Below are positions 1 through 64,000 of a DNA stretch of 64,000 bases, one piece after another. The stretch comes from Oscillospiraceae bacterium (GTDB lineage Bacteria > Bacillota > Clostridia > Oscillospirales > Oscillospiraceae), in NCBI GenBank assembly GCA_017540645.1, contig JAFYAQ010000023.1:1-64000 (forward strand), given 5' to 3'. The translations under genes were made by a program, and so were the position numbers. Within the stretch, counting starts at the first letter, position 1, and each line of letters starts with the position of its first letter. The notes below the pieces were generated by a model that was given only the letters and a program-made list of their open reading frames with translations, was not told where the DNA came from and made no database searches.

Positions 1-903
1 GAACTTCTCTTCCATCTGGGAGATGGGCATGGGGGTGCGCACGCCGGCCACCACGTCCTCGCCCTGGGCGTTGGTCAGGAACTCGCCCATCAGCTTCTTC
101 TCGCCGGTGGCGGGGTCACGGGTGAAGGCCACGCCGGTGCCGGAGTTGTCGTTCAGGTTGCCGAACACCATGGGCATGACGTTGACGGCAGTGCCCCAGG
201 AGTAGGGGATGTCGTTGTCACGACGGTAGACGTTGGCGCGGGGGTTGTCCCAGGAGCGGAACACAGCACGAATGGCCTCGTAGAGCTGCACCTTGGGGTC
301 AGAGGGGAAGTCCTGGCCGATGGCGGACTTGTACTGGGCCTTGAACTCGGAAGCCAGCTCCTTCAGGTCGGCGGCGTCCAGCTCGATGTCCAGCTTCACG
401 CCCTTGCGCTCCTTCATGGCGTCGATGAGCTGCTCAAAATACTTCTTGCCCACCTCCATGACCACGTCGGAGAACATCTGGATGAAGCGGCGGTAGGAGT
501 CGTACACAAAGCGCTCGAACTTGGGATCGGGGTTGCCCTTGATCATGGCGGCGACAACGTCGTCGTTCAGACCCAGGTTCAGGATGGTGTCCATCATGCC
601 GGGCATGGAAGCGCGGGCGCCGCTGCGGACGGAGACCAGCAGGGGGTTGGTCAGGTCGCCGAACTTCTTGCCGTTGACCTGCTCCATCAGCTCCACGTTC
701 TTCATGATCTCAGCCATGATCTCGTCGTTGATCTGACGGCCGTCCTCGTAGTACTGGGTGCAGGCTTCGGTGGAGATGGTGAAGCCCTGGGGCACAGGCA
801 GACCGATCTTGGTCATCTCGGCCAGGTTGGCGCCCTTGCCGCCCAGCAGCTCACGCATGGTAGCGTCGCCTTCGCTGAACTGGTAGACATACTTTTTGCT
901 CAT
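1..903 (-). CDS. ppdK: Pyruvate, phosphate dikinase, N-terminal part (runs off window)
   Basis: PPDK interconverts pyruvate, ATP and phosphate with PEP, AMP and PPi; in anaerobes it often serves PPi-linked glycolysis or gluconeogenesis in the cytoplasm. The visible 301 residues begin MSKKYVYQF and contain the typical N-terminal nucleotide-binding domain segments: GGKGANLAEM near residue 22, the LPVPQGFTIS segment, SVRSGARASMPGMMDT near residue 91, and NDNSGTGVAFTRDPATGE near residue 255. The start ATG (901-903) has an AGGAGG six bases upstream (910-915) and a good promoter at 961-990. The phosphohistidine and PEP domains lie outside the window. Recognition is firm from the motifs. Confidence 0.95.
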   Translation of the reverse strand, partial: MSKKYVYQFSEGDATMRELLGGKGANLAEMTKIGLPVPQGFTISTEACTQYYEDGRQINDEIMAEIMKNVELMEQVNGKKFGDLTNPLLVSVRSGARASMPGMMDTILNLGLNDDVVAAMIKGNPDPKFERFVYDSYRRFIQMFSDVVMEVGKKYFEQLIDAMKERKGVKLDIELDAADLKELASEFKAQYKSAIGQDFPSDPKVQLYEAIRAVFRSWDNPRANVYRRDNDIPYSWGTAVNVMPMVFGNLNDNSGTGVAFTRDPATGEKKLMGEFLTNAQGEDVVAGVRTPMPISQMEEKF

Positions 904-960
904 ACATATCCTCCTAAAATATTGTTTGCACTGTTTAGATTTTTTCAAATCCATCTTGGA

Positions 961-990
961 ATTATACCATTTCTTCCCACATATTCGCAA
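961..990 (-). promoter_or_regulatory. Promoter of ppdK
   Basis: On the minus strand TTGCGA (985-990) and TATAAT (961-966) are separated by 18 bases, giving a roughly 50-base leader before the ppdK ribosome binding site. Confidence 0.65.
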
Positions 991-1018
991 TAGCTTTTTT
1001 CTATGAGCACAATAAAAC

Positions 1019-1047
1019 TTGCATATTTTATTCAGAGTATCTATAAT
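1019..1047 (+). promoter_or_regulatory. Promoter of the PNPOx-like gene
   Basis: TTGCAT (1019-1024), 17-base spacer, TATAAT (1042-1047). It diverges from the ppdK promoter and leaves a very short leader before AAAGGAGG at 1063-1070. Confidence 0.65.
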
Positions 1048-1078
1048 CGGAGGGAAAAAACAAAAGGAGGGCGACATA

Positions 1079-1480
1079 ATGTCCAATGCCGAAAAAGTAA
1101 GCAAGTACCTTGACGAAGCGAAGGTCTTCTATTTTCTCACCACCGACGGCGACCAGCCCAAGGGCAGGCCCTTCGGTTTCCACATGCTTGTGGACGATAC
1201 GCTCTATTTTGGCTGCGGCACCTTTAAAAACGTTTGGCGGCAGCTGACGGCCAATCCCAGGGTGGAGATCCTGGCCGTGAACGGCGGGGAATTCCTGCGC
1301 TATGACGGCAGCGCGAAGATCGTGAAGGACGAGGCGCTGCTGGCCCGGGTGCGGGAGATCATGCCCGAGATCATGGCTCTCTACGACAAGAACGGCTGGG
1401 AGATGGGCCTGTTTTTCCTGGAAAACGGCCACGCGGAGATCCGGGGCCTGTTTGAGCTGAAAGAGGAATTCGACGTATAA
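1079..1480 (+). CDS. Pyridoxamine 5'-phosphate oxidase-fold (PNPOx-like) flavoprotein
   Basis: A 133-residue single-domain protein of the split-barrel FMN-binding superfamily. Signature stretches are the N-terminal helix SKYLDEAKVFYFLTT, the strand with PKGRPFGFH, LYFGCGTFKNVWRQL and NPRVEILAVNG, which is the arrangement of small clostridial PNPOx-like proteins. Start chosen at 1079 because AAAGGAGG (1063-1070) sits eight bases before it; an earlier in-frame ATG at 1019 falls inside the promoter. These proteins bind FMN or related cofactors and are usually annotated only to superfamily; true pyridoxamine oxidase activity is unlikely at this size. Monocistronic, ending in a strong terminator. 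Confidence 0.8.
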   Translation: MSNAEKVSKYLDEAKVFYFLTTDGDQPKGRPFGFHMLVDDTLYFGCGTFKNVWRQLTANPRVEILAVNGGEFLRYDGSAKIVKDEALLARVREIMPEIMALYDKNGWEMGLFFLENGHAEIRGLFELKEEFDV

Positions 1481-1489
1481 AATCCGGGT

Positions 1490-1542
1490 CTGCTGCAAAG
1501 CGGGGAGGCGGCCGAAAGGGTCGCCTCCCCGCTTTGCAGCAG
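1490..1542. terminator. Bidirectional terminator between PNPOx-like gene and mnmE
   Basis: Perfect 21-bp stem (1490-1510 with 1522-1542) around an 11-base loop holding GAAA, placed between the convergent stop codons at 1480 and 1549. Confidence 0.8.
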
Positions 1543-1548
1543 GCTCGT

Positions 1549-2916
1549 TTATTTCCCCACGCAGAAGCGGGAGAAGATCCGCTCGGTCACGTCCTGGCGG
1601 ACAGTCTTGCCGCTGAGGGTGCCCAGAGCTTCCATGGCCCCTTCACATTCGGTGAGGACCGCGTCCGGCGGCCAGCCCTCGGTCATGGCGTTCCGGGCCG
1701 CGGCGAGGTAGTCCAGGGCCTCGGCGATGGCCTCCGCCTGGCGCTCGTTGGTCAGGATTTCCCCGGCGGCCACGGCAGGCAGGGGGAAGAGCACGGCCAC
1801 GGCCCGCTCCAGGGCGTCCAGCCCCTCCCCGGTGGCGGCGGAGAGGCTGACCACCGTTTCAAAGCGGTCCCGAAGGCGCTCCGGCGACCAGAGCGGAGGC
1901 AGATCCGCCTTGTTGCACACGGCGATGCGCGCAGAAACCCCGGCGCATTCGGCGGCCACGGTCTCGTCCTCCGCCTCCCAGGGCCGGGAGGTATCGAACA
2001 CCGCGATCACAAGGCCCGCGTCCCGCAGGGCCTCCACCGCCCGCTCCACTCCCAGGGCCTCCACCGCGTCCGCGCTTTGGCGCAGACCGGCGGTATCGGT
2101 CAGCCGCAGGGCCACGCCCCCCAGACTGCAGCGCTCGGAGAGGGTGTCCCGGGTGGTGCCGGGGATATCGGTGACGATGGCCCGCTCATAGCCCAGCAGG
2201 GCGTTGAGCAGGGAGCTTTTCCCCACGTTGGGCTTGCCCACGATGGCGGTGGGCACCCCCTTTTCCAAAAAGCGCCCCCGGGAAAAGGTGGCAAGCAGCG
2301 CGGAGAGGGAGGCGATCCCCTCCTCCAGGGTCCGGGCGTAGGCGCGCAGTTCAAAGGGCGGGATGTCCTCGTCCGGGTAGTCCAGCACCGCGTGGTAGTG
2401 GGCGCAGATATCCCGGAGGTCCCGGTAGACCGCGTCCGTACGGCGGGCGATGGCCCCCGAGAGCTGTCCCGCCGCGTTGCGGGCGGCCTGGGGCGTCTCG
2501 GCGTCGATCAGGTCGATCACCGCCTCCGCCTGGGTCAGGTCCATGCGTCCGTTCAGAAAGGCCCGCCGGGTGAACTCCCCCGCCTTGGCCTGTCGGGCTC
2601 CCCGGGCGAACAGGGAGCTCAGGGCCTGCCGCAGCACCACGGGGCTGCCGTGGCACTGCAGCTCGCCGGTGTCCTCCCCGGTGTAGCTGCCGGGACCGTG
2701 GGATATGGTGGCCAGGCACAGGTCCAGCACCCGGCCGTTTTCGTCCAGCAGCGTCCCGTAGACCAGCTGCCGGTCCGGGTGGGCGCTCATGGGCCGTCCG
2801 TCCGCCGGGCGAAAGACCTGATCCATGATCGGCAGGGTCCCGTCCCCGGACAGGCGCACGATGCCGATGGCGGACAGGACCGGTCCGGTGGAGATGGCCG
2901 CGATCACCTCTCTCAC
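1549..2916 (-). CDS. mnmE: tRNA modification GTPase MnmE
   Basis: MnmE (TrmE) works with MnmG to install the cmnm5 group on U34 of tRNAs reading split codon boxes. The 455-residue length matches the family. Visible are the folate-binding N-terminal domain (VIAAISTGPVLSAIGIVRLSG), the central helical domain, the inserted G domain with P-loop GKPNVGKSS near residue 226, DIPGTTRD, the DTAG motif, NKAD, and the C-terminal FCVGK whose cysteine is the conserved one. The start is a GTG (2914-2916) that overlaps the TGA of the upstream peptidase gene, with AGGAGG inside that gene; upstream in-frame starts would add unrelated residues. Translationally coupled to the peptidase gene. Confidence 0.96.
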   Translation of the reverse strand: MREVIAAISTGPVLSAIGIVRLSGDGTLPIMDQVFRPADGRPMSAHPDRQLVYGTLLDENGRVLDLCLATISHGPGSYTGEDTGELQCHGSPVVLRQALSSLFARGARQAKAGEFTRRAFLNGRMDLTQAEAVIDLIDAETPQAARNAAGQLSGAIARRTDAVYRDLRDICAHYHAVLDYPDEDIPPFELRAYARTLEEGIASLSALLATFSRGRFLEKGVPTAIVGKPNVGKSSLLNALLGYERAIVTDIPGTTRDTLSERCSLGGVALRLTDTAGLRQSADAVEALGVERAVEALRDAGLVIAVFDTSRPWEAEDETVAAECAGVSARIAVCNKADLPPLWSPERLRDRFETVVSLSAATGEGLDALERAVAVLFPLPAVAAGEILTNERQAEAIAEALDYLAAARNAMTEGWPPDAVLTECEGAMEALGTLSGKTVRQDVTERIFSRFCVGK

Positions 2917-3782
2917 CAGGCCTTCACCTCCTGGGCCTCCTGAGAATAGGCCAGCTTGAACTCCTCCAGGGTGATGCCCTTGCGCATGATGTACTCGGCG
3001 GCCACGTCCCCCACATAGCGGAAGTGTCCCGGCTCCGCCTCCCGGCCGGTGTAGGCCTCCCGGCCCTCCGGATAGCGGAGGATGAAGCCGTACTCCGCGC
3101 AATGCTCCCGCATCCAGGTCAGTACCGGGGTGGCGAACTTGGCGTCCCCGTTTTCGTCCACAAAGTTCACGGCCAGCCCCGTCTGGTGCTCGTCCGCCCC
3201 GGGGAAATAGCCCATATTGGTCACCTTGGTCTCCGCCTCCGCCAGGGTCAGCTCGCCCTGGTCATAAATGGTGGAGGCCATGCCGTTGAACCGGACCCGC
3301 TGGTCGGAATAAGACATATAGGTCCTGCTGATACTGACAGTATAGCCCTCCGCTCTGGCCGCAGCGAGAAAGGCCTTCAGATCCTCCACTGCCCGGGTCT
3401 GGAAGGAGTAGCCCCCCTCCACATAGGTCATGTCCGGATAATAGCTCTCCCGCAGGTAGTTGGAGCGGTCCAGGCCGTTGACCAGCAGATAGCGCCAGTT
3501 GCTGAGCCCCGGCTGCTCCTCGTCCCCCAGGGTCTCCAGCGCGGGCAGGTCGGAATAGTCTATCCATCCCGGGGGGTACTCCCAGTCCAACTCCCCGGGC
3601 ACGGCGAAGTTCTCCGGCACGGCGGTGGTGGCGATCTCCGGAAGGCTCTCCTTCTCTTCCTCCAGCAGGGAGCTGTTGTCCCGGCCGGCGAAAAGCACCG
3701 CCAGCACGACCGCCAGGCCCGCCACCCCCAGGATCACCCGCCGGACGGCGAGATATGTGGGATTTTTCGTTTTGATGCGCAT
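2913..3782 (-). CDS. VanY/LdcB-like D,D- or L,D-carboxypeptidase, membrane-anchored, with altered zinc site
   Basis: Family members trim the peptide stems of peptidoglycan outside the membrane. The 289-residue protein has a basic N-terminus, one membrane segment (about residues 14-32, an uncleaved anchor), a linker, and the peptidase M15B/LAS fold in the C-terminal half: RTYMSYSDQ near 153, the zinc motif EHQTGLAVN (H199), and EPGHFRYVG (H253, E250). The canonical SxHxxGxAxD aspartate ligand is asparagine here (N206), and EPWH is EPGH. Start ATG at 3782 follows GGAGG. It is the first gene of an operon with mnmE. Fold assignment is firm; activity is uncertain because of the substituted ligand. 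Confidence 0.85.
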   Translation of the reverse strand: MRIKTKNPTYLAVRRVILGVAGLAVVLAVLFAGRDNSSLLEEEKESLPEIATTAVPENFAVPGELDWEYPPGWIDYSDLPALETLGDEEQPGLSNWRYLLVNGLDRSNYLRESYYPDMTYVEGGYSFQTRAVEDLKAFLAAARAEGYTVSISRTYMSYSDQRVRFNGMASTIYDQGELTLAEAETKVTNMGYFPGADEHQTGLAVNFVDENGDAKFATPVLTWMREHCAEYGFILRYPEGREAYTGREAEPGHFRYVGDVAAEYIMRKGITLEEFKLAYSQEAQEVKAW

Positions 3783-3843
3783 AAAGCTTGTCCTCCGGGG
3801 AAGCGTCTCCCGTGGCAAAAGCGCGGTCGCGCCGCCGTGGGGA

Positions 3844-3873
3844 TTGACATTCCCTGATCCATATCGGTATAAT
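3844..3873 (+). promoter_or_regulatory. Promoter of sufC-sufB operon
   Basis: TTGACA (3844-3849), 18-base spacer, TATAAT (3868-3873), about 125 bases upstream of the sufC start. It faces the minus-strand promoter at 3938-3966, so the first parts of the two transcripts are antisense to each other. Confidence 0.75.
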
Positions 3874-3937
3874 GATGTGTCTGCCCGCAGGGCCGGAGAG
3901 GGCGTTTCCCCTCCCGCTGCGGAGCGCATGCATCATT

Positions 3938-3966
3938 ATTATAACAGTATTCCCAACAACTTGCAA
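3938..3966 (-). promoter_or_regulatory. Promoter of the carboxypeptidase-mnmE operon
   Basis: On the minus strand TTGCAA (3961-3966), 17-base spacer, TATAAT (3938-3943). Its -10 region and that of the opposing promoter form the arms of one inverted repeat (3869-3877 with 3931-3939). Confidence 0.7.
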
Positions 3967-4000
3967 GTTTCCCTGTAAAGGGACGAAGGAGAAGCGGCTC

Positions 4001-4738
4001 ATGCTGGAATTACGACATCTTTCTTATGCTGTGGACGGCCCCGAGGGGCAGACCGATATTCTGAACGACATCTCTCTGGTGATCCCGGATAACAAGCTGG
4101 TGGTGCTGACCGGCCCCAACGGAGGCGGCAAGACCACCCTGGCCAAGGCCATCATGGGTCTGGTGACCCCCTCCGCCGGCTCCATTCTCTGGAACGGGGA
4201 GGACATCACCGCCCTGTCCATCACGGAGCGGGCCAAAAAGGGCATCAGCTACGGCTTTCAGCAGCCGCCCCGGTTCAAGGGCATCAAGGTCAAGGACCTG
4301 CTGGCCATCGCCAGCACCCGGAAACTGCTGAAGAAGGCGGAGGCCTGCGCCTATCTGACCCAGGTGGGCCTGTGCGCCACGGATTACCTGGACCGGGAGG
4401 TGGACGCCTCCCTCTCCGGCGGCGAGGTCAAGCGCATCGAGATCGCCACCATCCTGGCCCGCCATCCCGCGCTGATGATCCTGGACGAGCCCGAGGCGGG
4501 CATCGACCTGTGGAGCTTCGCCCGGCTGACGGAGACCTTCGGGGATATCCGCGCCAGGGAGGAGTGCACCATGGTGATCATCTCCCACCAGGAGCGGATC
4601 ATCTCCCTGGCCGACGAGATCCTGGTGATAGACCAGGGCCGCATCGCCCGGCGGGGCAGCCGGGACGAGGTGTTTTCCGAGATCGCCAGAAGTACCAGAG
4701 GCGCCTGCCCGGCCCTCTATGGGGAGGAGAAGAAATGA
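4001..4738 (+). CDS. sufC: SufC-type Fe-S cluster assembly ABC ATPase
   Basis: SufC is the soluble ATPase that drives the SufB/D scaffold in iron-sulfur cluster assembly. The 245 residues hold Walker A GPNGGGKTT (38-46), the QQPP Q-loop segment, signature LSGGE (about 138), Walker B LMILDEPEAGIDLWS and the switch histidine in IISHQ. The DEPEAGID wording and the partner gene are typical of SufC, not of a transporter ATPase. Start ATG at 4001 follows AAGGAG (3986-3991). The stop overlaps the ATG of the next gene (ATGA), so the two are translationally coupled. No sufS, sufU or sufD is present in the window, so this is a two-component SufBC or SMS-type system. Confidence 0.92.
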   Translation: MLELRHLSYAVDGPEGQTDILNDISLVIPDNKLVVLTGPNGGGKTTLAKAIMGLVTPSAGSILWNGEDITALSITERAKKGISYGFQQPPRFKGIKVKDLLAIASTRKLLKKAEACAYLTQVGLCATDYLDREVDASLSGGEVKRIEIATILARHPALMILDEPEAGIDLWSFARLTETFGDIRAREECTMVIISHQERIISLADEILVIDQGRIARRGSRDEVFSEIARSTRGACPALYGEEKK

Positions 4739-5661
4739 GCCAGCTCAACAGCGTGGACACCGCGCTTTTGGAGATCATCGCCGGCATGAAAAACGGCAAG
4801 GCCCCGGGGGCCTACAATATCCGCAAGGACTCCGGCTGCGCGGACCGGGTGAACAGCGAAAACGTGACCATCACCACCAAGACGGACAAGCCGGGCATCG
4901 ACATCACCTTCGTCCCCGGCTGCAAGGACAGCTGCCACATCCCGGTGATCATCACCGAGAGCGGCCTGCGGGAGACGGTCTACAACGACTTTTTTATCGG
5001 CGAGGGGGCGGACGCCACCATCATCGCCGGCTGCGGCATCCACAACTGCGGCGAGGACGCCAGCGAGCATGACGGCGTCCACACCTTCCACATCGGCAAA
5101 AACGCCCGGGTCCACTATATCGAAAAGCACTACGGCGAAGGGGACGGCAGCGGCGAGCGGGTGATGAACCCCGCCACCGTGTGCTATCTCGAGGAGGGCG
5201 CGGTGCTGCAGATGGACACCAGCCAGATCGGCGGCATCGACTCCACCAACCGGGACACGAAGATCGTCTGCGGCAAGGGGGCCGAGGTGGTGATCACCGA
5301 GCGGCTGCTGACCCACAGCCATCAGGTGGCCCACTCGGACATGGAGATCTCCCTGGACGGAGAGGACTCCAAGGGCCGGGTGATCTCCCGGAGCGTGGCA
5401 CAGGACGAGAGCGTTCAGGTCTTCCGGCCCCGGGTGGTGGGCAACGCCCGCTGCTTCGGCCACGTCCAGTGCGACAGCATCATCATGGGCAAGGCGAAAA
5501 TCAGCTCCGTGCCGGAGATCGCCGCCAACGATCTGGACGCCCAGCTGATCCACGAGGCCGCCATCGGCCGCATCGCCGGGGACCAGCTGCTGAAGCTGGA
5601 GACCCTGGGCCTGACGCCGGAGGAGGCGGAGGACCGGATCCTGAAGGGATTTTTGGCCTGA
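4735..5661 (+). CDS. sufB: SufB/SufD-family Fe-S assembly scaffold, short form
   Basis: This 308-residue protein has the parallel beta-helix SufBD core: tandem strands rich in Gly and His (IIAGCGIHNCGEDASEHDG, VHYIEKHYGEG), GRVISRSVAQDESVQVFRP, the C-terminal GHVQCDSIIMG and the conserved end SSVPEIAANDLDAQLIHEAAIGR. It is much shorter than classical SufB (about 480 residues), lacking the N-terminal helical region, as in the minimal SufBC (SMS-like) systems of anaerobes and archaea. It would form the scaffold with SufC. Candidate cluster ligands are the cysteines near residues 100-105 and about 247; these are inferred, not proven. Overlaps sufC by four bases. Confidence 0.88.
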   Translation: MSQLNSVDTALLEIIAGMKNGKAPGAYNIRKDSGCADRVNSENVTITTKTDKPGIDITFVPGCKDSCHIPVIITESGLRETVYNDFFIGEGADATIIAGCGIHNCGEDASEHDGVHTFHIGKNARVHYIEKHYGEGDGSGERVMNPATVCYLEEGAVLQMDTSQIGGIDSTNRDTKIVCGKGAEVVITERLLTHSHQVAHSDMEISLDGEDSKGRVISRSVAQDESVQVFRPRVVGNARCFGHVQCDSIIMGKAKISSVPEIAANDLDAQLIHEAAIGRIAGDQLLKLETLGLTPEEAEDRILKGFLA

Positions 5662-5720
5662 GCCCCTGCGCGAAAGCGAGAATCCATACAGACCTCTTTG
5701 GGAAGAAAGGAGAAAACGGC

Positions 5721-6260
5721 ATGAGCGGCTTTGAGGAAAAGGACTACCGGATATTTGAGCTGTTTCACAAGCAGCTGGGTCTGGTGACGGCGGGGAGTTT
5801 AGAGCGCTTCAACGGCTGCACCATCGGTTGGGGCAGCCTGGGGACCCTGTGGACCCGGCCGGGGGAGAGCGGCGCCGTGATGACCGTTTACCTGCACCCG
5901 GCCCGCTATACCAACGATTTTATGCTCCAAAACGACTTTTTCACCGTCAGCTTTTTCCCGCCAGAGTACAAAAAGGCCCTGGGCATCATGGGCAGCCGCT
6001 CCGGCCGGGACGGGGACAAGGTGGCCGCCGCGGGGCTGACGCCCATCCCCGTGGGGGAGAGCGTGGGCTATCAGGAGGCCGAGATGATCTTCCTGTGCCG
6101 GAAGCTCTACCAGCACCAGTTTGCCAGGGAGGATATAGCCCCGGAGATCCGGGAATACTACCGGTCCAATCCCCGCTCTTATCCCGTGGACGAAAACGGC
6201 GGCTGGCAGCCCCACTGGGTCTATGTGGGGGAGATCCTGGAGGTCCGGGAAGCCAACTGA
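5721..6260 (+). CDS. Flavin reductase-like (FMN-binding split barrel) protein
   Basis: 179 residues related to the flavin reductase-like domain family. Supporting stretches are FNGCTIGWGSLGTLWTRP, the VYLHPARYTNDFMLQNDFFTVSFF motif region, ALGIMGSRSGRDGDKV and YQEAEMIFLCRKLY, all usual for clostridial members. It probably binds FMN and passes electrons, but the partner is not visible. Start at 5721 follows AAAGGAG. It lies 59 bases after sufB and may share its transcript; both then end at the terminator at 6281-6314. A link to Fe-S biogenesis is possible but unproven. Confidence 0.82.
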   Translation: MSGFEEKDYRIFELFHKQLGLVTAGSLERFNGCTIGWGSLGTLWTRPGESGAVMTVYLHPARYTNDFMLQNDFFTVSFFPPEYKKALGIMGSRSGRDGDKVAAAGLTPIPVGESVGYQEAEMIFLCRKLYQHQFAREDIAPEIREYYRSNPRSYPVDENGGWQPHWVYVGEILEVREAN

Positions 6261-6280
6261 AATCTTCTGAAAACGACAAA

Positions 6281-6314
6281 AAACCGCCTCCGGAGCGTTC
6301 CGGAGGCGGTTTTT
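6281..6314. terminator. Bidirectional rho-independent terminator
   Basis: 13-bp stem (6281-6293 with 6300-6312), 6-base loop, A-run before and T-run after, between the convergent flavin reductase and tsf genes. Confidence 0.9.
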
Positions 6315-6334
6315 GTTTTGCTTATTTACGGCTC

Positions 6335-7255
6335 TCAGCCGTTGACCATCTTGGCGACCTCGGCGGCCAGGTCGTCCTGGCGCTTCTCGATGCCCTCGCC
6401 CTTTTCGAAGCGGATATAGCCCTTCACGGTGATGGGGGCGCCCAGCTCCTTGGCGGCAGCGTTCACATACTGCTCTACGCTGAGCTTGTCGTCCTTCACG
6501 AAGGGCATCTGCAGCAGGCAGATCTCCTTGTACATCTTGGAAATGCCGCCCAGCACGATCTTCTCCAGAATGGCGTCGGGCTTGTTGGCGTTCCGGGGAT
6601 CCTGCTTGGCAGCCACGGTGCGGATCTTCACCTCGTTGTCGATGAAGGACTGGGGCACCACGGACTTGTCCAGGAACTGGGGGGACAGGGCGCAGATCTG
6701 CATGGCCACGTCCTTGCCGACGGTGGTGACGGCGTCGCCCTGGGCGGCGGTCTCCAGCTCCACCAGCACGGCTACCTTGCCCTTCATGTGGATATAGGGC
6801 ACGCACACGCAGCCCTCCACACGCTCAAAGCGGCGGATGTTCATGTTCTCACGGACGGAGAGGAACAGCTCGCTCTTGGCGTCGGCCACGGTGCCGTTGC
6901 CGTCCGCCATGGGGCAGGCCAGCAGGGCGTCCACGTCGGCGGGGTTCTCCTTGGCGATGGTCTTGGCGACCTTCTCCACGAACTCGGCGAACAGGGGGCC
7001 GCCGGCCACGAAGTCGGACTCGCAGTTGACCTCCACGATCACGCCAACGCCATCCACCACGGCGGCGTAAGCCATGCCCTCGGCGGCGATGCGGCTGGCC
7101 TTCTTGGCCTGGGAGGCAAGGCCCTTCTCCCGCAGGATGGTGACGGCCTTGTCGAAATCGCCCTCGCTCTCCACGAGAGCCTTCTTGCAGTCCATCAGGC
7201 CGCAGCCGGTGGCCTGACGGAGTTCGTTGACAGCTTTTGCGGAAATGGCAGCCAT
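6335..7255 (-). CDS. tsf: Translation elongation factor Ts
   Basis: EF-Ts recycles EF-Tu-GDP to EF-Tu-GTP. The 306-residue length is usual. The N-terminal UBA-like domain reads AVNELRQATGCGLMDCKKAL, and the conserved core includes CESDFVA (contact region for EF-Tu). The C-terminal part carries the dimerisation domain and ends VAKMVNG. Its ATG overlaps the TAA of rpsB by one base (TAATG), the classic rpsB-tsf coupling. Transcribed from the promoter at 8105-8133 and closed by the terminator at 6281-6314. Confidence 0.98.
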   Translation of the reverse strand: MAAISAKAVNELRQATGCGLMDCKKALVESEGDFDKAVTILREKGLASQAKKASRIAAEGMAYAAVVDGVGVIVEVNCESDFVAGGPLFAEFVEKVAKTIAKENPADVDALLACPMADGNGTVADAKSELFLSVRENMNIRRFERVEGCVCVPYIHMKGKVAVLVELETAAQGDAVTTVGKDVAMQICALSPQFLDKSVVPQSFIDNEVKIRTVAAKQDPRNANKPDAILEKIVLGGISKMYKEICLLQMPFVKDDKLSVEQYVNAAAKELGAPITVKGYIRFEKGEGIEKRQDDLAAEVAKMVNG

Positions 7256-7980
7256 TATTCGTTCTCCTCCTTCGCTTCCTCTTCAGCCACGGCGTCCTGT
7301 CCCTGACGGCCTTCCTGCACGGCGTTGGCCATGGTGGCGCTGATCAGGCGGATGGCGCGGATGGCGTCATCGTTGCCGGGGATGGCGTAATCGACCTCAT
7401 CGGGGTCGCAGTTGGTGTCCACGATGGCCACGATGGGGATATGCAGCTTGCGGGCCTCGGCGATGGCGTTGTGCTCCTTGCGGGGGTCGATGACGAACAG
7501 AGCGCCGGGCAGACGATCCATTTCCTTCACGCCGCCCAGGTACTTCTCCAGCTTGGCCATCTCGCCCAGGTGCTTCATGACTTCCTTCTTGGGCAGCATG
7601 TCGAAGGTGCCGTCCTCCTGCATGCGCTTGAGCTGACCCAGACGGGCCACGCGGGTGCGCATGGTCTTGAAGTTGGTCAGCATGCCGCCCAGCCAGCGGG
7701 CGTTCACATAGTACATGCCGACGCGCTCGGCCTCTTCCTTCACGGCGTCCTGGGCCTGCTTCTTGGTGCCGACGAACAGGATGCTCTTCCCCTCTTCCGC
7801 CAGGGAGCGGACGAAGTCATAGGCCTCGTCCATCTTCTTCACGGTTTTGGCCAGGTCGATGATATAGATGCCGTTACGCTCCATATAGATGTACTCGGCC
7901 ATCTTGGGGTTCCACCGACGGGTCTGGTGGCCGAAGTGAACACCGGCCTCCAGCAGCTGCTTCATGGTTACGACTGACAT
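7255..7980 (-). CDS. rpsB: 30S ribosomal protein S2
   Basis: S2 binds the small subunit head-body junction. The 241 residues start [23 protein letters not shown], and carry the family motifs [43 protein letters not shown] and the [12 protein letters not shown] segment, with an acidic C-terminal tail. Start at 7980 is supported by AGGAGG just upstream. First gene of the rpsB-tsf operon; about 120 bases of leader separate it from its promoter, long enough for autoregulatory structure, although I do not recognise a named one. Confidence 0.98.
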
Positions 7981-8104
7981 TGGGTACTCCTCCTTTATTT
8001 TGTTATTACCTCCGGGCGCCTCATCCCGGCCCGACCCGGCAAAAACGGTTTTCCCGCTCCTGCCACGGGGTCGCCGGTCCGCCTCCCGTGCGTAATGCTC
8101 AAGC

Positions 8105-8133
8105 ATTATAGCAAATCCATATAAAAAGTGCAA
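8105..8133 (-). promoter_or_regulatory. rpsB: Promoter of rpsB-tsf
   Basis: Minus strand TTGCAC (8128-8133), 17-base spacer, TATAAT (8105-8110). The 7981-8104 leader is GC-rich with several short dyads. Confidence 0.75.
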
Positions 8134-8197
8134 GAGAAATTTTTATGGTTTTTTCTCGTTTTTTTCTCCTTTTCCCGGAGGAACTTTCTTTGTATCC

Positions 8198-8226
8198 TTT
8201 ACTTTTTTGGGTGACTCTGCTATATT
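8198..8226 (+). promoter_or_regulatory. Probable promoter of giant LRR/Big2 gene
   Basis: TTTACT (8198-8203), 17-base spacer, TATATT (8221-8226), about 50 bases before the start codon. Confidence 0.5.
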
Positions 8227-8277
8227 TAATGTGTATGGGTATCGTTTTTTACCCTTTACCCACGGGAGGTTCATCAT

Positions 8278-11200
8278 ATGAAACAACGCTTTTTGTCTCT
8301 GCTGCTGGCCGTCACCATGGCCTTCTCGCTCCTGCCCTCCTCCGCTCTGGCCTTGGGGGATGACGACGAGACGCCCATTATGGGCGGCGACACCGGCTCC
8401 GGAGGAACGAGCCACACCCATGAGTACACGGACTCGGTCGTTCCCCCCAGCTGCACGGAGGATGGGTACACCCTGCATACCTGCGCTTGCGGTGACTCCT
8501 ATATCTCCGATCCCGTCTATGCCACGGGCCATACCTCGGTCCATGTCCCGGAGCAGGCCCCTACCTGCACCCGGGTCGGCTATGGCGCGGGGGAGAGGTG
8601 CTCCGTCTGCTACGAGATCCTCTCCGGCTGTGAGGAGATCCCGGCCGTCGGCCACGACTGGATCGCGGTGGAAGAGACTCCCCCCCAGATCGGCGTCCCC
8701 GGTCGGACCGCGGGGGTGATTTGCTCCCGCTGCGGCGCCGTGCAGGAAGGCCGCGCGGAGATCCCCGCTCTGCCGGAGAACACGACGATCATCACGATAA
8801 CGCAGCAGCCCCGGGACGCCCATGTCTCCCAGGGCGCGGCGGAATTCTCCGTGGCCGCCACCGTGAACACGGAGGAGGCCATCGCCTGCCGCTGGCAGCG
8901 GCTGGACGAGAGCCAGGAATACGCCGACGACGCGGCGCGCCAGGCCGCCTGGGCGGACATGGCCGGCCAGACCGGCAGCACCCTGCGTCTCACCGGTCTG
9001 GAGGACGCGGACGCTCTGGCGGAGGCCCTTCGCTATGCCTACCGCTGCGTCCTGACGGCGGGAGACGCCGCCGCCGTCACTTCGGAAGTTCATGTCCTTT
9101 CTTCCGGCACCGAGCCGGAGACCCCCGCGATCCTCTTGACGGCCCGGTATCTGGATCGGAGAAGCAATGCGCCGATCCTCCCGTCCGGCGAGGTGGTTTT
9201 CTCGGATGAGCAGGGCGCCAGCCTTGACGCCGCGCCGGCCATCGAGGGATACAAGTTCTCCCATGAGAAAGTCGGGAACACTTATGGGGCCCGGCTGGAG
9301 GCCCGCACGGCCGACGGCGGGGAGACCGTCTACTTCCTCGTGGACTCCGCGGGACAGGCGACGCCGATCACCGAGGACACCGAGGTCACCTATTATTACT
9401 ATACTCCCGTTGCGCAGCCGGCGCTCCCCCTGGCCCGGTATGAGGATACCGAGGGGCAGGAGCTCCTCCCCTCCCAGACCCTGTCCTTTGACGACAACGG
9501 AGCGATCTGGTTCGTGGAGACGGTGGGCGAAAATGAGTCCTACCGGATCCTTGCGCCGGAGATCGACGGCTATGCGATCCAGGAGATCCGCGTGACCGAC
9601 GGCCAGGGCTTCACGACGATCGTCACCACCCAGTGGGGACTCTATCTCCGGGGCTGGAACGATTATTTCGGCGAATGGGATGTGGCCTGGGGCGGACCGG
9701 CTTCCGTCAACAACGGCTGGGAGGGCGTGAGCGCCTCCGGTGCGCTGGTATGCACCTACATCTATGCAAAAACCGGCCCCGCCATCGTGGCCTCCGGCAT
9801 CTGCGGCGCCCAGGGAGACAATCTCACCTGGACGGTGGATGAAAACGGCCTGCTGACCATCTCCGGCACAGGAGAAATGGCCGGGTTTTTGAACAGCAGG
9901 GGCCCGTGGTATAACAAGGGCGTTAAAACGGCCGTCATTGAAAGCGGCGCGACCAGCATCGGCGGCGGCGCCTTTGCCGATTGCCGCACGCTGACAAGCG
10001 TGACGATCCCGGACACTGTGACCCGTATCGACGAAGCCGCCTTTGACTACTGCAGCGCGCTGACGGGCATCAACATCCCGGCGAGCGTGACCAGCATCGA
10101 CAGCAGTGCCTTTGTCTTCTGCCCGGCATTGGAAGCGATTACCGTCGCGGAGGGCAACCCCAGCTATTGCTCCATTGACGGGGTACTGTATTCCGCCGAC
10201 GGGAAAACGCTGTGCTGTGTCCCGGGCGCGACAGCCGGCAGCTTTGTCATTCCCTCTGAGGTGACGAGCATCGGCGCGCGGGCGTTTCAAACCTGCGGCA
10301 ATCTGACGAGCGTAACGATCCCGGAGGGCGTGACCAGTATCGGCGACTGGGCCTTTGGGTACTGCAGCGGCCTGACCGGCATCACCATCCCGGCGGCCGT
10401 GACCGACATCGGCTATGCGGCTTTCGCAAACTGCAGCGGTCTGACCGACGTCACCATCCCGGCGGCCGTGACCGCCATCGGGGATTACGCCTTCTCCGGC
10501 TGCGAAGGTCTGAAGACCATCACCTTCCGGGGCGATGCCCCGGCGATCGGCGACGACGCCTTTGCGGGTGTCAGCGCGGACGCCTATTATTCCTCCGACG
10601 CAAATTGGAAGGGGGAGGATCGCGTCGACTACGGCGGCAGTCTGCAGTGGTGTCCCATCCCCTCCGGGACCTGCGGCGCCGACGTCCAGTGGTCTCTGTC
10701 GGGTGACGGCGTTCTGACCGTCAGCGGCAGCGGCGCCATGGCCGATTATGACTTCTCCGGCGGTCCCTGGGCCTTCTACAGCGATCGGATCCGCTCCGTT
10801 GTGATCGAAGCGGGTGTGACGAAGATCGGCGACAACGCCTTCAGCGGCTGCAGCTCTCTGACCGACGTCACCATCCCCGACTCCGTGACGGCCCTGGGCC
10901 AGTGGGCCTTCTACAACTGCGGGGCGCTGAACAGCGTGACGATCCCGGGCAGCGTGTCCGTCATTGCGTCGGGCGCCTTCCAGAACTGCGGCGCCCTGAA
11001 GAGCGTCACCCTTTCCGAGGGCGTGACCGCCATTGGGGAAGTCGCCTTTGACGGCTGCGCCGCCCTGACCAGTGTGACCATCCCGGCCACGGTGACCACC
11101 ATCGGGAGAGCCGCTTTCTACGGCAGCGTCTCTCTGGCCGAGATCACCCTCCCGGAGGGGCTGACCACCATCGAGGGGCACGCTTTCTCCCACGGCGGGC

Positions 11201-14200
11201 TGACCAGCATCACCATCCCCGCCTCCGTCGAGAGCATCGGGGACGACGCCTTCGGCTATAACTCCAAGCTGAAGACCATCACCTTCCTGGGCGATGCCCC
11301 GGAAATCAGCGACTACGCCTTTACCGGCGTCACCGCCAACGCCTACTATACCCCCGGCACCGACTGGAGCGGCGCCGATTTCCGTGACTATAACGGCACG
11401 CTGACCTGGCCCACCATCGACCTCGGCTCCTGCGGAGACGATGTCCGCTGGGAGCTTTCGGTCGCCGGCGTTCTGACCATCACCGGCAGCGGCGCCATGG
11501 CCGATTTTGCCGAGGGTGAAGCGCCCTGGGCGGCCCACAAGGAGAAGATCAAGAAGGTCGTGATCGAGGCGGGTGTGACGAGCATCGGCAGCAGCGCCTT
11601 TGCCGACTGCGCCGCTATGGCCGCCGTCACCATTCCGGAGGGCGTGACCGCCATCGGGGAGAGCGCCTTTGCCGGCTGCAGCGCCCTGAAGAGCATCGTT
11701 ATCCCTGCTTCCGTGTCCGAGATCGGCGCCCACGCCTTTGAGGGCTGCGCCGCCCTGACGGCCGTCCGTATCCCGGAGGGCGTGACCGCCATCGGGGAGG
11801 GAACCTTTGCCGGCTGCAAAGCCATGAGGACCGTCTCCATCCCCGCCTCCGTGACGGACATCGGCGCCCACGCCTTTGAGGGCTGCGCCGCCCTGATCAC
11901 CGTCGCCATCCCGGAGGGTGTGACCGCCATCGGGGAGAGCGCCTTTGCCGGCTGCAAGGCCCTGAAGAGCGCCCCCATCCCCGCCACCGTGACCGAGATC
12001 GGCGCCCACGCCTTTGAGGGCTGCGCCGCTCTGACGAGTGCTTCCATCCCGGAGGGCGTGACCGCCATCGGGGAGAGCACCTTTGCCGGCTGCAAAGCCC
12101 TGAAGAGCGTCACCATCCCTGAGACCGTGACGGACATCGGCGCCCACGCCTTTGACGGCTGCACCGCTCTGACCATGGTCCGCCTCCCCGACAGCGTGGA
12201 GAGCGTGGGCGAAGACGCCTTTGCCAACTGCGGAACCCTGTACATCATCGTCTCCGATCCGGACAACCCGCCGGCCGGTGTGGAAGATTACAACTATTCC
12301 AACGGCGTCTTCGCCCCGAAGGAGCAGACGGAGAACACCCTGGAAGTCGTGGCGGGCAAGACGAAGCAGCTCACCGCCACCTCGCCCCTGGGCGCCATCC
12401 ATTGGAGCATCAGCGCCGACGACAGCCAGTACGCCACCGTGTCCTCCCGAGGCCTGGTAAAGGCTCTGGCCGTCACCGAAAGGCATGACATTACGGTGAC
12501 CGCCTCCCTGGCGGACGGGAGCGCCTCTCTGGACTTCCGCATTGCCATTCTTCCCACCGTACAGACCGTGAGCATCCTGGACGAGAACGGCGCGGTCGTC
12601 ACCGGGAAGACCCTGTACTATGACCTGAACTCCGGGCGGGAGAGCATGACCTTGACGGCCGGCACCTTCCCCGTGGATGCGCTCCAGGGCGTAGAATGGA
12701 AGAGCAGCAGCCCGAAGATCGCCTCTGTGGACGCCAATGGCGTGGTGACCGCCATCAAGACCGGCACCGTGACCATCACGGCCAAGGCCACCGACGGCAG
12801 CAAGCGGAGCTCCATCGTGAAAATCGCCGTTATCCATGCGGCCCTTCCCGGAAGTCTGGAAATCACCAACGTCCCCGCCGGCAACCAACTCCGGGGCGGC
12901 GCCGCCATGACCTTCACCACCAACATCGCCGAAATCGCGAGCCTGACCCATCGGGGCCTGGAGTGGAGCCTGGACGAGGAGGACCTGCCCTACGCCGCCA
13001 TTTCCGCGGCGGGCAAGCTGACCACCTATGCCGTGGCGGAGCCCACGGACATCCATGTGACCGTGCGCGCCAAGGAAAACCCGGATGCGTCCTGCACGGC
13101 GACCATCACCCTGACCCCGGCGGTGCAGCGGGTGATCGTAACGGCGGCGAGAACAAGCCTTACCGTGGGCGAAACCGTGGAACTCAGCAGTCTGCTCAGC
13201 GCCCAGGTGATCCCCGCCGGCGCCATAACCGGCGGCACCTGGAAGAGCGGCAGCCCGAAGATCGCCTCCATCGACGCTGACGGCAATGTGAACGCCCTTA
13301 AGCCCGGCACCGTGACCTTCACCTTCACAACGGCGGACGGCACCAAGAAGGCCGATAAGATCACCCTGATCGTGCTGCCTGACAACCACGTGGAGTCCAT
13401 CAATGTGACGGCCCCGGGCAATGTGACGGAACTGGCCGGCGGAAAGACTCTGCGGCTCACCGCCACAGTGCAGCCGGCAGACGCCGCCAATAAAGCCGTT
13501 ATCTGGACCAGCTCGGACCCGACCGTGGCCACTGTGTCGGCCTCGGGCGTGGTGACGGCAAAGAAGCTCTGCACTTCCCACGATGTGACCATCACCGCCA
13601 CGGCCAAGGACGGCAGCGTTAATGAGGACGGCAGTCCTGTCGCGGGCAGCATCACCCTGACCATCCTGAAGAGCAACATCATCCCCGTGGAGAGCATTGC
13701 GATCACAGGCAAGACGGAGGTCCTCTCCGGCAAGGCCCTGACGCTGAAAGCCACCCTGACGCCCGCAAAGCCCACCGTCGCTACGGTGGTGTGGAGCAGT
13801 TCTGACCCGGCGGCGGCCAGCGTGTCGGCCAAGGGCGTGGTGACCGCCTATCCGGTGAACGAGCCGACGGATGTGACCATCACCGCCAGCGCCACGGACG
13901 GCAGCGGCATTGCCGCCGATCACATCATTACGGTGTACCCCCAGACGACCCGGATCGACCTTCGGGTAAACGGGGCGCCCGTGAACAACACGACCGTGAT
14001 CCTGAACCTCAACGAAGGAACTCCCTGGCAGGTGGAAGCCGATTGCTGCCCCCATGGGAACACCATGCCGGTGCCGGTGACCTGGAAGAGCAGCAGCCCG
14101 AAGATCGCCTCCGTGGACGCCGACGGCGTGGTAACAGCGAAGAAGGCCGGCACCGTGACCATCACGGCCAAGGCCGGGGACGGCAGCGGCGTGACCGCCA

Positions 14201-14769
14201 AATTCAAGATCACCGTGCGCTCCAGCGTAGAGGGTCTCGCCATCCAGGCGCCGGATTCCGAGCTGCGCGGCGGGACGAAAATGACGCTCCGTGCGGTCTT
14301 CACACCGGAAGCGCCGACCAACAAAAAGGTGACCTGGAGCCTGCGGCCGGAGGATCTGCCCTACGCCAGCATCAACGGCTCCGGCGTGGTGACGGCCAAG
14401 CGGCTGACCGGCGAGCACACCATTGTCGCCACGGTGACTTCCCAGGAGGACCCGGCAATCGCGGGCCATGTGGAGATCCGGCTGTACCCGTCGGTCACAA
14501 AGGTGGCCGTCTTCCGGGACGGCGCGGACGTGAGCGGGAAGACCATCAAGATCCCCCTGGCGGATGCCCAGGCGGGGATCGATCTGGCCGCGGTCTGTTA
14601 CCCGGTGGATGCCGATCCCGGCGTGACCTGGAAGAGCAGCAACAAAACCATTGCTGATTGGAACGAATCCGGACTCCTGATTGGAAACAAGAAAGGCTCC
14701 GTGACCATCACGGCCACCGCCACAGACGGCAGCAGGAAATCCGTCAAGGTGACGATCAAGATCATCTGA
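8278..14769 (+). CDS. Giant secreted BspA-like LRR / bacterial Ig-like (Big2) surface protein
   Basis: 2163 residues. Signal peptide 1-25 (MKQRFLSLLLA, ending SALA). Residues 46-160 are a Cys/His-rich block with repeated PSCTEDGYTLHTCACG-like and CxxC units. About 165-275 is an Ig-like segment (QPRDAHVSQGAAEF). Residues about 500-790, 795-1040 and 1050-1335 are three blocks of LRR_5 (BspA/TpLRR) repeats, each opened by a CG-DNLTWTVD-type module followed by repeats such as ALTSVTIPEGVTAIGESAFAGC. From about 1350 to the end are some eight Big2-type domains (WKSSSPKIASVDADGVVTA, GTVTITAKATDGS). No LPXTG, SLH or cell-wall-binding module is visible at the C-terminus, so anchoring is unknown. Start supported by GGGAGGT (8264-8270). 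Probably an adhesin. Confidence 0.9.
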   Translation: MKQRFLSLLLAVTMAFSLLPSSALALGDDDETPIMGGDTGSGGTSHTHEYTDSVVPPSCTEDGYTLHTCACGDSYISDPVYATGHTSVHVPEQAPTCTRVGYGAGERCSVCYEILSGCEEIPAVGHDWIAVEETPPQIGVPGRTAGVICSRCGAVQEGRAEIPALPENTTIITITQQPRDAHVSQGAAEFSVAATVNTEEAIACRWQRLDESQEYADDAARQAAWADMAGQTGSTLRLTGLEDADALAEALRYAYRCVLTAGDAAAVTSEVHVLSSGTEPETPAILLTARYLDRRSNAPILPSGEVVFSDEQGASLDAAPAIEGYKFSHEKVGNTYGARLEARTADGGETVYFLVDSAGQATPITEDTEVTYYYYTPVAQPALPLARYEDTEGQELLPSQTLSFDDNGAIWFVETVGENESYRILAPEIDGYAIQEIRVTDGQGFTTIVTTQWGLYLRGWNDYFGEWDVAWGGPASVNNGWEGVSASGALVCTYIYAKTGPAIVASGICGAQGDNLTWTVDENGLLTISGTGEMAGFLNSRGPWYNKGVKTAVIESGATSIGGGAFADCRTLTSVTIPDTVTRIDEAAFDYCSALTGINIPASVTSIDSSAFVFCPALEAITVAEGNPSYCSIDGVLYSADGKTLCCVPGATAGSFVIPSEVTSIGARAFQTCGNLTSVTIPEGVTSIGDWAFGYCSGLTGITIPAAVTDIGYAAFANCSGLTDVTIPAAVTAIGDYAFSGCEGLKTITFRGDAPAIGDDAFAGVSADAYYSSDANWKGEDRVDYGGSLQWCPIPSGTCGADVQWSLSGDGVLTVSGSGAMADYDFSGGPWAFYSDRIRSVVIEAGVTKIGDNAFSGCSSLTDVTIPDSVTALGQWAFYNCGALNSVTIPGSVSVIASGAFQNCGALKSVTLSEGVTAIGEVAFDGCAALTSVTIPATVTTIGRAAFYGSVSLAEITLPEGLTTIEGHAFSHGGLTSITIPASVESIGDDAFGYNSKLKTITFLGDAPEISDYAFTGVTANAYYTPGTDWSGADFRDYNGTLTWPTIDLGSCGDDVRWELSVAGVLTITGSGAMADFAEGEAPWAAHKEKIKKVVIEAGVTSIGSSAFADCAAMAAVTIPEGVTAIGESAFAGCSALKSIVIPASVSEIGAHAFEGCAALTAVRIPEGVTAIGEGTFAGCKAMRTVSIPASVTDIGAHAFEGCAALITVAIPEGVTAIGESAFAGCKALKSAPIPATVTEIGAHAFEGCAALTSASIPEGVTAIGESTFAGCKALKSVTIPETVTDIGAHAFDGCTALTMVRLPDSVESVGEDAFANCGTLYIIVSDPDNPPAGVEDYNYSNGVFAPKEQTENTLEVVAGKTKQLTATSPLGAIHWSISADDSQYATVSSRGLVKALAVTERHDITVTASLADGSASLDFRIAILPTVQTVSILDENGAVVTGKTLYYDLNSGRESMTLTAGTFPVDALQGVEWKSSSPKIASVDANGVVTAIKTGTVTITAKATDGSKRSSIVKIAVIHAALPGSLEITNVPAGNQLRGGAAMTFTTNIAEIASLTHRGLEWSLDEEDLPYAAISAAGKLTTYAVAEPTDIHVTVRAKENPDASCTATITLTPAVQRVIVTAARTSLTVGETVELSSLLSAQVIPAGAITGGTWKSGSPKIASIDADGNVNALKPGTVTFTFTTADGTKKADKITLIVLPDNHVESINVTAPGNVTELAGGKTLRLTATVQPADAANKAVIWTSSDPTVATVSASGVVTAKKLCTSHDVTITATAKDGSVNEDGSPVAGSITLTILKSNIIPVESIAITGKTEVLSGKALTLKATLTPAKPTVATVVWSSSDPAAASVSAKGVVTAYPVNEPTDVTITASATDGSGIAADHIITVYPQTTRIDLRVNGAPVNNTTVILNLNEGTPWQVEADCCPHGNTMPVPVTWKSSSPKIASVDADGVVTAKKAGTVTITAKAGDGSGVTAKFKITVRSSVEGLAIQAPDSELRGGTKMTLRAVFTPEAPTNKKVTWSLRPEDLPYASINGSGVVTAKRLTGEHTIVATVTSQEDPAIAGHVEIRLYPSVTKVAVFRDGADVSGKTIKIPLADAQAGIDLAAVCYPVDADPGVTWKSSNKTIADWNESGLLIGNKKGSVTITATATDGSRKSVKVTIKII

Positions 14770-14789
14770 GCACAAGAACATACCGCATG

Positions 14790-14825
14790 AGCGGCGATCC
14801 GAACGGATCGCCGCTTTCCTTTTTT
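14790..14825 (+). terminator. Terminator of the giant LRR/Big2 gene
   Basis: 11-bp stem (14790-14800 with 14805-14815), GAAC loop, followed by a T-rich run. Confidence 0.85.
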
Positions 14826-14870
14826 GCTCCCGGCCTCGGAATCATTTGCATCCGGTTTTTTGAAAAATTG

Positions 14871-14899
14871 TTGACAAGCGGACTTTCCTGTGATACAGT
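14871..14899 (+). promoter_or_regulatory. Strong promoter of the T-box operon
   Basis: TTGACA (14871-14876), 17-base spacer ending in TGA, and TACAGT (14894-14899), that is, an extended -10. Transcription would begin near 14906, just before the T-box stem I. Confidence 0.85.
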
Positions 14900-14919
14900 T
14901 GCCCTACAATTTAACACTT

Positions 14920-15203
14920 TAAAACGCGATGACGAAGCCAAGTAGGGCGCAGGCCGTCTTTTCAGAGAGCCGCCGGTGGGTGCAAGGCGGTAAAGACCCG
15001 GCGTCTGAATACTCTTCCGAGCGGCATGCCGAACCCGGGAAAGGGCGATCAAGCCCCCGTGCAAGTAGGCATCGACGGGAGCGCCCGATACAGCGCACAG
15101 GATATAATATGTATCCGTTGAGGCTGCGGGTGTGAGCGCGCGGCAAACTGAGGTGGTACCACGATGATTTCGTCCTCTGTCCAAAAGACAGGGGACTTTT
15201 TTT
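14920..15203 (+). promoter_or_regulatory. T-box riboswitch leader, specifier UAC (tyrosine)
   Basis: All landmarks are present in order: K-turn-type GATGA (14929), loop E AGTA (14941-14944), AGAGAG (14964-14969), apical GGTGGGTGCAA region, then GAA (15007-15009) immediately followed by the specifier codon TAC (15010-15012). A stem III hairpin (GGATATAATATGTATCC) lies near 15101-15117 and the T-box AGGTGGTACCACG at 15151-15163, whose TGGT bulge can pair with an ACCA tRNA end. The terminator is a 10-bp stem (15172-15181 with 15187-15196) plus seven Ts. AGTA opposite GAA is the S-turn that frames the codon, so UAC (Tyr) is well placed. Uncharged tRNA-Tyr should give readthrough into the downstream operon. 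Confidence 0.92.
15172..15203 (+). terminator. T-box conditional terminator
   Basis: 10-bp stem with CAAAA loop followed by T7; mutually exclusive with the T-box antiterminator at 15145-15176. Confidence 0.9.
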
Positions 15204-15229
15204 CAAGAAAACAGGAGGGAAAACACAGC

Positions 15230-16870
15230 ATGGTGATCACGGACTTTCTGGAGAGGAACGCAAGACTGTACGGCTCGGAGACGGCGCTGGTGGAGATCAA
15301 CCCCTCCGACGCGCGGGACCAGGCCAAGAGCTGGCGGGAGACCAGTCTCATCGAGACCAACATCGGCGCCCCCTACCGCCGGGAGATGAACTGGCGGCGT
15401 TTTGACAAATGCGCCAACCGCATGGCCAATCTTCTGCTCAGCCGCGGCGTGGAGCGGGGCACCAAGGTGGGCATCCTGATGATGAACTGCCTGGAGTGGC
15501 TGCCGGTCTATTTCGGCGTGCTGAAGGCGGGCTGTATCGCCGTTCCCTTCAACTTCCGATATTCCTGCGACGAGATCGCCTACTGCCTGGATCTGGCGGA
15601 CGTGGAGATCCTGGTCTTCGGCCAGGAGTTTATCAGCCGCCTGGAGCATATCCCGCAGACCATGGACCGGCTGCGCTTCCGCTTCTTCGTGGGCAGTGCG
15701 GCGGACAAGCCCGCCTTTGCCGAGCACTGTGACCGGCTCATGAGCTTCTGCTCTGTGGACGCCCCCCCGGTCAGCCTCCGGGAGGACGACTATGCGGCCA
15801 TCTACTTTTCCTCCGGCACCACGGGCTTCCCCAAGGCCATCCTGCACCGGCACAGCGCCCTGGTGGCCTCCTGCCGCACGGAGCAAAACCACCACGGCCA
15901 GACCCGGGACGACGTGTTCCTGTGCATCCCTCCCCTGTATCACACCGGGGCGAAAATGCACTGGTTCGGCAGTCTCCTGTCCGGCAGCAAGGCCGTGCTG
16001 CTCCGGGGCGTGAAGCCGGAATGGATCTTCCGGGCCATCAGCGAAGAAAAATGCACCATCGTCTGGCTGCTGGTGCCCTGGGCCCAGGACATCCTGATCG
16101 ACCTGGAGAGCGGCAAGCTGAAAAAAGAGGACTACATGCTGGATCAGTGGCGGCTGATGCATATCGGCGCCCAGCCCGTGCCCGCCAGCCTGGTGGCCCG
16201 CTGGAAGAAGTGCTTCCCCCACCACCAGTACGACACCAACTACGGCCTGAGCGAGTCCCTGGGCCCCGGCTGCGTCCATCTGGGCGTGGAAAACACCCAT
16301 AAGGTGGGCGCCATCGGCGTGCCGGGCTACGGCTGGGAGACCCGCATCCTGGACGAGAACGGCCGGGACGTGGTCCCCGGTCAGGTGGGCGAGCTGGCGG
16401 TGAAAGGCCCCGGCGTGATGCTCTGCTACTATAAAAACCCGGAGGCCACCGCCGAGGTCCTCCACGGCGACTGGCTCTGGACCGGCGACATGGCCCAGCA
16501 GGACGAGGACGGCTTCATCTATCTGGTGGACCGGAAGAAGGACGTGATCATCTCCGGCGGCGAAAACCTCTATCCCGTCCAGATCGAGGACTTCATCCGG
16601 CAGAACGAAAAGGTGAAGGACGTGGCCGTGATCGGTCTGCCCGACGACCGTCTGGGCGAGATCGCGGCGGCCATCATCGAGCTCAAGGAGGGCGTGAGCT
16701 GCACGCAGGAGGAGATCGACCGCTTCTGCCTGGATCTGCCCCGCTACAAGCGTCCCCGCCGCATCTTCTTTGAGGATGTGCCCCGCAATCCCACGGGCAA
16801 GATCGAAAAACCGGTCCTGCGCGAGCGCCACGCGGCCAGCCGCCTGGTGAGTCGGGAATCCATGAAGTAG
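15230..16870 (+). CDS. Acyl-CoA synthetase (AMP-forming), first gene of the Tyr T-box operon
   Basis: 546 residues of the ANL adenylate-forming family. It has the P-loop-like YFSSGTTGFPKA near 191-202, the YGLSES motif, GDMAQQDEDGFIYLVDRKKD with the hinge, GGENLYP, and the C-terminal catalytic lysine in NPTGKIEKP (about residue 524). Such enzymes activate a carboxylic acid with ATP and join it to CoA. The substrate cannot be read from sequence; the operon context (IorAB, PaaK-like ligase, aminotransferase, Tyr T-box) makes an aryl-acetic or related acid the best guess. An insertion near residues 25-50 departs from typical members. Start supported by AGGAGGG (15213-15219). Confidence 0.85.
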   Translation: MVITDFLERNARLYGSETALVEINPSDARDQAKSWRETSLIETNIGAPYRREMNWRRFDKCANRMANLLLSRGVERGTKVGILMMNCLEWLPVYFGVLKAGCIAVPFNFRYSCDEIAYCLDLADVEILVFGQEFISRLEHIPQTMDRLRFRFFVGSAADKPAFAEHCDRLMSFCSVDAPPVSLREDDYAAIYFSSGTTGFPKAILHRHSALVASCRTEQNHHGQTRDDVFLCIPPLYHTGAKMHWFGSLLSGSKAVLLRGVKPEWIFRAISEEKCTIVWLLVPWAQDILIDLESGKLKKEDYMLDQWRLMHIGAQPVPASLVARWKKCFPHHQYDTNYGLSESLGPGCVHLGVENTHKVGAIGVPGYGWETRILDENGRDVVPGQVGELAVKGPGVMLCYYKNPEATAEVLHGDWLWTGDMAQQDEDGFIYLVDRKKDVIISGGENLYPVQIEDFIRQNEKVKDVAVIGLPDDRLGEIAAAIIELKEGVSCTQEEIDRFCLDLPRYKRPRRIFFEDVPRNPTGKIEKPVLRERHAASRLVSRESMK

Positions 16871-16906
16871 TTTCCCCTGCGAAACAAAGTTTTTAAATTG
16901 AGGTAC

Positions 16907-16936
16907 TTGCGCTCATCGCACGCGTCCTGGTATAAA
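16907..16936 (+). promoter_or_regulatory. Possible internal promoter before the symporter gene
   Basis: TTGCGC (16907-16912), 18-base spacer, TATAAA (16931-16936). The -10 lies only 14 bases from the start codon, so this may be chance. Confidence 0.25.
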
Positions 16937-16950
16937 AGGGAGTAATGGAA

Positions 16951-18534
16951 ATGGGAGCTTTGCTAATCAAACTCGGAATGATCGTGCTGTTTTTCGGACT
17001 GATGATCGGTGTGGGCCTTTACTGCCGCCGGCATTCCGACAGCGTGGACAACTTTATTCTCGGCGGCCGCAGCGTGGGCGCCTGGTTTACCGCCTTCGCC
17101 TACGGCACCTCTTACTTCTCCGCGGTCATCATGGTGGGCTACTCCGGCCAGTTCGGCTGGCGCTACGGTCTGGCCGCCACCTGGATCGGCCTGGGCAACA
17201 CCCTGATCGGCTCTTACATGGCCTGGACGCTCCTGGGCCGCCGGACCCGGGTCATGACCCAGCACCTCCAGAGCCAGACCATGCCGGACTTCTTCCTGAA
17301 GCGCTACGGCAGCCGGGGTCTGAAGCTGTGCGCCGCGGCCATCATCTTTGTCTTTATGATCCCCTACGCCGCCTCCCTGTACAACGGCCTGTCCCGGCTC
17401 TTCGCCATGGCTTTTTCGGTGGATTACACCGTATGCATCGTGATCATGGCCCTGCTGACCGCGGCTTACGTCATGGCCGGGGGCTATATGGCCACGGTGA
17501 TCAACGACTTTATCCAGGGCGTGATCATGTTCTTCGGCATCATCGCCATCATCGCGGCGGTCCTCCGGGGCTTCGGCGGCTTCCAGCAGGCCATCGTGGA
17601 TCTGGCAAAGGTCAACGACCCCGCGGTCTCCTCGGCCCCCGGCGCCTTCACCTCCTTCTTCGGACCGGATCTCTTTAACCTGGCCGCGGTGGTGATCCTC
17701 ACCTCCCTGGGCACCTGGAGCCTGCCCCAGATGACCCAGAAGTTCTACGCCATCAAGGACGAGCAGGCCATCATCAAGGGCACGGTGATCTCCACCCTCT
17801 TCGCCCTGGTGGTGGCGGGGGGCTGCTACTTCATGGGCAGCTTCGGCCGTCTGCTGTCCGACCGGGTGGATATCGCCAAGAGCGGCTACGACGCCATTAT
17901 CCCCACCATGTTTGAGAGCTTTCCCTCCCTGCTGCTGAGCCTGGTCATCGTGCTGGTGCTGGCGGCCTCCATGTCCACCCTGTCCTCCATCGTGCTGACC
18001 TCCAGCACGACCCTGACCCTGGACCTGTTCCAAGAGCTCCGGGGGAACAAGCTGGAAGAGAAAAAGCAGATCGGCATGATCCGGGGCCTGATCCTCCTGT
18101 TCATCCTCCTGTCGGCGGTGATCGCCATCCTCCAGTACAAGTTCAGCATCGCCTTTATCGCCCAGCTCATGGGTCTTAGCTGGGGCGCCATGGCCGGCTC
18201 CTTCCTGGGGCCCTTCGTCTACGGTCTCTACAGCAAGCGGGTCACCGCCCCTGCGGTGTGGACCAGCTTTCTCTTCGGCGTGGGGCTGATGCTGCTGAAC
18301 ATGTTCGTCAAGCCCGCCTTCCCGGCCTGGCTCCAGTCCCCCATCAACTGCGGCGCCTTTGTGATGCTCGCCTCCCTGGTGCTGGTCCCGGCGGTCAGCG
18401 CCATAACCAAGGTGAAGGATCCGGCGGGCGTGGAGAAGATCTTTGCCTGCTACGAGAGGACCGTGACCGTCCCGGCCAAGGCCTCCATCGGCTACAGCGC
18501 CAGCGCCCCCGCCAGAAAGAAAAAGAAGAAGTAA
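16951..18534 (+). CDS. Sodium:solute symporter (SSS family)
   Basis: 527 residues, almost entirely hydrophobic helices (about 13 predicted by eye), with the SSS features DNFILGGRSVGAWFTAFAYGTSYFSA near the N-terminus and SMSTLSSIVLTSSTTLTLDL (conserved sodium-site region) in the middle. It ends in a lysine-rich cytoplasmic tail. It would import an organic anion or zwitterion with Na+. The substrate is unknown from sequence; position inside the Tyr T-box operon suggests an aryl acid such as 4-hydroxyphenylacetate, or an aromatic amino acid precursor. ATG 16951 is preferred because GGGAG (16938-16942) lies eight bases before it; an ATG at 16945 is only two bases from it. Confidence 0.88.
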   Translation: MGALLIKLGMIVLFFGLMIGVGLYCRRHSDSVDNFILGGRSVGAWFTAFAYGTSYFSAVIMVGYSGQFGWRYGLAATWIGLGNTLIGSYMAWTLLGRRTRVMTQHLQSQTMPDFFLKRYGSRGLKLCAAAIIFVFMIPYAASLYNGLSRLFAMAFSVDYTVCIVIMALLTAAYVMAGGYMATVINDFIQGVIMFFGIIAIIAAVLRGFGGFQQAIVDLAKVNDPAVSSAPGAFTSFFGPDLFNLAAVVILTSLGTWSLPQMTQKFYAIKDEQAIIKGTVISTLFALVVAGGCYFMGSFGRLLSDRVDIAKSGYDAIIPTMFESFPSLLLSLVIVLVLAASMSTLSSIVLTSSTTLTLDLFQELRGNKLEEKKQIGMIRGLILLFILLSAVIAILQYKFSIAFIAQLMGLSWGAMAGSFLGPFVYGLYSKRVTAPAVWTSFLFGVGLMLLNMFVKPAFPAWLQSPINCGAFVMLASLVLVPAVSAITKVKDPAGVEKIFACYERTVTVPAKASIGYSASAPARKKKKK

Positions 18535-18551
18535 GAAGAGAGGCAGAGCCA

Positions 18552-20276
18552 ATGAAAACATTGATGTTAGGCAATAAGGCGGCCGCCCGGGGCCTGTACG
18601 AGGCCGGGGTCAGTCTGGTGTCCAGCTATCCGGGCACCCCCAGCACTGAGATCACCGAGGAGTGCGCCGCCTACGACGAGATCTACTGCGAGTGGGCTCC
18701 CAACGAGAAGGTGGCCATGGAGGTGGCCTTCGGGGCGTCCTTGGCCGGGCGGCGCAGCTTCTGCGGCATGAAGCACGTAGGCCTGAACGTGGCCGCGGAT
18801 CCCCTGTTCACCGCGTCCTACACCGGCGTGAACGGCGGCATGGTCATCGCCGTGGCGGACGATGCGGGCATGCATTCCAGCCAGAACGAGCAGGACTCCC
18901 GCCATTACGCCAGGGCCGCCAAGCTGCCCATGCTGGAGCCCTCCGATTCCGGCGAGGCCCGGGCCTTCGCCATGCTGGCCTTTGAGCTCAGCGAGCGCTT
19001 TGACACCCCGGTGCTGCTGAAAATGTGCACCCGCATCGCCCACGCCCAGAGCATCGTGGAGACCGGGGAGCGCCGGGAGATCCCTCCCCGTCCGTATGAA
19101 AAGGACGCGGCGAAATATGTCATGACCCCCGCCAACGCCATCCGCCGCCACCCCCTGGTGGAAGCCCGGCTCCGGGCGCTGCAGGATTGGGCCGAAACGG
19201 CGGAGATCAACCGCATAGAGCCCGGCGAGGACAACTCGGTGGGCTTCATCACCTCTTCCACCAGCTACCAGTATGTGAAGGAGGTCTGCCTCGACCGGCA
19301 TCCGGTGCTGAAGCTGGGCATGATCTGGCCCCTGCCGGAGCAGAAGATCCGTGCCTTCGCCGCCTCGGTGGACAAGCTGGTGGTGGTGGAGGAGCTGGAT
19401 CCCTTCCTGGAAAACTACTGCCGTGCCCTGGGCCTGGCGGTAACGGGCAAAGAGCTCTTCCCCTCGGAGGGAGAGTTCTCCCAGAACCTGGTGGCGGCCT
19501 GTCTGGGGAAGGAGATCCCCGGGGGCGTCTCCCTGGGCGAACCCATCCCCGGCCGCCCGCCGGTCATGTGCCCGGGCTGCCCCCATCGGGGACTGTTCTA
19601 CACTCTGGCAAAAAACAAGTGCACCGTCATGGGTGACATCGGCTGCTACACCCTGGGCGCCGCCCCTCCCCTGAAATCCATCGACATGACCCTGTGCATG
19701 GGCGCCTCCATCCCCTCCCAGCACGGCTTCCGCAAGGCCGGGGGCGAGGGGGGACGGCTGGTCTCCGTGATCGGCGACTCCACCTTCATGCACTCGGGCA
19801 TGACGGGCCTGGCCAACGCGGCCTACAACCAGTCCGACTCCACGGTGATCATCCTGGACAACTCCATCACCGGCATGACCGGCCACCAGCAAAACCCCTC
19901 CACCGGTCTGAACATCCGGGGGGAACCTGCGGGGAAGATCGACCTGGAGGCCCTCTGCCGGGCCATGGGCATCCGGCGGGTGCAGGTGGTGGACCCCTAT
20001 GACCTGGGGGCCTGCGACAAGGCGGTGAAGGAGGAGCTGGCCGCGGCGGAGCCCTCTGTGATCATCAGCCGGAGGCCCTGCGCCCTGCTCAAGTCCGTCA
20101 AGCCCAAGCCGGCGCTGCGGATCGAGGCGGACAAGTGTCGGGGCTGCAGGAGCTGCATGCGCATCGGCTGCCCGGCCATCAGCATCCGGGACGGCAAGGC
20201 CCGCATCGACAGTACCCTGTGCGTGGGCTGCGGCGTCTGCGAACAGCTGTGCGGTTTCGGCGCGTTCGCCCATTGA
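18552..20276 (+). CDS. iorA: Indolepyruvate:ferredoxin oxidoreductase, alpha subunit
   Basis: IorA carries the TPP and Fe-S centres of the enzyme that interconverts aryl-pyruvates and aryl-acetyl-CoA with ferredoxin. The 574 residues show the N-terminal pyrimidine-binding domain (YPGTPSTEITE, GMKHVGLNVAADPL), the CPGCPHRG motif near 340, the TPP-binding segment GDSTFMHSG through IILDNSITGMTGHQQ, and two C-terminal [4Fe-4S] ferredoxin motifs, CRGCRSCMRIGCP (about 529) and CVGCGVCEQLCG (about 557). The reaction is reversible in anaerobes; under a Tyr T-box the reductive carboxylation direction is favoured by inference. Tightly spaced between the symporter gene (17 bases) and iorB (14 bases). 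Confidence 0.95.
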   Translation: MKTLMLGNKAAARGLYEAGVSLVSSYPGTPSTEITEECAAYDEIYCEWAPNEKVAMEVAFGASLAGRRSFCGMKHVGLNVAADPLFTASYTGVNGGMVIAVADDAGMHSSQNEQDSRHYARAAKLPMLEPSDSGEARAFAMLAFELSERFDTPVLLKMCTRIAHAQSIVETGERREIPPRPYEKDAAKYVMTPANAIRRHPLVEARLRALQDWAETAEINRIEPGEDNSVGFITSSTSYQYVKEVCLDRHPVLKLGMIWPLPEQKIRAFAASVDKLVVVEELDPFLENYCRALGLAVTGKELFPSEGEFSQNLVAACLGKEIPGGVSLGEPIPGRPPVMCPGCPHRGLFYTLAKNKCTVMGDIGCYTLGAAPPLKSIDMTLCMGASIPSQHGFRKAGGEGGRLVSVIGDSTFMHSGMTGLANAAYNQSDSTVIILDNSITGMTGHQQNPSTGLNIRGEPAGKIDLEALCRAMGIRRVQVVDPYDLGACDKAVKEELAAAEPSVIISRRPCALLKSVKPKPALRIEADKCRGCRSCMRIGCPAISIRDGKARIDSTLCVGCGVCEQLCGFGAFAH

Positions 20277-20290
20277 AGGGAGGCAGGAAC

Positions 20291-20860
20291 ATGACAAAGA
20301 ACATGATGATCGTCGGCGTTGGCGGACAGGGCTCCCTGCTGGCCAGCAAGCTGCTGGGCTATCTGCTCATGGGCCGGGGTTTTGACGTGAAGGTCTCCGA
20401 GGTCCACGGCATGAGCCAGCGGGGCGGCAGCGTGGTGACCTATGTGCGCTGGGGAGAGAAGGTGTATTCCCCCATCGTGGATAAGGGAGAGGCGGATTTC
20501 ATCGTCTCCTTTGAGCTGCTGGAGGCCGCCCGCTACCTGGAATATCTGCGGCCGGATGGCCAGATCGTCACCAGCACCCAGCAGATCGACCCCATGCCCG
20601 TGGTCACCGGGGCCGCCGACTACCCCCGGGACCTGACGGAAAAGATGCGGGCCCTGGGAGTGCGTGTGGACACCCTGGATGCCCTGGGGCTGGCGGAGGA
20701 GGCCGGCAGTCCCAAGGCCGCCAACCTTGTCCTCCTGGGACGGCTGTCCCGGTATTTTGATTTTGATGAGAGCGTGTGGGAGGAGGCCATGGAGGCCTGC
20801 ATCCCGCCCCGCTTCCGGGAGATGAACCGGAAAGCCTTTGCCCTGGGCCGCAACGCGTAA
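20291..20860 (+). CDS. iorB: Indolepyruvate:ferredoxin oxidoreductase, beta subunit
   Basis: 189 residues of the pyruvate/ketoisovalerate oxidoreductase gamma-type domain that pairs with IorA. Diagnostic are the start MIVGVGGQGSLLASKLLG, SEVHGMSQRGGSVVTYVR and the SPKAANLVLLG segment near the C-terminus. It supplies the CoA-binding part of the two-subunit enzyme. GGGAGG precedes the ATG at 20291. Adjacent to iorA upstream and to a PaaK-like ligase downstream, the conserved order seen in many archaea and clostridia. Confidence 0.95.
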   Translation: MTKNMMIVGVGGQGSLLASKLLGYLLMGRGFDVKVSEVHGMSQRGGSVVTYVRWGEKVYSPIVDKGEADFIVSFELLEAARYLEYLRPDGQIVTSTQQIDPMPVVTGAADYPRDLTEKMRALGVRVDTLDALGLAEEAGSPKAANLVLLGRLSRYFDFDESVWEEAMEACIPPRFREMNRKAFALGRNA

Positions 20861-20876
20861 AAAGGAGAGCACGCCC

Positions 20877-22187
20877 ATGAACAAACAAAAGTATTATCAG
20901 CCGGAGCGGGAAACCATGCCCCGGGAGGAAATGGCAGCACTGCAAAACGAGCTCTTTTTGAAGCAGCTGCGCCGGGTCTACGACAACGTTCCCTATTACC
21001 GCTCCAAGATGGAGGAAAAGGGCGTCACCCCGGAGGACATCCACAGCCTGGAGGACATCCGGAAGCTGCCCTTCCTGTCCAAGGCGGACCTGCGGGATGC
21101 CTACCCCTACGGGCTGCTGGCAAAGCCCCTCTCCGAGTGCGTGCGCATCCAGTCCACCTCCGGCACCACCGGCAAGCGGGTGGTGGCCTTCTACACCCAG
21201 CACGACGTGGATCTCTGGGAAGAATGCTGCGCCCGGGCGATCACCGCGGCCGGCGGCACGGAAGAGGACGTCTGCCAGGTCTGCTACGGCTACGGGCTGT
21301 TCACCGGAGGCCCGGGTCTCCACGGGGGCTCCCACAAGGTGGGCTGCCTCACCCTGCCCATGTCCTCGGGCAACACGGAGCGGCAGATCCAGTTCATGAT
21401 GGACCTGGGCGCTACCATATTGTGCTGCACCCCCTCCTACGCCGCCTATCTGGGCGAGGCGTTGGCGGAGGCGGGCTACAAGCCGGAGGACAACCGGCTG
21501 AAGGCCGGCATCTTCGGCGCAGAGCCCTGGACCGAGGAGATGCGCCGGGACATCCAGCGCTCCCTGGGCATCAAGGCCTACGATATCTATGGCCTGACCG
21601 AGACCAGCGGCCCGGGCGTGGCCTTTGAGTGCCCAGAGCAGAAGGGCATGCACATCAACGAGGACCACTTCTACCCCGAGATCATCGACCCGGATACCGG
21701 GGAGGTGCTGCCCGAGGGAGCCCAGGGCGAGCTGGTGTTCACCGCCCTGGACAAGGAGGCCTTCCCCCTGATCCGCTACCGTACCCGGGACATCTGCACC
21801 CTCTCCCGGGAGAAATGCTCCTGCGGCCGGACCCTGATCCGCATGTCCAAGCCCCGGGGCCGCAGCGACGACATGCTCATCATCCGCGGCGTGAACGTCT
21901 TCCCCAGCCAGATCGAGACGGTGCTCATGGAGCAGGGCTATTCCTCCAATTACCTGATCATCGTGGACCGGGTCAACAACACCGACACCTTCGATATCAA
22001 CGTGGAGATGCTTCCGGACCAGTTCTCCGACACGGTCCGGGCCATCACCGACAGGGAGCAGAAGCTCACCGACGCCCTGCGCACCATGCTGGGCATCACC
22101 GCCAAGGTGCACCTGGTACCCCCCAAGAGCATCCAGCGCAGCGAGGGCAAGGCCGTCCGGCTGATCGACAAACGGAAATTGCTTTGA
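20877..22187 (+). CDS. paaK: Phenylacetate-CoA ligase family protein (PaaK-like)
   Basis: 436 residues, usual for PaaK. Visible motifs are the N-terminal region LRRVYDNVPYYRSKM, the ATP-binding STSGTTGKRVV near residue 93, GGSHKVGCLTLPMSSGN, YDIYGLTETSGPG, and the C-terminal domain RGRSDDMLIIRGVNVFPSQIE typical of PaaK. It would convert phenylacetate, 4-hydroxyphenylacetate or indoleacetate to its CoA ester, the substrate of IorAB in the carboxylating direction. AAAGGAG precedes the ATG. It is the second adenylating enzyme in the operon, so the two may handle different acids. The PaaK/IorAB/ACT order is a recurring arrangement. Confidence 0.92.
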   Translation: MNKQKYYQPERETMPREEMAALQNELFLKQLRRVYDNVPYYRSKMEEKGVTPEDIHSLEDIRKLPFLSKADLRDAYPYGLLAKPLSECVRIQSTSGTTGKRVVAFYTQHDVDLWEECCARAITAAGGTEEDVCQVCYGYGLFTGGPGLHGGSHKVGCLTLPMSSGNTERQIQFMMDLGATILCCTPSYAAYLGEALAEAGYKPEDNRLKAGIFGAEPWTEEMRRDIQRSLGIKAYDIYGLTETSGPGVAFECPEQKGMHINEDHFYPEIIDPDTGEVLPEGAQGELVFTALDKEAFPLIRYRTRDICTLSREKCSCGRTLIRMSKPRGRSDDMLIIRGVNVFPSQIETVLMEQGYSSNYLIIVDRVNNTDTFDINVEMLPDQFSDTVRAITDREQKLTDALRTMLGITAKVHLVPPKSIQRSEGKAVRLIDKRKLL

Positions 22188-22203
22188 GCAGGAGGTAAAA
22201 GCT

Positions 22204-22632
22204 ATGTATATCCGACAGGTTTCCATTTTCCTGGCCAACAAGAGCGGCACTCTGGCCGAGGTCACGGACTTCCTCTATCAACACAACGTAAACCTCCGCG
22301 CCCTTTGCCTTGCGGACACGGCGGACTTCGGCATCCTGCGGATCATCGTGGACAAGCCGGAGGAGACCCTGGCCCTGCTGAAGGAGGCCCAGTACGTCTG
22401 CACCATCACGGACATGCTGGCCGTCAAGATCGACGACGTGCCCGGCTCCATGGCCGGCGTGGTCCGGGCCCTGGCCGACAACGATATCTCCATCGAGTAC
22501 GCCTACGCCTTCACCACCGCCCAGAAGGGCACCGCCATCAACCTGCTGCGGGTGGAAAACAACGCCGCGGCGGAATTCGTTCTGAAAAATACGCCGTACC
22601 AGACGGTGGGCCCCGAAGTGCTGAACGCCTGA
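22204..22632 (+). CDS. Tandem ACT-domain protein
   Basis: 142 residues made of two ACT domains: 1-66 (ISIFLANKSG-like start, TLAEVTDFLYQHNVNLRALCLADTADFGILRIIVD) and about 70-140 (AVKIDDVPGSMAGVVRALADNDISIEYAYAF). ACT pairs usually bind amino acids at their interface and control enzymes. There is no catalytic or DNA-binding domain. In PaaK-IorAB clusters a stand-alone tandem ACT is common; it may report aromatic amino acid level to the ligase or the oxidoreductase. That role is inference. Sixteen bases after paaK, with AGGAGG before the ATG. Confidence 0.88.
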   Translation: MYIRQVSIFLANKSGTLAEVTDFLYQHNVNLRALCLADTADFGILRIIVDKPEETLALLKEAQYVCTITDMLAVKIDDVPGSMAGVVRALADNDISIEYAYAFTTAQKGTAINLLRVENNAAAEFVLKNTPYQTVGPEVLNA

Positions 22633-22666
22633 GACCCGCCGATCAATATAGGGAGAAAAATACGCC

Positions 22667-23833
22667 ATGAAACCGATGAACAGAAAATGCGCCTCTTTCA
22701 CGGACTCCGTCATCCGCCGTATGACCCGCATCGCTTATGCCTGCGGCGCCATCAACCTGGCCCAGGGCTTCCCGGACTTCGACCCTCCCAAGGCCATCAC
22801 CGACCGGCTGAAAGAGGTGGCCGCCGAAGGCCCCCACCAGTACCCCATCACCATGGGCGCCCCCAACTTCCGCCGCGCCCTGGCCGCCAAGACCCGCCGT
22901 TTCATGGGCCGGGACATCGACCCGGAGACGGAGGTGGTGGTGACCATCGGCTCCACCGAGGCCATGGTGGACACCATCTTTGCCCTCACCAACCCCGGGG
23001 ACAAGATCGCCATGTTCTCCCCTTATTTTGAGAACTACTCCGCTCAGACCATCTTTGCCGACTGCGAGCCCGTGTTCATCCCCCTGGTGCCCCCGGACTT
23101 CCACTTCGACGCCAACGTGCTGGAGGACGCCTTCAAGAAGGGCCTCAAGGCCATCATCATCTGCAACCCCTCCAACCCCAGCGGCCGGGTCTTCACCTAC
23201 GAGGAGCTGAAGCTGATCGCCGATCTGTGCATCAAATACGACGTCTATGCCATCACCGACGAGGTGTACGAGCATATCATATATGACGGCCACGTACACA
23301 CGTATATGGCAAATCTCCCGGGGATGTGGGAGCGGACCGTTACCTGCAACTCCCTGTCCAAGACCTATTCCATCACGGGCTGGCGTCTGGGCTACGCCAT
23401 CGCTCCCAAGGAGATCATGGACAAGATCAAGCAATTCCACGACTTCAACGCCGTGGGCGCCCCCTCCCCCCTGATGGAGGCTGCCATTGTGGGGCTCACC
23501 ATGCCCGACAGCTACTATCAGGAGTTCACCGCCCACTACGCCCACATGAAGAAGATCTTCACCGAGGGCATGCGCTCTATCGGCATCCCCTTCACCGATC
23601 CGGAGGGCACCTATTTCGTCCTGGCGGACATCGCCCCCTATCTGAAAAAGGGCCAGACCGACGTGGAGTTCTGCGAGGAGATGGCCCGGAAGGTGGGCGT
23701 GGCCGTGGTGCCCGGCACCTCCTTCTTCAAGGAAGACGTGAACAACATCGTCCGCATGCACTTCGCCAAAAAGGACGAGACTCTGTATGCCGCCCTGGAC
23801 CGCCTGGCGGATATCAAGAACAAGATGCTGTGA
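22667..23833 (+). CDS. Class I/II PLP-dependent aminotransferase, probably aromatic
   Basis: 388 residues of fold-type I aminotransferase. It has GFPDFDPP and YPITMGAPNFRRALA near the N-terminus, CNPSNPSGRVF near 167, the DEVYEHIIYDG aspartate region, and the Schiff-base lysine in NSLSKTYSITGWRLGY (about residue 232), followed by the arginine-containing C-terminal domain. It resembles the aspartate/tyrosine/aromatic aminotransferase group. In this operon it would aminate 4-hydroxyphenylpyruvate (or phenylpyruvate, indolepyruvate) made by IorAB. Specificity is inferred from context only. Confidence 0.88.
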   Translation: MKPMNRKCASFTDSVIRRMTRIAYACGAINLAQGFPDFDPPKAITDRLKEVAAEGPHQYPITMGAPNFRRALAAKTRRFMGRDIDPETEVVVTIGSTEAMVDTIFALTNPGDKIAMFSPYFENYSAQTIFADCEPVFIPLVPPDFHFDANVLEDAFKKGLKAIIICNPSNPSGRVFTYEELKLIADLCIKYDVYAITDEVYEHIIYDGHVHTYMANLPGMWERTVTCNSLSKTYSITGWRLGYAIAPKEIMDKIKQFHDFNAVGAPSPLMEAAIVGLTMPDSYYQEFTAHYAHMKKIFTEGMRSIGIPFTDPEGTYFVLADIAPYLKKGQTDVEFCEEMARKVGVAVVPGTSFFKEDVNNIVRMHFAKKDETLYAALDRLADIKNKML

Positions 23834-23849
23834 AAAAGGAGAGACGAGC

Positions 23850-24134
23850 ATGATCGTATTGAACGTGACCTACAAATGCCTGCCCGGCAAAAACAAGGCC
23901 CTGGTGGAGCGGATCCGGGCCGAGGGCATCGACGTCGCCTGCCGCGCCGACGAGGGGAACATCAAGTATGACTACTACCTCCCCACCGACGGCAGCGAGG
24001 AACTGCTGCTGATCGAAAAATGGCAGGACGCCCGGACCCTGCAGGCCCACGGCGCCCAGCCCCATCTGAAACGGCTCATGGCCTTCAAGCCCGAGTATGC
24101 CACCGAGACCATCGTGGAGAGATTTGAAGTATAA
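23850..24134 (+). CDS. Antibiotic biosynthesis monooxygenase (ABM) domain protein
   Basis: 94 residues of the dimeric alpha-beta ABM fold: MIVLNVTYKCLPGKNKALVERI, YDYYLPTDGSEELLLIEKWQD and LQAHGAQPHLKRLM are characteristic of YgiN-like proteins. These small proteins include quinol monooxygenases and many with no known reaction. As the last gene of the T-box operon, 16 bases after the aminotransferase gene, it might act on an aromatic compound, but an anaerobic role is unclear. AAAAGGAG precedes the ATG. Confidence 0.78.
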   Translation: MIVLNVTYKCLPGKNKALVERIRAEGIDVACRADEGNIKYDYYLPTDGSEELLLIEKWQDARTLQAHGAQPHLKRLMAFKPEYATETIVERFEV

Positions 24135-24150
24135 AGCCGTGTATTAAAAC

Positions 24151-24178
24151 ACCGCCGGGGAGCAGCCTCCCCGGCGGT
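24151..24178. terminator. Terminator between the T-box operon and glgB
   Basis: 12-bp stem (24151-24162 with 24167-24178) with a CAGC loop. Its T-run is on the minus strand side (GTTTTAATAC), so it serves glgB best and the plus-strand operon less well. Confidence 0.75.
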
Positions 24179-24189
24179 AAAATTATGGC

Positions 24190-26190
24190 TTATGTGTCTT
24201 TTGTGTCCTTTTGCGGGGGCTTCACTCCAAACACCGCCGCCGTCCGCGGCGGGAGACAGACCCGGATGGCCGGGCCCTGGTGGCCCGGAACATAGGCCGA
24301 GCATACGGAGCCGGAGCACAGATTGTCAAAGCCTCCGAAGGCCCCATCGTCCGTACTCAGGAGCAGCACATGGTCCCGGGCGGCGATCACAGGGATCACA
24401 TAGTCCACGTGGGTCTTCTGGGGGTGGAAGTTGAAGACGAACACCAGGCCGCCCCGCTCATAGGCCAGGACATGGTCATCGCAGTTGACGCGCAGCAGGT
24501 GGGCGTAGGGCTGGGCCAGGATCTGACGCTCTCTCGCCAGATGGATCATGGCCCGGTCGAAGTCGTTCAGCAGGCTGAATTTCAAATAACCGTTCTCCAC
24601 CAGACTCCACTGGCGGCGGCAGTAGTGATAGCTCCAGCCGTTGCCCTCCCGGGGGAAGTCGATCCACTCGGGATGGCCGAACTCGTTGCCCATGAAGTTC
24701 AGATAGCCGTTGCCCCCGGCGCTCATGGTCAGCAGGCGCAGCATCTTGTGCAGGGCGATGGCCCGGTCGATGAACAGATTGTGGCAGATCCGGTCCATGT
24801 CCGTGTACATGCGGGCGCCGGCCAGGCGGAACATGATGGTCTGGTCGCCCACCAGGGCCTGGTCATGGCTCTCCACATAGGCGATGGTGGGGGCCATGCG
24901 GGCGGTCAGCTCATGCCAGAGGCTGTCCATGTTCCAGTCCTCATCCCGCCGGTCCTTCACCAGCCGGATCCACATGTCCGGCAGGCCCATGCCCAGCCGG
25001 TAGTCGAAGCCGATGCCGCCCTCCATGACCGGGACGCACATCCCCGGCATGCCGGACATGTCCTCCGCGATGGTGACCGCGTCGGGCCGGACCTCCCGGA
25101 TCAGGGTGTTGGCCAGCTGCAGGTAGGTGATCGCCTCTGCGTCGGTGTTGGGGGAGAAATACATGCCCAGGTTGGTGAAGGCCGCGCCCAGGGCGTGGTC
25201 ATGGTAGAGCATGCTGGTGACGCCGTCAAAGCGGAAGCCGTCAAAGTGGTACTCCGTCATCCAGAACTTGAGGTTGGACAGCAGGAAATGCAGCACCTGG
25301 GGCTTGCCGTAGTCGAAGCACTTGGTGTCCCAGGCGGGATGGTTCCCCATGGGGCCCTTGTGGAAGAACTGGTACTCCGTGCCGTCGAAGGCGTTGATGC
25401 CCTCCACCGTGTTTTTCACCGCGTGAGAGTGCACCAGATCCAGCAGCACGGCGATGCCCATGCTGTGGGCCTTGTCCACCAGGTATTTCAGCTCCTCCGG
25501 ATAACCGAAGCGGCTGGAGGCGGCGTAAAAGTTGGACACCTGATAGCCGAAGGAGCCGTAATAGGGGTGCTCCATGATGGCCATGAGCTGGACGGCGTTA
25601 TAGCCCAGATCCTGCACCCGGGGCAGCACCTGATCGGCAAATTCCCGATAGCTGCCCACCCGGTATTCCTCTGTGGCCATGCCCACGTGGGCCTCGTAGA
25701 TGTACAGGGGCCGCTGGGTCCGGAAGTCGGCGTCCGTCCAAGGGTAGGGCTCCCGGGGGTCCCAGACCTCGCACAGCCAGTCAAAGCTCACCGTGTCCTG
25801 CACCACCCGACGGGCGTAGATGGGGATATGGTGGGAGAGCTTGTCTCCGTTGTGCACCACGGTCAGGACCCGGCTTCCGTCATGGAGAGCCTCCTCCGGG
25901 AGCGTCAGTTCCCAGTTGCCGTTCTCCAGAGGCGTCAGGGGGTTGGCGGTCTCCCCCCAGCCGTTGAACTCGCCCATAAGGTACACCCCGTCCGCCGCCG
26001 GCGCCCATTCCCGGTAGACCCAGCCGTTTTGGCTGTGGTGGAAGCCGTAAAACTCGTGGGCATTGGCAAAGTCCATGAGCCGCCCTGCTCCGGCCAGCGA
26101 GGCGCGCATCCGGGCAAATTGGGACATCTGCCGCTCAAAATAGCTTTCATAGGGTTGGAGGACTCGATCTCTCTCGATGATCGGAAGCAT
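24190..26190 (-). CDS. glgB: 1,4-alpha-glucan branching enzyme, GH13_8 (eukaryotic-like) type
   Basis: Introduces alpha-1,6 branches into glycogen. The 666 residues open with YESYFERQMSQF, then a CBM48 (FYGFHHSQNGWVYREWAPAADGVYLMGEFNGW) and the GH13 barrel: DLVHSHAVKNTVEGINAFDG, the nucleophile Asp in FDGFRFDGVTSML (about 320), the acid Glu in VTIAEDMSG (about 373) and the YVESHDQ histidine-aspartate (about 440). FDGFRFDGVTSMLY and the HSHA...FDGT wording are those of plant, yeast and some bacterial GH13_8 enzymes, not of E. coli GlgB. Follows glgA by about 100 bases. Confidence 0.92.
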   Translation of the reverse strand: MLPIIERDRVLQPYESYFERQMSQFARMRASLAGAGRLMDFANAHEFYGFHHSQNGWVYREWAPAADGVYLMGEFNGWGETANPLTPLENGNWELTLPEEALHDGSRVLTVVHNGDKLSHHIPIYARRVVQDTVSFDWLCEVWDPREPYPWTDADFRTQRPLYIYEAHVGMATEEYRVGSYREFADQVLPRVQDLGYNAVQLMAIMEHPYYGSFGYQVSNFYAASSRFGYPEELKYLVDKAHSMGIAVLLDLVHSHAVKNTVEGINAFDGTEYQFFHKGPMGNHPAWDTKCFDYGKPQVLHFLLSNLKFWMTEYHFDGFRFDGVTSMLYHDHALGAAFTNLGMYFSPNTDAEAITYLQLANTLIREVRPDAVTIAEDMSGMPGMCVPVMEGGIGFDYRLGMGLPDMWIRLVKDRRDEDWNMDSLWHELTARMAPTIAYVESHDQALVGDQTIMFRLAGARMYTDMDRICHNLFIDRAIALHKMLRLLTMSAGGNGYLNFMGNEFGHPEWIDFPREGNGWSYHYCRRQWSLVENGYLKFSLLNDFDRAMIHLARERQILAQPYAHLLRVNCDDHVLAYERGGLVFVFNFHPQKTHVDYVIPVIAARDHVLLLSTDDGAFGGFDNLCSGSVCSAYVPGHQGPAIRVCLPPRTAAVFGVKPPQKDTKDT

Positions 26191-26296
26191 CCCTGCGCCC
26201 CCCTTTCTATATGGTCGATGGCAATGCTAACATGTTTTTAAGGCAGCTTTGCGAGGCGCCGCGTGCGATAAACGCGAGCTTCTCAATTGTTTTTCC

Positions 26297-27955
26297 TCAG
26301 GGTCTCAGTTCCATATAGAGGGCCCGGTACTGCTTGGCGGAGTTGGCCCAGGAAACGTCCTTTTCCATATCCCGGACCACGATCTCGTCCCAGCGCTTGC
26401 GGTCGGTGAAATACACGGTCTTGGCCCGGATAATGGCGTCCAGCAGCAGGCCGGACTCGTAGCGGTCAAAGGTGAAGCCGTTGCCCTCGTCGGTGTACTC
26501 GTTGTAGGGCGCCACCGTGTCCTTCAATCCGCCGGTCTCCCGGACGATGGGCACCGTGCCGTAGCGCATGGCGATCAGCTGGGTCAGGCCGCAGGGCTCA
26601 AAGAGGCTGGGCACCAGCAGGGCGTCCGCGCCGGCGTAGATCTGGTGGGCCAGGCTCTCGTCGTAGGCGATGTAGGCGCAGACCGTGCCCTTGTTCTCAT
26701 TCTCGTAATAGCGGAAGGCATCCTCATAGCGCTTGTCGCCGGTGCCCAGGATCACCACCTGGGTGTTCCCGTCCAGCAGCTCGGGGAAGATGGCGTTCAC
26801 CAGATCCAGGCCCTTCTGGTCGGTGAGTCGGGAGATCAGGCCGATGAGGATCTTGCCCTCGTCCTGCTCCAGACCCAGGCGCTCCTGCAGGGCCAGCTTG
26901 TTGATCTTCTTCTTTTTCAGAACGGATTTGGCGTCGTAGTTGGCGGTGAGCAGCTTGTCGGTCTTGCTGTTCCAGATGTCCACGTCGATGCCGTTGACGA
27001 TGCCCGCCAGCTTTCCGGAGTGGAAGCGCAGATGGCCGTCCAGGCCCTCGCCGTAGAAGGGAGTCTGGATCTCCTGGGCGTAGGTGTTGCTGACGGTGGT
27101 GATGCAGTCGGCGTAGGCCAGGCCGCCCTTGAACATGTTGGCGTCCTCATAGCCCTGCTTCAGCACAGAGTAGTCGATGACATAGCTGGGCAGACCGCCC
27201 CAGTACTGGATGGTGGGAATGTTGTAAATGCCCTGGAAGCGCAGGTTGTGGATGGTGATCATGGACTTGGCCCGTCCCACGGGGGTGTTGGCAAAGAGAG
27301 TGCGCAGATAGACCGGCACCAGACCCGCCTGCCAGTCGTGGCAGTGGATGATGTCCGGGGTCCAGTCCAGGTAGTTCAGCGCGGCCAGGGCGGCCTTGCT
27401 GAAGTAGCAGAATTTGGGGATGTCCCGGATCAGATCGGAATAGGGATTGCCCCAGTTGAAGAACTCGTCGTTGTCGATGAAGTCGTAGACCACCCCGTCC
27501 ATCTCCATCTCCATGATCCCCACATAGAACTGCCGGCCGTCGGCGCACAGGGGCATCATGAAGTCGCCCTTGTAATTCATCATCTCCTGGTATTTCTGGG
27601 GGATGCAGTGGTAGCGGGGCAGGATCACCTTCACGTCGCAGTTGAGCTTGGTCAGCGCACGGGGCAGGGCGTACATCACGTCGCCCAGACCGCCGGTCTT
27701 CACAAAGGGATAGCACTCCGAGCCGATGAAGGCCACGCTCCGGCGGGGCTCGGGGATGGGTTCCGGCTCGGCCTTCTTCACCGTCCGTCTGGCGGGGGCA
27801 GCCTTGGGCTCGGCTTCCTTCTTGACCTCCGCTTTGACCTCCGCCTTGGCCTTCGCCGCAGAGCGGGTCTTCTTTGCCGGGACCTCCCTGACCTCCTCTG
27901 GGGCGGGGGCGGTCTGGACAGCTTCTTCCTTTTTATTCGCTTTCCTGGTAGGCAT
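26297..27955 (-). CDS. glgA: Glycogen synthase with basic Ala/Lys/Glu/Pro N-terminal extension
   Basis: GT5 enzyme that elongates alpha-1,4-glucan, normally from ADP-glucose. Of 552 residues, the first 70 or so are low-complexity Lys/Ala/Glu/Pro (for example KKTRSAAKAKAEVKAEVKK), resembling a histone H1 tail and absent from typical bacterial GlgA (about 480). The enzyme proper begins RRSVAFIGSECYPFVKTGGLGDV with the KTGGL substrate motif near 86, HCHDWQAGLVPVYLR, and the C-terminal PSLFEPCGLTQLIAMRYGT with GGLKDTV. Start at 27955 follows AAAGGAG. In an operon with glgB downstream; udk lies 32 bases upstream. No glgC is in view. Confidence 0.93.
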   Translation of the reverse strand: MPTRKANKKEEAVQTAPAPEEVREVPAKKTRSAAKAKAEVKAEVKKEAEPKAAPARRTVKKAEPEPIPEPRRSVAFIGSECYPFVKTGGLGDVMYALPRALTKLNCDVKVILPRYHCIPQKYQEMMNYKGDFMMPLCADGRQFYVGIMEMEMDGVVYDFIDNDEFFNWGNPYSDLIRDIPKFCYFSKAALAALNYLDWTPDIIHCHDWQAGLVPVYLRTLFANTPVGRAKSMITIHNLRFQGIYNIPTIQYWGGLPSYVIDYSVLKQGYEDANMFKGGLAYADCITTVSNTYAQEIQTPFYGEGLDGHLRFHSGKLAGIVNGIDVDIWNSKTDKLLTANYDAKSVLKKKKINKLALQERLGLEQDEGKILIGLISRLTDQKGLDLVNAIFPELLDGNTQVVILGTGDKRYEDAFRYYENENKGTVCAYIAYDESLAHQIYAGADALLVPSLFEPCGLTQLIAMRYGTVPIVRETGGLKDTVAPYNEYTDEGNGFTFDRYESGLLLDAIIRAKTVYFTDRKRWDEIVVRDMEKDVSWANSAKQYRALYMELRP

Positions 27956-27987
27956 GAATACTCTCCTTTACAAATTCATCTTTTCAT

Positions 27988-28632
27988 TCATTCGATCTCG
28001 GGGAAAGAATCGGCTCCGACTTCCAGATACCGGCGGATATGTCCCATGATCAGATTCAGGGCCACTTTGTTGCGCCCTCCCTCCGGGATGATGATATCCG
28101 CGTTTTTCTTGCTGGGCTCCACGTATTTCTCGTGCATGGGCTTCACCGTGGCCTGCCACTGGTCCACCACGCTCCGGACAGAGCGGCTGCGCTCCTCCGT
28201 GTCCCGGAGGATGCGCCGGGCCAGACGCACGTCCGCGTCCGTGTCCACGAACACCTTCATATCCATCTGCTCCACCAGCTCCGGCTCGGCAAAGATCAGG
28301 ATGCCCTCCACCAGGATCACAGGCTTGGGGGTGATCAGCTCCGTCTCCCCGCTCCGGTTGTGGACCCGGAAATCGTACACCGGGCAGTGGACGCTGCGCC
28401 CCTGCTTCAGAAGGCGCAGATGCTCCACCATCAGCTCGGTCTCAAAGGCCTCCGGGGTGTCGTAGTTGAGCGCCGCGCGCTCGTCATAGGTCAGGTCGTC
28501 ATGGGCGCGGTAATAATTGTCGTGATGGACGATACATACCTTCTCGCCGAAGGCGTCCATCAGGGCGTCGGTCAGGGTGGTCTTGCCGCTGCCGGATCCT
28601 CCGGCGATGCCCACTACCAGGGCGTGAGGCAT
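27988..28632 (-). CDS. udk: Uridine/cytidine kinase
   Basis: Phosphorylates uridine or cytidine for salvage. The 214 residues carry P-loop GIAGGSGSGKTT near 9-20, HHDNYYRAHDDLTYDERAALNYDTPEAF, the nucleoside-binding YDFRVHNRS and the LVEGILIF Walker B region; IDADVRLARRI-type RxxxxD core is seen as DTDADVRLARRILRD. ATG 28632 is chosen because AGGAGG ends eight bases before it; a GTG at 28641 overlaps that site. It adjoins the nucleoside importer genes, consistent with uptake followed by phosphorylation. Confidence 0.93.
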   Translation of the reverse strand: MPHALVVGIAGGSGSGKTTLTDALMDAFGEKVCIVHHDNYYRAHDDLTYDERAALNYDTPEAFETELMVEHLRLLKQGRSVHCPVYDFRVHNRSGETELITPKPVILVEGILIFAEPELVEQMDMKVFVDTDADVRLARRILRDTEERSRSVRSVVDQWQATVKPMHEKYVEPSKKNADIIIPEGGRNKVALNLIMGHIRRYLEVGADSFPEIE

Positions 28633-28652
28633 GGGAAGCACCTCCTTGTTTT

Positions 28653-28756
28653 ATAATGATTATCGGATAGAGAAAACAATCGAGGATCCGATTGTTTTCG
28701 ACGCCAAGCGGCGCGGCGAAAAGTTTTTCAGCTTTTCGCCATCATATAATCATTAT
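28653..28756. repeat. 104-bp palindrome-bounded, two-hairpin intergenic element
   Basis: The two ends are ATAATGATTAT (28653-28663) and ATAATCATTAT (28746-28756), exact inverted copies. Inside are two hairpins: GAAAACAATCG with CGATTGTTTTC (about 28672-28700) and GGCGAAAAG with CTTTTCGCC (about 28715-28740). The right end overlaps the stop codon of the permease gene. It resembles a MITE- or REP-like element, or a tandem-hairpin terminator; only one copy is in the window. Confidence 0.55.
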
Positions 28757-29784
28757 CTGGTGGATTTGTCGTAGGGGATGCCCTCGGCCTTGGGGGCGCG
28801 GGAGCTCTTGGAGGTAAAGGCCAGGACGATCAGGGTGATGAGATAGGGCAGCAGCCGGTAGAAATGGGTGCTGATGCCCGCCTCCGCCAGGGCAAAGACC
28901 CCGTCGCCGTTGATGTCCAGAGTGGAGAAGGAGGCGGCCACGCATTTGAAGAGGCCGAACAGCAGCGCGCCCAGCGCCACGTTCAGGGGCTTCCAGTTGC
29001 CGAAGATCATGACCGCCAGGGCCAGGAAGCCGAAGCCGGCCACGTCGCCGTTGGCCGAACAGTTGGCGGTGGTCAGGGCATAGACATAGCCGCCCATGCC
29101 CGCCAGGGCGCCGGAGATGCACACACCGGTGTAGCGCATCTTCAGCACATTGATGCCCAGAGAGGCCGCCGCCTGGGGGTTCTCGCCGCAGGAGCGCATC
29201 CGCAGGCCGAAGCGGGTCTTGTAGAGGATCACGCTCAAAACCAGGAACACCAGGAGGCAGAAATAGGTGGCAAAATACACCTTATCCAGGAAGGTGGAGC
29301 CCAGGAAACCCATGGACTGGTCCTTGGCATAGCCCAGCATGGACTTTTTCACCATGAACCAGCCGGCCGCGCCGCCGGTCTCCATCTGCAGGGTGTTCTG
29401 GTTCACCAGGATGCGAATGAGAAACAGCACCAGGGCCGGGGCCAGCATGTTCAGAGCGGTGCCGCCGATGGTCTGGTCCGCCTTCAGGTTGATGGCGGCA
29501 AAGGCCAGCAGCAGGGAGAACAGAGAGCCCAGGATCGCCGCCACCAGCATGGTCAGCAGCACGAAGCCCTGGAGCGCTATCCAGTTGCCGTTCTGATAGG
29601 CGGCGTTGAACCAGCCCGCCTGCTGCACGATGCGCACGAACAGCACGCCCACAAAGGCGCCGAAGATCATGATGCCTTCCAGGGCCAGGTTGATGATGCC
29701 GCTTCGCTCGGAGAAGATGCCGGCCAGCGCCACGATCATCAGCGGCACGGCATAGATAAGCGTCTGTCGAATCAAAAAGGACAT
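28753..29784 (-). CDS. ABC transporter permease, BMP/nucleoside type (second permease)
   Basis: 343 residues of the branched-chain-permease-like family (BPD_transp_2), with about eight to ten hydrophobic helices. It starts MSFLIRQTLIYAVPLMIVALAGIFSERSGIINLALEG, the signature shared with YufQ/NupQ-type permeases, and has TRFGLRMRSCGENPQAAASLGIN, the coupling-helix region. Its ATG directly abuts the TAA of the first permease gene. With the other permease, the double ATPase and the BMP lipoprotein it forms a nucleoside importer. Confidence 0.88.
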   Translation of the reverse strand: MSFLIRQTLIYAVPLMIVALAGIFSERSGIINLALEGIMIFGAFVGVLFVRIVQQAGWFNAAYQNGNWIALQGFVLLTMLVAAILGSLFSLLLAFAAINLKADQTIGGTALNMLAPALVLFLIRILVNQNTLQMETGGAAGWFMVKKSMLGYAKDQSMGFLGSTFLDKVYFATYFCLLVFLVLSVILYKTRFGLRMRSCGENPQAAASLGINVLKMRYTGVCISGALAGMGGYVYALTTANCSANGDVAGFGFLALAVMIFGNWKPLNVALGALLFGLFKCVAASFSTLDINGDGVFALAEAGISTHFYRLLPYLITLIVLAFTSKSSRAPKAEGIPYDKSTR

Positions 29785-30995
29785 TTACTTTTGCGCCTCC
29801 TTTTTCTCCTCCGTTGTTTTGGCCTCCGCCGGGGTCGGCTTCTTTTTCCGCTCGCCCAGCCACAGCTTGATGATCAGGGAGAAGGCGGACAGATAGACGA
29901 TCACGGCGATGATCACGTCGGTGATGTACTCGTTATAGCCCGTCAGGTTCTTGATCTGCAGGCCGGCGATGTTCAGCATGGACATGAAGCAGCCGGTGAA
30001 GATCACGCCGAGGGGATTGTTCACCGCCAGCAGCGCCACGGCGATGCCGTTGAAGCCTGCCGCGGGCAGGGACTGATAGGTGTTCCAGAAGAACTCCGTA
30101 TTGCCCGCCAGGTAGTAGAGGGAACCGCCCGCGCCCGCCAGCGCGCCGGCGATGGCCATGCTGAGCACGATGTTCCTCTTGTCCCGGATGCCCGCATAAC
30201 GGGCGGCGTGGCGGTTGGCGCCGCAGGCCTTCAGCTCATAGCCGAAGGTGGTGCGGCTCATGATGATATACACCACGACAGCCAGTACGATGGCTACCAG
30301 GATGCCGCCGTTCACCTGGGAGCCGGGGAAGAGCTTGTCCAGCCCCAGCTTGGAGGTGGCCACGTTGTTGAAGGTGGTCTTGTAGATATAGCCGGACTTG
30401 GTGCTCTCGGCCACGTTTTTCAGATTGCTGATGTCAAAAAGCCAGGTGACCACGTTGGCGGCGATCCAGTTGGTCATGATGCAGGCGATGACCTCGTTGA
30501 TGTTCAGCAGCGCCTTCAGAAGGCCGGGGACGCAGCCCCACAAGGCGCCGGCCAGCATGCCGCCCAGGAAGGCCAGCAGCCAGATCAGCGCCGGGGAGAC
30601 GGCGGAGGAGGGGATGCTCAGGGCGATGAACAAGGTGGCGCAGGTGCCGGCCAGATACTGGCCCGCCGCGCCGATGTTGAACAGGCCCGCCTTGTTGGCC
30701 ATGGCCACGCTGAGTCCGGTGAGGATCACCGGCGTGGCCCGGAAGAGCATGTTGCCCACGCTGGTGGGGTTAAAGCCGAAGCTGAGCTGGCCTGCCGCGT
30801 TGCGGCCGGTGGAGAAAAGGCCGAAGAACGCCAGCCGGATGCCCTCCCAGGCGCTCTTCAGTCCCAGAGAGGGGGTAGTCAGGCCCATGATAAGGATCAC
30901 CAGGCTGCCGGTCAGCAGACCGATCAGGATGCTGAGCAGGGACGCCACCACCGAGCGGGTCCCATTCTTCTTCCAGAAGGAGGTCAGTTTCTCTT

Positions 30996-30999
<4 letters not shown>
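29785..30999 (-). CDS. ABC transporter permease, BMP/nucleoside type (first permease)
   Basis: 404 residues, hydrophobic, of the YufP/NupP-like group. Conserved stretches are FRATPVILTGLSVAMANKAGLFNIGAAGQY, WGCVPGLLKALLNINEVIACIMTNWIA and TFGYELKACGANRHAARYAGI (EAA-like cytoplasmic loop). The C-terminal tail is rich in Lys and Glu. The ATG overlaps the TGA of the ATPase gene (ATGA), so translation is coupled. It supplies one half of the membrane channel of the importer. Confidence 0.88.
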
Positions 31000-32546
<1,547 letters not shown>

Positions 32547-32629
32547 ATTCCTTCCTCCCCTCGTAAAAATGGGTGATTCCATGTTTTTTCCCACAGATAA
32601 TTATATCGGAGAGATGCTGAAAAAGCAAG

Positions 32630-32662
32630 AAAAACGGGAAGGATGTTCTCCTTCCCGTTTTT
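32630..32662. terminator. Intra-operon hairpin terminator after the BMP lipoprotein gene
   Basis: 14-bp stem (32630-32643 with 32649-32662), TGTTC loop, with A-run and T-run on the two sides. It lies between the binding-protein gene and the ATPase gene of the same importer. Confidence 0.85.
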
Positions 32663-32675
32663 CGTTTTTAAGGGA

Positions 32676-33827
32676 TTACTCCACGATGTTCAGAGCAACA
32701 TGCTCGGTGGCGGCCAGGTTGTTGAAGTCGTTGTCGATGGTCAGCTCGCCGGAGAGGATCTTGGCGAACATCTCTTCGTACTCGGCCACGGTCCAGTTCT
32801 GCAGGCTCCAGGTGTCGGTGGGCAGACCCACGGCGTTCTGAGCAGCGCCCATGGTGATGCCGCCATCGGCCCGGAAGGTCTCCCAGCTGCCGTCAAAGGC
32901 GGCGGTCAGGGCCTGGTAAGCGGCCTCGCCGATGCCCTTCAGAGCAGAGGTGATGACGGAGGGGTACTGGCCGGACTGGTCAACGTCCACGCCGATCATG
33001 TAGGCGTCGTTGGCATCCGCCGCAGCGGCGATGGAGTCAGAGATGGTGCCGCCGCAGGAGAAGATGACCTCGGTGCCGTTCTCGTACCAGCCGGAGGTCA
33101 GGGTCTGCAGCTCGGGAGAAGCGGAGAAGGTAGCGCCGTACAGGTAGGTGTAGTTCATGCTGACGTCCACGCCCTTTTCGGCAGCGGCCGCCTCAGCGCC
33201 CTGCACGTAGCCGTAGCCGTAGCGGTTCACGGCCTCGTTGGTGCCGCCGCCGCCGCCGCAGAAGCCCAGCTTGGTGTAGCCTTCCATAACGGCCGCGTAG
33301 CCGGCCAGGTAGCCGCACTGCTCTTCCTGGAAGGCGATGCCAACCACGTTGTCAAGGCCCAGGTTCCAGCCGTCGATGAAGACGAACTTCACGTCGGTGA
33401 ACTCCTTGGCGGCCCGCTCCAGAGCGCCCGCCTGCAGGAAGCCGGCGCAGACAATGACCTTCGCGCCGTTGTCCACGGCGGCCTTCATGGCGTCGTAGCG
33501 GTCGTCGTCGGTGGCCTCAGAGCCGTTGGCGGGCTGATAGTAGTTGTAGGTCACGCCGGCTTCTTCGGCATACTTCTGGACGCCTTCCCAAGTGCCCTGG
33601 TTGAAGGACTTGTCCATCAGCTGGCCGATATCCGTGACGAAAGCCACGTCATAGGTGTTGGCAGCAGCGGCGGGAGCCTCGGCAGGGGCCTCAGCGGGGG
33701 CCTCGGCGGGAGCCTCGTTCTGGGCGGGGGCCGCAGGAGCGGCGGGGGCGGCGGGAGCGGAAGAACCGCAGGCGGCCAGAGCCAGCACCATGGTCAGCGC
33801 CAGAAGAACAGCAAGGATCTTCTTCAT
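32676..33827 (-). CDS. BMP-family substrate-binding lipoprotein (nucleoside importer)
   Basis: 383 residues. Lipoprotein signal with lipobox LAAC (Cys20), then an Ala/Pro/Glu-rich spacer (about 22-55, repeats of APAE), then the periplasmic-binding-protein fold of the basic membrane protein family: YDVAFVTDIGQLMDKSFNQGTWEG, GIAFQEEQCGYLAGYAAVM, GFCGGGGGTNEAVNRYGYGYVQG and IGVDVDQSGQYPSVITSALKG. BMP proteins of this type bind purine or pyrimidine nucleosides, which agrees with neighbours deoD, tdk and udk. It has its own promoter (33876-33904) and RBS AGGAGG. Confidence 0.92.
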   Translation of the reverse strand: MKKILAVLLALTMVLALAACGSSAPAAPAAPAAPAQNEAPAEAPAEAPAEAPAAAANTYDVAFVTDIGQLMDKSFNQGTWEGVQKYAEEAGVTYNYYQPANGSEATDDDRYDAMKAAVDNGAKVIVCAGFLQAGALERAAKEFTDVKFVFIDGWNLGLDNVVGIAFQEEQCGYLAGYAAVMEGYTKLGFCGGGGGTNEAVNRYGYGYVQGAEAAAAEKGVDVSMNYTYLYGATFSASPELQTLTSGWYENGTEVIFSCGGTISDSIAAAADANDAYMIGVDVDQSGQYPSVITSALKGIGEAAYQALTAAFDGSWETFRADGGITMGAAQNAVGLPTDTWSLQNWTVAEYEEMFAKILSGELTIDNDFNNLAATEHVALNIVE

Positions 33828-33875
33828 TTTTATCTTTCCTCCTAAATAATTGATCCGTTTCGGATCGTTTTGCTG

Positions 33876-33904
33876 ATTATACCATATTCCCCCGGAATCT
33901 GCAA
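33876..33904 (-). promoter_or_regulatory. Promoter of the BMP lipoprotein gene
   Basis: Minus strand TTGCAG (33899-33904), 17-base spacer, TATAAT (33876-33881). A small GATCCG/CGGATC hairpin (33852-33866) lies in the leader before AGGAGG. Confidence 0.75.
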
Positions 33905-33956
33905 GTGTCCGGGCCGGGCGCGGGGAAGATTTTGGAAAAAACCTTGGCTGCGCCCT

Positions 33957-34676
33957 TTACAGGCGGACCGCCGTCTCCAGACTCAGCTCCATCATCTCCC
34001 GGAAGGAAGTCTGCCTCTCCTGGGCGGGGAGGGCCTCTCCGGTGAGCAGGTGGTCGGACACGGTGCAGATGGCCAGAGCCCGTTTCCCGCACCGGGCGGC
34101 GTTCAGGTACAGGGCCGCGGCCTCCATCTCCACCGCCAGCACCCCCAGCTTCTGCAGCGCGGCGTTCTGGCCGGGGTCGTCGTTATAAAAAACATCGGAG
34201 GAGTAGATGCTGCCCACCTGGTAGGAAAGGCCCATCTTCTCTGCCTGCTCCGCGGCGGTGCGCAGCAGGGTAAAGTCCGCGATGGGGGCCACCGTGCCCC
34301 GGAAGCCGTACTGGGCGCCGAAGTTGGAGTCGGTGCAGGCGCCTTCGGCAAGGACGATGTCCCGGACCTTCAGCTTTTCGCTCATGCCCCCGGCGGAGCC
34401 CACCCGGAGGATGTTCTCCACGCCGAAAAAGCGGAAGAGTTCATAGCTGTAAATGCCGATGGACGCCATGCCCATGCCGCTGGCCATGACGCTGACGGGT
34501 ACGCCCCTGTAAACGCCGGTGTAGCCCTGGACGCCCCGGACGTTGTTCACCAGACGGCGCTCGCTCAGATAGTTTTCGGCAATGAACTGGCTGCGCAGGG
34601 GGTCGCCGGGCATCAGCACGGTCTCGGCAAAATCCCCCGGGGCCGCGTTGATGTGGGGGGTTGGTGTGTTGGCCAT
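33957..34676 (-). CDS. deoD: Purine-nucleoside phosphorylase, DeoD type
   Basis: Cleaves purine (deoxy)ribonucleosides with phosphate to the base and pentose 1-phosphate. The 239 residues match the hexameric DeoD class: MANTPTPHINA (His for the phosphate site), VLMPGDPLRSQFIAENYL, VMASGMGMASIGIYSYEL, RVGSAGGM, the VEMEAAALYLNA ribose-binding motif, and CTVSDHLLTGE with the catalytic Asp. Start ATG 34676 with AAGGAGG upstream. Lies between the nucleoside importer and tdk, in the same direction as both. Confidence 0.95.
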   Translation of the reverse strand: MANTPTPHINAAPGDFAETVLMPGDPLRSQFIAENYLSERRLVNNVRGVQGYTGVYRGVPVSVMASGMGMASIGIYSYELFRFFGVENILRVGSAGGMSEKLKVRDIVLAEGACTDSNFGAQYGFRGTVAPIADFTLLRTAAEQAEKMGLSYQVGSIYSSDVFYNDDPGQNAALQKLGVLAVEMEAAALYLNAARCGKRALAICTVSDHLLTGEALPAQERQTSFREMMELSLETAVRL

Positions 34677-34702
34677 GGGTCGATCCTCCTTACAATTTCT
34701 TT

Positions 34703-35308
34703 TTATAATTCCAGCTTCTGCTGTCCCCGCTCGGCTCTCTCCAGGCGGATTCGCTTTTTCCAGCAGGAGTGGCACATGGCGATATAGGTGTCGTTGCCGC
34801 CCAACAGCACCTGGGCGCCCTCGGTGACCACCCGGCCGTCGGCGCCGATGCGGGCGTTCACCGTGGCCTTGGCGCCGCACTCGCAGATGGTCTTGATCTC
34901 CTGGATGGAGTCGGCCAGCTCAAAGAGCCGCTGGGAGCCGGGGAACAGGTGGGTACGGAAGTCGGTCCGCAGACCGAAGCACAGCACCGGCACGTTCTCC
35001 TCGTCCACCAGGTCCCGGAGCTGTCCGATCTGGGCCGTGGTGAAGAACTGGGCCTCGTCGGCGATGACCACGTCCCGGCGGCCCCGGGAGGCGTAAAGCG
35101 CCAGGATATCGTCCTTTGGTTTGATCGACTCCGCCGGCGCCTCCAGGCCGATGCGGGAGCGCAGGATATCTGCTCCGTCCCGGTCGTCCACAGAGGGTTT
35201 GATGAGCCAAACGCTCATGCCCCGCTCCTCATAGTTGAATTTGGTGATCAGCGCCTGGGCCGTTTTGCTGGAGCCCATGGCACCGTACTTGAAATAAAGC
35301 TTTGCCAT
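34703..35308 (-). CDS. tdk: Thymidine kinase, type II
   Basis: Phosphorylates thymidine or deoxyuridine. 201 residues with the P-loop GAMGSSKT (9-16), the DEAQFFTTAQI Walker B and catalytic Glu region, the lasso domain with zinc cysteines CECG (about 143) and CHSC (about 179), and VLLGGNDTYIAMCHSCW. AGAGGTGATG precedes the ATG. It is the promoter-proximal gene of the salvage block, 26 bases before deoD, so tdk-deoD is probably one transcript from the promoter at 35338-35366. Confidence 0.96.
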   Translation of the reverse strand: MAKLYFKYGAMGSSKTAQALITKFNYEERGMSVWLIKPSVDDRDGADILRSRIGLEAPAESIKPKDDILALYASRGRRDVVIADEAQFFTTAQIGQLRDLVDEENVPVLCFGLRTDFRTHLFPGSQRLFELADSIQEIKTICECGAKATVNARIGADGRVVTEGAQVLLGGNDTYIAMCHSCWKKRIRLERAERGQQKLEL

Positions 35309-35337
35309 AAAACATCACCTCTGATTTATTCCCTGAC

Positions 35338-35366
35338 AGTTTACCTCAAAGCCGCTCACAAGTCAA
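35338..35366 (-). promoter_or_regulatory. tdk: Promoter of tdk-deoD
   Basis: Minus strand TTGACT (35361-35366), 17-base spacer, TAAACT (35338-35343). Confidence 0.7.
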
Positions 35367-35426
35367 CGTGCCGAAGCATAAGCTGCCATGGTAGACCGAT
35401 TTTTTGTAATGAAGGAGTGGTGCTGC

Positions 35427-36629
35427 GTGCGTATTGCCGTCACGGGGAAGGATCTTCGTTTTGCCATCCTGCGCCAGCTGCTGGAAAGAGACGGGCATAC
35501 CCTCGTCTCCCCGGAGGAGGCGGAGCTGGTGGTGCCGCCGCCCTGGGACGGGGCGGCCCGCTATGCCCGCTCGGAGAGCTATCTCATCGCCAACGCCGCC
35601 CTCACCGCCCAGGGCGCGGCGGAGCTGCTGGGCCGGGAGGCGCCCCTCCCCGGGCGCCGGGTGCTGATCCTGGGTTACGGCCGGGTGGGCCGGCTCACCG
35701 CCCGTGCCCTCCGGGAGGGAGGCTGCGCCGTCACCGCCGTGGCCAGAGATAAGGCCCAGCGGGCCTGGGCCCGGGCGGAGGGCTGCGCCGCCGCGGATTT
35801 TTCGGCGCTGCCGGAGCTGCTGGGCCGGGCGGAGATCGTAGTAAACACCGTGCCTGCGCCGGTGCTGCGGTCGGAGCTGCTGGCCCGCACCCGGGCGGAC
35901 GCCGTACTGCTGGAGCTGGCCTCCGCCCCGGGGGGCATTGACGCCGCCGAAGCCCGGGCCCTGGGCCGGACCTATCTCCGGGCCGAGGGTCTGCCGGGAA
36001 AATATGCCCCGGACCGGGCGGCAGCGCTCATCCGGGACGCGGTGTACGAGACGCTCGCAGCGCCCCGGCCCCGGCTGGGGGTGGCGGTATGCGGCTCCCA
36101 CTGCTGCTTTGCCATGACCCTTCGGGCCCTGCCGCCCCTGAGGCAGGACTACGACCTCATCCCCATCCTGTCCGGCGCGGCGGCGGACACGGACACCCGC
36201 TTTATGGCGGCAGAAGACTTTCGCTCCCGGCTGGAGGAGCTGTGCGGCCGTCCGGCCATCGACAGCGTCGCCGGGGCGGAGCCCCTGGGCACCGGGGAGG
36301 CCCTCTCCGCCCTGCTGATCGCTCCCTGTACGGGGAATACCCTGGGGAAGCTGGCCAACGGCATCACCGACGGGCCCGTGACCATGGCGGCCAAGGCCCA
36401 TCTGCGCAACGGCCGGCCGCTGATCCTGGCCATCTCCACCAACGACGGTCTCTCCGGCTCGGCGGAGAACATCGGAAAGCTGCTGCAGCGGAAGAACGTG
36501 TACTTTGTCCCCTTCCGCCAGGATGCCCCGGAGGCGAAGCCCTTCTCCCTCCAGTCCGACTTCTCCCTGCTGGGCCAGACGGTCGCCGCCGCCCTCCGTG
36601 GCCGCCAGCTCCAACCTCTGCTGCGATAA
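35427..36629 (+). CDS. dpaAB: Fused dipicolinate synthase, DpaA (SpoVFA) + DpaB (SpoVFB)
   Basis: Dipicolinate synthase makes the spore core chelator from a lysine-pathway intermediate in the mother cell. The 400-residue chain joins both subunits. Residues 1 to about 210 resemble DpaA: Rossmann VLILGYGRVGRLTA, VVNTVPAPVL, LELASAPGGID, EGLPGKYAPDRAA, with an N-terminal region some 50 residues shorter than B. subtilis DpaA. Residues about 214-400 resemble DpaB: LGVAVCGSHCCF, RPAIDSVAGAEPLG, LLIAPCTGNTLGKLANGITD, PVTMAAKAHLRNGRPLIL, LQRKNVYFVPFRQD, ending LQPLL. GTG start at 35427 is chosen because AAGGAG (35412-35417) is nine bases upstream; ATG 35388 or 35409 are alternatives. I see no frame break at the junction. 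Confidence 0.9.
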   Translation: MRIAVTGKDLRFAILRQLLERDGHTLVSPEEAELVVPPPWDGAARYARSESYLIANAALTAQGAAELLGREAPLPGRRVLILGYGRVGRLTARALREGGCAVTAVARDKAQRAWARAEGCAAADFSALPELLGRAEIVVNTVPAPVLRSELLARTRADAVLLELASAPGGIDAAEARALGRTYLRAEGLPGKYAPDRAAALIRDAVYETLAAPRPRLGVAVCGSHCCFAMTLRALPPLRQDYDLIPILSGAAADTDTRFMAAEDFRSRLEELCGRPAIDSVAGAEPLGTGEALSALLIAPCTGNTLGKLANGITDGPVTMAAKAHLRNGRPLILAISTNDGLSGSAENIGKLLQRKNVYFVPFRQDAPEAKPFSLQSDFSLLGQTVAAALRGRQLQPLLR

Positions 36630-36632
36630 AGC

Positions 36633-36664
36633 ACGCGCCCGCCGGAGCTCTCCGGCGGGCGCGT
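36633..36664. terminator. Terminator between dpaAB and the FAH-family gene
   Basis: 14-bp stem (36633-36646 with 36651-36664), GCTC loop, between convergent genes; T-rich stretch follows on the plus strand. Confidence 0.8.
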
Positions 36665-36680
36665 TGGCTCGTTTGATTTT

Positions 36681-37517
36681 TCAGCGCATCACGTTGTGCA
36701 GCGTGCCGATGCCCTGGATCTCCACGGCGGTGGTGTCGCCGGGATGGAGGAAGAAGCGCTCCTCCTTCCGCTCCATGGCTGTGCCGGCAGGGGTGCCGGT
36801 GAAGATCAGATCCCCGGGCTGCAGCCGCAGGAAGCGGGAGGCGTAACTGACGATATAGCGGCAGGAGAACATCATATCCCGGGTGTTCCCCTCCTGGCGC
36901 AGCTCCCCGTTCACATAGCCCCGGACGTCCACTCCCGCCTCGGGGTCGAATTCGTCGGCGGTGACGATCCAGGGACCCGCAGGGCCGAAGGCGGGCATGG
37001 TCTTTCCGATCAGCCACTGGCTGCTGTAGCGCTGGGCGGGCCGGCAGCTCAGGTCGTTGCCGCAGGTGTAGCCGAAGATATAGTCCCCGGCCTCGTCCTG
37101 GCTGACGTTCCAGGCGGTCTTGCCGATCACCACCACCAGCTCCGCCTCCGCGTCAAAGCCCGTCTCCCAGGGCGGCAGCTCCACCTCCGCGCCCTCGGCG
37201 GCCAGACTGTCGGAGAATTTGCAGAACAGCATGGGGGAGCTGGGAATGTCGTGGTTGGCAAACACTGCGTGGGCGGCGTAGTTGCGCCCCACGCACAGCA
37301 GCTTTCCGGCCGTGTCCACCACGTTCCCGAAGCGGGGCTGGCTCAGCACCGGCGCCCTCTCGTCCCCGGCGATGGTGGCCAGAGCGCTCCGGTCCGCGCC
37401 CCGGATCACCTCGTCCATGGTCAGCCGGCAGCCCGCCGCCGCGGCGTCCACGACCCCCCGGGGGGTGACCACAGCCAGATGGGTCTCCTCGCCTACGATC
37501 ACATTGCAAAGCTTCAT
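36681..37517 (-). CDS. Fumarylacetoacetate hydrolase (FAH) family protein
   Basis: 278 residues. The N-terminal part is variable; the FAH domain starts near LLCVGRNYAAHA, with SPMLFCKFSDSL, the metal site series ETGFDAEAELVVVIGK, FGYTCGNDLSCR, and the end DLIFTGTPAGTAMERKEERFFLHPGD typical of 2-hydroxyhepta-diene-dioate isomerase, acylpyruvase or oxaloacetate decarboxylase members. The metal ligands (Glu, Glu, Asp) appear intact. The actual substrate cannot be told. Start ATG 37517 follows AGAGG. Single gene with its own promoter, divergent from the AI-2E-family gene. Confidence 0.88.
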   Translation of the reverse strand: MKLCNVIVGEETHLAVVTPRGVVDAAAAGCRLTMDEVIRGADRSALATIAGDERAPVLSQPRFGNVVDTAGKLLCVGRNYAAHAVFANHDIPSSPMLFCKFSDSLAAEGAEVELPPWETGFDAEAELVVVIGKTAWNVSQDEAGDYIFGYTCGNDLSCRPAQRYSSQWLIGKTMPAFGPAGPWIVTADEFDPEAGVDVRGYVNGELRQEGNTRDMMFSCRYIVSYASRFLRLQPGDLIFTGTPAGTAMERKEERFFLHPGDTTAVEIQGIGTLHNVMR

Positions 37518-37547
37518 ATACAGCGCCTCTTTTCCTGTTTTTCCTAC

Positions 37548-37576
37548 ACTATACACTATCCCTTCCCCGGCTGCAA
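37548..37576 (-). promoter_or_regulatory. Promoter of the FAH-family gene
   Basis: Minus strand TTGCAG (37571-37576), 17-base spacer, TATAGT (37548-37553). Confidence 0.65.
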
Positions 37577-37600
37577 GGCGGGATTTTCTTTTCCTCGCTC

Positions 37601-37629
37601 TTGCCTCCGCCGGAATAGTATTGTAAAAT
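37601..37629 (+). promoter_or_regulatory. Promoter of the AI-2E-family gene
   Basis: TTGCCT (37601-37606), 17-base spacer, TAAAAT (37624-37629); divergent from the FAH gene promoter. Confidence 0.55.
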
Positions 37630-37661
37630 AGAGCTGTGTTACCATGCGGAAAGGAGAGCCC

Positions 37662-38798
37662 ATGATGAACAAGATCCGTCAGCTTCTGGAAAAGCGCTGG
37701 GCTGCCTATACCTTCGCCCTATGCTCCGCTGTGATCCTGTATTTGTTTCTCACCCATATCACGCCCCTGCTGACCTGGATATCCTCCCTGCTGAAGCTTC
37801 TCTCCCCGGTGGTGATCGGGCTGGTGCTGGCTTATCTGCTGGATCCGGCGGTCAAGTTCCTGGAGGAGAAGCTGTTTCGGCGTGTGAAAAAGGAGGCCAC
37901 CCGGCGGGCGCTCTCCGTGGTGCTGGCGGTGCTGTGTCTGCTGCTGCTGCTGACGCTGCTCTTCTCCATGCTGATCCCCAATCTGATCGGCAGCATCACC
38001 TCTCTGGTGGGCAACGCCAACACCTATCTGGCCAAGGCGGAGGAACTGCTGGCCAAACTGAGTGCCTCTGATCTGGGGTCCATGCTGGCTCTGGAGAACA
38101 TTGCCGATAAGCTGGAAGAATTCCTGACGCAGATCTTCTCCCTGGTGACGGACAACCTGCGCTCCATCATCACCAGCGTGGGGGCCGTGGGCGGCGCGCT
38201 GCTCAACTGGGTGATCGGCTTTATCCTGTCGCTGTATTTCCTGCTGGGCAAAAAGGGTCTGGTCAATGGCCTGGACCAGCTGCGCCGGGCGGCGCTGAGC
38301 CCGGAGAATTACGAGCGGCGGACCCGTTTCTGGAAGCGCTGCAACCAGATCTTCGTGCAGTTTATCGGCTGCAATCTGCTGGACGCCCTGATCGTGGGCG
38401 TGTCCAACGCGCTGTTCATGTCCATCATGCAAATGCCCTATACCCCTCTGGTATCGGTGCTGGTGGCGGTGTTCAACCTGCTGCCCACCTTCGGCCCCAT
38501 GATCGGCGCGGCGGCCGGGGCGGTGATCCTCCTGTTTCACCAGCCCTTCCAGGCCCTGTGGTTCCTGCTCTTCACCGTGGTATTGCAGACCCTGGACGGC
38601 TATGTGCTCAAGCCCCGGCTGTTCAGCTCCTCCTTCGGCATCCCCGCGGTTTGGACGCTGCTGGCCATCATTGTTTTCGGCAAGCTCTTCGGCATCGTGG
38701 GCGTGCTGCTGTCCATCCCGGTTGCGGCGGTGATCGCCATGCTCTATAAGGAGAGCTTCCTCCCCTGGCTGTCCCGGCGCCGGGGACAAAAACAATAA
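37662..38798 (+). CDS. AI-2E family transporter (TqsA/YdiK-like membrane protein)
   Basis: 378 residues with roughly eight membrane helices: an N-terminal pair (about 15-35 and 35-60), a periplasmic or extracellular helical part, and the conserved C-terminal GCNLLDALIVGVSNALFMSIMQMPYTPLVSVLVAVFNLLPTFGPMIGA plus IPVAAVIAMLYKE. The family was named for E. coli TqsA but members also export other small molecules or Na+. Start 37662 (or 37665) follows AAGGAG at 37651-37656; an ATG at 37644 lies upstream of that site. Monogenic, with a terminator at 38817-38850. Confidence 0.9.
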   Translation: MMNKIRQLLEKRWAAYTFALCSAVILYLFLTHITPLLTWISSLLKLLSPVVIGLVLAYLLDPAVKFLEEKLFRRVKKEATRRALSVVLAVLCLLLLLTLLFSMLIPNLIGSITSLVGNANTYLAKAEELLAKLSASDLGSMLALENIADKLEEFLTQIFSLVTDNLRSIITSVGAVGGALLNWVIGFILSLYFLLGKKGLVNGLDQLRRAALSPENYERRTRFWKRCNQIFVQFIGCNLLDALIVGVSNALFMSIMQMPYTPLVSVLVAVFNLLPTFGPMIGAAAGAVILLFHQPFQALWFLLFTVVLQTLDGYVLKPRLFSSSFGIPAVWTLLAIIVFGKLFGIVGVLLSIPVAAVIAMLYKESFLPWLSRRRGQKQ

Positions 38799-38816
38799 AC
38801 GGACCTGTGCATGCAG

Positions 38817-38850
38817 CGCGGCCCGCCGAAAATGGCGGGCCGCGTTTTTC
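38817..38850 (+). terminator. Terminator of the AI-2E-family gene
   Basis: 11-bp stem (38817-38827 with 38834-38844), GAAAAT loop, T-run. Confidence 0.9.
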
Positions 38851-38890
38851 TGTATAATCGGGGGCAAAAAGCGCATATATTCTATGGGTG

Positions 38891-39376
38891 ATGAAAATGA
38901 ATCGTTCCGCATGGAAAAAGTACGCGCTGTTCATCGGCACAGCCGAGGCCGTGGGCGCTCTGGCCGGATGGCTGATCCGGCCGGGGGTGGCCTGGTATAC
39001 CCAGAACGCCGCAAAGCCCCCGCTCTCGCCTCCCCCGGCGGTGTTCCCCATCGTCTGGACCTTGCTCTACGCCCTGATGGGCATCGGGGCGGCCCGGGTG
39101 TCCCTCCGGGAGAACTCCCGGCGGCAAAGGCGGGCCCTGCGCCTCTGGGGGCTGCAGCTGGCGTTCAACTTCGGCTGGAGCCTGCTGTTCTTCCTGCAGC
39201 GGGCCTACGGCTTTTCCTTCCTGTGGCTGACGGTCTTGTGGGTGCTGATCCTGGCCATGACCCTGGATTTTCGGGAAGTGGACGCCCCCGCCGCCTGGCT
39301 GCAGCTGCCCTATATCCTGTGGGTGCTGTTCGCCGGGTATCTGAACTTCGGGGTCTGGATGCTCAGCCGGGCTTAG
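38891..39376 (+). CDS. tspO: TspO/MBR family protein (tryptophan-rich sensory protein)
   Basis: About 161 residues, five helices. The family features are the N-terminal helix with GALAGWLIRPGVAWYTQNAAKPPLSPPPAVFPIVWTLLYALMGIGAA (the WYxxLxKPxxxPPxxxFPxxWTxLY signature) and AFNFGWSLLFFLQ near the middle. TspO proteins bind porphyrins and steroids and are linked to stress or tetrapyrrole handling. The start is ambiguous: GTG 38888, ATG 38891 or ATG 38897, with no clear Shine-Dalgarno. A TATAAT at 38853-38858 may be the promoter. Its stop lies within four bases of the convergent VWA gene stop. Confidence 0.9.
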   Translation: MKMNRSAWKKYALFIGTAEAVGALAGWLIRPGVAWYTQNAAKPPLSPPPAVFPIVWTLLYALMGIGAARVSLRENSRRQRRALRLWGLQLAFNFGWSLLFFLQRAYGFSFLWLTVLWVLILAMTLDFREVDAPAAWLQLPYILWVLFAGYLNFGVWMLSRA

Positions 39377-41103
39377 CGCAGGGGAACGTTTTCCCGCATG
39401 AGCATCAGCATCAGATCGCTGACGCCCTGGGAGAGCTGCCCTGCCTTCTGGATGCGGACATAGGCGTGGCCGTAGATCTGCTGGGCGTTGGGCAGGTTGT
39501 GGGTGTTGCCGTGAAACACGGCCCCCACTCCCACGCCGGAAGCCCGCAGGGCGCGCACCGCCTCCTGGGCCGCCGTGACCGCCGCCTGTCCCTCATACTC
39601 TCGGTGCAGGCCCAGGCCCTCCCCGGCCATGGGCGTGGAGTCGTTGGGGCTGGCGTCCGTCAGCACCAGCAGCAGACGCCGCCGACCCTGGAGCACCGGG
39701 CTGTCGTTCAGACGGCCCAGGGTCTCCACGGCCAAGCCGTCCCGGTTCCAGCCCCCGGCGTAGTAGCGCAGAAGCCCCTTGCAGTCGCTCTGGCTCCAGT
39801 CCTTCAGCTGCTCCAGCACCAGGAAGCCCCGGAGGGAGCGAAAAGCGCTGACCCGCACGGGGATATGGAGCTTCCGAAGGCTCTCGGCCAGGATGTAGCT
39901 CTCCGCGGAAAGGACCTCCTGGGAGTTCATCCGGGACTGGGACGCGTCCAGCAGCAGATCCACACAAAGCGGCTGCTCCGTCTCCTCCCCGCTGCGGAGG
40001 AAGATCCGGGTATCGTTGAGGACCGGCAGCCGATAGGCAACCTCGCTTCGCAGCCGTCCGCTCCGGGACGGCTCGGGCAGGTGGCGGAAATAGGACGACA
40101 GCACCGTTTCCAGCCGCGTGGAGAGAGCCCGGACGCTGTGGTCGATCAGGGCGCTGTGCCCGGCAAAGTAGGCCTCGTTGCGCGCTCGCTGCCGCGCGGC
40201 GCTCTCCCGCACCTCCAGGGCGTCCCGGTCGTCGGTCTCGGTGGGTTCTCCCCGGGTGACCCAGAGACGGCAGAACTGGTCCCGGCCCACGCACAGCTCG
40301 TTTTCCAGGATGCGCCGCTCCCCCTCGCTGAGACTGCAGCGGCCGAACACCGCCCGGATATAGGCCTCGTCCTCCGCCGTGGGGCCCACGAATCGGCCCA
40401 GGCCGCTGTGGCGCTGGGCCCGGGCTTTGTCATGGTCCCCCTCGCCGGTGCCGCAGCGCACCAGCAGCCGGTCCCGCCGCTTGTGCTCATGGCGCAACAG
40501 CGCCTTTGCCAGCGCCCCTGCCGGACGGAGGGGGACGCTCTCCGCCGGTCCCTGCCAGCGGAAAAAGCTCCGCAAAAATCCCTCCATGGCCGCCAGCACC
40601 CCCGACGTGTCCAGGCTGCCGGAAAATTCCAGGGCGGCCGCCATGCGCTTTTCCCGGGGCGACAGGAGGGGCGCTTTTCGCCCGCAGGCCCGGGCCCAGC
40701 GATACTCCTGTTGGGTGTATACCGTCATGCTCTGGTACTCCATCTGCTGCCGGGAGAGCTGCTGCTGCTCGCGGAAGAATTCCTCTCCCCGGGCCCGCCG
40801 CAGCTGGCGGAGAATGGGGCGCTCCTCAAGCTCCTTTTCATACACGCAGTTTTCCAGCCCCAGCCACAGCAGATCGTCAAACTCGTCGGCCCGGCGGTCG
40901 TTTTCATAGGAGGCGAAGAAGTCCCACAGCCGGGGCATATCCAGCCACTTCTGGACAAGCCCCGCCGCCATATTGAAATAGTTGTCGGGCTTCCCGTTGG
41001 GGAAAAAGGCCATGAAGGGCAGGTCAAAGTCGTAGCGTCCGGCGGCGTTCCAGATGATGTTCCTGGCCCGGCGGGCGGAGCCCGTGTACTGCTTCTTGAT
41101 CAT
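39373..41103 (-). CDS. VWA-domain protein (CoxE/NorD-like), partner of MoxR ATPase
   Basis: 576 residues, no membrane segment or signal. The first 350 or so residues are charged, helical and not recognisable, though R/E-rich. The C-terminal von Willebrand A domain begins near 378 with the MIDAS DASQS (LLLDASQSRMNSQEV), continues with RRRLLLVLTDASPND and ends in GVGAVFHGN. VWA proteins paired with MoxR AAA+ ATPases act as chaperone-like machines that insert metals or remodel enzyme complexes. Last of a three-gene operon (only three bases after the ATPase gene). The target is unknown; no CO-dehydrogenase or NO-reductase genes are near. Confidence 0.82.
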   Translation of the reverse strand: MIKKQYTGSARRARNIIWNAAGRYDFDLPFMAFFPNGKPDNYFNMAAGLVQKWLDMPRLWDFFASYENDRRADEFDDLLWLGLENCVYEKELEERPILRQLRRARGEEFFREQQQLSRQQMEYQSMTVYTQQEYRWARACGRKAPLLSPREKRMAAALEFSGSLDTSGVLAAMEGFLRSFFRWQGPAESVPLRPAGALAKALLRHEHKRRDRLLVRCGTGEGDHDKARAQRHSGLGRFVGPTAEDEAYIRAVFGRCSLSEGERRILENELCVGRDQFCRLWVTRGEPTETDDRDALEVRESAARQRARNEAYFAGHSALIDHSVRALSTRLETVLSSYFRHLPEPSRSGRLRSEVAYRLPVLNDTRIFLRSGEETEQPLCVDLLLDASQSRMNSQEVLSAESYILAESLRKLHIPVRVSAFRSLRGFLVLEQLKDWSQSDCKGLLRYYAGGWNRDGLAVETLGRLNDSPVLQGRRRLLLVLTDASPNDSTPMAGEGLGLHREYEGQAAVTAAQEAVRALRASGVGVGAVFHGNTHNLPNAQQIYGHAYVRIQKAGQLSQGVSDLMLMLMRENVPLR

Positions 41104-41106
41104 GGC

Positions 41107-42030
41107 TCAGGGTGCGAAGACCATGTCCCCGGTCAGATCCGCGGGGATGCGGGCGGCGATCACGTCCCGGATCAGCCCCCGCTCAAAGGCGTCGAAGCTC
41201 TTGTTGACGATGCACATCTCCAGAGCATCCCCGGAGCGGAGTCCCTGCTCCATCAGGGCCAGGGCGTCCAGCAGGCCCCGCAGGTCCAGCGCGGCGTCGG
41301 AGATCTCGGCGCTCTCGGCCTTGCGCTGGAGCTCGGAGTAGAGCTTCACGAACTGATCCCGGAGCTTTTCGTTGATGCCCGGATAGCGCCGGGAAATCAG
41401 CTTTTGCAGATTCTCCTCCGTGATGGGCGGCATGTCCAGCACCGCGAAGCGGGAGGTAAGGGCCTCGTTCAGATCCCGGGTCCCGGCGTAGCCGTAGTTC
41501 ATGGTGGCGATGAAGCGGGTCTCCGGGCGCAGGTCCGTTTTCTCATAGCCGGGAACGTCCAGACTGCGCCGGAAGTCCAGGGCCGCGTGCAGCACCGCCA
41601 GAGCCTCGTTTTTGGCCATGTTCACCTCGTCCAGGATGCCGAAGCCGCCCTGGGCCGCGCACAGCCAGATGGGGCCGGGGCGAAAGCTCACCCGCTGCCC
41701 GTCAAAGGTATCGGTGCCGATCAGGTAGGAGGCGTCGGTGTTGATGTGGAAGGACACGTTCCACACCGGACGGCCGAACAGGGCCCCCAGGTTTTCGCAC
41801 AGCACGTTCTTGCCCGTGGCCTTGGGTCCGGCCAGCAGCAGGTTTTTCCCCGCCAGGATCGCCGCCAGGGCCAGCTCCCAGGTTTTGTTGCCGTAGTAAT
41901 AGTACTCGGGATCGGGCACGCGCGCCGCGCTCCCGGCCGGGGTGGGGTATTTTTCCCAGAAGTCCCGGACAGCCCGGAGCAGACCGCCGTCCACGCCCTC
42001 GGTCTGGAGAAAATCATAGATCCGATTCAT
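41107..42030 (-). CDS. MoxR-family AAA+ ATPase
   Basis: 307 residues. Walker A GPKATGKN (about 66-73), Walker B GGFGILDEVNMAKNEAL with DE at about 130, sensor 1 RFIATMNYGYAG, and SRFAVLDMPP arginine-finger region, followed by a short helical lid. The Walker A ends GKN where GKT/S is usual, which also occurs in some MoxR/CbbQ-like proteins but is worth noting. It would hydrolyse ATP to drive the adjacent VWA protein. Twelve bases after the unknown membrane-protein gene and three before the VWA gene. Confidence 0.85.
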   Translation of the reverse strand: MNRIYDFLQTEGVDGGLLRAVRDFWEKYPTPAGSAARVPDPEYYYYGNKTWELALAAILAGKNLLLAGPKATGKNVLCENLGALFGRPVWNVSFHINTDASYLIGTDTFDGQRVSFRPGPIWLCAAQGGFGILDEVNMAKNEALAVLHAALDFRRSLDVPGYEKTDLRPETRFIATMNYGYAGTRDLNEALTSRFAVLDMPPITEENLQKLISRRYPGINEKLRDQFVKLYSELQRKAESAEISDAALDLRGLLDALALMEQGLRSGDALEMCIVNKSFDAFERGLIRDVIAARIPADLTGDMVFAP

Positions 42031-42042
42031 CGCGCTTCCCCC

Positions 42043-43050
42043 TTACTGATAATCGCTCACGAGGAAGAGGGGCTTTACGGCCACCACCTCATCGTGTTCC
42101 TTCTGCGAGACGGTGACCGAGGCGTTGAGTGCCCGCAGATCCTCCTTCACCGCCGCAAGGGCCGACTCCGTATCCTCCGCCCGGCCCTCCCGGATCACCC
42201 GGAGCATCCGCCGCAGCACCACCGGGTGGGCGTAGCGGGCGGGGACGGGGAAGTTCTCCTCTCCGGCCAGACGGCGCTCCATGGCCGCCACCGCCGCGTC
42301 CCAGTCGGCCTGGGCTCTTTTTTTGCTGGTCCAGCGGCTGGGCAGCGTGTTGGAGGTCAGGGCAAAGAGGAACAGCACACCGCCTGCCAGGAGCATGATG
42401 CCCGCGTATCTGCTGTGGGCGGTCAGGCCGTAGGCCCCCCACAGGGCCAGGAGGATCCCCAGCGCCGCGAACAGCGCCCCCATCACCCGGTACGCGGGCT
42501 TGAGATTGTCCACCACCCGCTTCTGCTTTGCCGCGGAGACCATGGCCTCCGCCGCGGAAGTATTCTCCTCCAGCACCTTCTGCGCCCGGACCAGCTCCTC
42601 CGCCGCGGCCTGGGCCCGGGGAGAGAGCTCGGCCTTATAGCGGGCCTTCTCCTCCGCCTCTGCCGCCGCCAGCTTCTTTTCCGCAGCCTTGCTGTGGGTG
42701 GGGATGTTGGGGTGCTCCTGCTCCACGGCAGAGAGCAGCTTGTCCACGTCCCCCTCCAGCTTGAAGGGGAACTCCTTTTCCTTGCCGGCGCCGTACTGGA
42801 CCACCAGGAAGGAGAGGGTTCCGAAGATCCCCTTGCCGGAGAAGCCGCCGCTGGTCATGGCCACCCGCTTGAACACCCGCTTCACCTCCCGCCAGGGGAG
42901 ATAATAGCGCCGTTCGATGTAGCGGCCGCCCAGGTACAGGGCCTCCTTGCCCACGCCGCAGGGACCGCAGCGCAGACAGTTCGTCTTGTCCGTATCCAAA
43001 ACCGCCCGGGGCAGCATCATTTCGCCCAGGGGCGCAGGAGCAATGATCAT
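42043..43050 (-). CDS. Unknown membrane protein with Cys motif, coiled coil and two helices
   Basis: 335 residues, function not recognised. Near the N-terminus is CLRCGPCG (two CxxC steps, possibly metal-binding), followed by a beta-rich PH-like stretch (EALYLGGRYIERRYYLPWREVKRVFK). Residues about 120-175 are Ala/Glu/Lys-rich and likely coiled coil. Two membrane helices lie at about 185-225 (YRVMGALFAALGILLALWGAYG, YAGIMLLAGGVLFLFAL). The C-terminal part is helical. First gene of the operon with the MoxR and VWA genes; AGGAGG precedes the ATG. The N-terminal domain may sit in the cytoplasm with the ATPase. Function unassigned. Confidence 0.7.
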   Translation of the reverse strand: MIIAPAPLGEMMLPRAVLDTDKTNCLRCGPCGVGKEALYLGGRYIERRYYLPWREVKRVFKRVAMTSGGFSGKGIFGTLSFLVVQYGAGKEKEFPFKLEGDVDKLLSAVEQEHPNIPTHSKAAEKKLAAAEAEEKARYKAELSPRAQAAAEELVRAQKVLEENTSAAEAMVSAAKQKRVVDNLKPAYRVMGALFAALGILLALWGAYGLTAHSRYAGIMLLAGGVLFLFALTSNTLPSRWTSKKRAQADWDAAVAAMERRLAGEENFPVPARYAHPVVLRRMLRVIREGRAEDTESALAAVKEDLRALNASVTVSQKEHDEVVAVKPLFLVSDYQ

Positions 43051-43070
43051 GGTGAACCTCCTAATGAAAG

Positions 43071-43099
43071 GGGCGGGCAGGAGTATACCCTGCCCGCCC
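43071..43099 (-). terminator. Terminator-like hairpin after cstA
   Basis: 11-bp GC-rich stem (43071-43081 with 43089-43099), 7-base loop; on the minus strand followed by CTTTCATT, a weak T-run. Confidence 0.55.
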
Positions 43100-43135
43100 T
43101 GGTGTTGCTTATTTGACTTGTGGCAAGAGCCGGGA

Positions 43136-44644
43136 TCAGGCGACCTTCGCGCCCTTTTCCGCCGCCTTCTTGGCGCTCTTCAGGAAGATGAAGAGGCAGC
43201 AGGCGGCAAAGATCAGGCCCACGGGATAGGCGACGGCCTTGTTGTTCTTGAAGAAGGGGATCAGGCCCAGGCACTCGCCGGCCATGAAGAAGTAGGTGCA
43301 GGAGACCGCGCTCATGAAGGTGGCGGGAGCGGCGGTGATCCAGTAGTTGCGCTTGTTCTGCGCCAGGTACATGGAGCCGGCCCACAGCACGATCATGGCC
43401 AGAGTCTGGTTGGACCAGGAGAAGTAACGCCAGATCACGTTGTAGTCAATATAGGGAATCATTTTTTCCACACCGTCGACCACAGCGGGATGCGTAATCG
43501 CGTTGCCGAAGCCCAGGATAGCGCCCACGCCCAGGACGGGGATGCACAGGGCCAGACGGTTCTGCCACTTGCCCTGGTCGATCTTGAACCAGTCGGCGAG
43601 GGTCAGACGGGCGGACCGGAAAGCGGTATCGCCGGAGGTGATGGGGCAGGCGATGACGCCCAGGACGGCCAGGACCATGCCCACGCCCTTCATGGTGAGG
43701 GTGCTGATCTCGAAGACGGTGTTGGGACCGCCGCCGTTCAGCTCCTTGATCTTGTCGCCGCCCAGCAGGGTGCAGGCCGCGGCAGCCCAGATCAGGGCGA
43801 TGATGCCCTCAGCCACCATGGCGCCGTAGAACACGAAGCGGCCCTGGCGCTCGCTCTTCAGGCAGCGGGCCATCAGGGGGGATTGGGTGGCATGGAAGCC
43901 GGAGATGGCGCCGCAGGCCACGGTGATGAACATGAAGGACCAGATGGGGGTCTTGTCGGGGTGCTCATTGGCGAAGTGGGCCCAGATCTCGGGCATGGGC
44001 TTGCCGCTGAACAGGGTGCCGAAGGCCACGCCGATGGCCATGATGATCAGGCAGATGCCGAACACCGGGTAAATCTTGCCGATGATCTTGTCCACGGAGA
44101 TGAAGGTGGCGATGAAGTAGTAGATCATGATGATGGCCAGCCAGAAGACCTTGTTGGCCAGCAGGCCGCTGGTCACCTTCAGGCCGATCAGCTTGACGAT
44201 CAGGCCGGCGGGGCCGACGGCGAACACGGTGCCCACCATGACCAGCAGGATGACGGAGAACACGCGCATCACGTTCTTCATGGTCTGGCCCAGGTAGATG
44301 CCGGTGACCTCGGAGATGGAGGCGCCGTTGTTCCGCTCGGACAGCATGCCCGCGAAGTAGTCATGGACAGCACCGGCGAACACGGTACCGAAGGTGATCC
44401 ACAGGAACACGATGGGGCCCCACATAGCGCCGCTGATGGCGCCGAAGATCGGGCCCAGGCCGGCGATGTTCAGAAGCTGTACCAGGAAGAGCTTCCACTG
44501 GGGCATGACGACGTAGTCAACGCCGTCGTTGATGGCCACAGCCGGAGTCTCCCGGTCGTCCGGGTTGAAGATCCCGTCAACGACTTTGCCGTAGAAAAGG
44601 TAGCCGAGGATCAGGATCGCCAAACAAATGAAAAAGCTGAGCAT
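43136..44644 (-). CDS. cstA: CstA-family carbon starvation/pyruvate or peptide transporter
   Basis: 502 residues with many membrane helices. Characteristic stretches are NDGVDYVVMPQWKLFLVQLLNIAGLGPIFGAISGAMWGP, VHDYFAGMLSERNNGASISE, the long hydrophobic core, and GFHATQSPLMARCLKSE. CstA family members import pyruvate or peptides. It is of the short type (E. coli CstA is about 700 residues). The C-terminus ends in a basic tail. Start ATG 44644 follows GGGAGGG. Promoter at 44723-44751. Monocistronic. Confidence 0.93.
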   Translation of the reverse strand: MLSFFICLAILILGYLFYGKVVDGIFNPDDRETPAVAINDGVDYVVMPQWKLFLVQLLNIAGLGPIFGAISGAMWGPIVFLWITFGTVFAGAVHDYFAGMLSERNNGASISEVTGIYLGQTMKNVMRVFSVILLVMVGTVFAVGPAGLIVKLIGLKVTSGLLANKVFWLAIIMIYYFIATFISVDKIIGKIYPVFGICLIIMAIGVAFGTLFSGKPMPEIWAHFANEHPDKTPIWSFMFITVACGAISGFHATQSPLMARCLKSERQGRFVFYGAMVAEGIIALIWAAAACTLLGGDKIKELNGGGPNTVFEISTLTMKGVGMVLAVLGVIACPITSGDTAFRSARLTLADWFKIDQGKWQNRLALCIPVLGVGAILGFGNAITHPAVVDGVEKMIPYIDYNVIWRYFSWSNQTLAMIVLWAGSMYLAQNKRNYWITAAPATFMSAVSCTYFFMAGECLGLIPFFKNNKAVAYPVGLIFAACCLFIFLKSAKKAAEKGAKVA

Positions 44645-44722
44645 TTGGTTTCCCTCCCAAATATTGATCTCGGACGAAGGGCATGGCAGGTCGAAGCCTG
44701 TCAAACTCTCACGCCCAGCCCG

Positions 44723-44751
44723 ATAATAGTGCCATTTACCCAAATAGTCAA
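44723..44751 (-). promoter_or_regulatory. cstA: Promoter of cstA
   Basis: Minus strand TTGACT (44746-44751), 17-base spacer, TATTAT (44723-44728), leader of about 75 bases. Confidence 0.75.
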
Positions 44752-44813
44752 GGGGGTTTTGCAACTTTTTTCACATTTTCGGCAATCCAACACAATGATG
44801 AGAAAATATAAGC

Positions 44814-45155
44814 TTATTTGTCAAAATAATCCGCTTTCGGTTTTTTTCTCAACGCGGCGTCCAGCAACACATCCTCCTCCACCACGGGCACGATGCCGCT
44901 CCGGCGCAGGATGTCCCGGGCCTGCTCCTCGTCGCTCTGCCGGACCTCGACCCAGTAGATTTCCCGGTCGATCCGTCCCCGGGGGCCGAAGTCCCGGGGG
45001 TCCAGCTTGGCCCCGCAGCCCCCGCCCATGACGGTCTCCTGGAGGTAGTGGCCCGCTCTCACGCCCCGCAGCCCCGCCGCCTTGAGAGCGTCGCGGATCT
45101 GCTGCCAGGTCTCCCGGTCCCGCTTTTTGAAGATATCAATTCTCTTTTCAAACAT
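44814..45155 (-). CDS. Small unknown protein, 113 residues
   Basis: Starts MFEKRIDIFKKRDRETWQQIRDALKAAGLRGVRAGHY. Middle part has GGGCGAKLDPRDFGPRG, then EIYWVEVRQSDEEQARDILRRSGI. The last segment (KADYFDK) is charged. By eye it resembles small clostridial proteins of unknown function with a DUF2007-like signal-transducing layout (residue pattern for two strands and a helix repeat), but I cannot be sure. AAGGAGGGAAC precedes the ATG, and codon use looks normal. Stand-alone between cstA and the giant gene. Confidence 0.65.
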   Translation of the reverse strand: MFEKRIDIFKKRDRETWQQIRDALKAAGLRGVRAGHYLQETVMGGGCGAKLDPRDFGPRGRIDREIYWVEVRQSDEEQARDILRRSGIVPVVEEDVLLDAALRKKPKADYFDK

Positions 45156-45279
45156 GGTTGTTCCCTCCTTTGGGTGATCGCCGCCGCACAATCCGTATGC
45201 CGCGCAGATGGTCGGTCCTTTTCCTTTTGTCTCCGGGCACCAACATATCACCTTGCACAGCCATCGTCAACAGCTTGTC

Positions 45280-45324
45280 AAAAGGGATCGCTGCCAATCT
45301 TCCCTTCTGCAGCGATCCCTTTTT
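45280..45324. terminator. Terminator between the small gene and giant gene 2
   Basis: 14-15-bp stem (45280-45294 with 45309-45323) with A- and T-runs on the two sides; it closes the giant minus-strand gene. Confidence 0.85.
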
Positions 45325-45348
45325 GCTTGTTTTTACAGTTTCTGCCGC

Positions 45349-48300
45349 TCAGCTGTGGTTCAGCATCCACTTGGCATAGAGCGTCAGGTTGCCTGTTCTG
45401 CCGGGGCCGATGGAGGCGATCTCCGTCCCGGGTTTGAATGTCTGGGTGGTATACCAGCCCTGGAAGGTCCAGCCCTCTTTGATCAGGACAGGCAGAGTGA
45501 GTGTATCTTCCACCGTGTAGCCGGTATCGGCCGGAATACGCGAGCCGTTTACATTTTTATAAGTGATCGTGTAGACGATCGGCGCCCAGACGGCATAGAG
45601 CGTCACCGTATCTTCGTTTTCCGCGCAGAGGTTGACCACTTTGGCCTTGTTGGTAAAGAGCACTTCCCCGTCCGCCGCGGTGCTCCAGCCCAGGAACGCG
45701 TAACCCGGGCGCTTGAAGGCGTTGGCCGTGAGCGCAAAGCTCTTGCCTGCGCTGCGCTTTGTCAGCGGTTTCATACTGCCGGAGGCGGCGCCGTTGCCGT
45801 CAAAGGCCACGGAATAGACGGCCGGGCTTCCGCTCCACTTGGCGTAGAGGGTCTTGGCGCCGCCGGAGAAGGCCTCGTCCGCCGCGGGCTTGGTGAACTT
45901 CGCGTCCAGATACCAGCCCTCGAAGCTGCAGCCGGGCCGCACAGGCACGGGGAGTTCGGGAGCCGTATCCACCGTATAGGCGGCGGGTCTGTCCGGGATC
46001 TCCAGCACATCGACATTCTTGTAGGTGATCTTGTAGCTCACCGGCGCCCACTGGGCATAGAGCAGCAGTTCTCCGCCCTCGGGGGACAGGTTGCCCACCT
46101 TGGCTCTGTTGGCATAGCTGTCGCCGCTGCCGTCCGGCTCCGTGTTCCAGCCGGCGAAGGTATAATACGTCCGCTTGAAGGCATTGGCCGTCAGGGTATA
46201 CACCTTGCCGCTGACCAGCCCGGTCATGGCCTTTGTGACGCCGGTGCCGCCGTTGGGCTCAAACACCACGGAGAAGCTGACCGCTTCCTCCTGCGTCCAG
46301 CGGGCATAGACGGTTTTGGCGCCGCCGGTCCAGGACTCCGGTTCTGCGGGTTTGGTAAACTTCGCGTCCAGATACCAGCCCTCAAAGCGATAGCCCGGTC
46401 TTTCGGCGTCCCGCAGCGTCACGGTGTCCTCCGCCGTGTATGTTTCGGGGTTCTCATTTTTGTCAAAGGCGATCAGATTCTTGTAGGTGATCTTATAGCT
46501 TACCGGCGCCCACTGGGCATAGAGCACCAGCTCCCCGCCGTCCTCGGTTATAAAGTTTGCCTGCTTGGCTTTGTTGGCATAGCTGTCGCCGCTGCCGTCC
46601 GGCTCCGTATTCCATCCGGCGAAGGTGTATCCGGTCCGCTTGAAGGCGTTGGCCGTGAGCGCGAAAGCCGTGCCGCAAGCCTTGTTGGTCATGGGCTTCA
46701 TGCTGCCGGTGCCGCCGTTGGGCTCAAAACGGACGCTGTAATGATGGGCCGTCCAAACCGCGTAGAGGGTGATGACCTTGCCGTCGACGTTCGACAGGCC
46801 GGAAATCTCCTGTCCGTCGCCATAGAGCACCTTGCCCCTGGCCGTTGTGGCCCAGCCCGCGAAGTCAAAGCCGGGGCGCTCAAAGCTGCAGAGGGGAAGC
46901 GAATAGACGCCGTCAAATTCGCAGAAGCCGCCGTCGTCGGACATGTCGCCCTCTCCGCCGTTGGCCTGGAATACCAGCTGGTAGCAGTTCTTGGCCCAGA
47001 CGGCGTAGAGCGTGACTTGCCCATCCGGCTCACCCGTAAGGTTGCGGACCGTCTGCTTGTTGGCATACTCGGCGTTTTCCCCATCCGGGGCTGTCGCCCA
47101 GCCGACAAAGGTATACCCGGTCCGTTTGAAGGCGTTGGCTGTGAGGGCTGCGGGCTTGTCGTAGGTCATGGCCTGGTTCTTCATGCTGCCGCCGGCGTCC
47201 TCGCCGCCTACGAAGCAGACGGTGTAGCTGTTGGCCTTCCACTGGGCGTAGAGGGTGACCACGGCGTTTTCTATGGTGGTGAGATTGCGGACCGTCGCCC
47301 CGTCGGCGTACTTGGTCCCACCGCCGTTGGCCTTGGTATTCCAGCCGGTGAAGGTGTAGCCTTCGCGGGTAAAGGTGTTTGCCGTCAGCGCCGCCGGGTG
47401 TCCGTAGCGCATCGGCAGGTCTTCCATCTCGCCCTCGCCGCCGTTTGCGTCAAAGGCGACGGAATAGGGAAGCGCATCCCACTGGGCATAGAGGGTCAGG
47501 CTGTCGGCGTCATCCATCAGCGGGAGAAGCTCGCTTACATTCGCAGTCTCGTCCACCGCTGTACCGGAGCCGTCCGCTGCCGTGTTCCATCCGCTGAACT
47601 TGAAGTAGGTAAAGGTGAACGCGTTGGGCAGGGAGATCTCGCCGTCCTCCGCGGTAACTAGCAGGGATCCAACGGCGCCTTTTCCGCCGTTGCCGTCAAA
47701 GGAGATCGTGTAAGTGATCGGCCCCCAAACCGCGTAGAGCGTGGCGTCTCCCTCCGTGGTGTAAGTGTCCCCGGGCTGATATTGCGCGGCGGTTGCCTCG
47801 GCGTCTGTCGCCCAGCCGAGGAAGTCATAGCCCTCGCGGGTCGGCTCGTCGGTGCTGAGCGTCAGCGCGGTGCCGTGGGTCTTGGTCTGCGCCGCGGGCG
47901 CGTTTGTTCCGTTGTTGGCGTCGAAGGTGATCGTGTAGGTATCGGCCTGCCACACGGCGTAGAGCGTTGCGTTGCCTTCGGGCTCGTATTCATCGCCGGG
48001 CCCCCATGCGGCCACGGTGGCGTCGGCACTCGCCGCCCAGCCGAGGAAGGTGTAATGCGCTCTGCTTGGCTCTTCGCTCGTGAGCGTCAGCGCGGTGCCG
48101 TGGGTCTTGGTCTGCGCCGCGGGCGCATTGACGCCGTTGTTGGCGTCGAAGGTGATCGTGTAGGTATCGGCCTGCCACACGGCGTAGAGCGTTGCGTTAC
48201 CTTCGGGCTCGTATTCATCGCCGGGCCCCCATGCGGCCACGGTGGCGTCGGCGCTGGCAGCCCAGCCGAGGAAGTCGTATCCGTCGCGGGACGGCTCATC

Positions 48301-51300
48301 AGTGCTGAGCGTCAGCGCGGTGCCGTGGGTCTTGGTCTGTGCCGCAGGTGCATTTGTTCCGTCGTTGGCGTCAAAGGTGATCGTGTAGGTATCGGCCTGC
48401 CACACGGCGTAGAGGGTGGCGTCGCCCTCGACATCGTAGCTGCCGCCGGCAAACCAGGTGGGCTGAGTGGCGTCGGCGCTGGCAGCCCAGCCGAGGAAAG
48501 TGTAATGCGCTCTGCTTGGCTCTTCGCTCGTGAGCGTCAGCGCGGTGCCGTGGGTCTTGGTCTGCGCCGCGGGCGCATTGACGCCGTTGTTGGCGTCGAA
48601 GGTGATGATATATAGTCCGCAATGGAGCGTTGCCTCGGTCAGCGGTCCGTTGTCGCTACCTTTTGTGATGGCATTCCACAGCGTGGCCGTGCCGCCGTAG
48701 TAGATATCTGCTAAAGCCGAACAGCTTCCAAAGGCATGATCCCCAATGCTTGTTGCCGTTGAAGGAATAGAAATAGTCGTTAAGCCAGTGCATCCATAAA
48801 ATGTATAGAGGCCAATACTTGTTATGCCGTCTGGAATGCTGATAGAGTGTATAGATCTGCAGCCCATAAAGCTTGAAGGTCCAATACTCGTCAAACTTGC
48901 CGGCAGTTCAATATACGTTAAACTGGTGCATCCGTTGAAACACTCTTCCCCGATGCTTATCAAGCCATCAGGAAGAGTAATACTTGTCAGATCGCTACAT
49001 GTGAAGAAAGCAGCGTAACCAATGCTTGTAACATTGGCAGGGATTGTAACACTCTCCAGATTTTTACTGCCCATGAAAGCATTGGTGCCGATACTCGTCA
49101 GCCCGTCAGGGAGATCAAGGGCGACAATGCTTTCCCTATAATTGTACCAGGGAGGGTTACCAAGATACGCCATATCTCCCGTGCCAGAGATTGTGAGGAG
49201 CCCGTCGCTGTCCAGCGTCCAAGTGAGGTTATCGCCGCAGGTGCCCGCGTCGATTGCCGTGCAGTTTATCGTCGCACTGCGCAAAGGTGCATTGTTGCTC
49301 CCCTTTGTTATAGCGTTCCACTGCTCTCGCGTCCCGCCATAGTTCACTTCAGCCAGGCTGCTGCAGCCGTTGAATGCGCTGTTGCCGATGCTCGTCACAC
49401 CGTCCGGAATCGTGATGGTTGTAAGCCCACTGCAGGCATAAAAGGCTTCTACTCCAATGCTTGTCACGTCCATCGGGAGTGTGACGCTCGTCAAATTGCT
49501 ACAACCAGAAAAGGCACAGTCACCGATACTCGTCACACCGTCTGGAATCGTGATGTTCGTCAAACTGCTACAGTTGCGAAAAGCGCTGTACGGAATCGCT
49601 GTCGTCCAGCCAAACTCATAATTAGCGCCGCTGCCGATCGGTCCTGCGCTCGTCAACGCGCTGCAAAGGGCAAACGCACTCTCAATACTCGTCACACTCT
49701 CTGGAATCATCACATATGTCAGACCGTTGCAAAGCCGGAAAGCGCCGTCGCCTATATTCGTCACGCCCGACGGAATCATCACGCTCGTCAAGCTGATACA
49801 GGATTGGAAGGCTACTTTTCCAATATTCTTCACGCTAGACGGAATCTTCACGTTGGTCAGACTTGCGCAGCCGTTGAAGGCAAAATCGCCGATACTGGTC
49901 ACGCCGGACTCGATCACGACGCTCTTGATGTCAGATCTGTGCGAATACCAGGGGGCAGAGTCATAATCATAGTTTCCCATCGCGCCCTCGCCGGAGATGG
50001 TGAGAGTACCGTCACTGTCCAACACCCAGGTAAGGTTCGTGCCGCAGGTACCGGAAGCGGTGTTTTTAAAGTGAACCGTCGCATTCGTCAGGGGATCGTT
50101 GTTTTCACCGATATTGATCGCCGCCCATTGCTCTTCAGTACCCCAGAATTCGACATTGGTCAGAGCATCGCAGCCGTAGAAGGTGCCGTTACCGATGCTG
50201 GTGACGGAGGCAGGTATATTGATACTGGTCAGGCTGCTGCAGCCGTAGAAGGTTTCCCAGCCGATGCATGTCACGCCGTCCGGTATGGTTATGCTGGTCA
50301 GACCGCTGCACCTACTGAAGGCGTGATCCCCGATGCTGGTGACGCCCTCGGGGATGGTGACGCTTGTCAGTCTGCTGCATTGGGCAAAGGCAACAGAGCC
50401 GATGCTGGTGACGGAGTCGGGGATAGATACATGGCCTGTTTTCCCACTCGGACAGCGGATCAACTGTTTCCCGTCTTTGGAATAAAGAATTCCCTCCCGG
50501 GATTGGTAGGTCGTATTATTGCTGTCTACGAAGATGGCAGTCAAGCTACTGCAGTAATCGAAGGCAGTTCCATCGACGGAGGTGACGCCCTCGGGAATGG
50601 TGACACTGGTCAGGCCGCTGCAGCCGTTGAAGGCGGCGAACCCGATGGTGGTGACGGAGTCGGGGATGGATACAGTGCCTGTTTTCCCTCCCGGACAGCA
50701 GATCAACTGGCTCCCGTCTTTGGAATAAAGAATTCCCTCCAGGGATTGGTAGGTCGTATTATTGCCGCCTACTAAGATGGCAGTCAGGCCGCTGCAGCCG
50801 AGGAAGGTAGACCAACTGATACTGGTGACGGAGTCGGGGATGGTGACGCTGGTCAGGCTGCTGCAATCGTTGAAGGCTCCTTCTCCGATGCTTGTCACGC
50901 CCTCTGGGATAGTAACGCTGGTCAGACTGCTGCACCAGGAGAAAGCGTTATATCCGATGCTGATGACGCTCTCAGGGATGGTGACGCTGGTCAGCTCGCT
51001 GCAGTTTTGGAAGGCGTAGTTCCCGATGCTTGTTACACCGTATTCGATAACAGCGTTTTTGATGTCGGATTGATGAGGATACCAGGTTGAGCTCTCCATA
51101 TCCCCGGTACCGGAGATGGTGAACGTGCCTTCACTGTCCAGCGTCCAGGTGAGATTCTCGCCGCAGGTACCGGAGTCAACCACCTCCGCGGCGCTTTTCG
51201 CCTCGCGAAGGGCGACAGGGGCGGGCTTCGTGATCCGCGCCTCCTCTGTGACGGCGGCGGCCTCCCCGGCGGTCAGGACGCAGCGGTAGGCGTACTTCGC

Positions 51301-52104
51301 CGCCGCGGCCAGCGCCTCCTCATCGTCCAGCTCTTCCAGGCGCAGGGCGGCCTTGGTCTCGCCCTCCATGTCCTCCCAGGCGGCTTCGCGTGCCTCCGGG
51401 TCCGCATATTCCGCGCTCTCATCCAGACGCTGCCACTGGTACGTCAATTCCTCTTCCGTATTGACGGAGGCGGACACGACGAATTCCGCGGCGCCTTCGG
51501 CAGGCTCCGCGTCTCTCGGCTGCTCCACAATGGTGATGACCGTCTCGATCTCCGGCTCCTCCGGGGCGGGGATCTCCTCGCAGCCTTCCAGCACTTGGCC
51601 GCAGACAGCGCAGACCGTCCCCGCGGTGGCGCCGGGTTTGCCGGGCTCCGCCGGGATCTCTTCCACGGCCTTCGGCGTGTGCTCCGCCAGAGGCAGCTCG
51701 CCGCAACCCGAGAGGATCTCCCCGCAGACGGCGCACCTTGTCCCGGCTTCATGGCCGTGCTCTGTGCAGCTGGAGGCCACGGCTTCCACATCCTCCGCCG
51801 TGTGCCCCGCGGCCGGGACGGGGTCCGTGGTGTATGTATCCCCGCAGGCGCAGCTGTGCAGGGTATAGCCGTCCTCCGTACAGGTGGGCGGGACGACCTC
51901 TTCCTCGTATTCATGGGTATGCTCCGGGCCTGCCGGATCGGCTTCCTCGGGAACGACTTCCTCAGGAGCGGCCTCCTCAGAGACGGAGACCACGGGAAGA
52001 TCTTCTTCGGGATCCTCTCCGCCCTCCGCGGCCAGAGCGGAGACGGGAAGAAGGGAGAAGAGCATGGCGAAGGCCAAAAGCAGGGATAAGAAGCGCTGTT
52101 TCAT
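45349..52104 (-). CDS. Giant secreted BspA-like LRR protein with InlB/Flg_new repeats
   Basis: 2251 residues. Signal peptide 1-26 (MKQRFLSLLLA, nearly as in the 8.3-kb protein). Residues 62-180 are the same Cys/His block (EHTHEYEEEVVPPTCTEDGY, repeated CAVCG), about 188-300 the same Ig-like segment (QPRDAEPAEGAAEF). From about 315 to 1160 are LRR_5 repeats (SSLTSVTIPEGVTSIGEGAF), with CG-ENLTWTLD modules and short inserts (YQSLEGILYSKDGSQLICC). From about 1165 to the end are some 14 InlB B-type (Flg_new/Listeria-Bacteroides) repeats ending LYAVW or LYAQW, four of them nearly identical with a 75-residue period. No LPXTG, SLH or other anchor is visible. Start at 52104 has GGGAGGG. Likely an adhesin or surface protein. 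Confidence 0.9.
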   Translation of the reverse strand: MKQRFLSLLLAFAMLFSLLPVSALAAEGGEDPEEDLPVVSVSEEAAPEEVVPEEADPAGPEHTHEYEEEVVPPTCTEDGYTLHSCACGDTYTTDPVPAAGHTAEDVEAVASSCTEHGHEAGTRCAVCGEILSGCGELPLAEHTPKAVEEIPAEPGKPGATAGTVCAVCGQVLEGCEEIPAPEEPEIETVITIVEQPRDAEPAEGAAEFVVSASVNTEEELTYQWQRLDESAEYADPEAREAAWEDMEGETKAALRLEELDDEEALAAAAKYAYRCVLTAGEAAAVTEEARITKPAPVALREAKSAAEVVDSGTCGENLTWTLDSEGTFTISGTGDMESSTWYPHQSDIKNAVIEYGVTSIGNYAFQNCSELTSVTIPESVISIGYNAFSWCSSLTSVTIPEGVTSIGEGAFNDCSSLTSVTIPDSVTSISWSTFLGCSGLTAILVGGNNTTYQSLEGILYSKDGSQLICCPGGKTGTVSIPDSVTTIGFAAFNGCSGLTSVTIPEGVTSVDGTAFDYCSSLTAIFVDSNNTTYQSREGILYSKDGKQLIRCPSGKTGHVSIPDSVTSIGSVAFAQCSRLTSVTIPEGVTSIGDHAFSRCSGLTSITIPDGVTCIGWETFYGCSSLTSINIPASVTSIGNGTFYGCDALTNVEFWGTEEQWAAINIGENNDPLTNATVHFKNTASGTCGTNLTWVLDSDGTLTISGEGAMGNYDYDSAPWYSHRSDIKSVVIESGVTSIGDFAFNGCASLTNVKIPSSVKNIGKVAFQSCISLTSVMIPSGVTNIGDGAFRLCNGLTYVMIPESVTSIESAFALCSALTSAGPIGSGANYEFGWTTAIPYSAFRNCSSLTNITIPDGVTSIGDCAFSGCSNLTSVTLPMDVTSIGVEAFYACSGLTTITIPDGVTSIGNSAFNGCSSLAEVNYGGTREQWNAITKGSNNAPLRSATINCTAIDAGTCGDNLTWTLDSDGLLTISGTGDMAYLGNPPWYNYRESIVALDLPDGLTSIGTNAFMGSKNLESVTIPANVTSIGYAAFFTCSDLTSITLPDGLISIGEECFNGCTSLTYIELPASLTSIGPSSFMGCRSIHSISIPDGITSIGLYTFYGCTGLTTISIPSTATSIGDHAFGSCSALADIYYGGTATLWNAITKGSDNGPLTEATLHCGLYIITFDANNGVNAPAAQTKTHGTALTLTSEEPSRAHYTFLGWAASADATQPTWFAGGSYDVEGDATLYAVWQADTYTITFDANDGTNAPAAQTKTHGTALTLSTDEPSRDGYDFLGWAASADATVAAWGPGDEYEPEGNATLYAVWQADTYTITFDANNGVNAPAAQTKTHGTALTLTSEEPSRAHYTFLGWAASADATVAAWGPGDEYEPEGNATLYAVWQADTYTITFDANNGTNAPAAQTKTHGTALTLSTDEPTREGYDFLGWATDAEATAAQYQPGDTYTTEGDATLYAVWGPITYTISFDGNGGKGAVGSLLVTAEDGEISLPNAFTFTYFKFSGWNTAADGSGTAVDETANVSELLPLMDDADSLTLYAQWDALPYSVAFDANGGEGEMEDLPMRYGHPAALTANTFTREGYTFTGWNTKANGGGTKYADGATVRNLTTIENAVVTLYAQWKANSYTVCFVGGEDAGGSMKNQAMTYDKPAALTANAFKRTGYTFVGWATAPDGENAEYANKQTVRNLTGEPDGQVTLYAVWAKNCYQLVFQANGGEGDMSDDGGFCEFDGVYSLPLCSFERPGFDFAGWATTARGKVLYGDGQEISGLSNVDGKVITLYAVWTAHHYSVRFEPNGGTGSMKPMTNKACGTAFALTANAFKRTGYTFAGWNTEPDGSGDSYANKAKQANFITEDGGELVLYAQWAPVSYKITYKNLIAFDKNENPETYTAEDTVTLRDAERPGYRFEGWYLDAKFTKPAEPESWTGGAKTVYARWTQEEAVSFSVVFEPNGGTGVTKAMTGLVSGKVYTLTANAFKRTYYTFAGWNTEPDGSGDSYANRAKVGNLSPEGGELLLYAQWAPVSYKITYKNVDVLEIPDRPAAYTVDTAPELPVPVRPGCSFEGWYLDAKFTKPAADEAFSGGAKTLYAKWSGSPAVYSVAFDGNGAASGSMKPLTKRSAGKSFALTANAFKRPGYAFLGWSTAADGEVLFTNKAKVVNLCAENEDTVTLYAVWAPIVYTITYKNVNGSRIPADTGYTVEDTLTLPVLIKEGWTFQGWYTTQTFKPGTEIASIGPGRTGNLTLYAKWMLNHS
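47700..48625 (-). repeat. Four near-identical 225-bp tandem coding repeats
   Basis: Within giant gene 2, the units beginning YTITFDANNGTN or VN ... PAAQTKTHGTALTL ... recur with a 75-codon (225-bp) period. Reads such as the CGTTGGCGTCGAAGGTG stretch recur in phase near 47915, 48140, 48365 and 48590. Local recombination between units could change copy number. Confidence 0.75.
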
Positions 52105-52151
52105 ATACAGGACCCTCCCGGAAGGCAAATTGGGTATATTTTCTTATAATA

Positions 52152-52180
52152 ATTATACCATTATCTTTCCGTGGAATCAA
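52152..52180 (-). promoter_or_regulatory. Promoter of giant gene 2
   Basis: Minus strand TTGATT (52175-52180), 17-base spacer, TATAAT (52152-52157), about 48 bases before the start codon. Confidence 0.7.
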
Positions 52181-52284
52181 GGCTTTCCTCTCTCCGGTGG
52201 GGCAAACCTTTGCCGGCGGTCTGCGGATCCTTTGCCCCGGGCAAAGCATAAGGCGGACGAACGTTCCGGCGTCCGTCCGACAAC

Positions 52285-52320
52285 AAAAAAGAGCCATCCA
52301 AAAGGATGGCTCTCTTTTTT
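52285..52320. terminator. Terminator downstream of tRNA-Val
   Basis: 9-bp stem GAGCCATCC/GGATGGCTC (52291-52299 with 52304-52312), AAAA loop, A-run and T-run on the sides; ends the tRNA transcript on the minus strand, immediately past its encoded CCA. Confidence 0.85.
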
Positions 52321-52396
52321 GGTGGACGATACAGGACTCGAACCTGTGACCCTCCGCACGTCAAGCGGATGCTCATACCAGCTGAGCTAATCGTCC
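52320..52396 (-). tRNA. tRNA-Val (anticodon GAC)
   Basis: 77 bases, complete cloverleaf: acceptor 5' GGACGAT with 3' ATCGTCC, discriminator A and encoded CCA; D arm AGCTCAGCTGG...GAGC; anticodon stem TCCGC/GCGGA around loop TTGACGT, anticodon GAC (complement of 52360-52362); T arm GGTTCGAGTCC. GAC reads valine codon GUC; aspartate would need GTC. A near-consensus promoter is 15 bases upstream and a terminator directly follows. Confidence 0.95.
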
Positions 52397-52410
52397 GAAC
52401 AGCAAGGGGC

Positions 52411-52439
52411 ATTATAGCAAAGATAATACCCCTTGTCAA
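52411..52439 (-). promoter_or_regulatory. Promoter of tRNA-Val
   Basis: Minus strand TTGACA (52434-52439), 17-base spacer, TATAAT (52411-52416), perfect consensus hexamers. Confidence 0.9.
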
Positions 52440-52465
52440 CTTTTTTTCGCGGCGGATGGAAAACT

Positions 52466-53236
52466 TTACGAGGCCTTGGGGGCCGGGGTGGCGTAGATGA
52501 TGGTATCCCACTCCAGGTTGTCCGCCTCATAGGTGGCCGGGTCGAAGAGGTTCTCGGTCAGGTAGGCGCTCTGGTAGGCGGGGATATAGATGGTCACATA
52601 GTCCTGCAGGCCGCCGAACTCGGCGATGATGGTGGCGTGGGTAGTGAAGTTGGGGCTGGCGCCCACCACCTTCACGATGCCGCTGCTGTCCACGGTGAGG
52701 ATCTTCTCATTGCTGCTGCGCCATGCCACGTTGGGGTTCTCCTGGGTGGGGAAGATGTTCACGTCCAGGTCGATCTGGATCTCGCCGGCGTTGGTCAGGG
52801 TCATATCGTCCTTCACCGCCTGGTTGAGGAAGGCGATGGCCATGCTCTCGATGGCGGGAGTGGGAGTGGCCACGGGCGTGGGCTCCGGCGAGGGGCTGGG
52901 AGTGGGCAGATCGGCGGCCATATAGGTGGCCTGGCCCACGTTGCCGCTGTCGGCGGGACGGGTGACGGCTGTGCCGCTGCCGCCGTTGCCCGAAAGCACC
53001 AGCACCAGCACGGCCAGGATCACCGCCAGGATCAGCACGCCGGCGAAAATATACTGCCAGCGGATATTCATGTCATAACGTTCGGACGCGGCGGTGTCGC
53101 CGGTGGCGGATGCCGTGGTGGGCGGGACGCGGCTCGGCTGATTGATCCGGGGCGCGCCGCACTTGGGGCAGCGGTTGCGCAGTCCCGAGTATTTGCAGCC
53201 GCAGCGGCGGCAGGTGATTTCAGGGATGACGCCCAT
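52466..53236 (-). CDS. Membrane-anchored protein with zinc ribbon and Big2-like domain
   Basis: 256 residues. N-terminal zinc ribbon CRRCGCKYSGLRNRCPKCG (about residues 9-27), a cytoplasmic linker, one membrane helix (about 60-82, YIFAGVLILAVILAVLVLVL), a Pro/Thr/Ser linker (PTPSPSPEPTP near 115), and an extracellular Big2-like domain (NVAWRSSNEKILTVDSSGIVKVVG). The N-in, C-out arrangement suggests an envelope protein that may hold a zinc site in the cytoplasm. No known function. ATG 53236 follows AAAGGAGG. It has its own promoter, and lies upstream of the tRNA gene. Confidence 0.75.
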   Translation of the reverse strand: MGVIPEITCRRCGCKYSGLRNRCPKCGAPRINQPSRVPPTTASATGDTAASERYDMNIRWQYIFAGVLILAVILAVLVLVLSGNGGSGTAVTRPADSGNVGQATYMAADLPTPSPSPEPTPVATPTPAIESMAIAFLNQAVKDDMTLTNAGEIQIDLDVNIFPTQENPNVAWRSSNEKILTVDSSGIVKVVGASPNFTTHATIIAEFGGLQDYVTIYIPAYQSAYLTENLFDPATYEADNLEWDTIIYATPAPKAS

Positions 53237-53302
53237 GAGAATGCCTCCTTTGTATCGTGAAAAACTACCGAAATGCCTATAGCAATCCACGGTAATATGG
53301 GC

Positions 53303-53331
53303 ATTTTACATTATTGGGCGTGTATTGTCAA
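53303..53331 (-). promoter_or_regulatory. Promoter of the zinc-ribbon protein gene
   Basis: Minus strand TTGACA (53326-53331), 17-base spacer, TAAAAT (53303-53308). Confidence 0.75.
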
Positions 53332-53399
53332 GTTTTCTGTTCCATTTCCTGTTTTTGAGCTTCGCCTGCCGTCGATCCGGAGGAAACAGCCCCTGATCA

Positions 53400-54710
53400 T
53401 CACATCGACAGGGTGCCGTTTTCGTCCTCCAGCAGGATCAGGATCTTCTCCTGCCGGCCGGTGACGGCGTTGAAATAGACCAGATAATGCTGGCCGTCGG
53501 GGTTTTCACAGATGAACTCCCGGCAGAACAGCTCCTCCGCTCCGGCGGTGGGGATCACCGCCAGACGCTCGGACAGCACCGTCAGCTCCTCCGGCAGGGA
53601 GGCGCGGAGGGCCCCGCTGTCCGTCTCGGGGGCGGGAAGCTGCCGCTTTTCGTGGGAGGTCAGGTATTCCCGGGCGTCAAAGCGCAGCAGGCTGCCGTCG
53701 TCCAGGGCCACCGTCACCTTCACCATGTCTGGGTAGCAGATGGTCTCCCCCTCCAGCGCGCAGAAGGTGACCGTCAGGGCCCCGTCCTGGGCCAGGTGGT
53801 AGCTTTCCTTCATGTTCCGGTAGCCGTGGTCCCAGAGGATGCGCTCCGCCGCCTCCGCCCCCTGCTCGATGCTCAGACTCTCCCGGCTGGGGATGCGGGA
53901 GACCAAGGCCTCGGTGATGAAGCCCCCCTGCCGGCTGACGCACACCGTGGCATCCCCCAGCCGCACCCGCCAGGCGGGGAGTTTGCCCTCCACGGCTCCC
54001 TCCACCTCCGCGGTATTGGACCGAACGCCCAGAAACCCGGCGGCGATCAGGGCCGCCTGCTCCTTGCCGATGGCTTCGGCGTTCCGGGTCATGCGGGGCG
54101 TCCGCTCCGCTACGGCGGAGGAAAAGGGCCCGTCATAAACCATGGTGGGCAGCTCCGGGAACTCCTGCTCCATGGCCAGGAAGCTGTCCGACAGGGCGGG
54201 GAGCTCCTCGCTCAGCCCGTCCGGGCTGACCAGCCCCGCCTGCACGTCCATCCGCAGGGAGCAGAGATTGTCCGACAGCACCGCCGCCGCGTCCCCCAGA
54301 GAGCGCAGATTCTCCCGCTCCTCCCGGCTCAGCTCCTCTCCGCCGCCGGCCTTTCGCAGCAGATAAGCCGTATAGTCCCCGGTCCGGGCCAGGAAGGCCG
54401 CCGTCTCCTCCAGCTCCTGGACCGGGAAGGACAGGTGGCTCAGCGCCGTGGAGGCGCTCAGGGCCCGGGCGTAGGCCTCCGCGCACAGGGCGGCGGTCAT
54501 GCCCCCGTCCAGGGCGTAGCGGCTTTTTTCCAGGGCCGCGTCCATGTTCTCCACCGCCTCGCACAACGCGGCGAAGGCGTACTCCCCCTGGTAGCGGACC
54601 GTCCGCTCGGCGTTTTGCGCCCGGCGATGCTCCGCCGTGCCCCAGATCCCCAGGCAGACCGCCGCCGCGGCCAGATAGGCGATGGCCCGGATCGCGCTTC
54701 TTTTCTTCAT
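53400..54710 (-). CDS. ypeB: Spore germination protein YpeB-like
   Basis: 436 residues. N-terminal membrane anchor (about 8-25, IRAIAYLAAAAVCLGIW), a helical N-terminal domain (about 40-190) and two to three C-terminal PepSY-like repeats (GKEQAALIAAGFLGV..., LSIEQGAEAAERILWDHGY..., GKPAW-like segments), the YpeB layout. YpeB is needed for the stability and placement of the cortex-lytic SleB in spores. SleB is not next to it, as it is in Bacillus. The SD (AAAAGGGG) lies in the 3' arm of a hairpin (54720-54751) just upstream. Sporulation-phase expression is expected but no sigma-G promoter was identified with confidence. Confidence 0.85.
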   Translation of the reverse strand: MKKRSAIRAIAYLAAAAVCLGIWGTAEHRRAQNAERTVRYQGEYAFAALCEAVENMDAALEKSRYALDGGMTAALCAEAYARALSASTALSHLSFPVQELEETAAFLARTGDYTAYLLRKAGGGEELSREERENLRSLGDAAAVLSDNLCSLRMDVQAGLVSPDGLSEELPALSDSFLAMEQEFPELPTMVYDGPFSSAVAERTPRMTRNAEAIGKEQAALIAAGFLGVRSNTAEVEGAVEGKLPAWRVRLGDATVCVSRQGGFITEALVSRIPSRESLSIEQGAEAAERILWDHGYRNMKESYHLAQDGALTVTFCALEGETICYPDMVKVTVALDDGSLLRFDAREYLTSHEKRQLPAPETDSGALRASLPEELTVLSERLAVIPTAGAEELFCREFICENPDGQHYLVYFNAVTGRQEKILILLEDENGTLSM

Positions 54711-54751
54711 AAAAAAACACCCCTTTTCCGTGAGTATGCGCGGAAAAGGGG
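54711..54751 (-). terminator. Terminator-like hairpin overlapping the ypeB ribosome binding site
   Basis: 11-bp stem (54720-54730 with 54741-54751) and a T7 run (54711-54717, minus strand) that directly precedes the ypeB ATG at 54710. It probably stops gltX transcription; the downstream arm also holds the ypeB Shine-Dalgarno. Confidence 0.7.
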
Positions 54752-54757
54752 TATATT

Positions 54758-54969
54758 ATTTATGGGATTTCATTGACAACGTCACAGACTTTGTCAATGA
54801 AAAGGCTGCGGCCCGCTGCAGCGCACTCGCTGCGCTCGCACGTTTGCGGGCCGAGAAGTATTTTCGCCGAGATACATGCTCCCGGCGAAAATTATTCAAT
54901 TTGTATTCGCCGTTGCGACGGCGAACTCTGCGAGGCTTTGTCTGCCATCCAATATATATTTATGGGATT
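54758..54969. repeat. Hairpin-rich intergenic element with 12-bp flanking direct repeats
   Basis: ATTTATGGGATT occurs at 54758-54769 and again at 54958-54969, 188 bases apart. Between them are four hairpins: TTTCATTGACAA/TTGTCAATGAAA (about 54768-54803), GGCCCGC/GCGGGCC (about 54812-54852), ATTTTCGCCG/CGGCGAAAAT (about 54860-54892) and TTCGCCGT/ACGGCGAA (about 54905-54924). The base composition is unlike the flanking genes. No ORF of note. The second repeat overlaps the gltX stop codon. Confidence 0.55.
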
Positions 54970-56440
54970 ATTCCTCCAGTTTGGCAAGACCCGCGTCCAT
55001 GCGGCGCAGCGTCTCCTCCCGGCCCAGGATGTGGCAGATCTCCACCGCGCCGCCGGGGGTGACGGCCCGGCCGCTGACGGCGATGCGCACCGGCCACATG
55101 ACCTTGGCGTTCTTCACGCCCAGCTCCTCGGCCGCGTCCACCAGGCAGTCGCGGATGGCGTCCTCGGTCCAGTCCGGCAGGGCGGCCAGCCGGGGCCGCA
55201 TCAGGCCCAGCATCTCCTTTGCCACCGTCTGGTCGCACTTGGATTTCTTGTGGACGTACAGCTCGGTGGAGTAGTCGGGGAGCGCGTCGAAGAAGTCCAG
55301 CTTCTCGGGGATGTCCGAGAGCTTTTCCGTCCGCTGCTGCAGAATGGCGGCGATGAGAGCCGGGTCCAGGGCCGGATTCTTCACGGCCTTGCGGATCCAG
55401 GGCTCGGCCGCGGCGGCGAAGGCGGCGGGCTCCATGGCCTTGATATACTCGGTGTTGAAGTAGGTCAGCTTCTCCTTGTCGAAGATGGCCGGGGACTTGG
55501 AGATGCGGCGGATATCGAAGGCCTCCGCCAGCTCCCGGATGGTGAACATCTCCCGCTCGCCCTCCGGGGACCAGCCCAGCAGGGCCACATAGTTCACCAC
55601 GGCCTCGGTCAGGTAGCCCTCGGCGATCAGATCCTCGTAGGAGGGGTCCCCGTGGCGCTTGGACATCTTGTTCTGGGCGTCCCGCATGACCGGGGAGCAG
55701 TGGACGTAGCGGGGGACCTCCCAGCCCAGGGCCCGGTAGAGCAGGTCGTACTTGGGGGCGCTGCTGAGATACTCGCTGCCCCGGACCACGTGGGTGATGC
55801 CCATCAGATGGTCGTCGATCACGTTGGCGAAGTTATAGGTGGGCAGGCCGTCCCGCTTGATGAGCACCTGGTCGTCCAGATCCGCGTTGGGCACGGTGAT
55901 ATCCCCGAAGATCTCGTCGTGGAAGGTGGTCTCGCCCTCCCGGGGGATCTTCTGGCGGATGACCCAGGGCATCCCGGCCTCCAGATTCTTTTGGACCTCC
56001 TCCGGGCTCAGATTCCGGCAGGGGTCTTCCCGGCGGGAGAAGTCCCCGCTGTCTTCCTCGCTCTCGGTCTTCTCACAGAAGCAGTAATAGGCGCTGCCCC
56101 GCTCCACCAGCAGCTTGGCGTAGGGCAGATAGGTGTCCCGGCGCTGGGTCTGGATGTAGGGGCCCACCGGGCCGCCCACGTCCGGGCCCTCGTCATGGTC
56201 CAGCCCGCAGTCCCGCAGGGTCTTGTAGATCACCTCCACGGCGCCCTCCACCTGCCGGTTCTGGTCCGTGTCCTCGATGCGCAGCAGGAACTTGCCCCCG
56301 GCGTGCCGGGCGATGCACCAGGTATAGAGCGCGGTGCGCAGATTGCCCACGTGCATGTAGCCCGTGGGGCTGGGGGCAAAGCGGGTGCGGACCTCGCCCC
56401 GGGGGATGCGCCGCTCCATTTCCTCAAACCATGTATTCAT
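54968..56440 (-). CDS. gltX: Glutamyl-tRNA synthetase
   Basis: Class I synthetase charging tRNA-Glu. 490 residues with the HIGH-type RFAPSPTGYMHVGNLRTALY (about 22-41), the KMSKRHGD loop (about 257) and the conserved WAPEG-like ALLGWSPEGEREMF. The C-terminal half is the all-alpha anticodon domain. ATG 56440; promoter at 56471-56499 overlaps that of the divergent wecA-like gene. Together with the T-box Tyr leader it is one of the few translation genes here. Confidence 0.96.
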   Translation of the reverse strand: MNTWFEEMERRIPRGEVRTRFAPSPTGYMHVGNLRTALYTWCIARHAGGKFLLRIEDTDQNRQVEGAVEVIYKTLRDCGLDHDEGPDVGGPVGPYIQTQRRDTYLPYAKLLVERGSAYYCFCEKTESEEDSGDFSRREDPCRNLSPEEVQKNLEAGMPWVIRQKIPREGETTFHDEIFGDITVPNADLDDQVLIKRDGLPTYNFANVIDDHLMGITHVVRGSEYLSSAPKYDLLYRALGWEVPRYVHCSPVMRDAQNKMSKRHGDPSYEDLIAEGYLTEAVVNYVALLGWSPEGEREMFTIRELAEAFDIRRISKSPAIFDKEKLTYFNTEYIKAMEPAAFAAAAEPWIRKAVKNPALDPALIAAILQQRTEKLSDIPEKLDFFDALPDYSTELYVHKKSKCDQTVAKEMLGLMRPRLAALPDWTEDAIRDCLVDAAEELGVKNAKVMWPVRIAVSGRAVTPGGAVEICHILGREETLRRMDAGLAKLEE

Positions 56441-56470
56441 ATCTTGGATCCTCCCGAAAAAACTGCCCTC

Positions 56471-56499
56471 ATATTAATTGGATTCGGCTGTATTGTCAA
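56471..56499 (-). promoter_or_regulatory. gltX: Promoter of gltX
   Basis: Minus strand TTGACA (56494-56499), 17-base spacer, TAATAT (56471-56476). Its -35 shares five bases with the plus-strand -35 at 56493-56498. Confidence 0.65.
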
Positions 56500-56521
56500 G
56501 GGCCGGGGGAGGTGATATAAT
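56493..56521 (+). promoter_or_regulatory. Promoter of the wecA/tagO-like gene
   Basis: TTGTCA (56493-56498), 17-base spacer, TATAAT (56516-56521). Confidence 0.7.
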
Positions 56522-56566
56522 TGTATATTCCTTCATTTGTTTTCTTAGGAAAGGCTGACTTCTCTC

Positions 56567-57667
56567 ATGTTCCTTGCTATGCGGCTTCGGCTGCGAGTCT
56601 TCTGCGCGCTGCTCCTGGCCGGAGCGGTGGTGGCGCTCTCGGTGCCCGCGGTGCGGGCGCTGGCCATGCGCGTGGGCGCGGTGGACCGGCCGGACAAATC
56701 CCGGCGGGTGAATACCGTGCCGGTGCCCCGGCTGGGCGGCCTGGCCATCTTTTTGGGCTTTCTGGGGGGCGTGCTGGCCTTCGCGGATCTGCCCGGAAGC
56801 GTGGAGGGCATCCTGCTGGGCAGCGTTTTGATCGTGCTGCTGGGCACGGCGGACGACATCCTGGACCTGAAGCCCTGGATCAAGCTGCTCGTCCAGACGC
56901 TGGCGGCGGGCATCGCCGTGGCCTCCGGCGTGGAGATCCGCATCCTGACCAATCCCGGGGTGCTGGACGGGGTCATCCCCCTGGGGAGCCTGTCGGTCCC
57001 CCTCACCCTGCTGTGGATCGTGGGCATCACCAACGCATTGAATCTGCTGGACGGGCTGGACGGCCTGGCCGCCGGGGTGGCGGGCATCGGCTGCGCGTCC
57101 ATGCTGGTGGTGTCCCTGTTTCTGCCGGAGGTCTCCGACGTGTCCGTGCTGCTGGGCGCCCTGGGCGGGGCCTGTCTGGGCTTTTTGCCCTATAACCGGA
57201 ACCCGGCCTCCATCTTCATGGGGGACAGCGGCTCCCTGCTGCTGGGCTATGTGCTGTCCACCGTATCGGTGCTGGGTCTGCTGAAAATGTACACCGTGGT
57301 GACCTTTACGGTGCCGCTGCTGGTGCTGGCCCTGCCGTTGTCGGACACGGTGTTCGCCGTGGTCCGCCGCCTGCTCCGCAAAGAGAGCCCTCTGCAGGCG
57401 GATATGGGCCACATCCACCACCGGCTGCTGGCCATGGGCCTGAGCCAGAAGCAGGCGGTATGGCTCCTGTACGGGGTCAGCGTGCTCATGGGTCTGGGCG
57501 CGGTGCTGCTGGCCGCCCACGCCTCGGTGCGCTTCTGGCTGCTGCTGGGGGCCATGGCGGCGGTGCTGGCCCTCTGTTCCGCCGCCATGTTCCGGCGGAA
57601 AAAAAGACCCGCCCCTACAAAAACAGATACGCCCCCATGGCGATCAGATAATCCCCCTCGCCGCTGA
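56567..57667 (+). CDS. tagO: Undecaprenyl-phosphate N-acetylglucosaminyl-1-phosphate transferase-like (WecA/TagO, MraY family)
   Basis: Transfers a sugar-1-phosphate onto undecaprenyl phosphate, the first step of wall teichoic acid or other surface glycans. 366 residues with about ten membrane helices. Motifs: VPRLGG near the N-terminus, [16 protein letters not shown] (DD at about 96), [15 protein letters not shown] (about 155) and the cytoplasmic MGHIHHRLL (about 282). The C-terminal tail is basic. ATG 56567 follows AGGAAAGG at a long spacing; ATG 56579 is an alternative. The 3' end overlaps by about 53 bases the convergent proline-rich small gene. Substrate sugar is inferred from the family. 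Confidence 0.88.
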
Positions 57668-57902
57668 GGCGGTATAAAAGCCACAATATCCCCAGCACCA
57701 GCCAGTCCTCCCGCCGGAGGCTCCCGGGGTCGAAGCGCCGCAGTAGCGCGTCCAGAGCGCCGCCGATCCCCGCCGTGGGCGGCGGTGGCGGCGGTGGGGG
57801 CGAAGGGACCGGCGGGGGAGGGGGCGGCGGGATCGGCCGCTCCTCGTCGGTGCTGATCCGCTCCACCCGCCCCGTATTTCCGTGATAGCGCTTATAGGCC
57901 AT
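57615..57902 (-). CDS. Small proline-rich protein, third gene of a tiny operon
   Basis: 95 residues, function not recognised. N-terminus [18 protein letters not shown], then a run of prolines (about 24-42), a short helical stretch ([12 protein letters not shown]) and a hydrophobic C-terminal segment ([26 protein letters not shown]) that could be a membrane anchor. Supported as a gene by GGGGAGGGACGGCC before its ATG and by an 11-base overlap with the upstream small gene. Its end overlaps the convergent wecA-like gene by 53 bases. Confidence 0.65.
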
Positions 57903-58170
57903 GGCCGTCCCTCCCCAGCAGAGAGCCGGAGAGGCGCACCGCCCGGGCCGTGTTCAGGGCCCGAGCCAGTCTCTGGCGGCGTTCCTCCCCCAGATAGGGC
58001 CCCAGCAGGTCGGCCAGGGGATGGCCGCCCCGGAGGCCCTTCATCCACTCCGGCAGCGCAGCCGCCGGGGAAGGCGCTTCCGGCGCCGCCCCGCCCATAA
58101 GCTCCTGGGCCATGTGGGAGAGCTTCTCCATGGCGGAGGGGTCGGAGAGGATCTTCTGGATCTCATCCAT
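57892..58170 (-). CDS. Small unknown protein, second gene of a tiny operon
   Basis: 92 residues, function not recognised: MDEIQKILSDPSAMEKLSHMAQELMGG, an Ala/Pro-rich linker, then WMKGLRGGHPLADLLGPYLGEERRQRLARALNTARA, which looks helical, ending LLGRDGHGL. Overlaps the previous small gene by eight bases and the next by eleven. The SD is weak. The overlap pattern argues for a real three-gene transcript. Confidence 0.65.
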   Translation of the reverse strand: MDEIQKILSDPSAMEKLSHMAQELMGGAAPEAPSPAAALPEWMKGLRGGHPLADLLGPYLGEERRQRLARALNTARAVRLSGSLLGRDGHGL

Positions 58171-58402
58171 GGCCCATCCGTCCCAGCCGCTCCGCCACCG
58201 CCCGGCCCTCCGGCGTGCTGAGCAGCGCGGTCAGCGCCTTTTGCAGCGCGGCGGCGTCTCCGCTCCGGACCGCCTGCTGCAACGCGGCGGCCGCCGCGCT
58301 GTCCCCCAGCCGCCGGGCCTCCGGCGTCTGGGCCAGGGAGCGCAGGGCCTCTCCCTCCCGGCCGGAGAGCAGCCGCTCCCCCTGTTCCCGGAATCTGTCC
58401 AT
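58163..58402 (-). CDS. Small unknown protein, first gene of a tiny operon
   Basis: 79 residues, all helical by composition: MDRFREQGERLLSGREGEALRSLAQTPEARRLG, LQQAVRSGDAAALQKALTALLSTPEGRAVAERLG. AGGTGGG lies just upstream of the ATG. It is divergent from the phosphoesterase gene. The next gene product carries a similar PSAMEKLSHMA pattern (xxPEAxxL), so the two may be distant relatives. Sporulation or wall association is possible but unsupported. Confidence 0.65.
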   Translation of the reverse strand: MDRFREQGERLLSGREGEALRSLAQTPEARRLGDSAAAAALQQAVRSGDAAALQKALTALLSTPEGRAVAERLGRMGHG

Positions 58403-58485
58403 AAAAACCCACCTCCGCTACAGTATATGCGGAGAAGCCCCGGAGGGAAACTGCCGGGAGATAAAGCAATGCAGGAGGCGCTGCC

Positions 58486-58950
58486 ATGACGCGTATCGCC
58501 GTCTTTACCGACTCCCACGGGGACACGGAGCCCATGATGGCCGTGATCCGGGAGCAGAAACCGGATATGGTGCTGCATCTGGGGGACTATGCCCGGGACG
58601 CCGAGGAGCTGTGCCGGGCATTCCCCGCCTTGGACATCCGCTATGTCCGGGGCAACTGCGATTACGGCAGCGACGCGCCGGAGGTGCTGACCCCCGTTGT
58701 GGACCGGGTGCGGATCTTCATGACCCATGGGCACCGCTATCAGGTGAAATTCACCCTCTATTCCCTGGCCGGCGCCGCCTCCTTTTCCGGGGCGCAGCTG
58801 GCTCTGTTCGGCCACACCCACGAGAGCGAGTTCCGGCGCGTGGGGGATGTGAGCCTTTTCAACCCCGGGGCCGCCGGCGCAGGCGGACACCGCTGGGGCC
58901 TTGTCACGGTGGAAGGAGAGAAATTCCAATGTCAGATCTTGGAGCTTTGA
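58486..58950 (+). CDS. Metallophosphoesterase, YfcE/MJ0936 type
   Basis: 154 residues of the calcineurin-like phosphodiesterase family. Metal ligands in order: D9-x-H11 (FTDSHGD), G33-D34 (HLGDYA), G56-N57-x-D59 (RGNCDYG), H81-G-H83, and G109-H-T-H112 (FGHTHESEF). The short length matches YfcE-like phosphodiesterases that act on small cyclic or nucleoside phosphates; the actual substrate is unknown. AGGAGG precedes the ATG. Its end overlaps the next gene by 22 bases. Confidence 0.9.
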   Translation: MTRIAVFTDSHGDTEPMMAVIREQKPDMVLHLGDYARDAEELCRAFPALDIRYVRGNCDYGSDAPEVLTPVVDRVRIFMTHGHRYQVKFTLYSLAGAASFSGAQLALFGHTHESEFRRVGDVSLFNPGAAGAGGHRWGLVTVEGEKFQCQILEL

Positions 58951-59651
58951 AAACGGCGCTGGTGACCGGCGGCAGCCGGGGCATCGGTGCGGCCATCTGC
59001 CGCTGCCTCGCCCGGGACGGCTGGCGGGTGCTGGTGGGCTACTACCGCTCGGAGGCCCGGGCTCTGGCCCTGGCCCGGGAGATCGGGGGGGAGGCCCTGG
59101 GGGCGGACGTATCGGACCCCGGACAGGCCCAGGCCATGGTGGACGCCGCCGGAGAGATCGATCTGCTGGTCTGCTGCGCCGGGGCGGCGCTCCCGGCCCA
59201 GATCCAGGATATCGGCGACGAGGCCTGGCGCGAGCTTTTCGCGCTGAACACGGACGGGGCCTTTTACTGCGTGCGCGCCGCGGTGCCGGGGATGATCCGG
59301 CGGCGGCGGGGCTGCATCCTGTTCATCAGCTCGGTCTGTGGGGTGTACGGCAGCTCCTGCGAGTCGGCCTACGCCGCCACCAAGGGGGCGCTGAACAGCC
59401 TGACTCTCTCCCTTTATAAGGAGCTGGGCCCCTCCGGCATCCGGGTCAACGCCATCGCCCCCGGCTTTATCGACACGGACATGGCCGCCGCCTACTCCCC
59501 GGAGGAGAAGGCCGCCATTGCCGCGGACACCCCCCTGGGGCGGCTGGGCCGGCCGGAGGACGTGGCAGAGCTGGCCGCGTTCCTGGCATCAAGCAGAGCC
59601 GGCTTCATCACCGGCCAGATCATCGGCTGCGACGGAGGATTCCGCCTTTGA
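58929..59651 (+). CDS. Short-chain dehydrogenase/reductase, FabG-like
   Basis: 240 residues. NAD(P)-binding TGGSRGIG (13-20), catalytic SSVCGVYGSSCESAYAATKGA with Ser, Tyr and Lys in the S...YxxxK arrangement, and the C-terminal ITGQIIGCDGGF usual in 3-oxoacyl-ACP reductases. Could be FabG or an SDR for another alcohol. Start ATG 58929 lies inside the end of the phosphoesterase gene; AAGGAGAG precedes it. The TGA stop overlaps the TTG start of the acyltransferase. Confidence 0.85.
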   Translation: MSDLGALKTALVTGGSRGIGAAICRCLARDGWRVLVGYYRSEARALALAREIGGEALGADVSDPGQAQAMVDAAGEIDLLVCCAGAALPAQIQDIGDEAWRELFALNTDGAFYCVRAAVPGMIRRRRGCILFISSVCGVYGSSCESAYAATKGALNSLTLSLYKELGPSGIRVNAIAPGFIDTDMAAAYSPEEKAAIAADTPLGRLGRPEDVAELAAFLASSRAGFITGQIIGCDGGFRL

Positions 59652-60808
59652 ACGATCTTCGGGAGAGACGCTACATAGCCGCGGCGGACCTGCTGCGGAT
59701 CTTCTGCGTGGGCGGCGTGGCCTGGTTCCACATCTGGCAGCAGAGCTGGCTGGACCCGGGCTTTGCCGTCGCCGGAGTCTGGGTAGATATGTCCCGCCTG
59801 GTGCGCCGGGGCTACATGCTGGTGGATCTGATGCTGCTGCTGTCCGGCTTTCTGCTGTACTGGCCGGAGGCCCTGCGGGCCAGGGAGGGGCGGCCCTTTT
59901 CCCCGGCGGCGGGCTTTTACCGCCGAAGAGCGGCCCGCATCCTGCCCAGCTACCTGTTTGCCATCCTGGCGGCGGCGGCGGTCTGCCTTTTCTCCGGGCC
60001 CGTCCCCGGGAGCCCGCCCCTGTGGCAGGATCTGCTCACCCACCTGAGCTTCACCACCACCTTCACCCGGCCCACCTATCTGTGGACCAATCTGAACGGC
60101 GTGCTGTGGACCCTGGCGGTAGAGGTGCAGTTTTATCTGCTCTTCCCCCTGATCGGGCGGCTGTTCCGCCGCTCCCCGGTGCCCGTCTGGGCCTTCATGA
60201 CGGCCCTGGCCCTGTTCTGCCGGGGGCTGGTCAGCCGCTTCGCCGACCCCACCATGTTCTTCAACCAGCTGCCGTGCATGCTGGATCTGTACGCCTTCGG
60301 GATGATGACGGCCCATCTGCTCTCCCTGCGGAAGAAAGGGGAGGGCTCCCGGCGGCAGAAGCTTGTCTGGGCTCTGGTCTCGGTCCTGGCCCTGCTGGGC
60401 ATTCTGGAGGTGCTGTGGCAGCAGCACCCGGTGGACGGGCGGGATCTGCAGCTCCTGCAGCTGTACTGGCGGCTGCCTCTGGCGGTGCTGGGCAGCGTGT
60501 ACCTCTATGCCGGAGGCTGCTGGGGCGCGAGAATCAGCCGCGCCGTGGGCAATCCCCCGGTCCGCTTCCTGGCCGGGATCAGCTATAACTTCTATATCTG
60601 GCATCAGTATCTGGCCGTGAAGCTCAAGGAGCTGCACCTGCCCCCCTATACCGCCCCGGAGCTGCCTCAGATGACGGAGGGCCTGGGCTGGCAGCGGCTC
60701 TACAACTTCTATTGCTGGGCCGCCGCCCTGCTGGCCGCCGTGCTGGCCACCTATCTGATCGAAAAGCCCGCGGCCCAGCTCCTGGGAAAGAGGAGGAAAC
60801 GCCCATGA
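59648..60808 (+). CDS. Acyltransferase family 3 membrane protein (OafA/YrhL-like)
   Basis: 386 residues with about ten membrane helices. The N-terminus has RRYIAAADLLRIFCVGGVAWFHIWQ, the conserved His region of the family, then VDLMLLLSGFLLYW, YRRRAARILPSYLFAI and NGVLWTLAVEVQFYLLFPL. Members O-acetylate or acylate surface sugars or peptidoglycan. Start is TTG 59648, overlapping the TGA of the SDR gene, with GGAGG eight bases before it. The stop overlaps the tadA start (ATGA). The operon context does not reveal the acceptor. Confidence 0.88.
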   Translation: MNDLRERRYIAAADLLRIFCVGGVAWFHIWQQSWLDPGFAVAGVWVDMSRLVRRGYMLVDLMLLLSGFLLYWPEALRAREGRPFSPAAGFYRRRAARILPSYLFAILAAAAVCLFSGPVPGSPPLWQDLLTHLSFTTTFTRPTYLWTNLNGVLWTLAVEVQFYLLFPLIGRLFRRSPVPVWAFMTALALFCRGLVSRFADPTMFFNQLPCMLDLYAFGMMTAHLLSLRKKGEGSRRQKLVWALVSVLALLGILEVLWQQHPVDGRDLQLLQLYWRLPLAVLGSVYLYAGGCWGARISRAVGNPPVRFLAGISYNFYIWHQYLAVKLKELHLPPYTAPELPQMTEGLGWQRLYNFYCWAAALLAAVLATYLIEKPAAQLLGKRRKRP

Positions 60809-61260
60809 CCCACGCCATAATGCTGGAAGGCATGAAAAAAGCCCTGGCCCTGGCCAGGGAGGCGGCTGCGGAGGGGGAGATCCCCGTGGGCTGCGTGATC
60901 ACGGCAGCGGACGGGCAGGTGCTGGGCCGGGGCCGGAACCGGCGGGAACGGGACCACGACGCCACCGCCCACGCGGAGATCGAGGCCATCCGGGAGGCCT
61001 GCGGCCGGCGGGGGAGCTGGCGGCTCAATGACTGCGCCCTGTTCGTGACGCTGGAGCCCTGCCCCATGTGCGCCGGGGCCATCCTGAACGCCCGCATCCC
61101 CACGGTGGTCTACGGGGCCCGGGAGCCCAAGAGCGGCTCTCTGGGGAGCGTGATCGACCTCTTCTTTGAGCCCTACGGCTTTCAGCCGGAGGTGTACGGC
61201 GGCGTCCTGGAGCAGGAGTGCGCCGCCCTGCTGCGGGAATTCTTCACTCTCCGGCGCTGA
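60805..61260 (+). CDS. tadA: tRNA(adenine34) deaminase
   Basis: Converts A34 to inosine in tRNA-Arg(ACG). 151 residues with the zinc deaminase motifs HAE (56-58) and PCPMCAGA (85-92), and the start EGEIPVGCVI. AGGAGG precedes ATG 60805. It ends the operon of phosphoesterase, SDR, acyltransferase and tadA, with overlapping starts at two of the joints. Followed by a terminator at 61277-61324 that itself belongs to a duplicated segment. Confidence 0.96.
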   Translation: MTHAIMLEGMKKALALAREAAAEGEIPVGCVITAADGQVLGRGRNRRERDHDATAHAEIEAIREACGRRGSWRLNDCALFVTLEPCPMCAGAILNARIPTVVYGAREPKSGSLGSVIDLFFEPYGFQPEVYGGVLEQECAALLREFFTLRR

Positions 61261-61270
61261 CTGATTCATG

Positions 61271-61567
61271 AAAGATCGGCGCTGTCCTCCCTCCCTCGCG
61301 GAGGGGAGACAGCGCCGGTCTTTTATCTTATCTGTCCGTTGCCCCGGACGATGTATTTGTAGCTGTTCAGCTCCTCCAGACCCATGGGGCCCCGGGCGTG
61401 GAGCTTCTGGGTGGAGATGCCCATCTCGCAGCCCAGGCCGAACTCGCCCCCGTCCGTAAAGCGGGTGGAGACGTTCACATACACCGCCGCGGAGTCCACC
61501 AGGGCGGTGAAGCGACGGGCGTTTTCCTCGCTGCGGGTCAGGATCGCCTCGCTGTGGCCGGTGGAGT
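61271..61567 (-). pseudogene. proA: Truncated duplicate of the proA 3' end
   Basis: Positions 61271-61567 repeat 62646-62941 at close to 99 percent: I see three substitutions and one 1-base indel. It encodes the last 80 or so residues of ProA ([18 protein letters not shown] to the GNGQIR end, stop at 61323) plus the downstream hairpin. The three coding differences (GGT/GGG, TCC/TCT, GTC/GTG) are all synonymous. A new, unrelated 5' extension with an ATG could allow translation of a 115-residue product, but it has no good RBS, so it is called a pseudogene. Confidence 0.85.
61277..61324 (+). terminator. Terminator after tadA (in duplicated segment)
   Basis: 10-bp stem (61277-61286 with 61308-61317) enclosing a C/G-rich inner hairpin, then TCTTTTA. 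Confidence 0.7.
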
Positions 61568-62645
61568 AGTTTCTCCATGACCACATAACCGGTTCCCGTT
61601 CTTTGTCAAGGGGCGGCCCGGACGCCATTTCGGGAGTTGCGTTTTCCTTTTGATTCTGGTATACTGTCATTGGAGGACATGGATGCCTGCCGCGAAAGCT
61701 GTTCGCTTAGCGCAACTGGCTCTGTGTCTTCTGTTTTTCTTCTGCTCCCGGTCATAGACTGCATCATTTCTCGGGACAAAGATTATTTCTTTATTATGTT
61801 GGGGTTAAAAAGCCGCAATCGGGTCTTCTTCACGGGGATTCTACGAACAATAACGCCGCTCATTTACCCATCAACATCAGCAAAATATACGTTATCACCA
61901 GTGGGTTCGGCACCTGTACGGGGAGGCAGAAGAGCCTCGAGTCCGTATATAATAAAAACGCGCGCCGACACCACTGGTGACAAAATCAATGTAGCTTAGA
62001 AATAGCGATTTGTCAATAAGAGAACGGCAACATATTCCGTTTGTTACGCTGTTTCTGACAGATGCCTTGGGCTCTCTCGCGCCCTCCTGTCTGCCGGCGG
62101 TCCGCCACCTCCGCGCTGGCCCGGCCCTCTTTTTTGTATTGCTTTCTGTCCCGTTTTCTGTTACACTATTATCGTACGGAAGAACCAGCAGCAAGTCCGG
62201 ACGGCGTGTCGCCCGAGGCAACGTGCTCTGGGTCTTCTGTTTTTTTATCTTCAGCCCTATCGATTCTAAGATGGGCTTTAGCTTCTCCGGTGTAACGTCC
62301 TCATCCATGACTACATTTCCGTGCTGATCCACCGCCGCCCGCGGCGGCCCCCGGGGTGCTCTCCTGCCCGCCGGCGGTCTGGCTCTCCACCTGGCTTCCG
62401 ATGGCGGCGCGCACTTCGTCCACGGTCTCCCCGTTGGCCCGGCCCGCCATTTTGGGGTTGATATTTTCGAAACTATCGAGTACACTATTAGTAGAAGATC
62501 GAGTATTGCCCAAGCCATCATTTTTGGCTTGCGTCACGTCGGCATGTAAAGTCCGCCGGGTACTCGGTCTTTCTATTTGTTCATCGCTCTCGGTTTCCAG
62601 AAGGGCGTCCGACGGTTCGGCTTTCCACCCGGCTGTCGATCCGCA
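61568..62645. other. Gene debris between the two proA ends, about 1.08 kb
   Basis: No intact gene recognised. The composition is AT-richer than the flanks, and the stretch 61890-61985 holds an imperfect inverted repeat (ATCACCAGTGG...CGGC with GCCG...CCACTGGTGAC). Minus-strand pieces of coding look occur at 62301-62645 and 61990-62330 in different frames, for example GRANGETVDEVRAAIGSQVE and VVMDEDVTPEKLKPILESIG, as if one gene had been frameshifted. Likely the remains of an inserted element. Confidence 0.5.
61895..62537 (-). pseudogene. Frameshifted unknown protein fragment
   Basis: Two overlapping minus-strand frames together look like a degraded gene: one frame (62537 to 62301) gives MTQAKNDGLGN...FENINPKMAGRANGETVDEV...TAGGQESTPGAA, and another (about 62330 to 61895) gives AVDQHGNVVMDEDVTPEKLKPILESIGLKIKKQK. 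The reading switch is near 62330, inside a GC-rich string. Family not recognised. The first frame is also open through 62645 without a start, so the 5' end appears lost to the proA-side junction. Confidence 0.4.
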
Positions 62646-62651
62646 AAAGAT

Positions 62652-62698
62652 CGGCGCTGTCCTCCCTCCCTCGCGGAGGGGAGACAGCGCCGGTTTTT
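62652..62698. terminator. Hairpin downstream of proA
   Basis: 10-bp stem (62652-62661 with 62683-62692) with an inner C/G hairpin, the same structure as at 61277-61324; T-run on the plus strand side. Confidence 0.6.
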
Positions 62699-63953
62699 AT
62701 CTTATCTGTCCGTTGCCCCGGACGATGTATTTGTAGCTGTTCAGCTCCTCCAGCCCCATGGGGCCCCGGGCGTGGAGCTTCTGGGTAGAGATGCCCATCT
62801 CGCAGCCCAGGCCGAACTCGCCCCCGTCCGTAAAGCGGGTGGACACGTTCACATACACCGCCGCGGAGTCCACCAGGGCGGTGAAGCGACGGGCGTTTTC
62901 CTCGCTGCGGGTCAGGATCGCCTCGCTGTGGCCGGTGGAGTGCCGGGCAATGTGCCCGATGGCGGCGTCCACGTCATCCACCACGGCCACGGCCAGGATA
63001 TAGTCCAGAAACTCCGTGTCGAAATCCGCCTCTCCCGCGGGGGTGCCGGGGATGATCTTCGCCGCGGCGCCGTCCAGCCGGAGCTCCACCGGGACCTGTC
63101 CCCGGGCCGCCCGCTCCCCGCACAGCCGCTCACGCAGCCGGGGCAGGAACTCCTCCGCGATGGAGCGGTGTACCAGCAGCACCTCCTCGGCGTTGCACAC
63201 GGAGGGGCGGCTGGTCTTGGCGTTTTCGATGATATCCAGGGCCTGGTCCTGGTCCGCCGTCTCGTCCACGAAGATGTGGCAGATGCCGGTGCCGGTCTGG
63301 ATGCAGGGCACCCGGGCGTTTTCCGTGCAGCGCCGGATCAGCCCCGCGCCGCCCCGGGGGATCAGCAGGTCGATATAGCCCACGGCCTGCATCAGCTCCT
63401 CGGCGCTCTCGTGGGAGGTGTCCTCCACAAAGCCCACCAGCTCCGCCGGCAGCCCCGCGTCCTCCAGGCCGTGGCGGATGGCGGCGACGATGGCGGCGTT
63501 GGAGCGGAAGGCTTCCCGGCCTCCCCGCAGCACCACCGCATTTCCCGACTTCAGGGCCAGCACCGCTGCGTCCGAGGTGACGTTGGGGCGGCTCTCATAG
63601 ATGATGGCCACCACGCCCAGGGGGACGGAGGTCTTTTCGATCACCAGGCCGTTGGGCCGCTCCACCCGGCGCAGCACCCGGCCCTCCGGATCCGGCAGGG
63701 CGGCGACCTCCCGCACGCCCTGGGCCATGGCGGCGATGCGCCCGCTCGTCAGGGTCAGGCGGTCGATCATCACCTCTCCGTAGCGCTCCCGGGCGGCGTC
63801 CACGTCCGCCCGGTTGGCCGCCAGGATCGTCTCCTGTTCGGCCAGCAGCCGGTCGGCGATGCGCTCCAGAGCCAGGTTTTTGCGCTCCCGGGAGGCGCTC
63901 AGCCTGGGCAGGGCGCTTTTTGTCTCGATAAGAACGTCTTTTGTTTTCTTCAC
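62697..63953 (-). CDS. proA: Gamma-glutamyl phosphate reductase
   Basis: Second step of proline synthesis, reducing gamma-glutamyl phosphate with NADPH to glutamate semialdehyde. 418 residues. ALDH-like fold with [41 protein letters not shown], the catalytic cysteine in [12 protein letters not shown] (about 253), and the C-terminal [16 protein letters not shown]. The start is GTG (63951-63953) with AGGAGGG upstream. Follows the probable proB by about 20 bases. Its last 240 or so bases exist again at 61323-61567. A hairpin at 62652-62692 follows. Confidence 0.96.
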
Positions 63954-63974
63954 GGCGATTCCCTCCTGAAGTTT

Positions 63975-64000
63975 TTACCGGATATCCCCGGCGGCCAGCA
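63975..64000 (-). CDS. proB: Probable C-terminal end of glutamate 5-kinase (window edge)
   Basis: The last eight codons (reading LAAGDIR then TAA at 63975-63977) end about 20 bases before the proA start. Only the position and the usual proB-proA order support the name. Confidence 0.4.

Follow-up and report, generated by a model that had tools for sequence, protein, structure and literature searches.

The window analysed here is a 64,000-nt stretch of contig JAFYAQ010000023.1 from an Oscillospiraceae bacterium (GenBank assembly GCA_017540645.1). A frame of 400 uninterrupted codons (35427-36629, + strand), read directly from the sequence, encodes a reduced DpaA followed by a complete DpaB, the two subunits of dipicolinate synthase. 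The GTG at 35427 was taken as the start, a choice supported by the AAGGAG at 35412-35417. The gene, its parts and its signals are as follows:

35358-35385, + strand: sigma-K-type promoter-like site, AC (35358-35359), 17 bp, then CATA (35377-35380) followed by nnCTG
35412-35417, + strand: ribosome-binding site AAGGAG, 9 nt ahead of the GTG, read from the sequence
35427-36629, + strand: fused dpaA-dpaB gene, GTG start at 35427, TAA end at 36629, 400 aa plus stop
35427-35573, + strand: residues 1-49, what is left of the N-terminal domain of DpaA (a strand, a helix and short strands), delimited by alignment and models
35574-36062, + strand: residues 50-212, the linking helix and the NAD(P)-binding Rossmann domain from DpaA, delimited by profile match, conserved columns and model
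36063-36626, + strand: complete DpaB flavoprotein domain, residues 213-400, delimited by profile match, solved-structure match, conserved columns and model

The initial annotation described one frame holding a shortened DpaA and a complete DpaB, and the profile matches agree with it, as DpaA and DpaB models match successive parts of the open frame. The DpaB model NF006161 matched residues 216-399 with 229.6 bits (cut-off 156), and the older DpaB model TIGR02852 gave 209.5 bits, under its cut-off of 229. For DpaA, NF006162 matched residues 51-211 with 125 bits (cut-off 261) and TIGR02853 gave 96.9 bits (cut-off 319.65); neither of these two models produced a full-length DpaA match above its curated cut-off, the match being limited to positions 127-289 of the 297 in NF006162. 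The stretches LASAPGGID, LPGKYAP, APCTGN and QLQPLL, on which the annotation was based, are all present in the order given. Residues 50-212 carry GxGRxG, NTVPAPV, LASxPGGID and GLPGxYAP, so that the signatures by which the Rossmann domain was judged (GxGRxG, NTxP, LASxPGG and LPGxxAP) are all kept, and the DpaB part carries GSHC, APCTGNTLGKLANGxTD, KAHLRNGRP, STNDGLS and GRQLQP. By sequence, the closest solved structures are those of DpaA (3d4o, 2rir) for residues 52-213 and of DpaB (3mcu, 3lqk) for the second half.

Structure prediction of the whole chain, proposed earlier as a check, gave a confident AlphaFold model (pLDDT 95.1, pTM 0.81). Its residues 1-212 superpose on DpaA 3d4o (Z 23.7, 2.0 A over 212 residues) and its residues 213-400 on DpaB 3mcu (Z 28.6, 1.4 A over 176 residues).

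Public genomes, when scanned, yielded two orthologues, one from sheep rumen (L032, 65% identity, start at 6001) and one from goat rumen (L033, 66% identity, start at 4041), in which all 400 residues are covered in one frame, with the same DpaA shortening and the same uninterrupted junction as in the window gene. These loci are the same DNA as genomes G203 and G202, respectively. A further genome, G201, has both parts of the fusion in two pieces at two contig ends, with the break inside the DpaA part. All four genomes, G201 included, share the shortened start of DpaA and a divergent thymidine kinase gene next to the fusion; past the kinase gene lie a gene for purine nucleoside phosphorylase and a cluster of lipoprotein/ABC transporter genes. 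A frameshift or missing stop near 36060-36080, merging two genes by error, had been named as what could undo the original reading. Nothing was found in favour of such an artefact beyond its general possibility in draft genomes; the same open junction in two independent assemblies of other species from other animals, at 65-66% identity and with the same N-terminal shortening, rules out this cause and leaves an assembly or sequencing artefact with a negligible probability. The fusion is genuine and conserved, a variation on a known enzyme and not a novel type of system.

Substitutions lean towards silent sites over the whole gene: dN is below dS in every part, the N-terminal remnant included (pN 0.16-0.32 versus pS 0.35-0.46). 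The fusion keeps nearly all columns of the NAD domain and of DpaB that are conserved at ≥ 90% (27 relatives each). Relative to 27 DpaB sequences, the columns I72 (to V), P80 (to T) and D158 (to A) changed in all three full-length fusions, and a few more changed in one or two of them. The DpaB part is better conserved between species than the NAD part (pN 0.13-0.20 versus 0.24-0.31), as would be expected if the DpaB part made DPA by itself and the DpaA remnant, deprived of its N-terminal determinants, served as a scaffold. This seems improbable to us, given that none of the three full-length fusions departs from GxGRxG, LASxPGG, NTVP and GLPG in its DpaA part and that B. subtilis requires both subunits (PMC9024752).

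The word 'shortened', as used in the initial annotation, is correct for the DpaA part but too mild. An ordinary DpaA of this family counts about 285-300 residues, and its N-terminal domain of about 120 residues is cut to about 50 in the fusion, a loss of ~70 residues relative to separate DpaA. The model of one separate DpaA (L111, pLDDT 95.5) displays five main strands in its N-terminal domain, ahead of a long linking helix (122-143); the corresponding part of the fused-protein model comprises a strand (2-5), a helix (10-21) and a short strand (34-36), with the linking helix starting at residue 50. Pfam DpaA_N (PF16924) went undetected in three fused proteins at E values up to 1, and matched three separate DpaA proteins with E values of 2e-20, 4e-17 and 1e-24. 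The remnant retains a G.D.R motif, the proline-rich strand end and an N...TA motif. The second G of GGD, G98, D117 and R121 (L111 numbering), all with little or no variation among 27 separate DpaA proteins, are missing, with an arginine one residue out of register in the case of R121, and E134 is kept in one of three fusions. As most of this domain and several invariant residues are gone, activity should not be taken for granted. The loss of what would be the substrate domain could mean that the protein makes no DPA and acts as another NAD(P)/flavin enzyme or as a non-catalytic protein; we regard this as unlikely, since the NAD-site and DpaB motifs are almost wholly kept and since separate DpaA proteins with a partly shortened N-terminal domain exist in another genus. 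The latter are about 235 aa long (L141:868-1566, L142:820-1524 and L145:874-1578 (-)), with DpaA_N still weakly recognisable, and they suggest that the N-terminal domain tolerates loss.

In three further genera of this family, dpaA is altered in a different manner. Inserts of 12-21 kb that carry a large serine-recombinase-like gene (525, 532 and 544 aa) interrupt it at identical codons (ANAVP[T/G]A; ANAVPTA followed by EGA):

L149:1614-13993: dpaA insert in genome G074
G562 contig 8, about 78.0-98.1 kb: dpaA insert in Flintibacter muris (L047, L174, L175)
G014 contig 13, about 14.7-36.0 kb: dpaA insert (L140, L176, L177)

The insert of G074 is flanked by the 20-bp direct repeat GCCAATGCGGTGCCCACCGC, and its removal in silico restores the full dpaA frame; Flintibacter muris (G562) and G014 are laid out alike, with shared ends that are shorter. 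Judged from their sequences, these inserts look like excisable, skin-type intervening elements of a sporulation gene. Such elements are known in sigK, spsM, spoVFB, gerE and yabG, among others (PMC10747680, PMC5595907), and our literature search found no report of one in dpaA. Genome G029 possibly represents another kind of dpaA insertion: a tyrosine-recombinase-like frame (L150:2326-2853) lies near a DpaA that begins only at its NAD half (L004/L150), and the N-terminal half appears as a weak match on another contig.

The host is a gut or rumen spore-forming bacterium. Its genome, rated 100% complete, contains SpoIVA, two SpoVAC/AEb-type genes and SASP, and the fusion is the sole DpaB found in it, because of which the fusion very probably supplies DPA. 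Sigma factors of the E/K type are present as well; their matches to the sigma-K model are strong yet under its cut-off, so that sigma-E and sigma-K are not told apart. AC-17-CATAnnCTG recurs upstream of the gene, at one and the same position, in each of the four fusion loci. The broader pattern AC-N15..18-CATAnnnT[AG], which resembles the sigma-K consensus, lies within 150 bp upstream of 16 of 31 dpaA/fusion genes (12 dpaA loci of the family and the four fusion loci), compared with 0.5 in mononucleotide shuffles. The AAGTCAA stretch within the conserved site (TTGACTT on the - strand) may also belong to the promoter of the divergent thymidine kinase gene. Both the retention of this sporulation-type site and the position of the fusion as the only DpaB beside spore genes argue against a protein that makes no DPA.

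Surveys of the order and the class were samples of one genome per species, with best matches listed; 354 of 394 genomes in the order and 291 of 391 in the class match the fused profile somewhere. Among the matches listed in these two surveys, each one spanning both halves has at least one stop, except that of the window itself. The DpaB parts of the four fusions form one clade (support 100/99), and together with the lack of any other stop-free DpaA+DpaB among the listed matches this makes the fusion look restricted to one genus and of single origin. Candidate fusions elsewhere in the family (open frames of up to 514 aa) were rejected, as dpaA and dpaB are out of frame in each one inspected; high G+C alone explains these long frames around dpaB. 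The idea that the fusion fills a gap in Clostridia lacking DpaAB does not hold, as most genomes of the family carry ordinary, separate dpaA and dpaB genes. The fusion is a derived form within one genus, and our literature search found no report of a DpaA-DpaB fusion.

Inside the genus, the fusion is present in four of nine genomes (that of the window, G203, G202 and, split, G201). Whole-genome searches of the other five detected no DpaAB or remnants thereof; a 31% match in G156 to residues 74-139 was dismissed as a generic dehydrogenase-type match. Four of these five genomes retain the surroundings of the thymidine kinase gene, with no dpaAB beside it. SpoIVA and SpoVAC-type genes occur in four of the five (G084, G204, G156 and G200), and SASP in G084, G204 and G156. 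With five of nine genomes devoid of the gene and four of these equipped with spore genes, DPA synthase appears dispensable in the genus. G084, G204, G156 and G200 possibly obtain DPA by another route or form DPA-free spores; true spore-formers without dpaAB are known, and EtfA apparently substitutes in some clostridia (PMC3533761). That relatives live without the fusion is in line with a protein that makes no DPA. It also limits the proposal that the fusion might explain spore DPA in this lineage, which very probably holds for the window's organism, with its sole DpaB beside spore genes, and would not extend to the five genomes in which no DpaAB was detected.

Taken together, we think it likely that the gene encodes an active single-chain dipicolinate synthase of the mother cell in late sporulation, which arose once from a dpaA-dpaB pair and whose activity we infer. 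DPA synthesis in B. subtilis needs both DpaA and DpaB and starts from 4-hydroxy-tetrahydrodipicolinate (HTPA) (PMC9024752); we take the fused chain to perform the same reaction. As a late mother-cell product of sporulation, it would most likely turn HTPA, which DapA supplies, into dipicolinic acid, and for this the NAD(P) domain of its DpaA part and the flavoprotein fold of its DpaB part would act together, tethered at 1:1. Its single origin would lie in or near the base of the genus, in an ordinary pair whose genes were joined when dpaA lost its stop or when the frame changed where the two overlap. A small change would have been enough, because dpaA and dpaB abut or overlap in nearby relatives; in L089, the last base of the DpaA frame is the first base of the chosen DpaB start. 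The cut of the DpaA N-terminal domain to about 50 residues would be a separate, larger change in the same lineage, common to all fused genes. We lean, by a modest degree, towards the view that a synthase can work as a single chain and with no canonical N-terminal DpaA domain, and that ~50 residues plus the tethered DpaB bind the substrate.

DPA (dipicolinic acid) confers heat resistance on spores. The division of chemistry between DpaA and DpaB is unsettled, and a natural minimal chain would show which parts are dispensable, as well as that the two subunits can function at a fixed 1:1 ratio. If ~50 residues plus DpaB indeed suffice, the location of the active site would be redefined and a compact, single-gene DPA synthase would be at hand. 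A one-gene enzyme would be convenient for expression, structural work and DPA bioproduction. Annotation by DpaA_N or by full-length DpaA models would miss DpaA in this genus.

Among known systems, the nearest relatives are the dpaA-dpaB pairs of other Oscillospiraceae (L084, L034, L111 and others), with a DpaB identity of 62-67% in the nearest group. Their genes are adjacent or overlapping and many have the same promoter pattern, but they are separate, with a full DpaA of about 285-300 aa in which DpaA_N is recognisable. The short separate DpaA proteins (L141, L142 and L145) share a shortened N-terminal domain with the fusion, whereas they are not fused to DpaB and the domain is less reduced. 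The DpaA-DpaB of Bacillus (SpoVFA-SpoVFB; 2rir/3d4o and 3mcu/3lqk) resembles the fusion in its A-then-B order, NAD(P) motifs, complete DpaB, both folds and sporulation setting, but consists of two chains, where the window gene encodes a single one with a DpaA N-terminal domain of about 50 residues.
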